Positions 1 through 36,953 of a stretch of 36,953 nt of DNA are shown here, in pieces; within the stretch, counting starts at the first letter, position 1; each line of letters opens with the position of its first letter. This DNA is from a virus. The DNA lies in IMG/VR virus record IMGVR_UViG_3300035070_002538, positions 1-36,953 of that record. One strand, 5' to 3'. Below the pieces are notes generated by a model. The model worked only from the letters and a program-made list of their open reading frames with translations, was not told the DNA's origin and searched no databases. The position numbers and the translations under genes were made by a program.

Positions 1-48
1 TTCATTGTTACATCCTGTTGTTAATTTGATAGTAGTTTGGAAGCCCCT
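1..48. repeat. Left copy of 48-bp terminal direct repeat
   Basis: These 48 bases are identical to the last 48 bases of the window (36906-36953). An exact end overlap of this size either marks a circular assembly cut at an arbitrary point or a short genuine terminal repeat. A leftward gene crosses the junction (start codon at 36910, its ribosome binding site inside the repeat), which fits a circular map. The unique length is therefore about 36,905 bp. Confidence 0.9.
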
Positions 49-66
49 TTGTCGAGGGGCTTTTTT
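41..66 (+). terminator. Intrinsic terminator-like hairpin
   Basis: AAGCCCC pairs with GGGGCTT around an 8-base loop and is followed on the + strand by a run of six T. In the leftward direction, which is that of the flanking genes, the stem is the same but the trailing bases are not T-rich, so leftward termination may be leaky and let transcription pass from the holin-like gene into the lipoprotein/protease genes. Confidence 0.65.
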
Positions 67-73
67 GTGGGTG

Positions 74-592
74 TTATTTATTATCCTTCGCCTTGCTGCC
101 TATGCTCGATCCGAAATAAAAACCAGTAACGTCTTTACGCTCATCGAGCACACCTTTGATTATCCAACCGCAAACGTTGCCAATGATGACAATTACCGTG
201 TCAGGCAAGTCAGTAAAGTAAGTAAGCGCAAAGATTTGGGCTAGTGCGATAACCACAGCGTAGATAATGTTCCACTTCATCACGCGATCGGCTATCTTGT
301 CGGCCTGCACGCTTCCACTGGTTGTGTACATGTTGCGAGCGCTATTCATTTCATTGGCTTGAATCTCCAACTTCTTAACAATAAAATCATTGTTCGCCTG
401 TTTAAGTTTCAATAGTTGATCAGGTGTTGCACCATTCACAGCCTTTTCAACCAAGTCAATATTGTCCGTTTCTACGCCTGTTAACTCTTTACTGATAATT
501 CGAAGTGCTGTAGCGGGCAGCGTAGCACCACCCGACACAATCGCCCCGACAATATCAGGCGCGTAACCTGCTATCTTTTTTAGCCATTCCAT
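74..592 (-). CDS. Putative holin (GTA-type 3TM holin-like membrane protein)
   Basis: The 172-residue protein has a glycine/alanine-rich N-terminal segment (about residues 10-35), a charged helical middle, and two clear hydrophobic helices (about 108-126 and 132-148) before a polar C-terminus. The layout, with a middle motif around MNSARNMY, recalls the GTA_holin_3TM family, in which the amphipathic N-terminus is counted as a third membrane segment. It lies two bases after the stop of the M15 endolysin gene, the normal place for a holin. The ATG at 592 is chosen because GAGG precedes it by about 8 bases; a GTG at 601 would add three residues and overlap the endolysin stop. The lysis role is inferred from context and topology. 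Confidence 0.7.
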   Translation of the reverse strand: MEWLKKIAGYAPDIVGAIVSGGATLPATALRIISKELTGVETDNIDLVEKAVNGATPDQLLKLKQANNDFIVKKLEIQANEMNSARNMYTTSGSVQADKIADRVMKWNIIYAVVIALAQIFALTYFTDLPDTVIVIIGNVCGWIIKGVLDERKDVTGFYFGSSIGSKAKDNK

Positions 593-594
593 AC

Positions 595-936
595 CTACCA
601 CCTCGCCTTGTTTGGTCTAACATCGATATGGGTGAATGATTTGTAAGAACCAATGCCGTAGTGGTTAGGGAATATCGAATCAAGCAGGTGATAAACCTCC
701 ATTGGCTCTATGTCTTTTACTTGAATATCAGCAGCAATGCCTTCCAGGTGTTTTGATTTGCTAGCTCCGCCTACTGCTTTATTGTGTTTCGGGCAGCGAT
801 AACCTGATGTAATAACCACTGGCTTATTGAAATGTAAGCGTACAAGTTGCAATACTGCCATTAGCTCGCTGTTTGGCTTAGTTTCTCCGCAGCATTTACA
901 AGCAAATTCTTTTTCTCTAAAGTGTGCCGTATTCAT
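595..936 (-). CDS. Endolysin, peptidase M15 family (VanY/L-Ala-D-Glu peptidase type)
   Basis: A 113-residue protein spanning one M15 peptidase domain. The conserved SGYRCPKHN segment is at residues 44-52. The zinc ligands expected of the family appear as H63 and D70 (SKHLEGIAAD) and H103 (FTHIDV). Single-domain M15 proteins of this size are common phage endolysins that cut peptide stems of peptidoglycan. There is no signal peptide, so it needs the adjacent holin-like protein to reach the wall. The start has GGAG six bases upstream. The N-terminal cysteines (FACKCCG) are typical of phage members. Confidence 0.9.
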   Translation of the reverse strand: MNTAHFREKEFACKCCGETKPNSELMAVLQLVRLHFNKPVVITSGYRCPKHNKAVGGASKSKHLEGIAADIQVKDIEPMEVYHLLDSIFPNHYGIGSYKSFTHIDVRPNKARW

Positions 937-938
937 AC

Positions 939-1115
939 TTACTCCATATCATCTTGAGTTGCTAACATATCGATTGTGGATTTATCAGAGAATAAAAACA
1001 CAACCGTCCTATTTGATTCACTTACTAACTTAGCTGTGCATTCTTGCTCGCACATATCGCGCAATGAAGATCCACTGAGCTCTGCACTTTGTCTTACTTG
1101 TGTTGCGATATTCAT
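939..1115 (-). CDS. Small hypothetical protein (58 aa)
   Basis: The gene sits between a 50-residue membrane micro-protein and the endolysin. Its ATG overlaps the upstream gene's stop (ATGA), and its TAA ends two bases before the endolysin ATG. This tight packing supports translation although the product is too small to classify. The sequence begins MNIATQVRQSAELSG and is mixed polar, with two cysteines at residues 22 and 26 and an acidic end. No domain is recognised. Its place in the lysis end of the leftward operon may mean a role in lysis timing, but nothing in the protein shows that. Confidence 0.6.
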   Translation of the reverse strand: MNIATQVRQSAELSGSSLRDMCEQECTAKLVSESNRTVVFLFSDKSTIDMLATQDDME

Positions 1116-1264
1116 GAGAAAGCCACCTTAACCATTTCTTGTAATAGCATAATAAAACCACCAACAACACCAATGCTCATTAGTAACTTATCTCCAGTTT
1201 CCAGTGATTTTTCTTTTGGCTTATCGATCCATTCGCCTTGTGCGTTTTTACTGTAGTTATGCAT
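1112..1264 (-). CDS. Small single-span membrane protein (50 aa)
   Basis: The product has a polar, lysine-rich N-terminus of about 25 residues and then one hydrophobic helix (LLMSIGVVGGFIMLLQ, about residues 27-42), ending VKVAFS. The stop overlaps the start of the next leftward gene by four bases, which indicates translational coupling. Its position two genes before the endolysin makes an accessory lysis role (antiholin or pinholin-like) possible; this is inference from size, topology and location. Confidence 0.6.
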   Translation of the reverse strand: MHNYSKNAQGEWIDKPKEKSLETGDKLLMSIGVVGGFIMLLQEMVKVAFS

Positions 1265-1275
1265 TATTTACCTTC

Positions 1276-1554
1276 CTATAGCTTTTCTAACTCAACAATG
1301 AATGCAGCACAACACATAGCATGCGCTGAATGTGGCAATCCAGATTCACTATCAAGCGTTTCACCGCTCTGAATCGCGAACGTATGGCGAAGTAATGCAG
1401 CCCGGTACCGGTTAATTCCATCTTCCACACCAGCCCATGAGTTAGGTGCGTATTTTTCTGCGCCGAAGGTTAGAACCTTTGCCAGCTCATCAATAGCCTT
1501 TGGTGGTAATAAGTCATACCGTGGCTTATCCTGGTCGTGCTTCATTCCGCCCAT
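1276..1554 (-). CDS. DUF5664 / dATP-dGTP diphosphohydrolase N-terminal domain protein
   Basis: The 92 residues match the compact all-helical DUF5664 pattern, also named dATP/dGTP diphosphohydrolase N-terminal domain: KPRYDLLPP near the start, FGAEKYAPNSW, YRAALLRH, then SGETLDSESGLPHSAHA. The acidic/histidine residues in the last two motifs are the likely metal and nucleotide site. Such proteins are related to MazG-type pyrophosphohydrolases and may trim the dNTP pool during phage replication; activity here is not shown. The ATG at 1554 lies five bases after AAGGA. A GTG at 1575 would fall in a hairpin loop and is less likely. Confidence 0.7.
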   Translation of the reverse strand: MGGMKHDQDKPRYDLLPPKAIDELAKVLTFGAEKYAPNSWAGVEDGINRYRAALLRHTFAIQSGETLDSESGLPHSAHAMCCAAFIVELEKL

Positions 1555-1567
1555 CATTTTCCTTATA

Positions 1568-1584
1568 GCGCCCACTAAGGGCGC
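1568..1584 (-). promoter_or_regulatory. GC-rich hairpin between two leftward genes
   Basis: GCGCCC and GGGCGC pair perfectly around a five-base loop between the SSB-like gene and the DUF5664 gene. No T-run follows in the leftward direction, so it is not a normal intrinsic terminator. It ends a few bases before the ribosome binding site of the DUF5664 gene and could act as an mRNA processing or stability element. Confidence 0.45.
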
Positions 1585-1598
1585 GTTAGTTGTTTAAA

Positions 1599-1907
1599 TT
1601 AACGTTGGCCTTGGTAGTTATTTGGCTGCTGTGGTTGACCCCACCCGCCTTGCTGTCCTTGTTGCGGCTGTTGTTGTGGTTGATTTTGGTATCCACCCTG
1701 TTGACCTTGCTCTTGGTTGTTATCCTGCTTGTCAAAAACCTGACCAGCGGTTGAGCCAGTAGGACCCCAAACCTCAAACGACTGCGAACCATCACCCCAA
1801 GTTGTAATCTCACCAATCGTTTTCCATACCTTTTTAGTTTGGCCTTGGTTATCTTGGTACTCACGAATTGCGATAGTCATGTTTTGCTTGTTAGTTACTT
1901 GTGCCAT
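1599..1907 (-). CDS. Putative single-stranded-DNA-binding-like protein with Q/G-rich tail
   Basis: The 102-residue protein has a short globular part (residues 1-58) rich in strands and aromatic residues, including three tryptophans (VWKTIGEITTW, FEVWGP). The remaining ~44 residues are almost only Q, G, P and N. Such a tail is a hallmark of bacterial and phage SSBs, though the acidic DDDIPF-type tip is absent and the globular part is half the usual OB-fold length. It is encoded directly upstream of (before, in transcription after) YqaJ exonuclease and ERF annealase, where an SSB-type partner would fit. AGGTGA lies seven bases before the start. Function is inferred from composition and neighbours. 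Confidence 0.5.
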   Translation of the reverse strand: MAQVTNKQNMTIAIREYQDNQGQTKKVWKTIGEITTWGDGSQSFEVWGPTGSTAGQVFDKQDNNQEQGQQGGYQNQPQQQPQQGQQGGWGQPQQPNNYQGQR

Positions 1908-2533
1908 TATTTTTCACCTGTTAGTTTGTTGATCATTGATTTCATTTCTTCCACAAAGATAGATACTTTCTCTTCTAGCTTTCCAATGTATTCCTCATCA
2001 CGATAAACGCGAGTCTGAATGTAAGACGCTTCCACGTCGATGCGCGGGTCGAAGGATACGAAGTCACACCACTGGCGACCTGTTACCCATAACTGGCCTT
2101 GAACTTGCGCCTCGTAATCACCTGGCAATCCAGCGTCATCCAAGAATCGTTTAATTTGCGTTTCGGTGTTTGGGCATTTAATCTCAAGCAAGCCATCATC
2201 ACCAACCAATCCATCAGGGCTTACGCCGACAAATTCATTTAACTCTACAAATGCCACCTCTTTAACTTCAACATCGTTCTTAAGCTCATACATGGCTCGC
2301 GCTTGCGGTTCTGTTTCTGTTCCCCACTTCATTGCGTCATTCTCAAAGAATGGCAACGGCTCACCGCGAAGAATTTCAGCTACAAGCTTTATCATGTATG
2401 TCTTCGCTGTTGCTGATGGATTGCTGCCTCGGCCATTTGTCATTACATCCTTGAACTTTGATGCTGTAACTTTTCCAAGTCGAAGATCTAGCCACTCTTG
2501 AGAACCTTGCTCCATTGATTCGATGATATTCAT
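1907..2533 (-). CDS. YqaJ-family viral recombinase / lambda-type exonuclease
   Basis: A 208-residue protein with the YqaJ/PD-(D/E)xK exonuclease pattern: QGSQEWLDLRLGKVTAS (residues 9-25), WGTETEPQAR (70-79), then the catalytic D107 in SPDGL and E117-K119 in LEIKCP. This matches family length. It would digest duplex ends 5'-3' to expose single strands for the neighbouring annealing protein. The start overlaps the stop of the ERF gene as TAATG, and its stop abuts the SSB-like gene, so all three are co-translated. Together they form a red-like recombination module. Confidence 0.9.
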   Translation of the reverse strand: MNIIESMEQGSQEWLDLRLGKVTASKFKDVMTNGRGSNPSATAKTYMIKLVAEILRGEPLPFFENDAMKWGTETEPQARAMYELKNDVEVKEVAFVELNEFVGVSPDGLVGDDGLLEIKCPNTETQIKRFLDDAGLPGDYEAQVQGQLWVTGRQWCDFVSFDPRIDVEASYIQTRVYRDEEYIGKLEEKVSIFVEEMKSMINKLTGEK

Positions 2534-3240
2534 TAGCTAGCCGCCTTAAGTATTTTCTGAAAGTCCTTCGGTTTAATTTCATTAATGTTGGTGAATTTAA
2601 ACGCCTGGCATACCTTTGTTCCTTTTTGCGTGTAGTGCCCACTCTCATCACAAAGAAGCGGTATCAACTCCTGAACCTGCTCATCACTAATCACATTCAT
2701 TGGATCGGTCGGTAATCGGCCATCCATATCAGCATCGGCAGTGACGATGCCTAGAGCGGCGGTTAGCGTGTATCTACTTAGATAAGTAACGGTTGATGCA
2801 ATCGCCTGTATTCCATTCTTAGAGCCCGAGCTATCGGCTGGTGCTGACATTTGAGTCGACTCACTATGCCCATCACAGTGACTAACAATGCACTTAACAT
2901 TAATTCCACCGGTGTGATCTTGCTCGAATCGGTAAGACATTCCGCAACTAGACAGAGGTTTGCGAATCTGGTTAACGATATCACCAAGAGGGGCGTAATT
3001 TGAGTTATGCGCCTTCTTCATCTTTATGATGTCAGGGCAAATACTTTGGAACTTAGCCATTGCAAGAAGAAATTGCTTCTTAGCGTTTCCGGCCTCCCAT
3101 CTATCCTGTAAGTCCATAAGCTTTTCTAGCTTTTCTATATCAGCATTGGACTGTATTGCCATTTCAACCAATCGCATTGGAGATTGACTAACAGGCAGCG
3201 CTGATTGATTGCTTTGCTCTACTTCAATAATGTTACCCAT
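2533..3240 (-). CDS. erf: ERF-family single-strand annealing recombinase
   Basis: The 235-residue product carries the ERF-family core: the NYAPLGDIVNQIRKPL segment near residue 82 followed by CGMSYRF and a T/S-rich strand region that ends in TYLSRYTLTAALGI. The C-terminal part is short and helical. ERF proteins anneal complementary strands in phage recombination and genome circularisation; an end repeat would be a natural substrate. ATG at 3240 is chosen over GTG at 3243 because GGTGA precedes it at good spacing and the stop of the upstream small gene overlaps it as TGATG. Confidence 0.9.
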   Translation of the reverse strand: MGNIIEVEQSNQSALPVSQSPMRLVEMAIQSNADIEKLEKLMDLQDRWEAGNAKKQFLLAMAKFQSICPDIIKMKKAHNSNYAPLGDIVNQIRKPLSSCGMSYRFEQDHTGGINVKCIVSHCDGHSESTQMSAPADSSGSKNGIQAIASTVTYLSRYTLTAALGIVTADADMDGRLPTDPMNVISDEQVQELIPLLCDESGHYTQKGTKVCQAFKFTNINEIKPKDFQKILKAAS

Positions 3241-3404
3241 CACTCTTCACCTTGCTTTCTACGCTTATGCTCGCGCTCAATTAATCCATTTAAAACTGAT
3301 TCTTGTGTTGGTTTAGCTTCTGTTTTTGGTGCGTGCTCACGAGCAACTACAACCAACTCCTCAAGCATCGCCTTGTGCTCATCTGAGCATCTAACCTGTG
3401 CCAT
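3240..3404 (-). CDS. Small protein, possible ribbon-helix-helix regulator (54 aa)
   Basis: This is the first gene of the leftward early operon. The protein begins with a short strand-like stretch (AQVRCSDEH), then a helix (about 10-24), a turn and a second helix (ESVLNGLIEREHKRRK), the order seen in Arc/CopG-type ribbon-helix-helix proteins. The stop overlaps the ERF start. As first product from a promoter that carries a palindrome, it is a candidate autoregulator, but homology is not established and its helix pattern alone is weak evidence. Confidence 0.55.
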   Translation of the reverse strand: MAQVRCSDEHKAMLEELVVVAREHAPKTEAKPTQESVLNGLIEREHKRRKQGEE

Positions 3405-3425
3405 ATATTTATTTTCCTATGTTGC

Positions 3426-3454
3426 TTGCGATGTGGATAATAATGGGGCATTAT
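3426..3454 (+). promoter_or_regulatory. Rightward early promoter
   Basis: TTGCGA (3426-3431), 17 bases, CATTAT (3449-3454). It would start near 3461 and give a leader of about 28 bases to the first rightward gene at 3489. The polymerase footprints of this and the leftward promoter overlap almost completely, so both cannot be occupied at once. Confidence 0.6.
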
Positions 3455-3456
3455 TA
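3438..3456. promoter_or_regulatory. Palindromic operator candidate between the divergent early promoters
   Basis: TAATAATG and CATTATTA form a perfect 8-bp inverted repeat around GGG. Each arm contains the -10 box of one of the two opposing promoters. A protein bound here would shut both; alternatively the symmetry simply reflects paired -10 elements. Confidence 0.55.
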
Positions 3457-3468
3457 GTTGCAAGTCAA
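3440..3468 (-). promoter_or_regulatory. Leftward early promoter
   Basis: Read leftward: TTGACT (3468-3463), a 17-base spacer, then CATTAT (3445-3440), a good sigma-70 match. It would start near 3433, about 30 bases before the first leftward start codon at 3404. The -10 box lies inside an 8-bp-arm palindrome shared with the opposing promoter. Confidence 0.7.
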
Positions 3469-3488
3469 CACCAAATGAGAAATAAATT

Positions 3489-3656
3489 ATGATTAATAAA
3501 CAGCAATGGAAACGCCGCTATATAGACGAACTATTAGTAGACTTCGACAATACAACTAAAGAGGAATACGCAGACTTTGAAACTTATGTTGATGCGATGT
3601 GGGAAATCTTTGATGAGTCGCAAACCATATCAGCTATCGACAGGCTAGAACGATGA
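3489..3656 (+). CDS. Small hypothetical early protein (55 aa)
   Basis: First gene of the rightward early operon. The product (starting MINKQQWKRRYIDE) is acidic after a basic N-terminus, with many aromatic residues and helical character; no domain is recognised. The stop overlaps the start of the next reading frame by four bases (ATGA), which suggests coupling. Early phage genes of this size often bind host proteins, but no function can be read from the sequence. Confidence 0.6.
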   Translation: MINKQQWKRRYIDELLVDFDNTTKEEYADFETYVDAMWEIFDESQTISAIDRLER

Positions 3657-3978
3657 GCCTCAAACAAGCAGTGCGTGACGCCTTAGTCGGAAATGACTAG
3701 ATGTTCACGCTAAGTTATACGCGCTCCGTATCGAGTGTAGAGAGCGCGGCATACATACAGATGAAGTAACCAGGATAGTAAGGTCAGTATTAAATGAAGA
3801 TAGCAAACCCACAGCAATGCCAGAACCAGAAGCACCACAACCACCCGAACCGCCGCAAGCTGTTCAAGATAAACGAACCGACAAAGAACTTTCAAGACGC
3901 GTACAGTTCAGCGGTGAACCAGTTCGAGAAAGAAAAGACAGCGAATCAAAAATATTGATGATGGCGGAGAATAGATGA
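3653..3978 (+). pseudogene. Frameshifted early gene (about 108 aa if restored)
   Basis: The ATG at 3653 overlaps the preceding stop and opens a frame that ends after 15 codons at TAG 3698-3700. In the -1 frame a long open stretch runs from 3697 to TGA 3976-3978 with no usable start codon until 3817. Its end overlaps the next gene's ATG as ATGA. One extra T near 3698 would join the two into one protein: a helical head, then HAKLYALRIECRERG, a proline-rich linker (PEPEAPQPPEPP) and a basic tail. No classical slippery heptamer is seen at the junction. It may be a real mutation, a sequencing error, or a site of unusual recoding; a 53-residue product from ATG 3817 is also possible. No family is recognised. 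Confidence 0.6.
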
Positions 3979-4184
3979 TGTTTTTAGAGTGGTGGCAAAT
4001 TATAGGTATTGCTTTTTACTTCTTCTGGGCAGGAATAAACGCTGAGTTCAATCACAACTACACCTGCAACCTAAAGCTAAGCATTATATTCGGGTTGCTA
4101 TGGCCATTGACGATCTTCAAAGGTAAACCCAAGTCGATGCCAAAATACTACAAAGATGGTCATTACAAAGATGACCTAGATTAA
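3975..4184 (+). CDS. Small membrane protein (69 aa)
   Basis: Two hydrophobic helices, about residues 4-19 (WWQIIGIAFYFFWAGI region) and 34-48 (LSIIFGLLWPLTIF), are joined by a short loop with one cysteine, and the C-terminus is charged and tyrosine/lysine-rich. GGAG stands five bases before the first ATG; a second ATG follows directly. It overlaps the frameshifted gene by four bases and is the last gene before a terminator. The function is unknown. Confidence 0.65.
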   Translation: MMFLEWWQIIGIAFYFFWAGINAEFNHNYTCNLKLSIIFGLLWPLTIFKGKPKSMPKYYKDGHYKDDLD

Positions 4185-4190
4185 AACCAA

Positions 4191-4213
4191 AGGGTCGCTA
4201 AGCGGCCTTTTTT
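4191..4213 (+). terminator. Intrinsic terminator of first rightward early unit
   Basis: GGTCGC (4193-4198) pairs with GCGGCC (4202-4207) through one G-T wobble around a three-base loop, followed by six T. It closes the short 3489-4184 transcription unit and separates it from the KilA-N gene promoter. Confidence 0.8.
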
Positions 4214-4227
4214 ATTGCCTGAGATAA

Positions 4228-4305
4228 AAAGGTGTAACTTTTTTAATAAAAACTATTGCACCATGATAAAGGTTATATTATTATTCTTACATCGCTTACA
4301 CCTTT
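4228..4305. repeat. Inverted repeat flanking the KilA-N gene promoter (operator pair candidate)
   Basis: AAAGGTGTAA at 4228-4237 and its exact reverse complement TTACACCTTT at 4296-4305 bracket the promoter. Their centres lie 68 bp apart, between six and seven helical turns, a spacing that could allow looping or two-site repression. Confidence 0.6.
4256..4284 (+). promoter_or_regulatory. Promoter of the KilA-N gene
   Basis: TTGCAC, 17 bases, TATTAT: a near-consensus sigma-70 promoter. It lies 34 bases before the start codon and between two perfect inverted-repeat arms. The ribosome binding site is AGAGGG just before the ATG at 4318. Confidence 0.75.
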
Positions 4306-4317
4306 AGAGGGTTAAAA

Positions 4318-4956
4318 ATGAAAACAGCAGTGATTATGCAGCGTGAGTTATTCGGCATGCCGGTATCTCAACACAGTAAAACTGAATACTTCAGTGCGAC
4401 CGATTTGGTTAAAGCTGGAAACAAGTACCGAGTAATTAACGGACTTTCACCATTCAACGAAAAGGCATGGATGGCAACAAAGGGAACTAAGGAATTTATC
4501 GAAGAGCTCGAGTTAAAGTTTGGAAAGGTCAAGATATCAGCTCGAGGCCGTGGCCAGCACACTTGGATTCATCCTCTTTTATTTATCGACATGGCTCTGG
4601 CTATTTCGCCAAAGCTTAAGATTGAAACTTACGAGTGGATGTTCGATCACCTAATCAAGAATAGAAACGAGTCGGGTGATAGTTACAACTTACTTTGCGG
4701 GGCTCTGTATAAGCGACACACAAACAAGGCGACTTTCCACAAGTACATTCAAGACGTAGCAAAGAACATACGTCTAGCTTGCGATGTGGTTGACTGGAAC
4801 AAGGCAAGCGCTAGTCAATTAAAAGCTCGAGATAAGATCCACAAGGAAGCAGCTTTGCTTTGTGAGGTTCTTCAGGATAACGATGTTGCACTACAGATTG
4901 CATTTGCTCGAGTTCTTGGCGTTGAGCATGTAATTCCAAAATTAGCCAACAATTAG
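4318..4956 (+). CDS. KilA-N domain DNA-binding regulator
   Basis: A 212-residue protein. Residues about 20-112 form a KilA-N domain: FSATDLVKAGN, then NGLSPFNEKAWMATKGT, and the characteristic GRGQHTWIHPLLFIDMAL followed by YEWMFD. The C-terminal 100 residues are helical with no recognised domain. KilA-N proteins of phages are DNA-binding and several act as antirepressors or inhibitors of host growth. It has its own strong promoter flanked by a perfect inverted repeat, so it is probably self-regulated. It heads a run of small early genes. Confidence 0.85.
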   Translation: MKTAVIMQRELFGMPVSQHSKTEYFSATDLVKAGNKYRVINGLSPFNEKAWMATKGTKEFIEELELKFGKVKISARGRGQHTWIHPLLFIDMALAISPKLKIETYEWMFDHLIKNRNESGDSYNLLCGALYKRHTNKATFHKYIQDVAKNIRLACDVVDWNKASASQLKARDKIHKEAALLCEVLQDNDVALQIAFARVLGVEHVIPKLANN

Positions 4957-4972
4957 CAAGTGAGGGGATGGT

Positions 4973-5098
4973 ATGACCATTAAACAACTAACACCTTACA
5001 AGTGCGCTACATGCAAGATTGCACTACACAAGGCACCAACCAAAGATAACCCGTATGAGCTGGAATGCAGCAAGTGCGGAGAAAGATTCCCATTTTAA
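4973..5098 (+). CDS. Zinc-ribbon micro-protein (41 aa)
   Basis: The product is one zinc ribbon: CATC at residues 11-14 and CSKC at 32-35, separated by 17 residues, with a basic, compact body ending FPF. The four cysteines are the expected metal ligands. GAGG lies upstream of the ATG. Such phage ribbons often bind host transcription or translation factors; the partner cannot be told from sequence. Confidence 0.7.
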   Translation: MTIKQLTPYKCATCKIALHKAPTKDNPYELECSKCGERFPF

Positions 5099-5108
5099 GG
5101 ATTGAGTA

Positions 5109-5492
5109 ATGAAACCACTAGAAAAACTGGCCAAACGAATTGGTGAAATTGGCGAAGAGATAGCAGAGCTTAAATCACAGAGAATAACCAACCTAGAGCA
5201 CTGCTGTGCTTCGGATGATACAGACTTCGGAAGTCAAAGAGAGGTTATCGACCCGCATTGGAATGTCCGAGAAAATTGCCTAATGGTAGCGTACAAATGG
5301 GCTAAAGAAGAAAGGCTGCAAAATGAGTCGGACGGAGAGAGTTACAATCCAGACACCTTTTCTTACATCCTTCACGATGAAGGTTGCATCAACTGCAAAG
5401 GCGCATACGAAGATAAGCGCAAGATTGGCAAACTTAAACAAGAGCGCGGTCGCCTAGTTGGTAATATTAGTAAAATTGGCAAAACCCTTTAA
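5109..5492 (+). CDS. Hypothetical coiled-coil protein with cysteine pairs (127 aa)
   Basis: The N-terminal 30 residues and the C-terminal 25 residues are lysine/glutamate-rich helices likely to form a coiled coil. Between them lie CC near residue 32 and a CINC pair near residue 97, which could bind metal. No family is recognised with confidence. It starts ten bases after the zinc-ribbon gene and belongs to the same early operon. Confidence 0.65.
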   Translation: MKPLEKLAKRIGEIGEEIAELKSQRITNLEHCCASDDTDFGSQREVIDPHWNVRENCLMVAYKWAKEERLQNESDGESYNPDTFSYILHDEGCINCKGAYEDKRKIGKLKQERGRLVGNISKIGKTL

Positions 5493-5510
5493 CCATAAGG
5501 AAACAGAGCA

Positions 5511-5747
5511 ATGAAAACAGTAACAGTAAACAGCAACAACAAAGATGACGCATACGTAGCAACGGTATTGCTATTTAATAATATCCAACAAATGGCAAAT
5601 CACAAGATTGGCAAATGGGAGTTGGTCGAGTCATTTACCAGCGTAGATCAAGAGATATTCGAAACAAAGTATTCAAACGGCAAGATGTGGATTAAAGCGG
5701 TATCAATCGAAGGTGAGCACACTTACAGCTTTGGGAGTGAAGAATAA
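5511..5747 (+). CDS. Hypothetical early protein (78 aa)
   Basis: A small soluble protein without cysteines, predicted as a mixed alpha/beta fold: strand, helix (around YVATVLLFNNIQQMAN), then strands. The start follows a clear AAGGAA site. The stop overlaps the next ATG as TAATG, showing coupling. No domain is recognised. Confidence 0.65.
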   Translation: MKTVTVNSNNKDDAYVATVLLFNNIQQMANHKIGKWELVESFTSVDQEIFETKYSNGKMWIKAVSIEGEHTYSFGSEE

Positions 5748-6028
5748 TGAGAACAGAAGATAAGATCCGCGACGCAAAAGAGTTCACTAGCCTATTACTT
5801 AGCTGCGAGCTAGCGGCAGAGTTTAACAAAGACAAACCTAACAAGGCCATTAAGCACACGTTACGCCGCGTGCAATCACGCGCAACCAGTCCGAATATTA
5901 AAAAGGTGTGCCAGCAAGGTATGCAGCAAATATTCCCTCTGGGATGGTTACAGAAGCAATTAAACAACGTAAGCCGCATTGGTGGGATGGACAAAGAAAC
6001 GTTTCTAAAACTGGGAGCGGAGTTATGA
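5747..6028 (+). CDS. Hypothetical helical early protein (93 aa)
   Basis: The protein is mostly helical and basic in its middle (HTLRRVQSRATS), with a single tryptophan. It is coupled to its neighbours at both ends: its ATG overlaps the preceding stop, and its TGA overlaps the next micro-gene's ATG. No family is recognised. It could be a nucleic-acid or host-protein binder, given its charge, but this is not shown. Confidence 0.65.
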   Translation: MRTEDKIRDAKEFTSLLLSCELAAEFNKDKPNKAIKHTLRRVQSRATSPNIKKVCQQGMQQIFPLGWLQKQLNNVSRIGGMDKETFLKLGAEL

Positions 6029-6117
6029 AACTAGCATATTACGCAACACTAGCAGTAGTAAGCACGGCGCTTTATACATTGGTTATTTACACTGCAATTG
6101 ATAAGGGGTGGTTTTGA
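6025..6117 (+). CDS. Membrane micro-protein (30 aa)
   Basis: The product is a single hydrophobic helix (LAVVSTALYTLVIYTAI) with a lysine near the N-terminus and DKGWF at the end. It overlaps its upstream neighbour by four bases and its downstream neighbour by one (TGATG), which supports translation. The function is unknown. Confidence 0.55.
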   Translation: MKLAYYATLAVVSTALYTLVIYTAIDKGWF

Positions 6118-6551
6118 TGAAAATGAATAATAAAAAAGCAAGAAAAATTAATGGCATGTTTGAGGTTTTAAACTCAATCTTACTTAAGAAAGCAAAGGAT
6201 AAGCGAGAGGTTTCGACTTATTCATATTCAACTGGATACGTTCAATTTGAGTGCTCATTCCATCACGGGGAGAGTTACGGATGGACATGCGAGGTGGTAT
6301 CTCAGCGAATGGAACTTAAAGATGGTTATGTATTTGGTGAGAGCAAGACCATTGAACAACTAGCGTGGGGTGGTCATGAGCCGTCAACCGTTTACCTTTA
6401 CGATGGCTCATGTAGATACCAAGAGTTCCAATCGGTAGTTAGATTCGTAAGGGCGGCATTAAAAAACAACGGGCTGGATGGGATGAAGTTTGGGAGAGTT
6501 AAGGTTGTTTCAGAAATGACGGATTATCTTGATTTTGATATCGAAGACTAA
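6117..6551 (+). CDS. Hypothetical protein (144 aa)
   Basis: The protein begins with a basic helix (MNNKKARKING) and continues as a soluble alpha/beta protein with many aromatic residues (YSYSTGYVQFE, SYGWTCEV, STVYLYDGS) and an acidic end. The start at 6117 is preferred over GTG 6108 because AAGGGG stands about eight bases upstream and the start overlaps the preceding stop. No family is recognised. Confidence 0.65.
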   Translation: MKMNNKKARKINGMFEVLNSILLKKAKDKREVSTYSYSTGYVQFECSFHHGESYGWTCEVVSQRMELKDGYVFGESKTIEQLAWGGHEPSTVYLYDGSCRYQEFQSVVRFVRAALKNNGLDGMKFGRVKVVSEMTDYLDFDIED

Positions 6552-6588
6552 CAGCACAATGGGCGGGTAACTGCCTTATGGAGTGATG

Positions 6589-6900
6589 ATGACAACAGAA
6601 TTTGAAATGGAATGCAGACTTGAACAACTTGAACCACTGCAAACCACGCACACAATCAACCAAGCAGCGGATAAGCTAGGAATCACTCGCCACAACGTAG
6701 AGCACACAATTAAGAAGTACGGGTTGAAGTTTATCGATAAACCAAACAAGCGAGGTGCAAAGTTAGTAGCCAGTGATATTCCGCTAATACGTGAGCTAGC
6801 CGAATGCTTACAGGTGGTGGAAATTGCCCTTAAATTCGAGGTTACACCGCAAACCATTCACAACATATTAAGCGGAAGGACTTGGCGATGTGTGAAATGA
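6589..6900 (+). CDS. Helix-turn-helix DNA-binding protein (103 aa)
   Basis: Two helix-turn-helix-like segments can be seen: TINQAADKLGITRHNVEHTI (about residues 22-41) and QVVEIALKFEVTPQTIHNIL (about 76-95). Both have the A-x3-G/V-x5-I/V spacing of resolvase/AsiA-like HTH units. Such tandem-HTH proteins in phage early operons may act as transcription regulators. Several ATGs occur in tandem; the third is chosen because GGAG lies five bases before it. The DNA target is unknown. Confidence 0.65.
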   Translation: MTTEFEMECRLEQLEPLQTTHTINQAADKLGITRHNVEHTIKKYGLKFIDKPNKRGAKLVASDIPLIRELAECLQVVEIALKFEVTPQTIHNILSGRTWRCVK

Positions 6901-7088
6901 AGCAGAACGCCTTCCTAGCTATCTGCAAGGCGTGTAACGAAGAAATTCGACCGATTGATAGGACTGATTTAAAATCTCAAGCAGAGGTCATTAAGAGGCA
7001 TGGAATCAAGGCTGAATTATTAGGATTTAGCACCACAGCAATGAAAGTGCAGATAGGAAGAATTAACGGAGTATTAAGGGAGAGGTAA
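6888..7088 (+). CDS. Hypothetical small protein (66 aa)
   Basis: The reading frame overlaps the end of the HTH gene by 13 bases. AAGGA lies seven bases before the ATG, so translation is likely. Cysteines are at residue 2 and in a C-x2-C pair (CKAC) followed by a second basic half containing AEVIKRHGIKAELLGF. The C-x2-C could be half of a metal site. It is the last gene before an intrinsic terminator, and no family is recognised. Confidence 0.6.
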   Translation: MCEMKQNAFLAICKACNEEIRPIDRTDLKSQAEVIKRHGIKAELLGFSTTAMKVQIGRINGVLRER

Positions 7089-7100
7089 CTTCCCTTTTTA
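7076..7100 (+). terminator. Intrinsic terminator overlapping gene end
   Basis: AAGGGA pairs with TCCCTT around a nine-base loop that contains the stop codon of the preceding gene, followed by five T. It ends the KilA-N operon just before the next promoter. Confidence 0.7.
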
Positions 7101-7105
7101 TTTAC

Positions 7106-7134
7106 TTGCTAGCGACTACAAATAGTTATACAAT
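7106..7134 (+). promoter_or_regulatory. Promoter of replication operon
   Basis: TTGCTA, 17 bases, TACAAT: a good sigma-70 match, starting near 7141 and about 22 bases before the Arc-like gene. It would drive that gene and probably the replication genes downstream. Confidence 0.7.
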
Positions 7135-7162
7135 GAAATCAAGTTAACAACAGGAGATAGTG

Positions 7163-7297
7163 ATGTCTGATAAAGTAAAACCAACTAGCGTTAGGTTGCC
7201 AGAGTCTTTAAAAAAGAAGCTGGAAAAGAAAGCAGCTGATGAAGGTCGTAGTTTCAACAATATGGTGAATCGACTTCTGTCTGAAGCTGTAGCTTAA
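7163..7297 (+). CDS. Arc-type ribbon-helix-helix protein (44 aa)
   Basis: The 44 residues fit an Arc/MetJ-type ribbon-helix-helix: a strand TSVRLPESL, helix one (KKKLEKKAADEG), turn (RSFNN), helix two (MVNRLLSEA). This is the size of P22 Arc. AGGAGA lies before the ATG. Such proteins bind as dimers to short palindromic operators. It is the first gene after its promoter, so autoregulation of the replication operon is likely, though no operator has been proven here. Confidence 0.8.
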   Translation: MSDKVKPTSVRLPESLKKKLEKKAADEGRSFNNMVNRLLSEAVA

Positions 7298-7355
7298 ATA
7301 AAAAAGCCCCGCCGACCAAGCTAGGGCAATTCACCAAACAAGGTAATTATATCCA

Positions 7356-8252
7356 ATGTCAAAACGTAAGTCATTTTTAATACACATCGACAGCTTGGAC
7401 ATCCTCGATGATTTGACGGATGAGCAGGCAGGACAACTATTTAAGGCAATCAAATCTCACCAATTAGGGGAGCAGTTAGAGTTAACGCCAATTGTGAAAA
7501 TTGCATTCTCTCCATTCAAAAACCAATTCGCAAGAGATGATGATAAGTATGAAAAGTTGTGTGAAAAGAATAGGTTAATAGCCGAAAAAAGATATTCCAC
7601 CAAATCTACCACTGGTAAAACTGGTAACCACTCGAAACCAACCGTTACCAAATCTACCGATAATAAGAGTGATAGTGATAGTGATAGTGATAGTAAAGAG
7701 CCTCTTGTTCCGTCAGTGACGAAACGAAGTAAGTTTAAGTTCACTGATGAGGATTTGAGATTTGCAGGAGAGATGTTCAACAGAGTGTTAGTGGTAACAC
7801 CATCTGCCAAGAAACCAAACTTGGAGAATTGGGCGAACACTATCAGATTAATGCGAGAGTCAGACAATCGCGATCACTCAACAATGTGGGCTGTATTTGA
7901 TTGGGCTAACAGGGATTCATTCTGGTGCTCGAACATACTTAGCCCTGACAAGCTACGTAAACAATTCGACAAACTACAGGTGAAGAAGAATGAAACCAAT
8001 CAGCCGCGAAATGCTACAACAGGCCGCAAGCTCTCAGCCGTTGAAGAAAACAATGCAAGACTACTCGCAAAGTACGGAAACTCTACCGCACCAAGTGAAC
8101 GGACAATCAATCCCACTGAGCATACCGGAATGGATACACACCAAGTTTCTGGAGGCGTACAGCAACAAGTGGCCACACACGGAATTACCATCGACATGGA
8201 TTCAAGGAATCTCAACGATGACGATCAAGGAGATTCGAACTTCCGTTTCTAA
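7356..8252 (+). CDS. O-like replication initiator with DUF6291-like N-terminus
   Basis: The 298-residue protein has an N-terminal domain (about 1-80, LIHIDSLDILDDLTDEQAGQLF and PFKNQF) of the DUF6291 type seen in phage replication proteins. A low-complexity linker (about 82-118) follows, with four SD repeats. The next domain (about 125-212) ends NILSPDKLRKQFDKL, a typical end of phage O-like proteins. The last ~88 residues are polar and lie in the overlap with the next gene. The linker DNA is repeat-rich, as in lambda O, where the origin lies inside the gene. Neighbouring P-like loader supports an initiator role. Confidence 0.75.
   Translation: MSKRKSFLIHIDSLDILDDLTDEQAGQLFKAIKSHQLGEQLELTPIVKIAFSPFKNQFARDDDKYEKLCEKNRLIAEKRYSTKSTTGKTGNHSKPTVTKSTDNKSDSDSDSDSKEPLVPSVTKRSKFKFTDEDLRFAGEMFNRVLVVTPSAKKPNLENWANTIRLMRESDNRDHSTMWAVFDWANRDSFWCSNILSPDKLRKQFDKLQVKKNETNQPRNATTGRKLSAVEENNARLLAKYGNSTAPSERTINPTEHTGMDTHQVSGGVQQQVATHGITIDMDSRNLNDDDQGDSNFRF
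7599..7694. repeat. Iteron-like repeat cluster, candidate replication origin
   Basis: The repeats are: ACCAAATCTACC exactly twice (7599-7610 and 7647-7658, 48 bp apart); ACTGGTAA twice in close tandem (7611 and 7620); and a 26-base tract of GTGATA units (7669-7694). All lie in the linker of the O-like gene. In lambdoid phages the iterons bound by O are in the same place. The alternative is that the repeats only reflect low-complexity protein sequence. Confidence 0.45.
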
Positions 8253-8649
8253 AGTTCTGACTGACAAGAAAGTCATGGACAAGCTTAACGGTTGGCCGCC
8301 ATCACTGCCTGAGTTTATCGCACTAGGTGGTGAGGAAGTTGATTACAGTGGTGCCTTTTATCGCTGCCTAAACAGAAAGCCAGAAGGGCGACCTGAGCAA
8401 TTCGTTTTCGATAACTCCGCATTCAACATCCGAAGAATGACGCAAAAGGAAGCTGAGAAGTTTCACAAGAATGAGTTGGATAAAGCGATCGATCTTGAAA
8501 AGCGCGGACTACTAAAGCTTAACTCAGACATGCCATTGCAACTAACTGAGCATTCATCGGTTAGCATGAGTGACATTGAGCGAGAAAGCTACAAAGACAA
8601 GCCGCACAAGTTCAGTGACAGAATTAACGCGCTACGCAAGGGCAAGTAA
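7990..8649 (+). CDS. P-like helicase loader
   Basis: The 219-residue protein resembles the lambda replication P family: an N-terminal region with a possible helical SIPEWIHTKFLEAYSNKWP, then the core WPPSLPEFIAL that marks P-type proteins, and a helical charged C-terminus. It would bring host DnaB helicase to the origin. The ATG at 7990 lies deep within the O-like gene, giving an overlap of 263 bases in a different frame. Later ATGs (for instance near 8053) would shorten but not remove the overlap. Confidence 0.75.
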   Translation: MKPISREMLQQAASSQPLKKTMQDYSQSTETLPHQVNGQSIPLSIPEWIHTKFLEAYSNKWPHTELPSTWIQGISTMTIKEIRTSVSKVLTDKKVMDKLNGWPPSLPEFIALGGEEVDYSGAFYRCLNRKPEGRPEQFVFDNSAFNIRRMTQKEAEKFHKNELDKAIDLEKRGLLKLNSDMPLQLTEHSSVSMSDIERESYKDKPHKFSDRINALRKGK

Positions 8650-8667
8650 ACTTTTAACAGATAGGTG
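8649..8667 (+). repeat. Duplicated 19-base translation-initiation segment (copy 1 of 2)
   Basis: AACTTTTAACAGATAGGTG occurs here and again at 8853-8871, each time spanning the end of a gene and the AGGTG ribosome binding site of the next. The two copies flank the 62-residue gene, which marks it as a cassette that could have been inserted or duplicated by recombination. Confidence 0.7.
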
Positions 8668-8672
8668 TGGGT

Positions 8673-8861
8673 ATGAGAGATTACAAAATTAAACACTTCG
8701 TTGGTAGTAACGGCAGGCTTTACAGAAAAGAAACTGACTACGCTAACCGTTCATGGTGGTACATATTTGAAGCTTATGGTGATGGAACGGATGGTTGGGC
8801 GCTTCATGACGGGAAGCCAGAGGTTGAGCTTGTTGAGCGCGAAGACTGTACGAACTTTTAA
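8673..8861 (+). CDS. Hypothetical small protein (62 aa)
   Basis: A small beta-rich protein with many aromatic residues (NRSWWYIFEAYGDG), basic at the start and acidic at the end. The ATG at 8673 is five to six bases from AGGTG; a GTG at 8667 would lie inside the binding site. The gene is bracketed by 19-base direct repeats and sits just before the methyltransferase. No family is recognised. Confidence 0.6.
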   Translation: MRDYKIKHFVGSNGRLYRKETDYANRSWWYIFEAYGDGTDGWALHDGKPEVELVEREDCTNF

Positions 8862-8876
8862 CAGATAGGTGAAGAG

Positions 8877-9851
8877 ATGAAGAAGATAAGAAAAGTCATT
8901 AGCGCGTTTGATGGGTGCGGGATGGCGTGGCAATCACTAAAGGATGCCGGTGTTGAATTTGAATCTAGTTATTCAAGCGAGATAGAACCTAATGCAATTA
9001 AAGTACTATCGGATAACCACCCAGAAATAAACCACCTCGGTGATGTTAATAATTGGCATCAGTGGGATATTGACTGGAGTGAGGTTGATTTGATTATTGG
9101 TGGGTCTCCTTGTCAGGGGTTTAGCAATATTGGAAAGCAGGGCGGGACCAAGGCGATAATTGATGGTGTTGAAAGTGTTATCTCAACAAGAGAGCAATAC
9201 ATAAGAGCTAAAGATATAGGAGCTGAATTTATTAGCCAGTCACATCTGTTTTGGGAGTTCGTGCTGATATTGGATAATGCTAGATCGTTCAATCCAAACG
9301 TAAAGTTTATGCTGGAGAACGTTAAAATGTCACAGCATAACCTAGACATGATTACCGAAGCACTTGGTGTTGATGGTTTCTTTATTGACTCAAAAGACTG
9401 CTCACCATGCGCAAGACCTCGCTGGTACTGGTCTAACTTTCCAATAGATTACCCAGAACCAAACTCTGTTGATTTTATGTCTTGCATTGATGCTAACTCG
9501 AAAGAAAATATCATGGGAGAAGGTTGGCATAAGTGGTGGTGGAAAAACAAAGAGTTTCAATTGAAGAAATCATACTCCGCACTGGTAAAACCTGGCGACA
9601 AAGGAATAACAATGACAACCAGACAGTATGCAAGCTGGAACGGTAATTTCATTGAAGTTTCACCTGGTGTAATCAGAAAGCCAACCAAGGAAGAGTTAGC
9701 GACGCTGTGTGGGTTGCCATCGGATTACTTTAAATCGGTTAGCCAAAGACAGGCTGAAGTGCTTTCTGGTAACGGCTGGGATTGCAACGTAACTAGCCAT
9801 ATATTTAAAGAGTTAACCGCCGATCAACTGAGAGGTAAGCAATATGCTTGA
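8877..9851 (+). CDS. DNA (cytosine-5) methyltransferase, orphan
   Basis: The 324-residue protein carries the C5-methyltransferase motifs in order: motif I FDGCGMA (11-17), a SEIEP segment (34-38), motif IV GGSPCQGFS with nucleophile C79, motif VI ENV (147-149), motif VIII ARPRWYW (179-185), a target region (about 190-270), and motifs IX/X (PTKEELATLCGLP and SGNGW near 300). No restriction enzyme gene is near, so it probably protects phage DNA from host enzymes or marks it for regulation. The target sequence cannot be read. The ATG has AGGTG at suitable distance in the repeated initiation segment. Confidence 0.92.
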   Translation: MKKIRKVISAFDGCGMAWQSLKDAGVEFESSYSSEIEPNAIKVLSDNHPEINHLGDVNNWHQWDIDWSEVDLIIGGSPCQGFSNIGKQGGTKAIIDGVESVISTREQYIRAKDIGAEFISQSHLFWEFVLILDNARSFNPNVKFMLENVKMSQHNLDMITEALGVDGFFIDSKDCSPCARPRWYWSNFPIDYPEPNSVDFMSCIDANSKENIMGEGWHKWWWKNKEFQLKKSYSALVKPGDKGITMTTRQYASWNGNFIEVSPGVIRKPTKEELATLCGLPSDYFKSVSQRQAEVLSGNGWDCNVTSHIFKELTADQLRGKQYA

Positions 9852-10044
9852 TTACATACACGACAAATGGACCGCTAACGGTTCTGATATTGAAATGCTT
9901 TGGTTTATCTTATTTTTACTGATCTGCTTTGTGGTGGTTGGGTTTATGGACCATTGGAGCAGATGCCAAATTAACAAGGCTATGCACGAAGTTGAAATGG
10001 AAAGAATCAGAAGAATGCCAATAACAAATCGTCGAGGTAAGTAA
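9844..10044 (+). CDS. Small single-span membrane protein (66 aa)
   Basis: One hydrophobic helix (MLWFILFLLICFVVVGFM, about residues 19-36) follows a polar N-terminus and precedes a basic, arginine-rich tail. It overlaps the methyltransferase end by eight bases and its stop abuts the NinB start. The role is unknown; location in an early operon suggests host-membrane interaction rather than lysis. Confidence 0.65.
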   Translation: MLDYIHDKWTANGSDIEMLWFILFLLICFVVVGFMDHWSRCQINKAMHEVEMERIRRMPITNRRGK

Positions 10045-10481
10045 TGGCTAGTGAGTTTATTTTAAACAAGTCGGAGGAAAGCTGGCTATCAACCATAGCC
10101 AGCATCTACGACATACGCGAAGAGTCTGAGGGTGATTTAAAACTGGTGGTTACAAACGCAAGTAAGCGATCGCTCAATCAGAACTCGCTGTATTGGAAGT
10201 GGCTTGGGGAGATATCAAGCCAGCTACGAGTCAGAATTAAACAGTCACACGATACAGATACGCTCCACGAGTACATGAAGTTGCAATACTGCCCGTGCAA
10301 AGAGGTTCAATTGGGCTCAAATTCAAAGCCTATCGCAATAAGAAGCACCAAACGACTATCTAAAGGGGAAATGCACCACTATCTAACTTTAATTGAACAG
10401 TGGAGCGTAGAGAGAGGATTTAGATTAACTATTCCAGGTGATTGTGAGTACGTTCAATTGAGAGAGGTTCAAGTCCAATGA
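10044..10481 (+). CDS. ninB: NinB-like recombination protein
   Basis: The 145-residue protein matches the NinB/Orf family in length and in the conserved segment RSLNQNSLYWKWLGEIS (42-58), followed by a helical middle and STKRLSKGEMHHYL. Lambda Orf (NinB) is a recombination mediator that assists loading of annealing proteins on SSB-coated DNA. Here it would work with ERF, YqaJ and NinG. The stop overlaps the NinG start by four bases, the usual arrangement in nin regions. Confidence 0.85.
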   Translation: MASEFILNKSEESWLSTIASIYDIREESEGDLKLVVTNASKRSLNQNSLYWKWLGEISSQLRVRIKQSHDTDTLHEYMKLQYCPCKEVQLGSNSKPIAIRSTKRLSKGEMHHYLTLIEQWSVERGFRLTIPGDCEYVQLREVQVQ

Positions 10482-11071
10482 CAACCAGTAAAAAGCGATG
10501 CCCACAATGCCGCAAGTCATTCCCTACCGAATCAATGGTTAGGTTTGGCGTTCAGCACTTTTGTACATTTGAGCACGCGGTAGCCTACGCTAATAAACCA
10601 AGCACCAAAGAGAAGGGGCGCAAGATTGAGCGTAAAAACTTAAGAGAGCGAAAGGAGGCGCTAAGAGATAAATCCTGGTACCTAAAAGAATGTCAAAAAT
10701 GGTTCAATAAATTTATCAGACTTCGAGATAATGGAGGGGCTTGCATAAGTTGCCAGAACCCACTGAGAAGCGACTCAAGATTAAAAGGGCATTTGTACGA
10801 CGCGGGTCACTATCGAAGCGTGGGAGCTTGTCCAGAGCTCAGATTTCATGAAGACAACTGTCATGCTCAATGTGTTAAGTGCAATCGTGACTTGTCAGGC
10901 AATGCAGCAGACTATCGAATCGGACTAGTTGCCAAGATTGGAGTTGAGCGAGTTGAAGTGATTGAGGGTAAGAGCTCAGCTAGCAAGTATACGATTGATG
11001 ACCTAAAAGAATTGATCGCGAAGTACAAAGGGAAGTGCAAGGAGTTGGAAAGTGAAATGGCTAACCTCTGA
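10478..11071 (+). CDS. ninG: NinG-like recombination endonuclease
   Basis: The 197-residue protein has an N-terminal zinc segment (CPQC 8-11 with C29 and H33), a basic helical middle, and the NinG/Rap core: CISC (89-92), DAGHYRSVG (108-116), NCHAQCVKCN (127-136). Those cysteines and histidines bind metal and form the HNH-like nuclease centre. Rap of lambda cuts branched recombination intermediates such as D-loops. It follows NinB directly. Confidence 0.9.
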   Translation: MTTSKKRCPQCRKSFPTESMVRFGVQHFCTFEHAVAYANKPSTKEKGRKIERKNLRERKEALRDKSWYLKECQKWFNKFIRLRDNGGACISCQNPLRSDSRLKGHLYDAGHYRSVGACPELRFHEDNCHAQCVKCNRDLSGNAADYRIGLVAKIGVERVEVIEGKSSASKYTIDDLKELIAKYKGKCKELESEMANL

Positions 11072-11162
11072 ACGTGTAGAAGCGGCAGTATGTAACTGGT
11101 TCTTTACCTTAATCACCTGTCCAATAATTGTATGGGTGATATTAAACAACATACCAGCTTGA
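11052..11162 (+). CDS. Membrane micro-protein (36 aa)
   Basis: A GTG start lies seven to eight bases after AAGGAG and within the last 20 bases of ninG. The product has a short polar head, then one hydrophobic helix (WFFTLITCPIIVWVILNN). The strong ribosome binding site supports it; its function is unknown. Confidence 0.45.
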   Translation: MKWLTSERVEAAVCNWFFTLITCPIIVWVILNNIPA

Positions 11163-11170
11163 CTTTCTTT

Positions 11171-11198
11171 TTAACTAACCGAATAAAATGTATACTAA
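11171..11198 (+). promoter_or_regulatory. Putative late promoter, shared motif copy 1
   Basis: TTAACTAA, eight bases, then AATGTATACTAA with a -10 box TATACT at 11191-11196. The -35 region is weak (TTTTTA at 17 bases). The same two blocks recur at 19460-19485. TATACTAAGTATA here is also a 13-base palindrome over the -10 box. It stands 28 bases before the first late gene. Confidence 0.5.
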
Positions 11199-11225
11199 GT
11201 ATATAAAAATAACAGAGGTTGGATT

Positions 11226-11414
11226 ATGGCTTATCTGCTTGGTTTGGCTTTACTTGTTTTGATTGGCGCATTAATCATCGCAGTATCTTACATGTACTTT
11301 GTGAAAGACTACTGGATTGAGGTTGATGATATGAGCACAAAGCAGCTTGTTGAGAAATACAAGAGCTTGCCAGTTGAGAAACAAGACTTGATCAAGGACA
11401 TTGTTGATGAATAG
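11226..11414 (+). CDS. Small membrane-anchored protein (62 aa)
   Basis: An N-terminal hydrophobic helix (about residues 3-26) is followed by a soluble, charged region (STKQLVEKYKSLPVEKQDL) predicted to be helical. The topology resembles single-span phage membrane proteins such as spanin-like i-proteins, but the soluble part is short. It is the first gene after the putative late promoter and has AGAGG seven bases before its ATG. The role is unknown. Confidence 0.65.
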   Translation: MAYLLGLALLVLIGALIIAVSYMYFVKDYWIEVDDMSTKQLVEKYKSLPVEKQDLIKDIVDE

Positions 11415-11426
11415 CGGAGACACTTC

Positions 11427-11834
11427 ATGATAGTGAATCTATTTGAATTGGTTGTGATCTTAATGGCCCTCCTACACTCACGCTTTGCAAGACTCCCGTT
11501 CATGGTGGCGGGAAGCATCTTGCTGTTTTCGGGGATGAAGGCATTTATCGAACATAACTACGAGGTGACAATATCCCCAGGGTATGAAATCTATTACGTT
11601 AGTTCGGCAATTTACTTTATTGTGATGGCGTTAATGTTTTTGGTGGTAAAGAATCGATTCTACGCATTGGTAGGATTGGTTCTAATAGTGCAAGCAGCCG
11701 CAAGTGCTATGATGTTAATGAATGATGATTTATGGCAATGGCACCAATTCATAAACGAGAAGATAATCCTCGTTGAGTGTATACTGGTGTGGCTATCTAG
11801 CGTGAGGGTTCCCGATGAAATCAGACACAGTTAG
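11427..11834 (+). CDS. Polytopic membrane protein (135 aa)
   Basis: Four hydrophobic helices are visible: about residues 2-17, 24-41, 54-75 and 79-98, with a polar C-terminus after WQWHQFINE and a last short hydrophobic stretch. No family is recognised. It overlaps the following holin-like gene by 20 bases. Its membrane nature and place between small membrane genes ahead of terminase suggest a lysis-control or membrane-remodelling role, which remains unproven. Confidence 0.65.
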   Translation: MIVNLFELVVILMALLHSRFARLPFMVAGSILLFSGMKAFIEHNYEVTISPGYEIYYVSSAIYFIVMALMFLVVKNRFYALVGLVLIVQAAASAMMLMNDDLWQWHQFINEKIILVECILVWLSSVRVPDEIRHS

Positions 11835-12021
11835 TGGCGGCCTAATAACTACCGGCGGCGGAATATTATTTACATTCCAAGGCGCAATGCAAGTGGCCGG
11901 TTTATGTGTCGCAATCGCTGGTCTGGTTATCGGTTTCCTAAACTGGAAAGAGAACAAGCGTAGTAATGACTTAAAAGAAGCTCAGCAACTTAAAGACAAG
12001 CTGAACGAACAGGAAGAGTAA
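11815..12021 (+). CDS. Small holin-like protein (68 aa)
   Basis: The protein has two hydrophobic segments (about 9-24, GLITTGGGILFTFQGA; and 26-43, VAGLCVAIAGLVIGFL) and a highly charged C-terminus (KENKRSNDLKEAQQLKDK). This is the plan of class II holins and is common just ahead of terminase genes in podoviruses. A second holin-like protein is encoded beside the endolysin at 74-592, so one may be an antiholin. The assignment rests on topology only. Confidence 0.6.
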   Translation: MKSDTVSGGLITTGGGILFTFQGAMQVAGLCVAIAGLVIGFLNWKENKRSNDLKEAQQLKDKLNEQEE

Positions 12022-12023
12022 CG

Positions 12024-12155
12024 ATGCCTGCACAGAAGACAGTTAAGCGAGATAAGCAGCTTCAGGAAGAGGTGAAGAAATACACAAACAAGGGCTGGAC
12101 GGTTAAAGAGGCCATAGCGTTTGTTTACGGCGATAGGATGCGCAAGGATGGTTAA
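12024..12155 (+). CDS. Small basic protein (43 aa)
   Basis: A lysine-rich protein with a likely helix-turn-helix-like segment KGWTVKEAIAFVYGD near its end. The start lies just after the stop of the holin-like gene with AGGAAGAG upstream at suitable distance. Its stop overlaps the next micro-gene. It could be a small regulator, but no family is recognised. Confidence 0.55.
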   Translation: MPAQKTVKRDKQLQEEVKKYTNKGWTVKEAIAFVYGDRMRKDG

Positions 12156-12228
12156 GATTCTAATGTATCCAGCAATAGCGTTAGTGTTATTAGCTGAGGT
12201 TTATTTTGTATTAAGTTCATGGGGTTAA
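12148..12228 (+). CDS. Possible membrane micro-protein (26 aa)
   Basis: An ATG overlapping the preceding stop opens 26 codons that encode almost only a hydrophobic helix (YPAIALVLLAEVYFVL). Its ribosome binding site is weak. The overlap and hydrophobicity favour a real gene, but its short length keeps this uncertain. Confidence 0.35.
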   Translation: MVKILMYPAIALVLLAEVYFVLSSWG

Positions 12229-12247
12229 ATCCTGCATAGGTGACAGT

Positions 12248-12529
12248 ATGGGGAAGACAGTAAAACAAACAGCTAGGGAGATTCGCAGGGAAGAATTAAT
12301 CACCTTCTTGAAGGAGAGGGGTAAGCTGGATTATGTATTTGATATTATAGTAAAACTCGAAGATCCAACTATTGAGTTAGATGCCCTTCAAATACAACGA
12401 CTTAGAGCAGCATTAGACACAAGGGTTAAGCTGCTTGGTAAATACTTGCCGGATATGAAAGCAATCGAGATGCAAGCGAATGTGGCAATATCAAGCGCAG
12501 ATAGTTGGAGTGATGAAAGTGATTCCTGA
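12248..12529 (+). CDS. terS: Putative terminase small subunit
   Basis: The 93-residue protein lies immediately upstream of the large terminase gene and overlaps it by 17 bases. It begins with a basic helical segment (QTAREIRREELITFLKERG), has a central acidic helix, and continues with LQIQRLRAALDTRVKLLGKYLPD, a pattern seen in several phage small terminases. The tail is acidic and serine-rich. Small terminases recognise viral DNA and start packaging. The call rests mainly on position and this helical pattern. Confidence 0.65.
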   Translation: MGKTVKQTAREIRREELITFLKERGKLDYVFDIIVKLEDPTIELDALQIQRLRAALDTRVKLLGKYLPDMKAIEMQANVAISSADSWSDESDS

Positions 12530-14084
12530 ATTCGCAAGAGAGGCTAAGGTAAACTTCCCTCTCTTCTCAAAGAACTGTTTATTCATTCGAACTAAAGAGG
12601 CTGGTGTACAGCCTTTTGTGCTTAACAAGGCTCAGAAGTACATACACGAGAAGCTGGAAGAGCAACGGCTCAAGACTGGCAAGGTTCGAGCGATACTATT
12701 AAAGGGTCGGCAGCAAGGCGCTAGTACTTACGTAGAGGGTCGCTATATCTGGCGCACTACTATGTCTAAGGGTGTTCGAGCTTTTATCCTTACTCACGAT
12801 GCTGAATCAACTAACGCGCTGTTTGAAATGACGGTGCGTTACTACGATAACCTTCCCACCAAGACAGTTAACGGTGAAACCCATAACTTCAAGCCATCTA
12901 TCGAGAAGTCAAACGCTAAAGAGCTTCGGTTCAGCAAGCTAGATTCAGGCTATAAGATAGGCACGGCGGGTAACAAAGGTGTTGGCCGTGGTACGACTCT
13001 CCAATTCTTCCACGGTTCAGAGGTAGCTTTCTGGCCTCATGCGGCAGAGCACACAAAAGGTATTCTGCAAGCTGTGCCAGATGCTAGAGATACTGAGGTT
13101 ATTCTAGAGTCGACAGCTAACGGGTTGGGTAACTACTTCCACCAGCAATGGAAGGAGGCGGAGTCGGGCGGTTCAGAGTATCAGGCGATCTTCGTTCCTT
13201 GGTTCTGGCAAGATGAATACACCAAGCATGTACCAGAAGAATTAAATTTTGTGCGTACGTCGGAGGAGCATGAACTTTGTTCTGAGTATGGAATTAATGA
13301 CAATCAGTTATACTGGCGAAGACTGAAGATTAAAGAACTATCTGCTGATGGCATGAATGGAGAAAAGGCGTTCAAGCAAGAGTATCCAATGAACAGCGCT
13401 GAAGCATTCCAAACTTCAGGTGAAGATGGTCTTATTACTGCTGATGTTATCCAGAAAGCACGTAAGGCCAATGTTAAGGCAAGTGGTCCATACATTGTAG
13501 GCGTCGACCCTTCTCGTGGTGGTGATAGATTCTCATGGACTAAACGCGCTGGCCGTTGCTCGTGGGAAACTAAGTCTCGCAAGTTCAATGACTATAAGCT
13601 TGGTGATGGTGTTGCCTTATGTAAGAGCATTCTAGATCATGTTGACGTTGAGATTGGTAAGCGACCGGATTATATGTTCGTCGATGCTGGTTACGGTGCT
13701 GACATTGTAGACCGACTGCATGAGCTTGGTTACTACAACGTGAAAGCAATATGGTTTGGTTCTACTCCACTAGATGCTATTCGCTATGCAAACAAACGTG
13801 CAGAGATGTGGGGAGAGGCTAACAAGTGGCTACGTGATGAGAACTTACCTTGCCGAGTGGCTGATACTGACTCGCTTCAGGCTGACTTAATAGCAAGTCC
13901 GTACAAGACTGACTCAAGCGATAGAATCATCCTGCAACCTAAAGACAAGATTAAGGATATGTTTGGATACTCACCCGATGAAGGGGATAGCTTCGCGCTC
14001 ACGTTTGCTGAGCCAGTAGCGGCTAGAGTTGAAAGGGCATATAATAACCAAATGGCTAACACAGATTACGATATTTTGGGGTAG
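12513..14084 (+). CDS. terL: Terminase large subunit
   Basis: The 523-residue protein has an ATPase domain with a Walker A-like KGRQQGAST (64-72), a Walker B region FFHGSEVAFW (165-174) and the coupling motif ESTANGLG (199-206). Its RNase H-like nuclease has acidic residues D332 (GVDPSRGGD), D391 (FVDAGYGADIVD) and a late one in DEGDSFALTF. It powers and cuts DNA during packaging. ATG 12513 is chosen over the in-frame ATG at 12480, which lacks a binding site; the chosen one has GGAG only two bases upstream, so the start is not certain. Confidence 0.92.
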   Translation: MKVIPEFAREAKVNFPLFSKNCLFIRTKEAGVQPFVLNKAQKYIHEKLEEQRLKTGKVRAILLKGRQQGASTYVEGRYIWRTTMSKGVRAFILTHDAESTNALFEMTVRYYDNLPTKTVNGETHNFKPSIEKSNAKELRFSKLDSGYKIGTAGNKGVGRGTTLQFFHGSEVAFWPHAAEHTKGILQAVPDARDTEVILESTANGLGNYFHQQWKEAESGGSEYQAIFVPWFWQDEYTKHVPEELNFVRTSEEHELCSEYGINDNQLYWRRLKIKELSADGMNGEKAFKQEYPMNSAEAFQTSGEDGLITADVIQKARKANVKASGPYIVGVDPSRGGDRFSWTKRAGRCSWETKSRKFNDYKLGDGVALCKSILDHVDVEIGKRPDYMFVDAGYGADIVDRLHELGYYNVKAIWFGSTPLDAIRYANKRAEMWGEANKWLRDENLPCRVADTDSLQADLIASPYKTDSSDRIILQPKDKIKDMFGYSPDEGDSFALTFAEPVAARVERAYNNQMANTDYDILG

Positions 14085-14087
14085 ATT

Positions 14088-14399
14088 ATGAGCAGTGCAG
14101 TAGGCAAGGTTGTGAAGACTGTAGGTAAGATTATGGACCCAGGTGGTTTAGTGCAGAAGACAGTAGGCGACCCGCTTGGTGTTAACTGGACTGACCCGCT
14201 TGGTTTGGGTGAAGAGCCACCAGAAGCGGCGACAGTTGAAGATACCAGTCTAAGTGATTCAGAGCAGGCTATCCTTGCTGATGAAGAAGCCAAGCGCCAA
14301 TCCAAGAAGAAGAAAGAAACGACTCAAACCGTTCTGACTTCACCACTTGGTGCAACCACTACAGCGAAGACTGCTGTTACTAAGTTAGGTGGTGCGTAA
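14088..14399 (+). CDS. Hypothetical protein between terminase and portal (103 aa)
   Basis: The protein starts with a lysine/glycine-rich helical part (VGKVVKTVGKIMDPGG), has two related PLG segments (DPLGVNW and DPLGLGE), an acidic middle and a basic threonine/alanine-rich end. It has no recognised domain. Small proteins between terminase and portal are common in podoviruses and some are minor virion proteins. Its stop overlaps the HNH gene start as TAATG. Confidence 0.65.
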   Translation: MSSAVGKVVKTVGKIMDPGGLVQKTVGDPLGVNWTDPLGLGEEPPEAATVEDTSLSDSEQAILADEEAKRQSKKKKETTQTVLTSPLGATTTAKTAVTKLGGA

Positions 14400-14926
14400 T
14401 GGATTATAAGGGGTTCAGTCTTCATGAGTTGCGGTCTTACTTTAGCTACAATCCGGATACTGGAATGATCGTTAGATTGATAAGTTCATCAACTGGACCC
14501 GGAAAGGCTGGAGATATCACTGGCTCTCTGGATGGTAATGGATACCTAGCCATCAAACACAAATGCAAAAGACTTCTTGCTCACAGATTGGCTTGGTTTA
14601 TTTCCACTGGTGAGATATCAAAGAATTTGCAAATAGATCACATTAATGGCGACCGTTCTGATAATCGATTAAGCAATATCAGGATGGTAACTTGCGCTGT
14701 AAATGCAAAAAACAGAGCGAGATCGCTAAGAAATACATCGGGATGCACTGGGGTTAGTTGGGATAAGTCGTCCGGCAAGTGGCATGCTAGAATATCAAAT
14801 GATGGGAAAAGAGTTTCCATTGGTGTTTATGATGACCTGAACGATGCTATTGCAGCAAGAAAGAAAGCCGAGCAAGATTTCGGGTACCACAAGAATCATG
14901 ATAGAGAGGCAACCAGTGGACTATAA
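14399..14926 (+). CDS. HNH homing endonuclease with AP2 domain
   Basis: The 175-residue protein has an HNH core: H62 (LLAHRLAWF), D80-H81 and N84 in IDHINGDRSDNRLSNIR, then an AP2 DNA-binding domain (about 113-160, SGCTGVSWDKSSGKWHARI and IGVYDDLNDAI). This is the HNH_3 + AP2 layout of free-standing phage homing enzymes. It lies between two virion genes, overlaps the portal start by 11 bases, and its first codons (MDYK) repeat those of the portal protein. It likely spreads by cutting uninterrupted alleles of related phages. Confidence 0.9.
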   Translation: MDYKGFSLHELRSYFSYNPDTGMIVRLISSSTGPGKAGDITGSLDGNGYLAIKHKCKRLLAHRLAWFISTGEISKNLQIDHINGDRSDNRLSNIRMVTCAVNAKNRARSLRNTSGCTGVSWDKSSGKWHARISNDGKRVSIGVYDDLNDAIAARKKAEQDFGYHKNHDREATSGL

Positions 14927-16529
14927 ACAGTTATCAGCCAGTCTCACAAAGCATAGAGGCTCATGGCAAAATTTTTGGCAGGATGTAGCCGAGCGTTGTT
15001 TAACAGATCAAGCTGACTTTAATGTAACGCGCTCACCTGGCACTCAACGTACACAGCGCATTTATGACTCAACTACAGCCATGGCCATTAACCGAAGCGC
15101 TTCAGCTATTGTCGGTCTGATTACACCTAAGTCGGAGCAATGGCACTCACTGCGCACAGATAATGATGCATTGAACGATAGTCAGAACGTTAAGCGATAC
15201 TTTGCTGACGTGACAGATATTCTATTTGCCATGCGCTATGCGTCTAAGTCTGGGTTCTCTACCAGTAATTACCAGTCTATCCGTTCGCTAATGGGTTTTG
15301 GTACTGGCGTAATGACGCTGAATGAAGCGCCTAACGGTAAGGGTATCATCTATCAATCACTCTTCTTGGGTGATATGTACTTCGGCGTGAATAACTTCGG
15401 CGTTGTTGATACTGCTATGCGTGAGTTTCAGTTCACTAAAGCTCAAGCTATCCAGCAGTGGGGTGAAGAAGTTCTACCTAGCAAGATTATGCAGGATAAG
15501 GGCGATACCAAGTTCACCTTTTGCCATATCGTGCATCCTAATGAAGACTATGACGAGATGTCGATTAACCCCGATAAGCGTCAATACAAGTTTGTTTACT
15601 TCTTTAAGGAGGACATGGAGCAACCATTGCAAGGTGGTGGTTACTACTCATTCCCTTATGCGGTAGCTCGCGAACAGACATCGCCTAATGAAATCTACGG
15701 TCGTTCTGCTGCTATGCAGATGCTACCAGAGATTAAAGGCCTTAATGAGATGCGTAAAACCAATCTCATGGCTGGTCACATGGCGGTAACCCCCCCACTA
15801 CTTGCACCATCTTCTGGTCAAGGTGTGGGTGTTTTGGGTTCTGGCCCAATGGCGATCAACTTTAAGCCTGGTGGTGTAACTCATGGCGGTGTAGGCCCTC
15901 AAGGTCAGCAAATGGTTCAGCCAATGAATACAGGTGCTCGTCCTGACATTGGACAGGGTATGATTGAAGAGTCACGTCGAATCATTAACGACTCATTTTA
16001 TTTGAACCTATTTCAGATACTTGTGGAAACGCCACAGATGACAGCTACGGAAGTGCTAGCGCGCACACAAGAGAAAGGTATCCTGCTTGCTCCGACTGCT
16101 GACAGACTTGAGCAAGAATATCTAGGACCAATGATTGAGCGTGAGTTAGATATCCTATCTCGCCAAGGTCTATTGCCTGAGATGCCACAAGAGCTAATGG
16201 ACGCTGAAGGCGATTACACAATCGTGTACGAGTCACCAATTACACGCGCTCAGCGTTCAGGCCAGTTGATGGGTATGGATGACACTGTGCAGTCAGCTAT
16301 CAATATCGCAGCTTATGACCCGTCAGTGTTGGATAATGTAAACCTAGACGAATACATCAAAGCGAAAGCAGAGGTTAACGGCACGCCACCGTCAATCATT
16401 CGAAGTGAGTCAGAGAAAGAAGAGTTGAGAAACAGTCGCAAGCAAGCAGAGCAAACGCAAGCTCTACTTAACCAAGCTCCGGCACTAGCAGGGGCAGCCA
16501 AGGATTTAGCACAAGCACAAAGTATGTAA
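14916..16529 (+). CDS. Portal protein (head-to-tail connecting protein)
   Basis: About 537 residues, the usual size of podovirus portal proteins of the head-tail connector family. It shows the characteristic early segment RIYDSTTAMAINRSASAIVG, the central RSAAMQMLPEIKGLNEMRK and a helical C-terminus rich in Q and A. It forms the dodecameric ring at the capsid vertex for DNA passage. The start is taken as GTG 14916 because GAGAGG lies six bases upstream and the protein then begins MDYKQLS; ATG 14898 adds six residues but has no good binding site. Confidence 0.9.
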   Translation: MDYKQLSASLTKHRGSWQNFWQDVAERCLTDQADFNVTRSPGTQRTQRIYDSTTAMAINRSASAIVGLITPKSEQWHSLRTDNDALNDSQNVKRYFADVTDILFAMRYASKSGFSTSNYQSIRSLMGFGTGVMTLNEAPNGKGIIYQSLFLGDMYFGVNNFGVVDTAMREFQFTKAQAIQQWGEEVLPSKIMQDKGDTKFTFCHIVHPNEDYDEMSINPDKRQYKFVYFFKEDMEQPLQGGGYYSFPYAVAREQTSPNEIYGRSAAMQMLPEIKGLNEMRKTNLMAGHMAVTPPLLAPSSGQGVGVLGSGPMAINFKPGGVTHGGVGPQGQQMVQPMNTGARPDIGQGMIEESRRIINDSFYLNLFQILVETPQMTATEVLARTQEKGILLAPTADRLEQEYLGPMIERELDILSRQGLLPEMPQELMDAEGDYTIVYESPITRAQRSGQLMGMDDTVQSAINIAAYDPSVLDNVNLDEYIKAKAEVNGTPPSIIRSESEKEELRNSRKQAEQTQALLNQAPALAGAAKDLAQAQSM

Positions 16530-16538
16530 GGGAATGAT

Positions 16539-17123
16539 ATGAGAGTTGATGAAACAAGAGATCAAGGTACGCCGGTAATAGACATCTCCACTCCAGCGGG
16601 AGTTTATGAGGGCGTTCGAGCTGTTACTACTCAGGGCTACGTTGAAGCCAACATTAAGCTAGGAGTTCAGTTTGAAGGCTCAGTGTTGCTTACTATTGGT
16701 GGTGGCGCTTCGTCGGATACTATCTTTCTGACTGGTAGCAATCCGGTATCTCTGAAGGGGCGTAAGATTTCTTACAACGGAAACGGTGTGACAGCTGAGA
16801 TTTACTCAACACCAACCTACACAGGTGGCAGTCCTGCCGAATACCAGAACGCTAACAACAAAAACCCGCAAGTGGGCGAGAGTCAGATTATTGTAGGTGC
16901 AACCATCACCGATGATGGTGACCTTGCATTCTCACCCATTCACTCTCTGGGTAATAGCGGCTTCTTTGGTGGTGGCTCACAAGTGCCGGGTATTGAATCT
17001 GAGCGAATCCTTGCGCCTAACACAGCTTATCTATTGCGACTAACCAACCTAGACGCAGGAGCTCAACAGGTAGCCTCGCATTTAAGTTGGTATGAGGGTG
17101 AATTGGATTTACCGAGACCATAA
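16539..17123 (+). CDS. Virion-associated protein (194 aa, possible decoration or head protein)
   Basis: A beta-rich, cysteine-free protein with many glycine turns (TIGGGASSDTIFLTG, NSGFFGGGSQVPG) and a C-terminal AYLLRLTNLDAGAQQVASHL. The last segment resembles a family of podovirus structural proteins annotated as head or capsid-associated. It follows the portal gene and is the last gene before the accessory island. AAGGGA lies before the start. The exact role (decoration, head fibre, plug) is not clear. Confidence 0.6.
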   Translation: MRVDETRDQGTPVIDISTPAGVYEGVRAVTTQGYVEANIKLGVQFEGSVLLTIGGGASSDTIFLTGSNPVSLKGRKISYNGNGVTAEIYSTPTYTGGSPAEYQNANNKNPQVGESQIIVGATITDDGDLAFSPIHSLGNSGFFGGGSQVPGIESERILAPNTAYLLRLTNLDAGAQQVASHLSWYEGELDLPRP

Positions 17124-17126
17124 GAA

Positions 17127-17158
17127 AAGCCCGCTTAATTGCGGGCTTATTTTATTTG
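17127..17158. terminator. Bidirectional intrinsic terminator at left edge of the island
   Basis: AAGCCCGC pairs with GCGGGCTT around a six-base loop, with a T-rich tract on the + strand and an A-rich tract before it that serves the leftward genes. It ends both the virion transcript from the left and the leftward operon from the right. Confidence 0.85.
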
Positions 17159-17346
17159 GACACGCTATAGAATTGAATCATCCTGACGCTACAGTCAAGA
17201 CCGGTATCTTTATTGCACTCAGACTCAGAGCTATAAATGGTAACAACCTCCTTGACTGGGGATGTTTGAGAGATAACATCGAAATAAAAAAGAATCGCTA
17301 TATAGCAACATAATGCACCAATCAAAATATCAATTGCCCTTCCCAT
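17152..17346 (-). CDS. Membrane-anchored protein (64 aa)
   Basis: The N-terminus holds one hydrophobic helix (IDILIGALCCYIAILFYFDV), followed by a polar region of about 40 residues with two cysteines (ECNKDTGLDC) that could form a disulphide if exported. GGAAGG lies six bases before the ATG and the start overlaps the upstream stop as TGATG. It is the last gene of the leftward island operon. The function is unknown. Confidence 0.6.
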   Translation of the reverse strand: MGRAIDILIGALCCYIAILFYFDVISQTSPVKEVVTIYSSESECNKDTGLDCSVRMIQFYSVSK

Positions 17347-17453
17347 CACTCACCTTCCTTACCTCTCAACTTGTTCGCCAATTCAAGGTAATTCAAATCA
17401 CCTGTCTCAACCCATTTTCGTTCGTAGAATTCAGCCATCGTTTCAGTTGGCAT
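17346..17453 (-). CDS. Small hypothetical protein (35 aa)
   Basis: The product is helical and charged (AEFYERKWVETGDLNYLELANK). Both ends overlap the neighbouring genes by one to two bases (TAATG and TGATG), the sign of a compact translated operon. A GGAGG segment stands before its start. No function can be inferred. Confidence 0.6.
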   Translation of the reverse strand: MPTETMAEFYERKWVETGDLNYLELANKLRGKEGE

Positions 17454-17632
17454 TACTCTTCCTCCAGCAGTTTAATTATGCTCTCAGCTTGTGATTTAGA
17501 TACCTCAATCCTATCATCAACACCCTGAAGCGTTACCCATGCAAAATTAGAGCTCATATGAACATGGGCGACTTTATTAAGTACCATTGCATTTTCTCTT
17601 CCATTGCTAGACATGTACTTGTAAATCTTCAC
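17453..17632 (-). CDS. Small hypothetical protein (59 aa)
   Basis: Starting from GTG at 17632, which overlaps the preceding stop, the protein is alpha/beta: KIYKYMSSNGREN, a strand segment SNFAWVTLQG, then a helix (KSQAESIIKLLEEE). The layout (strand, strand, C-terminal helix) occurs in many tiny phage proteins. It is not recognised. The GGAG upstream supports the GTG start. Confidence 0.55.
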   Translation of the reverse strand: MKIYKYMSSNGRENAMVLNKVAHVHMSSNFAWVTLQGVDDRIEVSKSQAESIIKLLEEE

Positions 17633-17805
17633 TCCGCACCCTCCAAAACCATATCAATCTTAGCCACAAAGAACTCCGTACCATCGTAGGATTCTAGTTT
17701 ATTTGAAGCCCTTACCAGCATTCGCTCAAGCTCTTCGATGCGTTCATTTTTCTTTTTGTTTGTGCGTCGCAGTGTAACCATCTCGCACATTTGATTGTTA
17801 GTCAT
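17629..17805 (-). CDS. Small coiled-coil protein (58 aa)
   Basis: The middle of the protein (KKKNERIEELERMLVRASNKLES) is a strong coiled-coil helix; the rest is short and polar. ATG 17805 has GAGG seven bases upstream; a TTG at 17817 is possible. Its stop overlaps the next GTG start. The coiled coil suggests oligomerisation; partners are unknown. Confidence 0.6.
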   Translation of the reverse strand: MTNNQMCEMVTLRRTNKKKNERIEELERMLVRASNKLESYDGTEFFVAKIDMVLEGAE

Positions 17806-17813
17806 GGCTAACC

Positions 17814-17996
17814 TCAATAAAGCTCATCAACACTACAGCCAAGCTCTTTAGCTTCCTGCATCACCTCGATACGCTTACGGCATTTCATTGTCTCAACCAT
17901 CTTCTTGGATGGCTTATTTGAGTTCTCGCCTTTAGCTTTCGGTACAGAGTGAAAGCGCTTCATTGTTTCTTGTTGAAGTATGTCCTGTCGGTTCAT
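17814..17996 (-). CDS. Small basic protein (60 aa)
   Basis: The protein is rich in lysine, has a basic middle (KAKGENSNKPSKK) and ends in a helical KCRKRIEVMQEAKELGCSVDELY. Its ATG overlaps the stop of the 263-residue gene by four bases. The last 20 residues have a helix-turn-helix-like spacing (AKELGCSVDEL) but are too short for confidence. No family is recognised. Confidence 0.55.
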   Translation of the reverse strand: MNRQDILQQETMKRFHSVPKAKGENSNKPSKKMVETMKCRKRIEVMQEAKELGCSVDELY

Positions 17997-18784
17997 TTTG
18001 ATTCACCTTTAAGGCTGTCGTACATTTCACCAAGAATATCTTTGTAGGTCATAGTGCTAACATGTTTAACTTTATGCGCAAACTTCTCAATCCACTCACT
18101 ACGCTCGCGCTCTTCGCGTTGTTGTGGGGTTTCAATACGCTTACAAAGTTTGTGTCGATTCATAAGCAAATCGCGACCAGTAACATCTGAAACCGGAACG
18201 ATGTTTTTGTTAGACCATGCAAAGTAAAGATCTGACTCTATGCAAATATCACCATCAATAGTTAATATTGTTTTGTCAAAATCAACCTGCTCAAAAATCT
18301 CACCATCAACATCAGTGTATTTAGCTGCCACAACACTAAACTTACTCATCTCATATTGATGCGGTGTAGTGTCGATTAGGTCAAGCGCCTCTTTCTCTTC
18401 TGGTGTTTGTGTTGCTAGGGTGTCGATGTTCATTTGGTTTTCCAATGCTGCGGCGCGTAGGATGTAGCGCTCATTGTCATCAGCCTCCGGCTTGTTTGAG
18501 GATTTAACGGTATAAATGTACGTGTCTGAATTTACCTTATCCGAAACTGTCCATATAACGCCCTCATCTAAAATCAAATCCCCCTCAACAACCTTATGCC
18601 CACCAGCTAAAAACTTCTCAACTGCCATGCAGTAATATTGCGGCTCGGCAAATCTGCTACCACCCGCTAGAGTTGTACCTTCTCGTGTTGGCATTCCAAA
18701 AAACAAACCAGAGTCTGTATCTTCAATTATGCAAGCCTTTGTCATTGCAATCTTAGCTTCTTGGTACGTATTGTATGTTTTCAT
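17993..18784 (-). CDS. Hypothetical accessory protein (263 aa)
   Basis: The largest and first gene of the leftward island operon. The protein is acidic and seems multi-domain: an N-terminal alpha/beta part (1-70), a central strand-rich part (about 70-105, GVIWTVSDKVN), an acidic linker, another strand-rich part (about 145-195) and a basic helical C-terminus with an R/E-rich stretch. No transmembrane segment or catalytic motif is visible. It has its own promoter. Its place in an insert within the morphogenesis cluster fits an accessory (moron-like) role, possibly against host or competing phage; nothing in the sequence defines that role. Confidence 0.6.
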   Translation of the reverse strand: MKTYNTYQEAKIAMTKACIIEDTDSGLFFGMPTREGTTLAGGSRFAEPQYYCMAVEKFLAGGHKVVEGDLILDEGVIWTVSDKVNSDTYIYTVKSSNKPEADDNERYILRAAALENQMNIDTLATQTPEEKEALDLIDTTPHQYEMSKFSVVAAKYTDVDGEIFEQVDFDKTILTIDGDICIESDLYFAWSNKNIVPVSDVTGRDLLMNRHKLCKRIETPQQREERERSEWIEKFAHKVKHVSTMTYKDILGEMYDSLKGESK

Positions 18785-18814
18785 CTTTAATTGTCCTGTT
18801 TGTTTTGATGATTC

Positions 18815-18844
18815 ATTATTGGCTTGTTATTGGTGGGTTGTCAA
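18815..18844 (-). promoter_or_regulatory. Leftward promoter of the island operon
   Basis: Read leftward: TTGACA (18844-18839), 18 bases, AATAAT (18820-18815). The -35 box is consensus. It starts near 18808, about 24 bases before the 263-residue gene. Confidence 0.7.
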
Positions 18845-18862
18845 ATAAATTATAACTTTTTA

Positions 18863-18891
18863 TTGCTACCATTTATTATAACGACTAGTAT
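18863..18891 (+). promoter_or_regulatory. Rightward promoter of the island
   Basis: TTGCTA, 17 bases, TAGTAT, just upstream of the 66-residue gene at 18922. An ATTATAAC direct repeat (18849-18856 and 18875-18882) sits on either side of the -35 box, a possible operator pair for control of one or both divergent promoters. Confidence 0.55.
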
Positions 18892-18921
18892 TAACTCAAA
18901 CAGCAATCGACGGAAATTAAA

Positions 18922-19122
18922 ATGGCAATTAGCAAATCAATACCAGAATCAAAAGAGCGCGCAAGCATCGGTGTTTATGTAGGCACGAAAGCAGCATTCG
19001 ATAACTTAGTCGACATGCTTAATCACAAGAACAAACAAGAGCTTGGTAATAGAGCAAAGAAGATTACCAAGGATGATGTATTAAATGAGCTTATTAAAGC
19101 GTATGAAAAGGTGGGTGGGTGA
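18922..19122 (+). CDS. Possible ribbon-helix-helix protein (66 aa)
   Basis: The protein starts with a polar arm, then a strand (ASIGVYVGTKAAF), a helix (DNLVDMLNHKNKQEL), a basic turn (GNRAKKITKDD) and a final helix (VLNELIKAYEKV). This order resembles an RHH fold with a long loop. It is transcribed divergently from the 263-residue gene and could regulate the shared promoter region with its direct repeats. Its stop overlaps the YopX gene start as TGATG. Confidence 0.55.
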   Translation: MAISKSIPESKERASIGVYVGTKAAFDNLVDMLNHKNKQELGNRAKKITKDDVLNELIKAYEKVGG

Positions 19123-19463
19123 TGCGAGATATTAAATTTAGAGCTTGGAACTCAATAGATAAGGTTATGTGCGACAACTCTACAACCTTAACTAACTTAC
19201 GAGGCTTTATTAAGTCAAAGCATTACCACCCAATGCAATACACCGGACTGAAAGACAAAAACGGCGTTGAGATTTATGAGGGTGATATCATCCCTTATGG
19301 CGGCAATAACTATGCTGTTGAAATGTGCGGACCATCTTGGAGTTTCCCTGAGTTTGTCGGTCAGGATTATTACGGGCATGACGAACCTGAGCTTCAAGAT
19401 TGGTCTGAGTTTGAAGTAATCGGCAATATCCATCAAAACCCAGAATTATTAGGCAATGCTTAA
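19122..19463 (+). CDS. YopX-family protein
   Basis: The 113-residue product has the YopX pattern: MRDIKFRAWN at the start, the middle MQYTGLKDKNGVEIYEGDII, and the C-terminal EVIGNIHQNPELL. Family members are frequent in phages and prophages and have no settled function. It is coupled to the preceding small gene, and its stop overlaps the putative promoter of the structured RNA. Confidence 0.9.
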   Translation: MRDIKFRAWNSIDKVMCDNSTTLTNLRGFIKSKHYHPMQYTGLKDKNGVEIYEGDIIPYGGNNYAVEMCGPSWSFPEFVGQDYYGHDEPELQDWSEFEVIGNIHQNPELLGNA

Positions 19464-19485
19464 CTAAAGATTTAATGTATACTAA
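19460..19485 (+). promoter_or_regulatory. Putative promoter, shared motif copy 2
   Basis: TTAACTAA, six bases, AATGTATACTAA with the -10 box TATACT at 19478-19483. Both blocks match those at 11171-11198, though the gap is two bases shorter. There is no clear -35 hexamer, so a phage activator may be involved. It would start transcription near 19490, at the 5' edge of a folded RNA. Confidence 0.5.
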
Positions 19486-19488
19486 CCA

Positions 19489-19580
19489 TGCTGTGACAGG
19501 CATTAGATAGAACTTATAGGTAAACCCATTTCACTTGCACCCCTCTATCGGGCTGTCACTGCGAGTAAGTGGGTTTTTTT
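19489..19580 (+). ncRNA. Structured RNA ending in an intrinsic terminator, pseudoknot-capable
   Basis: AAACCCA (19522-19528) pairs with TGGGTTT (19570-19576). An inner helix ACTTGC (19533-19538) pairs with GCGAGT (19561-19566), and a T-run follows, giving an intrinsic terminator. In addition GTGACAG (19493-19499), at the presumed 5' end, is the exact complement of CTGTCAC (19553-19559) inside the terminator loop, which would form a pseudoknot or an alternative fold. No gene fits this 130-base gap. It may be a small RNA of about 90 bases or an attenuator for the downstream genes. Confidence 0.5.
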
Positions 19581-19593
19581 ATTGGTGGGAAAT

Positions 19594-19968
19594 ATGATTA
19601 GACGCGATCAAATTACAAGTAGTTTTGATAACTCAAAAATAAAGCATGACTTTGATGACTGGTGCTCGTTGAGTGTTACATCTAGCGTTAGGGATGGTGA
19701 CTTTTCAGCGCTAACTTTTGACGAAAAAAGACTTTTCCATGTTGGGGTGGAGCTCTTTGCTGAGACTTACATTTCACCGAATGATAATTCTCAGCAGTAT
19801 AAGATTGAAGACATATTAAGAAGAAAGATAATGAACTATCTTTATGGTGAAATTCTTAATAGCGTTCACGATATAAGAATAAACATAGAGTTCGAAGGTA
19901 GGGATAAAGCTATAGACGCTGTGGATAATTTACTTAAAAAGTTATCGGTCGAAATAAATGGTGAATAA
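19594..19968 (+). CDS. Hypothetical protein (124 aa)
   Basis: A soluble acidic protein with a polar N-terminal region (DFDDWCSLSVTSS), a central helix (EKRLFHVGVELFAETY) and a helical C-terminus with basic LRRKIMNYL and the stretch RDKAIDAVDNLLKKL. No family is recognised. GGTGGG lies just upstream of the ATG, directly after the terminator of the structured RNA, so expression may depend on read-through there. It ends next to the small basic gene that precedes the Bbp19-like gene. Confidence 0.6.
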   Translation: MIRRDQITSSFDNSKIKHDFDDWCSLSVTSSVRDGDFSALTFDEKRLFHVGVELFAETYISPNDNSQQYKIEDILRRKIMNYLYGEILNSVHDIRINIEFEGRDKAIDAVDNLLKKLSVEINGE

Positions 19969-20058
19969 ATGAAACAACCAAAGCGTAAACGTTCAGTTAT
20001 AGCGGTAACGGCAGCATTAATGGCGAGGCGTAAAGATGCGACTAATCGAAAAGCTTAA
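19969..20058 (+). CDS. Small basic protein (29 aa)
   Basis: A very basic peptide (KQPKRKRSV at the start, ARRKDATNRK at the end) around a short hydrophobic centre (AVTAALM). It overlaps the next gene by 23 bases. Tiny basic frames at this place, just upstream of the Bbp19-like and scaffold genes, may serve translational coupling. Evidence is modest. Confidence 0.4.
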   Translation: MKQPKRKRSVIAVTAALMARRKDATNRKA

Positions 20059-20341
20059 CTGGAAGATGTTAGCGTCACGCCTGAACGGATGCTATCGCCG
20101 ACTTCTAAAGGATGATGACCACAAACTAGTAATCCGTGACATCGTAGGATTTGCTAAACTAGGTCAGTACGAGCCTGATGTTTCCTACACTCCAGAGCAA
20201 TTAATCGAAATTCGAGGTCGTCAACAGATGGCCTTGCACATTCTGCGTCACTTAGATATCGATGCAGTACAACAGATTGAGCACCAAAACGATGCTCAAG
20301 CACAAGGTTCTTATTTGAACGAGGATAACCAAAATGGATAA
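20036..20341 (+). CDS. Bbp19-like virion assembly protein (101 aa)
   Basis: The protein resembles the Bbp19 group of podovirus proteins: a helical start followed by RLLKDDDHKLVIRDIVGFAKLG and a helix with RGRQQMALHILRHL, then a Q-rich tail. In BPP-1-type phages the homologue lies in the capsid gene cluster next to the scaffold, as here. It overlaps the scaffold gene start by eight bases and has GAGG upstream. The biochemical role is not established. Confidence 0.7.
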   Translation: MRLIEKLNWKMLASRLNGCYRRLLKDDDHKLVIRDIVGFAKLGQYEPDVSYTPEQLIEIRGRQQMALHILRHLDIDAVQQIEHQNDAQAQGSYLNEDNQNG

Positions 20342-21233
20342 TGCCCCAGAAAGCACAGCAAGCGATACCACTTTACTAGGTGGATTCTCACCAGAGCAAA
20401 GTGCCGCACCTGTAGCTGATGAAGGACACGCGCCGCAACAATCAGCAAACCCTGATAGCTGGTTCGGTTCTTACTCAGAAGAAGCACAATCACTAATTAC
20501 CAATCGTGGTTATGACAAGCTAACTCAAAATGAAGCGTTTGAAGACCTATCAAAAGGCTACAAAAACCTACAGTCGAAGATGGGTGGTAATCATGATGAG
20601 TTGTATAAAATCACCTCAGAGATGACACCAGAAGACCGTGGTTCAATCTACAAAGCGCTAGGCCGACCTGAAACGGTTGAGGGTTACACGTATGAACTGC
20701 AAGAAGGCGATCACCCTGAGCTAGTTACTCACTTCAAGAATGTCTCGCACGAACTCGGCTTGAGTGAGTCGCAAGTAAGCAAAATGATTCCAATGCTTAA
20801 CGAGCAGATTGTTGGTGTTGCACAAGCGCACCAAGAAAGCATCCAAGCGCAAAACAATCAAGGCCTTGAGGCTTTGCAGAAAGAATGGGCTGGATCATGG
20901 GATTCAAGATTAAACCTAGCCACTCGCGCTGCTGAGCACTTCGGCATTACAAGCGAAATGCAAGAAGCTATTGTGGCAAGTGGTAACAGTGCTGGATTCA
21001 TCAAGGCGCTAAACCAGATGGGCGGTCTAATGGCTGAAGGCGCAATGGTTGGCATGTCACCTTCTGACGGTAAAGCAACGATGGGCGTTATGTCGAAAGA
21101 AGAAGCTCAATCGCAGCTAAGCGCTAAGCAAGGCGATCCTGACTTTATGGCGCGTATGCGCAGCTCAGATCGCAAGGTTGCAGAGCATGCTTCACAAGAG
21201 TTAGAGAAGTTCTATAAGATACTTGCAAGCTAG
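20334..21233 (+). CDS. Capsid scaffold protein
   Basis: The 299-residue protein is acidic, low in cysteine and mostly helical after a disordered N-terminus (1-45). It has no catalytic motif, a Q/E-rich middle (VAQAHQESIQAQNNQ) and a charged helical C-terminus (KVAEHASQELEKFYKIL), as usual for scaffolds that bind capsid subunits. It lies directly before the major capsid gene. Position and composition support the call. Confidence 0.8.
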   Translation: MDNAPESTASDTTLLGGFSPEQSAAPVADEGHAPQQSANPDSWFGSYSEEAQSLITNRGYDKLTQNEAFEDLSKGYKNLQSKMGGNHDELYKITSEMTPEDRGSIYKALGRPETVEGYTYELQEGDHPELVTHFKNVSHELGLSESQVSKMIPMLNEQIVGVAQAHQESIQAQNNQGLEALQKEWAGSWDSRLNLATRAAEHFGITSEMQEAIVASGNSAGFIKALNQMGGLMAEGAMVGMSPSDGKATMGVMSKEEAQSQLSAKQGDPDFMARMRSSDRKVAEHASQELEKFYKILAS

Positions 21234-21237
21234 GCCT

Positions 21238-21266
21238 TTGCATTTAGACTCAAACGGTTGTAAAAT
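21238..21266 (+). promoter_or_regulatory. Promoter of the major capsid gene
   Basis: TTGCAT, 17 bases, TAAAAT. Transcription would start near 21273, at the first bases of the folded leader. A separate strong promoter would boost capsid protein over its neighbours. Confidence 0.6.
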
Positions 21267-21270
21267 TTAC

Positions 21271-21357
21271 TTAGCAAATACAAGAGACACGCACCTTTCG
21301 CCCTGGAGACAGGGCAACCATTGACGGTAATGATGCCCTCTACAAATGGTTTGCTAA
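21271..21357 (+). promoter_or_regulatory. Folded leader RNA upstream of the capsid gene
   Basis: TTAGCAAA (21271-21278) and TTTGCTAA (21350-21357) form a perfect 8-bp closing stem. Inside, AGGGC (21311-21315) can pair with GCCCT at 21300-21304 or with GCCCT at 21335-21339; the two hairpins exclude each other. A further CCATT/AATGG stem (21318-21322 and 21345-21349) stacks on the closing stem. The 189-base gap holds no credible gene. The elements suggest a cis-acting mRNA structure for stability, processing or translation control. Confidence 0.55.
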
Positions 21358-21422
21358 AGCATCCCCATAACGGAAACGATGCAACCAACATTTAGTGAAT
21401 TATTATTTTAGAGGTTTTTATT

Positions 21423-22313
21423 ATGGGTAACTACACGGTTCCTGAGCATCACGTACTACAATTCTCAGATCAAGTTGGCTTGCTTAGTCAACAAATGGAG
21501 TCTGACTTCTTCGCTGCTGTAGATGTTCGCGATTTCTTTGGTGAAAATGCTGAAGTAATCAAGCAATACGGCACCACTTCATTTACAGACCTTACCGATG
21601 CACAAGCAGACACTGCGTTTGATTCGATCAACAAAGATTCTCGCTGGTGTTTCCCGTCTGACAAAAAGAACGTGCTAGCAACAACTCGTGAAGATGAACT
21701 GCGTACAATCATCAACACAACTAACCCGCTAGTAATGGGTCAGGCTGCTGCGCTTGCTCGCCTGTATGATGCGACTATCATGGCTGGCGCTATCGGTAGC
21801 AACTCAACTGGTAAGTATGACGCACTTGTTACCACTCCGCTTCCTGCATCGCAAATCATCAACGCAACCGCTACTGGTGTCGCCTTCTCTCTAGCTTTCG
21901 TTAAGCAAGCTAAAAAGAAAATGGATGAAGATAACGTTCCTAAAATGGATCGCTTTATCTCTGTCTCGCCAGACCAGATGTCTCGCTTGATGGATGATCC
22001 AGAAGTAACAAGCTCAGACTACAACACGGTGAAAGCTCTTGTTCAGGGTGAGATTAATACCTTCCTTGGTTTTACTTGGATTATGTCAACCTCAAACCCT
22101 ACGACTGGTAATATTGAGTCGGCAGTTTGTTGGCACCGTTCAGGCTTATGTCTAGGCCTTTGGGCGCGTGATGGTCGTCGCGTGTTCTCTCGCATTGATG
22201 AGCGTTCAGACAAGAACTATATTACACAGGTCTACTCTAAAGTAACTCTAGGTGCTACCCGTACCGAAGAAGTGAAAGTGGTAGAGATTCGCTCCGATAA
22301 AACGGCAGCGTAA
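21423..22313 (+). CDS. Major capsid protein
   Basis: The 296-residue protein matches the Phage_capsid_2-type coat protein of BPP-1-like podoviruses: the start HHVLQFSDQVGLLSQQMES, an E-loop-like middle, a domain with KMDRFISVSPDQMSRLMDD, and a beta-rich end (KNYITQVYSKVTLGATR). It has a HK97-type fold by family. AGAGG lies nine bases before the start. A dedicated promoter, a folded leader and a strong terminator isolate the gene as a high-level unit. Confidence 0.9.
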   Translation: MGNYTVPEHHVLQFSDQVGLLSQQMESDFFAAVDVRDFFGENAEVIKQYGTTSFTDLTDAQADTAFDSINKDSRWCFPSDKKNVLATTREDELRTIINTTNPLVMGQAAALARLYDATIMAGAIGSNSTGKYDALVTTPLPASQIINATATGVAFSLAFVKQAKKKMDEDNVPKMDRFISVSPDQMSRLMDDPEVTSSDYNTVKALVQGEINTFLGFTWIMSTSNPTTGNIESAVCWHRSGLCLGLWARDGRRVFSRIDERSDKNYITQVYSKVTLGATRTEEVKVVEIRSDKTAA

Positions 22314-22320
22314 TTAGAAT

Positions 22321-22362
22321 GAGCTTCGGCTCCAATAGGGGGAGCTTCGGCTTCCCCTTTTT
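22321..22362 (+). terminator. Capsid gene terminator with UUCG tetraloops
   Basis: A small hairpin GAGC-TTCG-GCTC (22321-22332) is followed by a longer one (22338-22357) whose 8-bp stem closes on another TTCG loop, then five T. UUCG-closed stems are unusually stable, so this is a strong terminator. Read-through would supply the tail genes. Confidence 0.9.
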
Positions 22363-22376
22363 ATTTAGAGGTTCAT

Positions 22377-22547
22377 ATGGCTAAGAAAGAATCAGCAACA
22401 CATGACGTTTACACCATTAACGGCAATCAGGCTGAAAAGTCAGAAGCTAAAGGTGATAGCGATAAAGTCCAGGTAATTATCCCTAAAGGCACTCCTTATG
22501 TGAAAGTCCGTAAGGCTCTAGAGATTGCACTACTAAGGGTTCGATAA
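22377..22547 (+). CDS. Hypothetical virion-cluster protein (56 aa)
   Basis: A basic-acidic small protein with a polar N-terminal half (MAKKESATHDVYTING) and a possible strand-helix end (VQVIIPKGTPYVKVRKALEIALL). AGAGG lies five bases before the ATG, and its stop overlaps the next gene as TAATG. Lying between capsid and tail tubular genes, it may be a minor structural or assembly protein; no family is recognised. Confidence 0.65.
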   Translation: MAKKESATHDVYTINGNQAEKSEAKGDSDKVQVIIPKGTPYVKVRKALEIALLRVR

Positions 22548-23155
22548 TGCCAAGCCAAGTTGATCTGTGTAATAAAGCTTTACGTCGATTAGGTGAAGAC
22601 CCGATCGTATCTCTCGATGCTAATAGCATTTGGGGTCGCCGCTGTTTGACTGCTTTGCCTGAAGTAGTTCGCACGGTGCTATCCCTTGATGTGTGGCGCT
22701 CATGCACTAAACGAACAGAGCTAGCAGCCGAGAGCGCAGTTCCTCTTGGCTACACTTCTGCTTATCCACTACCTGCCGATTGCTTACGAGTGGGTGCGTT
22801 AAAGTTAGGTCAGTATGCTAACTGGGCGATTGAAGGTAATCGAATCCTAACCACCAAACCGCAAGATGAGTCGTTGCAAATCATGTACGTTGCGGAAGTC
22901 ACTGACCCAAACAAGTACACAGCCACATTGTATGAAGCAATTGCAATGGGCTTAGCGCATGAATTGTCGGGTTACTCCACTGCAACCAATGTTGCTAAAG
23001 ATGAGATCTACCAGTTCTACGTTAACGGTGTAGTTACTGCGCAAGATATCAACAACAAAGAGCATCCGGTAACGCAGCTATCCACAACATCATGGATTGA
23101 CGCAAGGCGCTCTAATATCGACCGTGGATTGTACAGCGACTACGAGGGTCAGTAA
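22547..23155 (+). CDS. Tail tubular protein A-like (head-tail adaptor)
   Basis: The 202-residue protein fits the TTPA (T7 gp11-like) family: SQVDLCNKALRRLGEDPI at the start, then the typical VVRTVLSLDVWRSCTKR, YPLPADCLRV and IMYVAEVTDPNKY. Length is as expected. It forms the ring between portal and tail nozzle. The start and stop overlap both neighbours, which suggests coupled production with the nozzle protein. Confidence 0.85.
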   Translation: MPSQVDLCNKALRRLGEDPIVSLDANSIWGRRCLTALPEVVRTVLSLDVWRSCTKRTELAAESAVPLGYTSAYPLPADCLRVGALKLGQYANWAIEGNRILTTKPQDESLQIMYVAEVTDPNKYTATLYEAIAMGLAHELSGYSTATNVAKDEIYQFYVNGVVTAQDINNKEHPVTQLSTTSWIDARRSNIDRGLYSDYEGQ

Positions 23156-25365
23156 TGAAATCAACATTAATGAAACTCAGCTTTAATGGCGGTGAGCTTA
23201 GCCCCCTGCTAGACGGTCGTATTGACTATCCAAAGTATTCTTCAGGCTGTAAGGAAATGACTAACTTCATTCCCACCGTTTACGGCCCAATGACCAAACG
23301 ACCAGGTACGAGGTTTGTTGAAGACTTAGGTTCTGAAGCTGTGCTTTACCCGTTCGAGTTCTCAGAAGCGCAGGCTTACATCTTCGCTTTTAAAGAGGGT
23401 GTGATTGATGTCTACACACTAGATAATCGCCTTGTTGATGATATGGACGTTCCCGTTTCCATCCCGTCACAGTTCACGCTAGCTGAAGCTAAGGTTCTTA
23501 AGTTTGCACAGACTGGCGACCTTGTTTACTTTACTCATCCTAGAGGTGGGATCTTTAAGGTATCGCGAACTGATGTAGATACGTTTATCGGTGAATCGTT
23601 CGAGCCTCTTAATGGGCCATTCCAAGACGAAAACATTGATGAGGAATTAACGCTTCAAGTGGCTCCGTTAGATGCGGAATCCAAAGAGGTGCAAATACTA
23701 GCATCGGACACTATCTTTACGCCTGATGATGTTGGGGCGACAATTAAGATAGGTTACATACCTTCTACCGAGTTTGATAGTTGGCAACCAGCACAGGGCA
23801 CATGGGCGGTTGGTGATTACCTTCAATACCAAGACAGAATCTACGAGGTAATTACAGGCACTGGCGCGGCTGGTACTCGCTCGCCTTTACATGAAAAAGG
23901 CACCAAGTCCGACGGTGAGCTAGAGCTTAAATTTATTTCCAATGGCTACGGCTATGCCAAGATAACAGAAGTCAGTACAGACCCTACCGACACGGTGAAA
24001 GCTGAAGTAATCAAAGCATTCCCTCCTAACATTGTTGGAGACTTCGCGGAGCCAGTTCAGCCGGACTATGGCCCAGAAAGTGATGAATGGTCGTGGGGTT
24101 CGTTTGGTGGTCGATTTGGTTGGCCTAATGCAATCGTATTCCACCAGCAAAGAATGGTGCTTGGCGGCTCACTGGAGCAGCCTCAAACTATCTTTGGCAG
24201 TATTCAAGGTGATCCTGAAGATTTTGAATCGGGAGTTGAAGATGACGATGGATATCAATTCACTATTGCAGCAAATAAGAAAAACCCTATCGCGTGGTTG
24301 GCGTCGAACATTATTCTTAATATTGGCTCTTTGGGTGGTGAGTTCTTTGCTGGCTCAAGTGGCCCTAGCATTACTCCGTCAGATATCGACATCCAGCAGA
24401 TCGGCCAGTACGGAAGTTCAGAAACAGCCGCGCCACTAATCGCAAACGGATTCACTGTGTTTGTGCAAGCTGGTGGGCGTAAAGTTCGAGAGCTCAGATT
24501 TGATGAGAGCTCACAGCGTAACTTTGCTAGAGACTTGAACAAGGTGGCTGAGCATATTGCCGATCCTGGCATTAAGCAGATCGCTTACCAGGCTGAACCA
24601 TATCAAATCGTTTGGGTTATTATCGGACAGGAGCTTTATTCATTGACCTACGAGACCGACGAGGATGTGTTTGCGTGGGCTAGGCAGTCAGTAGGAAATG
24701 TACTTTCTATTGCTACCATTCCAAACAATGGTAATGATCGCCTATGGATGGTTATCGAGCGTGATGGTAATTACTACATTGAGTGGTTAACTAAATTCTA
24801 TCGAAGAGAGGACTCCCTAGATGATGCTTGTTTTGTTGATTCATCGCTTGAATATTCTGGCCCAGAAGTTCAGACGCTCACGGGATTAGATCACTTAGAA
24901 GGTCGTGAGGTTGCGGTCTTTAATGAAGGGTGTGTCGGCCCATCGCGAACAGTTGAGAATGGTCAAATCACTTTACAATTCCCAACTACGAAGGCGATCA
25001 TTGGCTTGCCTATGAAGTCAGCATGGCAATCTATGCGACTGGAAGGCGGTTCTAATGACGGGATCGGACAGGGTAAGACCAAGCGCGTTAATGAAGTTAT
25101 CTTTAGGCTAGATAATACCGGCGCAGGCTTGACTTACGGCAAGGGTAACTTAGACCTTGATTTCGAGTTGAACCTTTCCACTTACCTTCCCATTCGTGAC
25201 ACTAACGACAATATGGACGGCCCTCCTAGTTTGTTGTCCGGTGATACATGGAGGCAACCTATTGATGGTGGTACAGATCCGCAATACATGTTAAGGGTTG
25301 AGCATTCCGAACCAGTACCGTGTACAATTATATCTATCATAATGGGAGTGGACACAAATCAATGA
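23155..25365 (+). CDS. Tail tubular protein B-like / tail nozzle protein
   Basis: The 736-residue protein begins with the signature of podovirus nozzle proteins: LSFNGGELSPLLDGRIDYPK, then TNFIPTVYGPMTKRPGTRFV. It is beta-rich with repeated strand modules, consistent with a beta-propeller nozzle as in T7 gp12. It would close the tail end and hold the tailspikes. Its position after TTPA is canonical. Confidence 0.88.
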   Translation: MKSTLMKLSFNGGELSPLLDGRIDYPKYSSGCKEMTNFIPTVYGPMTKRPGTRFVEDLGSEAVLYPFEFSEAQAYIFAFKEGVIDVYTLDNRLVDDMDVPVSIPSQFTLAEAKVLKFAQTGDLVYFTHPRGGIFKVSRTDVDTFIGESFEPLNGPFQDENIDEELTLQVAPLDAESKEVQILASDTIFTPDDVGATIKIGYIPSTEFDSWQPAQGTWAVGDYLQYQDRIYEVITGTGAAGTRSPLHEKGTKSDGELELKFISNGYGYAKITEVSTDPTDTVKAEVIKAFPPNIVGDFAEPVQPDYGPESDEWSWGSFGGRFGWPNAIVFHQQRMVLGGSLEQPQTIFGSIQGDPEDFESGVEDDDGYQFTIAANKKNPIAWLASNIILNIGSLGGEFFAGSSGPSITPSDIDIQQIGQYGSSETAAPLIANGFTVFVQAGGRKVRELRFDESSQRNFARDLNKVAEHIADPGIKQIAYQAEPYQIVWVIIGQELYSLTYETDEDVFAWARQSVGNVLSIATIPNNGNDRLWMVIERDGNYYIEWLTKFYRREDSLDDACFVDSSLEYSGPEVQTLTGLDHLEGREVAVFNEGCVGPSRTVENGQITLQFPTTKAIIGLPMKSAWQSMRLEGGSNDGIGQGKTKRVNEVIFRLDNTGAGLTYGKGNLDLDFELNLSTYLPIRDTNDNMDGPPSLLSGDTWRQPIDGGTDPQYMLRVEHSEPVPCTIISIIMGVDTNQ

Positions 25366-25799
25366 TGAAACAGCTAAACCCTAGTGACGTGACAGCGTTA
25401 GAGGTTCAGCCAGCACAAGAGTTTTATAAGGGCTATCTTACAGAAGAAGCCCTTTCTCATTTGCAGGGTGATAACTTTACCTATTTTGAAAACGGTATAC
25501 CAAAAGCTATCGTTGGTATGCAAGAGCATTGGAGTGGGCGGGCGCTTGTTTGGGCTTTGATTGGTAATGTTGATTCGTGGATTAGGCTCCACAAAGAGAC
25601 TAAGGCCATAATGGAAGAGTACGCGATTAAGCGTGATATACTTAGGCTAGAAATGACAGTCGAAGTTGGTTTCGATGAGTCCGAGCGATGGGCCTTGATG
25701 TTAGGCTTTAAAGAAGAATCAGTAATGAAGCACTTCGGCCCTGATGGTAAAGATCATAAAATGATGGTGAGAATATGGCAGCAGCAGTCCCGTTCATAA
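25362..25799 (+). CDS. Internal virion protein A-like (T7 gp13 type)
   Basis: The 145-residue protein resembles the gp13/acetyltransferase-like internal proteins of T7-type phages: VQPAQEFYKGYLTEEALSH, a WALIGNVDSWIRLHKETKAI segment and EVGFDESERWALMLGFKEE near the C-terminus. These recall GNAT folds, though a full acetyl-CoA loop is not evident. Gene order (nozzle, gp13-like, gp14-like, gp15-like) agrees. The start is taken at ATG 25362; a longer frame from 25320 lies within the nozzle gene. Confidence 0.7.
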   Translation: MMKQLNPSDVTALEVQPAQEFYKGYLTEEALSHLQGDNFTYFENGIPKAIVGMQEHWSGRALVWALIGNVDSWIRLHKETKAIMEEYAIKRDILRLEMTVEVGFDESERWALMLGFKEESVMKHFGPDGKDHKMMVRIWQQQSRS

Positions 25800-26212
25800 T
25801 CGCTGGTGTGTCGATGCTTTCAAGCATGTCGGCATCTAGTGCAGAAGGTCAAGCGATGGATAACCAAGCCGATGCTTTAGATAGCAGGGCTGACGCGCTT
25901 GAAAAAGAAGGTTTCGCACAAGAGACCTTAATCCGTAGTCAGAAAGACCAGGTTATCGGCCAGCAAGTTAGCGCCGCGGCAGGTTCTGGAGTGGACGTAA
26001 CAACAGGCTCTGTGCTTGATGTGATCGAGGATTCAGCATTCAACATTGAAATGGATGCTTTGACCACTAGAAATAATTACACGTCTGAAGCTGTTGCAGC
26101 CCGTCAAGAGGGTGAAAATATTAGAGCCGCTAAACCTACAGGTCTTGCAACCTTGATGGGTGGCGCTTCGGCTGGTGCTAGTGGTTACATGGGCGCAGGA
26201 GGTTCTTTCTAA
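25775..26212 (+). CDS. Internal virion protein B-like (T7 gp14 type)
   Basis: The 145-residue protein has a hydrophobic alanine-rich N-terminal helix (VPFIIAGVSMLSSMSA), a helical Q/A-rich middle and a glycine-rich tail (GGASAGASGYMGAGGSF). This is the plan of gp14-type proteins, which are ejected and form a pore in the outer membrane. It overlaps the preceding gene by 25 bases. The motif AAAGSGVDVTTGS is common to such proteins. Confidence 0.8.
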   Translation: MAAAVPFIIAGVSMLSSMSASSAEGQAMDNQADALDSRADALEKEGFAQETLIRSQKDQVIGQQVSAAAGSGVDVTTGSVLDVIEDSAFNIEMDALTTRNNYTSEAVAARQEGENIRAAKPTGLATLMGGASAGASGYMGAGGSF

Positions 26213-28182
26213 TGAAGTTGCCACAATACAGACAGCAAGTAGTAGCAAGACAAGCCACAGTTGGCGCAGCTCCGGTTGATACATCCATGTCACGCGCATT
26301 AGGTCAAACAGCTCAAGCTTTAGGGCAGTTCGCGCAAGCTCGTGAGCAGATGTTAGATCGTGAAGCTCGTGACTACACCATCAATGCACAGAATCAAACC
26401 ACTGTTGGTTTGGAGCAAGCAAAGGTTCAGCTAACCCAAGAATCAAGCACTGGCAGTGATTACACGAAAGGCATTGAAGACTGGATTAATGATTCAAAGC
26501 AAAAGGCTTTAGATAACGCACCGAACCAACGTGCAGCTGATCTAACTTCAGAGTATTACAACTCACTACTTGCTGGAGAAATGAAAAACGCCATTCCTGT
26601 AGCGGCGAAAATGAACGCCCAGAATACAGCGGCGATCACCAAAGAAGCAATGCAGATTAGCTTTAACGATACCATGCGTAGCCCTTCATCTTACGAAGGT
26701 AATCTGGCAAAGGGTGAGTTGATTATCTCAACTTCTGACATCCCAGAATCACAGAAAGAAGGCGCAAAACGCGCTTATCGTAATGAGCTTTCTTACTACC
26801 GATTCCAAGGCATGGTGAGCGACAATCCAGTAGCAGCTAAACAGCAATTAGAGTCTGGTGACTGGGATGCTAACTTAACACCTCAGCAAATGAGCCAGTT
26901 AACTAACGCGGCTGACAATCAGATCAAATCAGTTAATGCCAGCTCAAAGCAAAAGCTAACCGGTGAGATTCAAGATTACATCTCTTACAAGAGCTCAGGC
27001 GGCTCAGATACGCGCAACTACACAGAAGATAACCTAAAGGCTGTCTATGGTGAGCAGCAAGGAGCAGAGCTATACACGCAGATTCAAGACGTAAACTCAT
27101 TCGCTGATAATTATCAGAAGGTGCAATTTGCCAGTGCGGAAGATCTTGGGCCGTTAATGAAATCTGAAATGGTCACAGGGCCTGAAGATTTTAGAACCCA
27201 ATCTTCACAGCAATCAACCATGGTGAAAGCGGTTAATGAGCGTAACAAACAGCTTACTGCCGACCCTGCAAAATACGTAATGCAATCAGACAATGTTAAG
27301 AACTCGTTTGAGGTTTACACGCAGACGGGCGACGGAAAGCAGTTTGCAGCAACAACCATTGCAGAGCAAAAGCGATTGGGTGTACCTAGCGACTTCACAA
27401 CCATCCTAACAAAGCAACAAGCTGGTCAGATGGTTAGCCAGTATCAGGAAGGTGATGAGAGTGCGGCGGAGTTTGTTCAAACCCTACGCGATCAGTTTGG
27501 CGATTACTTTCCTAATGTGATGCGAGATTTAACGGGCGCTGGATTATCACCTAATGCCGCTACAGTTGCCGTGCTTCCTTCTGGCTCTCGTGGTTCAACT
27601 TACCTTGCTCAAGCTGACAAGGAAGGTTACAAGGCCATTAAAGAAACACTAGCTCCTGATGATCACAAAGAAATTACTACTACTGTAATGGATGAGTTGG
27701 GCGACTTTGATTCGACCTCTTACAGCGTTGGCACGCGAAACCAAGTTAAACAGTCTACTGAATTGCTTGCTATGAAGTACCTATCTTCTGGCGTATACGA
27801 TAACTCGAGTGATGCAGTTAAAGCAGCGGCCAATGATGTGGTAAATAGTCGATACGAATATCAAGATACTTATCGCGTACCAGTTGAGCGTGATGCTTAT
27901 CTTATTGAGGTTGGTGTTGATCGCCTTATTCCTTCAGTGATTGATATGGACCTAATGCCGCCTCGCTCGGCCACGCTGCCGCCGGATGTGGCTCTTGAGT
28001 CGTATAAGTCTAGCCTTAAACCTAAAGCTATCACTTTAAACGATGACTCAGGTGTTGTGATGTACGACAACCAGAATGAACCTATCTTGGATTCTAACGG
28101 AAACCTAATCATCTACACATGGTCTGAGCTTGAGAAACTGGCAGAAAGTGACAAGTACCTACCATTGAGAAGGGGTCGCTAA
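26212..28182 (+). CDS. Internal virion protein C-like (T7 gp15 type)
   Basis: The 656-residue protein is helical, Q/A/S-rich and free of enzymatic motifs. It begins KLPQYRQQVVARQA, with coiled-coil segments through residue about 300 and a mixed C-terminal part. It fits the gp15-type ejected tube protein, and a GGAGG site lies before its ATG. Its neighbours are the gp14- and gp16-like proteins. Confidence 0.78.
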   Translation: MKLPQYRQQVVARQATVGAAPVDTSMSRALGQTAQALGQFAQAREQMLDREARDYTINAQNQTTVGLEQAKVQLTQESSTGSDYTKGIEDWINDSKQKALDNAPNQRAADLTSEYYNSLLAGEMKNAIPVAAKMNAQNTAAITKEAMQISFNDTMRSPSSYEGNLAKGELIISTSDIPESQKEGAKRAYRNELSYYRFQGMVSDNPVAAKQQLESGDWDANLTPQQMSQLTNAADNQIKSVNASSKQKLTGEIQDYISYKSSGGSDTRNYTEDNLKAVYGEQQGAELYTQIQDVNSFADNYQKVQFASAEDLGPLMKSEMVTGPEDFRTQSSQQSTMVKAVNERNKQLTADPAKYVMQSDNVKNSFEVYTQTGDGKQFAATTIAEQKRLGVPSDFTTILTKQQAGQMVSQYQEGDESAAEFVQTLRDQFGDYFPNVMRDLTGAGLSPNAATVAVLPSGSRGSTYLAQADKEGYKAIKETLAPDDHKEITTTVMDELGDFDSTSYSVGTRNQVKQSTELLAMKYLSSGVYDNSSDAVKAAANDVVNSRYEYQDTYRVPVERDAYLIEVGVDRLIPSVIDMDLMPPRSATLPPDVALESYKSSLKPKAITLNDDSGVVMYDNQNEPILDSNGNLIIYTWSELEKLAESDKYLPLRRGR

Positions 28183-29825
28183 TGCTTGGAATGAATGAAC
28201 TTCCAAATGTGCGCAAGCATCGCAACCTTGAGGAATACAATTCAACCTCTTATATGGGTGCAGCCTTTGAGCAATCTTGGACTGAGGCGCCTCTTGATTC
28301 AATCTGGCGTGACCGCGAATTAAGACTGGCGAACGTTGGCCAAGGTGAAGTTAAGTACACGTACACTAACCCTCTAATGGGTCGTGATATTGAGATCACC
28401 GAAACAAAACCTAAGAAGCGACTATCTACCGATGAGGCGAAGGAGCAGATAAAACAAACCGGCTTGCCTCTTTCTGTGCCGGAAGCGTCTTACACCCAAG
28501 AAGCGCTAGATATCATCATCGAACGTAAGCAGTCAGAGCTATTACGCAAAGACCAAATGGATCGCGCCAAGGGCATCGTTCCAGCGGTCGGTCAATTTAC
28601 AGCAATGTTGGCGGCTCAAGTGGTTGACCCTATCAACGTTGCTGCATCGTTCGTTCCTGTTGTTGGTCCTGCTAGATACACAGCCATGATGGCAAAAGCT
28701 ACAACGGCAGGCGCTAGAGCATTAACCCGCTTAAAGGTCGGAGCTGTTGAAGGTGTGGCAGGTGCTGCTATTGTTGAGCCTTTCGTTTACCGAGCTACTC
28801 AGCGAGAGCAAGCCGATTATACAATGTATGACAGCATGTTAAATATTGGCTTAGGTGCGGTGATGGGTGCAGGTCTTCATGCTGGCTTTGGTGCTGTGGG
28901 CGATCTAATTCGCAAGGGTGTTCGTCCTGATGTTGCAACCGCTACAGTTAAGCCAACTGGTGAAACTCCGCGCTTTGTTGCTAATGCCGCACCGGAAACG
29001 CGTGAGGCCATGTTTAAATCTTCCATCGCTCAAGAGCTAGAAGGGCGACCGACTAACGTAGAGGCTGTGGGAAACTTTGATAATAATTTAAATATTGAAA
29101 CTCCATACTCTCCAAAAGTTAGCAACGATCAAATTCAATCTAGAATATCTGAGCTTGAGGCTGTGATTGCTGACGAGCCTATTGAGTTTGACATTCCAAC
29201 AACGCAAACCACGCAATCATTCACGGACGTTGACGGGAAAGTAATTGAATCGGTAGCCGCGCCAGAGATTAGAAAGCAGCCAGTTGGCGAGATGTCACCA
29301 AAGGAATTGCAAGCTGAGATATCTATGCTTGATTCCATAACAGATCAGCGAATAGCTAAGGTTTCAGATCAGGGCGCTTTAGCTACTGGTGAGAATTTCA
29401 AAACGCAAACCTCTGAAGAAGCTCAGAGAATGCTTGACTTAAAGAATGAGTTATCAGCAAAAGGCGGACAGATAAAGGAAGAGGCTAGAGAAAGAAACCT
29501 AGCTAGACGCGAGCTTAGGGCATTACAGAAAGAGCTAAAACTACCAAAAACAACTGACACAAACCAGACTCTAGAAAATACAATTAGAGATAATGTTAAA
29601 CGCGGCTCAGACCCTGAAGCATCACTTCAAGCTGACGCTGTAACTTCGAAGCCGGAAACAACAGTTGATGATGAGCTTGAGTTTGCAACGGAATCAGTTC
29701 AAAATTTAGAGAGAGTCACCGGAATTAAGGGTGATGATTTATCCGAGTTTGATAGCGCAATCCTAAAAGCTGAAGAAGACGCGAAAGCATTGGAAGCGGC
29801 TGTAATGTGTAGGTTAACTAAATGA
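28182..29825 (+). CDS. Internal virion protein, gp16-like N-terminal part (547 aa)
   Basis: An N-terminal region with the segment SYMGAAFEQSWTEAP is followed by a hydrophobic/alanine-rich part (about 135-240: VVDPINVAASFVPVVGPARY, EGVAGAAIVEPFVY, LNIGLGAVMGAGLHAG) that could insert in membrane, then a long charged coiled-coil region. It is coupled by ATGA to the next gene; together the two match the layout of one large ejected gp16-like protein. No lysozyme or transglycosylase motif is visible. Confidence 0.72.
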   Translation: MLGMNELPNVRKHRNLEEYNSTSYMGAAFEQSWTEAPLDSIWRDRELRLANVGQGEVKYTYTNPLMGRDIEITETKPKKRLSTDEAKEQIKQTGLPLSVPEASYTQEALDIIIERKQSELLRKDQMDRAKGIVPAVGQFTAMLAAQVVDPINVAASFVPVVGPARYTAMMAKATTAGARALTRLKVGAVEGVAGAAIVEPFVYRATQREQADYTMYDSMLNIGLGAVMGAGLHAGFGAVGDLIRKGVRPDVATATVKPTGETPRFVANAAPETREAMFKSSIAQELEGRPTNVEAVGNFDNNLNIETPYSPKVSNDQIQSRISELEAVIADEPIEFDIPTTQTTQSFTDVDGKVIESVAAPEIRKQPVGEMSPKELQAEISMLDSITDQRIAKVSDQGALATGENFKTQTSEEAQRMLDLKNELSAKGGQIKEEARERNLARRELRALQKELKLPKTTDTNQTLENTIRDNVKRGSDPEASLQADAVTSKPETTVDDELEFATESVQNLERVTGIKGDDLSEFDSAILKAEEDAKALEAAVMCRLTK

Positions 29826-32329
29826 TCACTTGTTCAGAAGCAATAAAGAACGCAACAGGTAAAGACTATTCAGTAGAAGAGGTAGATGAGTTTGTGCGCC
29901 AAGCTGAAATGCTAAAGCAGCGCATTTACTTGAACGACTCAATAGCGAATAAAGACGAGGCTATCCAGCAAGCGCTGAATGACGTTACAACCGAAATGGT
30001 TGAGACTGCCAAGATTGAAAAGCGTAACGCGCTGATCAACCAGAAGCGACAACTTGAAGCTATCGACTTTGTGCAGAATGCTTTCCCTGAAGATATCGGG
30101 CGCGGGGTTCAGGCTCTAATTGCTGGTGATAATCAAGTCTCTAGAGGTTCGCGCTTGTCTGTTGATGCTGAGCAGAAGTCACTATCTGGCGTTTACATTG
30201 GCGGGATGCTTGCTGATCTGGATAAGGTTGGATTACTAAAGCTTGCCGGTAACGGCGATATTGACCGAGACATTGCACGTCATATGTGGGGCGAAGATGT
30301 GGCAGACTCAAACGCTAGGGCTATCGGTGATATCTATCAGAAGTATCAAGAGATGAGTCGCTTAGATGCCAACCAAGCAGGTGCATGGATTAAGAAAGAC
30401 CCTAACTATGTTGCTCGACAATCTCACGATGTAGATAAAATTGCCAAGGCAACAGAAGAAGAGTGGATCGCCTTTACCTTGCCCAAGCTAGATGAACGCA
30501 CGTTTGACGGAGTGGAAGATATTCAGGGGTTCATGGCTGCTGTGTATAAGGGGCTATCTAGTGGTATTCACAAAAGCGGATCGCCTAAAAGTGTTGAAGA
30601 TGCAATGAAGCAATTCAAAGGCCCTGGTAATGTAGCTAAGCGCATGTCACAAGGTCGAGTGCTTCACTTTAAAAACTCTGACAGCTTCATGGACTACAAT
30701 GAAACCTTTGGCACTAACTCACTAGCCGAATCAATCAACATGTCATTGAGTGGCGCGGCAGAGTCTACAGGGCTAATGCGCCATCTTGGAACGAATCCTG
30801 AAAACATGGTCGACTCAATTTATGATAATTTTATTGATGAGTTTGCAAACCTAGACGAATTAACCAAGTCTAAAAAGTACACGTCAAATCTATTGAAGGT
30901 GGTTAACGGTGAGACGCGAATGGCTGGTAGTCAAATGTTTGCAGCTAACATGTCAGCGGTTCGTAACTGGTTAAGCATGTCAAAGCTAGGCGGCGCCCTG
31001 CTATCTTCATTTGGTGCAGATAACGTGGCCTATGCTGCCGAGGTTCGCTATCAAGGTGGCAATATGTTTAGTGGCCTTGCTGAATCAATGCAAGGCATTA
31101 TGAAAGGTCGACGCAGTGCAGATCAGCGCGCTATTGCAGCTAACCTAGGCGTAACTATGGACTCATTCGCCGGAACTCTTGCAGGTCGATTCAATGTAAA
31201 CGATGGTCACGCAGGTTTAACCCAGAAGATGATGAATCAGTTTTTCCGATGGAATGGCCTAGCATGGTGGACGGACTCCCTCAAAGTATCCGCCGCTATC
31301 GGTATGAGTAACCGACTTTACCAACAGAAAGATTTAGCTTTTGATGCTATCGATCCTCGACTTAAACGAGTGATGAAGCTATACGGAATTGAAGATAATG
31401 AATGGTCAATTGTCAGTAAGGGTTTTGAGATTGACGAAAACGGCACCGGACTATTAACGCCGGAAGGTCAAAGAGAAATACCAGATGAGATTTTTGCTCA
31501 ATCGTTAGAGTCTCAAGGGATGAAGCCAAGTAAAGTTGCGATCCGAGATTATCGAGCTGAACTAGAAGGCAAGCTTAGAAACTACGTATCAGACCGCCAA
31601 GGCTTTGCAGTTCTAGAAGGTGATACTCGAAGCACAGCAACATGGACTCAGGGGACGCAGCGAGGCACTAAAGAGGGTGAGTTAATACGAGCTATAGGCC
31701 AGTTTAAACAGTTCCCTACAGTGTTTCTACAGCGAGTAATTGGGCGAGAAGTTACAGGTAGAATGAAAGGCTCGGAAATTGGTATTGATAAATTCACCGA
31801 CTCGCCAATGTACGGTGTCGCCTCACTAATGACAGCATTAACGATTAGCGGCTATGTATCAATGAGCGCTAAGGATATGGCAAAAGGTCGAACTCCTCGC
31901 GAGTTTAACGATGACCCATCACACAATATGAGCATTGTTGGTGCCGCTATGATTCAGGGTGGCGGCCTTGGTATTTACGGCGATTTCCTATTTGGTGATA
32001 TGAGTCGATTTGGTGGCGGCCCGATTGAAACTTTAGCAGGCCCCACAATTGGTCTTGGTGGTGATATAATAAAGCTATGGCAGAAAGCAAAGAACGGAGA
32101 TGATCCGAGTGCGAGTGCATTAACTTTAGCTTTGAATAACACTCCAGGGCTAAACCTGTTCTACTCTCGAATCGCTTTAGATTACCTATTCTTGTACGAC
32201 CTGAGAGAGTCAATGAACCCAGGCTACATGAAGCGAATGGAAAAGCGAATTAAGAAAGAGAACGACCAAGAGTTTTTATATCCACCATCTAGCCATGCTG
32301 CTAGACCTGTACAGGAAATGATAAAATGA
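29822..32329 (+). CDS. Internal virion protein, gp16-like C-terminal part (835 aa)
   Basis: The 835-residue protein continues the core-protein theme. It is helical and charged in its first 200 residues, then a large globular region with LSMSKLGGALLSSFGADNVAY and glycine-rich loops near the end (MIQGGGLGIYGDFLFGDMSR). These segments are typical of the C-terminal core portion of large internal virion proteins. The start codon overlaps the previous stop by four bases, so both products are likely made in equal amounts. No peptidoglycan hydrolase motif is seen. Confidence 0.75.
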   Translation: MITCSEAIKNATGKDYSVEEVDEFVRQAEMLKQRIYLNDSIANKDEAIQQALNDVTTEMVETAKIEKRNALINQKRQLEAIDFVQNAFPEDIGRGVQALIAGDNQVSRGSRLSVDAEQKSLSGVYIGGMLADLDKVGLLKLAGNGDIDRDIARHMWGEDVADSNARAIGDIYQKYQEMSRLDANQAGAWIKKDPNYVARQSHDVDKIAKATEEEWIAFTLPKLDERTFDGVEDIQGFMAAVYKGLSSGIHKSGSPKSVEDAMKQFKGPGNVAKRMSQGRVLHFKNSDSFMDYNETFGTNSLAESINMSLSGAAESTGLMRHLGTNPENMVDSIYDNFIDEFANLDELTKSKKYTSNLLKVVNGETRMAGSQMFAANMSAVRNWLSMSKLGGALLSSFGADNVAYAAEVRYQGGNMFSGLAESMQGIMKGRRSADQRAIAANLGVTMDSFAGTLAGRFNVNDGHAGLTQKMMNQFFRWNGLAWWTDSLKVSAAIGMSNRLYQQKDLAFDAIDPRLKRVMKLYGIEDNEWSIVSKGFEIDENGTGLLTPEGQREIPDEIFAQSLESQGMKPSKVAIRDYRAELEGKLRNYVSDRQGFAVLEGDTRSTATWTQGTQRGTKEGELIRAIGQFKQFPTVFLQRVIGREVTGRMKGSEIGIDKFTDSPMYGVASLMTALTISGYVSMSAKDMAKGRTPREFNDDPSHNMSIVGAAMIQGGGLGIYGDFLFGDMSRFGGGPIETLAGPTIGLGGDIIKLWQKAKNGDDPSASALTLALNNTPGLNLFYSRIALDYLFLYDLRESMNPGYMKRMEKRIKKENDQEFLYPPSSHAARPVQEMIK

Positions 32330-33084
32330 CAGTAGCAACAACAAACAGGAAAAACAGCTTTCCCACCAATGGGGTTACTGTTGAATTTCCATTCACCTTT
32401 GCTGTTACATCCAAAGAGCAAATATTTGCGCTTACACGTAACGGTGCAGGTGATGAGGCGGATTACACTAACTTTGAGATAGCCCTCAATGAATCTACTG
32501 CTGGCGGTACGTTTACCACACTAGACATACTTGATGATGTGACACTGGTTATTTACCGTGATACACCACTAACTCAAAACTTAGACTTGGTGGAAGGCGG
32601 TCGATTCCCTGCAAACTCTCTTGAAGATTCGATTGATAAGCTCACACTACAAAATCAAGATCAGCAGGAAGATATCGAGCGAACCCTTCAGTATGGAATT
32701 GGCACGCCTGAAGAGGATATACTAAGCCTTGAGGAATACGACAAGACAGTAGATGATCGAGACACTGACACCCTACAAGCAGCAAAAGATTTCACCTACT
32801 CAAGAGAAGTAATTGACGATAAGGACGAAGAGACAAGGCAGCTAGCAGCGCAAGACACTGCCGAGTACGCTTACTCTAAGCCTGAAAGCCATCAAATCTT
32901 TGAAGTTAAAGCGCCAGTTGATACTCAATCTTACGTGCAACGTGGTGGTCAATGGGTGCCGTTTACTGGTGTTCCTTTTTTTAGAGTAGGGTGTGGCGAA
33001 TCATACATGGAGTGCGGGGAGCCTGAAGCTATCTCCGGTGACTTCGACTTTTTATACCCGCAAGGGTTTACACCGAATCCATAG
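32326..33084 (+). CDS. T7 tail fibre-type adaptor protein
   Basis: Residues 1-150 match the T7 tail-fibre N-terminal domain: NRKNSFPTNGVTVEFPFTF, a DDVTLVIYRDTPLTQN segment and GGRFPANSLEDSIDKL. This domain docks to the tail. After a helical, aspartate-rich stretch the protein ends at 252 residues, without receptor-binding or depolymerase domain, so it serves as an adaptor. The large tailspike encoded just downstream probably attaches to it. Confidence 0.85.
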   Translation: MTVATTNRKNSFPTNGVTVEFPFTFAVTSKEQIFALTRNGAGDEADYTNFEIALNESTAGGTFTTLDILDDVTLVIYRDTPLTQNLDLVEGGRFPANSLEDSIDKLTLQNQDQQEDIERTLQYGIGTPEEDILSLEEYDKTVDDRDTDTLQAAKDFTYSREVIDDKDEETRQLAAQDTAEYAYSKPESHQIFEVKAPVDTQSYVQRGGQWVPFTGVPFFRVGCGESYMECGEPEAISGDFDFLYPQGFTPNP

Positions 33085-33092
33085 GACTAGCG

Positions 33093-33317
33093 ATGCTTAA
33101 ATCTGGAGCTGTACTAATTCACCCAATCCGCGGAGAGTTTACCGTTGTAGGCACTCAGGATTGCAGTGATGAATTTATCGATAACGAATGGCGATCTGGC
33201 TATATGGTCATTGCTGACTTCGATAAGTTCATTGAAAATATACGATGGAAAAACGAGACTGGAAACTCTAGGCTCATCTTTCACTCTTACTATCTTAAAA
33301 ATGTAGAGGTTAAATAA
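33093..33317 (+). CDS. Hypothetical small protein between fibre adaptor and tailspike (74 aa)
   Basis: A small alpha/beta protein with one cysteine (TQDCSDEFID) and aromatic strands (SGYMVIADFDKF, RLIFHSYYLKN). AGGA lies six bases before its ATG and its stop abuts the tailspike start. It may be a tail chaperone or a minor tail protein; no family is recognised. Confidence 0.6.
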   Translation: MLKSGAVLIHPIRGEFTVVGTQDCSDEFIDNEWRSGYMVIADFDKFIENIRWKNETGNSRLIFHSYYLKNVEVK

Positions 33318-36094
33318 TGTCTATTAATCCGGTTACTCAATATCCTGGCAAAGTTGCACCCGCAACTCCAGACAATCCATTCGGTACAGCCAGGAATATT
33401 ACAATTCCAGGTGACGGCACCGGTACACCTTGGGAATCTGCACTCCTAAAAGATGAGTGGGCGCTTCAACATGCCATGCTACTCAATGCGGGTATGGAGC
33501 CAAATGGAACTCCAGACTCCGCGGAGAACTCGCAACTATTCAAGGCGGCTAAAGCCTCGATCGGCAATGGCGCGAACCTGCTATCCAATCATAACTTTTT
33601 GACCCCCTCACCATATACAACAGGACCAGGAGCTACGCAACCACCACCAGACGCGACCCCTCGAAGCTACCCGCCGGGCTTTCAAATATTCTCTGGTGTG
33701 TTTGTTAATGAAACCACGGGTATTACAGACTTAACCTATATCAACGGTCGCCCTAACTGGTCTGCTGGTGATTTTTACATGTCCGTGCCAAATACCGGTG
33801 CAATAGAACGAGTAAATGATTTTGTTGCCTCTGTTGCAGACTTTGACGGCAAGCCTCGCACTCGTGGTGTGTCTTATGCTTTGGTGGGTGACGAATATCG
33901 CGTGACGGTTGGTGTTGATGCGCTTGAAGATGCTAGCGCCGTGTTAACTCCGCTCGGTTCTGTGAAGCTTGAGCAGGGTGGTGTGGCTACGGGGCATGAG
34001 GTTGGTGAAGAAATAACTACCACCACACTATCGAGTTATGCAGACGTAACCTACAAAGCTTCAGGTACTAATTCTGCGGTTGAGAATATGCTATCTGGAA
34101 TACCGTTAAGATCATCTATTGGCGACTACTGTAACGCTGCCGGCACATTATTTAGACACAACTCAGGTGACGGGACGGATTTATCACATTACACTGTCGT
34201 GGGTGATATTTTTGCTGATAGTTTCGGCGCAACACCAGACTTTTCAGAGTCAAATGTTACCGATTCATGGCAAGCACTGACAGATGCACTTGAGTACGCC
34301 CAATCGAAACTCATAGCAACAGTACGCATAGAGGGTGATTACGGATTAAGCAAGCCGCTAGTAATCCCTGCATCGGTGTGGCTGGTTGGTGGTAATGTTA
34401 ATACCACGTCACTAACAAAATACACAAATACAACATCTGGATTACCGCCGGTTAATGGTTATGGTGGCGAGTTGATCATGGATGTTGATGCAGCCGTGAT
34501 TATTGGTACTGGATATCAATCCGGACTACATAGAATGAAGGTTCAATGTTGGGCGCCTACCTCTGTTGAATATGGGATTTACCATGGCATTACAAGAGAA
34601 TGTTCAATAGAGCTGGTTCGAGTAGGTAAGCCAGATCTTGCAGATGGTGGTAAAAGGCTATTTCTTAACGGTGTTACAGCCGAGCAGGGATTCTTCCACT
34701 CTTACAAAGAAATTTCAATGTACTGCAAACTAAGGGGTTGGAATTACCGATTTAGCGAAAACTCATTAGGGTGCAACACTGTTACATGTAATAGGTCTTA
34801 TGTTGTTTACACGTCAGATAAAGCCGCGCTATTTGAAGGTACAACGGGCTTTAACCTTGGAAATATATATGTAGAGGAATCAACAGGCGGAATTCTCCGA
34901 GTAAATGGAGCTGCCGCATGTAATATAGATGTTCTGTGCCTAGATAGGCACACCCTAGACAACTCATCCGTTGGTATCTACATAAGAAACTCTCAAGTTA
35001 ATATCGGCAACTTGAGCCCTAATGTATTGGATATTGCCACCGGAGAGTCTGCCACCTTTATTGAGTTATCAAACTCCGGAGGTATATATACAGATTTATA
35101 CCTAGGTGGAACGACGGCTAAAACAGCATCAAGAAACCTACCAGGCGTAACAACTCTAGTTAAAGGTGGTGATTCCGAGGTATTCTTTAGAGGTGCACCT
35201 CTACCTCCAATCGGTGAGTTTGGTAATATTGGCGGGTATCAAACTGACACATGGTCAGCTCTTGAGGACACGGGTAATATATCAACATTCCACCAACGCT
35301 CTGTTAGCGTATCTCAAGAGTCAGAAGCCAGAGGAATTAGGTCAAATGTTGATTGTTCACTAAAGAGTATTGCAGACCTAGTAAACACAAAGGTTACAGC
35401 ATCAACATTCGTTAAGCCCGGACAGAATTATGAACATTGTGGTGGTTTTGCTGGTTCTTCTGGTCCAATAAGCAATGCGTCATCGGCTAATAGAAAATGG
35501 TCATTAGACTCATTAAACGGAAACATCTACGGAACAGGAACGGTTGCAGGTGGTCATACTTTCTCAGACTTTGCTGAATACTTTGAGAATGCAGATCAAG
35601 GTGTAATTCCATTAGGTACATTAGTTGATCTAAACGGCGAAAAGATTGCGCCCGCAAACGGAGATGAGTTTATAGGCGTTGTGTCTGGTACGGCAGGGTT
35701 TATTTTGAATGAAGCTCGTATAAGCTGGTCGGGCCGCTATCTTGTCGGTGAATATGGTGAGCCAATCTGGGAGGGCATTGAGGATAGCGAGGGAAATACC
35801 GTAACAGTAAGAAAGGAAAACCCTGACTATTCGCCAGAAAGAGAGCGTCTTGGGTTTGATGATGAAGGAAATGAAATTCTTGGCGAGGTCATTTATTCAT
35901 CTCGCTCAGAGAGACCTGAAGAGTGGTCGTGCGTTGGTCTGACTGGTCAGGTTTATGTTTCAGTTGATGAGTCTGTATGCGTGGGCGATTACTTGACAGC
36001 AGCTAACGGGGTTGGATTTAAGTCTGAAGTAAAAACTCAATGTCGAGTTATGAAAAAGACATCCAAATCCATCGCAAAGTGCTTAATTAAGTAA
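33317..36094 (+). CDS. Tailspike with C-terminal peptidase G2-type autoprocessing domain
   Basis: The 925-residue protein has an N-terminal attachment part (1-120, with a proline-rich NPVTQYPGKVAPATPDNP), a central beta-helix-like part (about 300-600, many short glycine/asparagine strands, containing IRVEGDYGLSKP-like repeats and GIYHGITREC), and a C-terminal domain (about 745-925) beginning TFSDFAEYFE and containing IPLGTLVDLNGEK and IGVVSGTAGF. That C-terminus fits the peptidase G2 intramolecular chaperone, which folds the trimer and then cuts itself off. The central part may bind or cleave a surface polysaccharide. Confidence 0.8.
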   Translation: MSINPVTQYPGKVAPATPDNPFGTARNITIPGDGTGTPWESALLKDEWALQHAMLLNAGMEPNGTPDSAENSQLFKAAKASIGNGANLLSNHNFLTPSPYTTGPGATQPPPDATPRSYPPGFQIFSGVFVNETTGITDLTYINGRPNWSAGDFYMSVPNTGAIERVNDFVASVADFDGKPRTRGVSYALVGDEYRVTVGVDALEDASAVLTPLGSVKLEQGGVATGHEVGEEITTTTLSSYADVTYKASGTNSAVENMLSGIPLRSSIGDYCNAAGTLFRHNSGDGTDLSHYTVVGDIFADSFGATPDFSESNVTDSWQALTDALEYAQSKLIATVRIEGDYGLSKPLVIPASVWLVGGNVNTTSLTKYTNTTSGLPPVNGYGGELIMDVDAAVIIGTGYQSGLHRMKVQCWAPTSVEYGIYHGITRECSIELVRVGKPDLADGGKRLFLNGVTAEQGFFHSYKEISMYCKLRGWNYRFSENSLGCNTVTCNRSYVVYTSDKAALFEGTTGFNLGNIYVEESTGGILRVNGAAACNIDVLCLDRHTLDNSSVGIYIRNSQVNIGNLSPNVLDIATGESATFIELSNSGGIYTDLYLGGTTAKTASRNLPGVTTLVKGGDSEVFFRGAPLPPIGEFGNIGGYQTDTWSALEDTGNISTFHQRSVSVSQESEARGIRSNVDCSLKSIADLVNTKVTASTFVKPGQNYEHCGGFAGSSGPISNASSANRKWSLDSLNGNIYGTGTVAGGHTFSDFAEYFENADQGVIPLGTLVDLNGEKIAPANGDEFIGVVSGTAGFILNEARISWSGRYLVGEYGEPIWEGIEDSEGNTVTVRKENPDYSPERERLGFDDEGNEILGEVIYSSRSERPEEWSCVGLTGQVYVSVDESVCVGDYLTAANGVGFKSEVKTQCRVMKKTSKSIAKCLIK

Positions 36095-36105
36095 CAACTC
36101 AAGTG

Positions 36106-36738
36106 TTAATTTTGTTCGGATACATAACCAATCCAATGCTTAACTAAATTCAAACTAACCCAAACAGACGGCGATTCGAAAGTTTCGCCGTCAAACTCCA
36201 CCTCTTGGGGTAAGTATCCAACTGTAATCCCAACCAGCTCACCTTGCTCATTCCACACGCCACCACCTGACATTCCGCCTTTAACACCTCCAGTGCTCAT
36301 GGACATCTGACAATTAGGATAATCACTTGATACTACATCGCCAACATATAACCCTTGAGATGTCGCGTAACCTTCGTTAACTGGATATCCCGAATGAATT
36401 ACAGTTTGATTTAGATAAACCAAACCAACACTTGCAGACTTAACAGGGTCGCGATACATAGCTATATCGCAATCAGGATGATAGAAGACATCAAGCCCTG
36501 ATATATACCCTTTAATGGCCAATATTGGCCAGTTGTGCTTATTTGTTAAAACCCACTCATCGTTTAATCTAACGCTACTTCCTTCCATAGATAAAAGCAT
36601 TGGAATTCCTACGAATATCTTTGATGTAGATTCATAAACATGCGGGTTGTTACCATGCCATTCATGGCTTACATCAATCATTGGTAAGTTAGAGCACCCA
36701 GCAATAGCAGTGCTAAGTAAAACGATAAGCGGTTTCAT
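36106..36738 (-). CDS. Trypsin-like serine protease lipoprotein
   Basis: A 210-residue protein with a lipoprotein signal (hydrophobic start, lipobox IAGC with C15). The chymotrypsin-fold triad is visible: H68 in LTNKHNWP, D91 in HPDCDIAMYR and S157 in GGMSGGGVWN, with the oxyanion-type glycines around it. Cysteines C90 and C143 may pair. AAGGA lies seven bases before the ATG. It faces the tailspike gene tail to tail with 11 bases between. A secreted, membrane-anchored protease is unusual for a phage; roles in superinfection exclusion, envelope remodelling or virion processing are possible but not shown. Confidence 0.85.
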   Translation of the reverse strand: MKPLIVLLSTAIAGCSNLPMIDVSHEWHGNNPHVYESTSKIFVGIPMLLSMEGSSVRLNDEWVLTNKHNWPILAIKGYISGLDVFYHPDCDIAMYRDPVKSASVGLVYLNQTVIHSGYPVNEGYATSQGLYVGDVVSSDYPNCQMSMSTGGVKGGMSGGGVWNEQGELVGITVGYLPQEVEFDGETFESPSVWVSLNLVKHWIGYVSEQN

Positions 36739-36748
36739 TTTTAAATCC

Positions 36749-36910
36749 TTATTTAATTTCTATAGGAACACCAACAACACCATTAAACAATACACGGCTC
36801 TCAATCACTGAGTATCCGTAGTATGCGTATGTCTATTTGCAACCAACTATGCCTACTGCTATGATTAGACTTATCTCGGTTGCCTGTCGCGTTTGTTTTA
36901 TCTTTTTCAT
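36749..36910 (-). pseudogene. Small lipoprotein gene with in-frame amber codon (25 + 27 codons)
   Basis: From ATG 36910 (AGGA about eight bases upstream, in the terminal repeat) the frame encodes a basic N-terminus, a hydrophobic segment and a lipobox IVGC at residues 21-24. It hits TAG at 36833-36835 after the 25th codon, then stays open for 27 more codons (TYAYYGYSVIESRV and onward) to TAA 36749-36751. A change of CAG to TAG would explain the interruption. Restored, it would be a small outer-membrane lipoprotein of about 30 mature residues, the size class of Cor/Llp-type exclusion proteins. It lies just ahead of the protease gene. Confidence 0.5.
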
Positions 36911-36953
36911 TGTTACATCCTGTTGTTAATTTGATAGTAGTTTGGAAGCCCCT
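36906..36953. repeat. Right copy of 48-bp terminal direct repeat
   Basis: Identical to bases 1-48. It contains the ribosome binding site and start of the leftward small lipoprotein frame and the left arm of the terminator-like hairpin. Confidence 0.9.

Follow-up and report, generated by a model that had tools for sequence, protein, structure and literature searches.

Near the end of the window, by which we mean the entire analysed stretch of 36,953 nucleotides of viral DNA, the minus strand encodes a trypsin-like serine protease whose predicted lipid anchor and catalytic residues recur almost without exception in a protein family shared by phages and Vibrionaceae chromosomes. The host envelope is the most likely target of the protease, since the enzyme is predicted to be exported and lipid-anchored and occurs in phages whose lysis and tail genes are unrelated. 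As a tentative reading, plausible though short of probable, we propose an outer-membrane-anchored enzyme which cuts host envelope proteins, most likely for superinfection exclusion.

Sequence features and conservation of the protease

The reading frame starts with ATG, is preceded by a ribosome-binding site of the AAGGA type and its product begins with MKPLIVLLSTAIAGC. In first-order shuffles of the region 36106-36738 an open reading frame of at least 200 amino acids appeared in 0 of 4000 cases. Together with the profile matches and the presence of homologs in 34 phage records this shows that the frame is real and not a product of chance. The Pfam profile Trypsin_2 is matched with 3.6e-6, which exceeds its curated cut-off, while the PHROG_9683 profile “protease” is matched with 1e-33 over residues 11-206 of 210. 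As in bacterial lipoproteins, an N-terminal signal peptide with a lipobox, IAGC15, is present. The initial annotation had read from the letters a lipobox at C15 and an H68-D91-S157 triad with a GMSGGG serine motif, all of which are found at these very positions (Table 1). Two further cysteines, C90 and C143, are probably paired in a disulfide bond.

Table 1. Coordinates of the protease gene, its predicted functional residues and neighbouring features in the window, and of YfiM-type genes in other loci
Feature	Position	Strand	Remarks
Predicted lipid-anchored trypsin-like serine protease, 210 aa	36106-36738	minus	PHROG_9683, Trypsin_2
Lipoprotein signal peptide and lipobox IAG-C15, +2 residue Ser	36694-36738	minus	Cys in 44/44 homologs with this region
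Predicted catalytic H68 codon (TNKHN)	36535-36537	minus	44/45 homologs
Predicted catalytic D91 codon (HPxCDIA; HPDCDIA here)	36466-36468	minus	45/45 homologs; aligns with Deg2 CDIAL motif
Predicted catalytic S157 codon (GMSGGG)	36268-36270	minus	45/45 homologs
Invariant C90, putative disulfide with C143	36469-36471	minus	45/45 homologs
Invariant C143, putative disulfide with C90	36310-36312	minus	45/45 homologs
48-nt terminal repeat, identical to 1-48	36906-36953		Record circular or terminally redundant
Holin-like membrane protein (phrog_1544)	74-601	minus	Putative function, from position
Endolysin (Peptidase_M15_3)	595-936	minus	Profile matches
Tailspike/tail fibre with C-terminal self-cleaving Peptidase_G2	33317-36094	plus	Convergent with protease gene
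N-terminal lipoprotein remnant, 25 codons	36836-36910	minus	Followed by TAG (36833-36835); first 147 nt of slot match relatives
C-terminal lipoprotein remnant, 27 codons and TAA	36749-36832	minus	In frame after TAG; TYAYYGYSVIESRVLFNGVVGVPIEIK matches lipoprotein ends
YfiM-type gene after protease, L008	4685-5020		
YfiM-type gene after protease, L009	4584-4919		
YfiM-type gene after protease, L014	4664-5017		
YfiM-type gene after protease, L017	4543-4881		
YfiM-type gene after protease, L018	4630-4953		
YfiM-type gene after protease, L032	581-919		

The conservation counts stem from an alignment of 45 homologs comprising phage and host proteins, in which the lipobox cysteine was scored in the 44 sequences covering that region. 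Cys15 is present in each of these, and D91, S157, C90 and C143 in all 45. Loss of the triad across close relatives, which would have spoken against the proposed protease, is not seen: H68 is kept in 44 homologs, D91 and S157 in every one, so that triad and lipobox persist in nearly the whole family. Among the 16 phage proteases aligned, lipobox Cys, D91, S157, C90 and C143 are all invariant, and H68 is replaced, by Tyr, only in that of henriette 12B8 (L015 3989-4648). As this Tyr takes the place of the catalytic His, the henriette copy may be inactive or altered. The protease is under purifying selection, as dN/dS amounts to about 0.10-0.13 in the three intact close pairs for which it could be computed (two further pairs are saturated). 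By the sorting rule of E. coli, lipoproteins lacking Asp at position +2 after the lipobox cysteine are directed to the outer membrane. None of the 42 homologs scored at this position has Asp there, so that all of them are predicted to be outer-membrane proteins.

Predicted fold

AlphaFold2 was run on 17 sequences taken from the window and from fetched loci. The model of the protease (mean pLDDT 86.5, pTM 0.84) confidently predicts a single domain with the chymotrypsin fold of clan PA, a double beta-barrel. A Foldseek search of this model against the PDB gave 657 matches at E ≤ 0.001, the best of which are protease domains of the Deg/HtrA and V8/Esp types (Deg2, DegQ, DegS, DegP and V8/Esp; E about 1e-9 to 1e-8, probability 1.00). 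The search for the closest protease clan, suggested along with the original proposal, accordingly leads to clan PA, and the chymotrypsin fold expected there is present in the model. In a sequence profile search of the PDB, D91 is aligned to the CDIAL motif of Deg2.

The HtrA/Deg proteases (DegS, DegP, DegQ; S1C) constitute the nearest solved folds (E about 1e-9, probability 1.00), with a weak resemblance in sequence over the active-site region, 12-20% identity and a TM-score to the query of 0.5-0.6. In contrast to them, the phage protease carries a predicted lipid anchor and has no PDZ domain: none was matched, and the protein ends at residue 210, directly past the protease domain, and is thus not an HtrA with PDZ. 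Against the curated HtrA/Deg equivalogs DegS reaches only 15 bits, compared to a cut-off of 408. The V8/Esp glutamyl endopeptidases (S1B) are single-domain clan PA enzymes as well (Foldseek E about 1e-8, TM-score up to 0.64, 19-20% identity), yet they are secreted Gram-positive enzymes without a lipobox. Spanin features were likewise looked for in the protease; the globular model shows no C-terminal transmembrane segment and no spanin profile is matched.

Distribution of the family in phages and hosts

Searching the proteins of 50,697 phage records turned up homologs in 34, of which 33 belong to Vibrio phages; they are about 30-42% identical, in 32 cases the match covers 80% or more of the length, and the genomes of the Vibrio phages differ greatly in size (44-349 kb). 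The nearest genome to the window by portal protein, 1.182.O, is absent from the protease-bearing records. No relatives emerged when viral contigs were scanned with the HNL01 protease. The PHROG_9683 proteases of Va1, VnaP, henriette 12B8 and helene 12B3 belong to the same family over the full length and have lipobox, triad and the two cysteines in common with the window protein, which we regard as a new member of this catalogued family. The literature searched contains no study of the family and no functional data for any member. Judged from sequence comparison, the near-universal lipid-anchor signal, the host chromosomal relatives and the frequent pairing with a YfiM-type gene (see below) appear undescribed in that literature.

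The initial annotation had taken such a protease to be rarely seen in lytic podoviruses; the family turns out to be widespread, since in addition to the 34 phage records 81 of 330 genomes of Vibrionaceae, the family of Vibrio atypicus, contain a match at E ≤ 1e-10. The chromosomal lipoprotein proteases (V. atypicus, V. sinaloensis, Photobacterium aquae) are up to 44% identical to the window protein and share lipobox, triad and the Cys pair, but are cellular genes, a second group of which has a C-terminal extension. V. atypicus and V. sinaloensis share the neighbours of the gene, which by inspection of translations are transporter-like and channel-like, and no phage genes were seen within 4 kb of the protease. 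In Grimontia and Enterovibrio the gene is situated, again by inspection, just before folD. The tree sets the Enterovibrio/Grimontia and the extended cellular groups apart from a phage-plus-Vibrio group, inside which the branching order, including that of the nearest relatives of the window protease, is not resolved. In some Vibrio genomes (G147, G218, G287, G295; L038 3980-4640 and L039 3980-4640) the cellular protease is broken into two reading frames around residue 91-103, for which a shared frameshift, a pseudogene or a programmed shift are alternatives. A contig labelled as Chloroflexi (L037 3977-4702) carries two neighbouring protease copies and may be a misbinned contig of a Vibrio phage or host.

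Gene order in the window and the decayed lipoprotein slot

As the two ends of the window share 48 nt, the minus-strand operon runs on over the window boundary into the holin-like and endolysin genes (74-936). The unit reads endolysin (595-936), holin-like gene (74-601), lipoprotein remnant (36749-36910), protease and then, on the plus strand, the tailspike. The initial annotation placed the protease on the lysis strand behind a small lipoprotein frame. The former holds, given the endolysin and holin-like genes across the joint, whereas the latter frame is, by sequence comparison, a deletion remnant of a lipoprotein of about 213 residues kept intact in relatives. The first 147 nt of this slot are 94-97% identical to MAG7, L023 and 1.087.A, an agreement which stops at the GCK codons; beyond these come a TAG and then only the 3'-terminal 27 codons of the resident lipoprotein gene, whose product TYAYYGYSVIESRVLFNGVVGVPIEIK aligns to the lipoprotein C-termini of 1.164.O, MAG7 and L023. 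Since the upstream frame is broken, the two-gene envelope module that had been suggested does not exist in the window.

The slot is occupied by an intact proline-rich lipoprotein of 202-223 residues in MAG7, 1.164.O and three IMG/VR contigs. In many Vibrio phages (L003 5376-6047; L005 5289-5930; L023 4594-5247) the gene of this resident lipoprotein of about 213 residues converges with that of the tailspike, and elsewhere it is broken. It is matched at least partly in 27 phage records, and C-terminal fragments of it adjoin tail genes in 1.191.O, 1.197.A and S4-7. In 1.087.A it is reduced to a stub of 39 residues with no protease in the slot. The slot decays and gets refilled. No useful match to the resident lipoprotein came from Pfam, PHROG or NCBIfam, and AlphaFold2 models it poorly (pLDDT 47).

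Genomic context in other phages

The position beside the tailspike, likewise part of the initial description, is found in this genome but not in most homologs, so that the adjacency is not conserved. In V6Aob and henriette the protease gene is flanked by genes for a gp46-like protein and a clamp loader, which argues for expression ahead of lysis, while in the phage of the window expression is possibly late as the gene comes after the lysis genes. In SRILMA it follows PhoH and one small gene, and in 1.170.O, 1.193.O, VnaP and helene it is transcribed divergently to neck or head-tail genes.

In 12 other phage records the gene next after the protease encodes a YfiM-type (DUF2279, lipocone) protein of about 110 residues, a partner and not a homolog of the protease, which matches the NCBIfam YfiM model with 2.3e-7 at a score under its cut-off. 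The partner protein carries a signal peptide. A YfiM-type gene is present in 14 of the 34 protease records as against 40 of 50,697 records overall, a contrast whose p-value carries no meaning because the records are related to one another. Without the protease, a YfiM-type gene occurs in about 26 small phages, almost all of them phages of V. breoganii, and in 1.193.O the gene is split into two overlapping reading frames (L016 4639-4970). Unlike its relatives in the 12 records, the window protease has no such partner (hmmsearch over all window frames) and is flanked by the lipoprotein relic and the tailspike. It has been argued that YfiM-DUF2279 lipocone proteins function in the outer membrane (PMC12419801).

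Discussion

In the mechanism we propose, the signal peptide would be cleaved before C15, whose side chain would become lipidated, and the protease would be sorted to the outer membrane because the +2 residue is Ser. Its single chymotrypsin-fold domain would point towards the periplasm or, if flipped, be exposed at the cell surface. The gene would represent an accessory gene related to the chromosomal lipoprotein proteases of Vibrionaceae, flanked by the tailspike gene on one side and by a decayed lipoprotein gene on the other. During infection the enzyme would cleave one or more host envelope proteins, and the likeliest benefit would consist in excluding superinfection by removing or altering surface components needed by incoming phages. 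T5 Llp is a superinfection-excluding phage lipoprotein encoded beside the receptor-binding gene (PMC9586334), and Rtp45 is a phage lipoprotein blocking its receptor from the periplasmic side (PMC12685063). Exclusion, which is also the most plausible of the roles suggested in the initial annotation, is our preferred reading because phage exclusion lipoproteins act on the receptor periplasmically and Llp adjoins the receptor-binding gene; the occupation of the slot by other lipoproteins in relatives also speaks in its favour. T5 Llp, T1 Cor and Rtp45 are likewise outer-membrane lipoproteins of phages (PMC9586334, PMC12685063), but small non-enzymatic binders, whereas the protease of 210 residues has a predicted catalytic clan PA domain, and no sequence relation between the two is shown. 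Against exclusion stand the lack of a conserved adjacency to a receptor-binding gene, the possibly late expression in this phage and the consideration that the receptor of a phage with a beta-helix-type tailspike may be a polysaccharide, which a protease could not cut.

A host-derived accessory enzyme of the envelope, engaged in its quality control, in stress signalling or against a host defence of the periplasm or outer membrane, with no role in exclusion, is a somewhat unlikely alternative. It would agree with the Deg/HtrA quality-control proteases as nearest folds, with the chromosomal location of related genes in Vibrionaceae and with the YfiM-type outer-membrane lipocone as partner, which suggests membrane remodelling (PMC12419801); the missing PDZ domain argues against it, as does PADLOC, in which nothing was matched but, weakly, the protease portion of RT-protease profiles. 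Rather improbable in our view is an aid to lysis, in which the protease would cut tethers between outer membrane and peptidoglycan (e.g. of the Lpp, Pal or OmpA type) and the outer membrane would give way once the endolysin has acted, the protease replacing a spanin or the lost resident lipoprotein. Consistent with this, the protease gene comes after those for the endolysin and the holin-like protein when the genome ends are joined, all three being on the minus strand; in relatives the lysis operon closes with a different lipoprotein gene in this slot, and no spanin was recognised among the minus-strand reading frames scanned in the lysis region. Most homologs, however, lie outside lysis cassettes, two of them amid replication genes, and the slot seems dispensable because in 1.087.A the lipoprotein is broken without a protease replacing it.

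Processing of the virion or tailspike, which the initial annotation had also considered and for which the neighbouring tailspike gene in this genome would speak, is very improbable and we reject it: the tailspike contains a self-cleaving Peptidase_G2 domain of its own, the export and lipidation signal of the protease is conserved whereas virions assemble in the cytoplasm, and most relatives are not encoded beside a tailspike.

Returning to exclusion, it is possible, if doubtful, that Vibrio phages of widely differing genome size share a lipid-anchored outer-membrane protease, often accompanied by a YfiM-type lipocone, which remodels the outer membrane of the infected cell by cutting surface proteins and thereby excludes competitors, as an enzymatic counterpart of Llp and Cor related to envelope proteases of the host. 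If the proposed role is true, enzymatic remodelling of the host outer membrane during infection would be common to phages of 37-349 kb and to their hosts, and the recurrent YfiM-type pairing would offer a handle on an outer-membrane family with a function so far only predicted.
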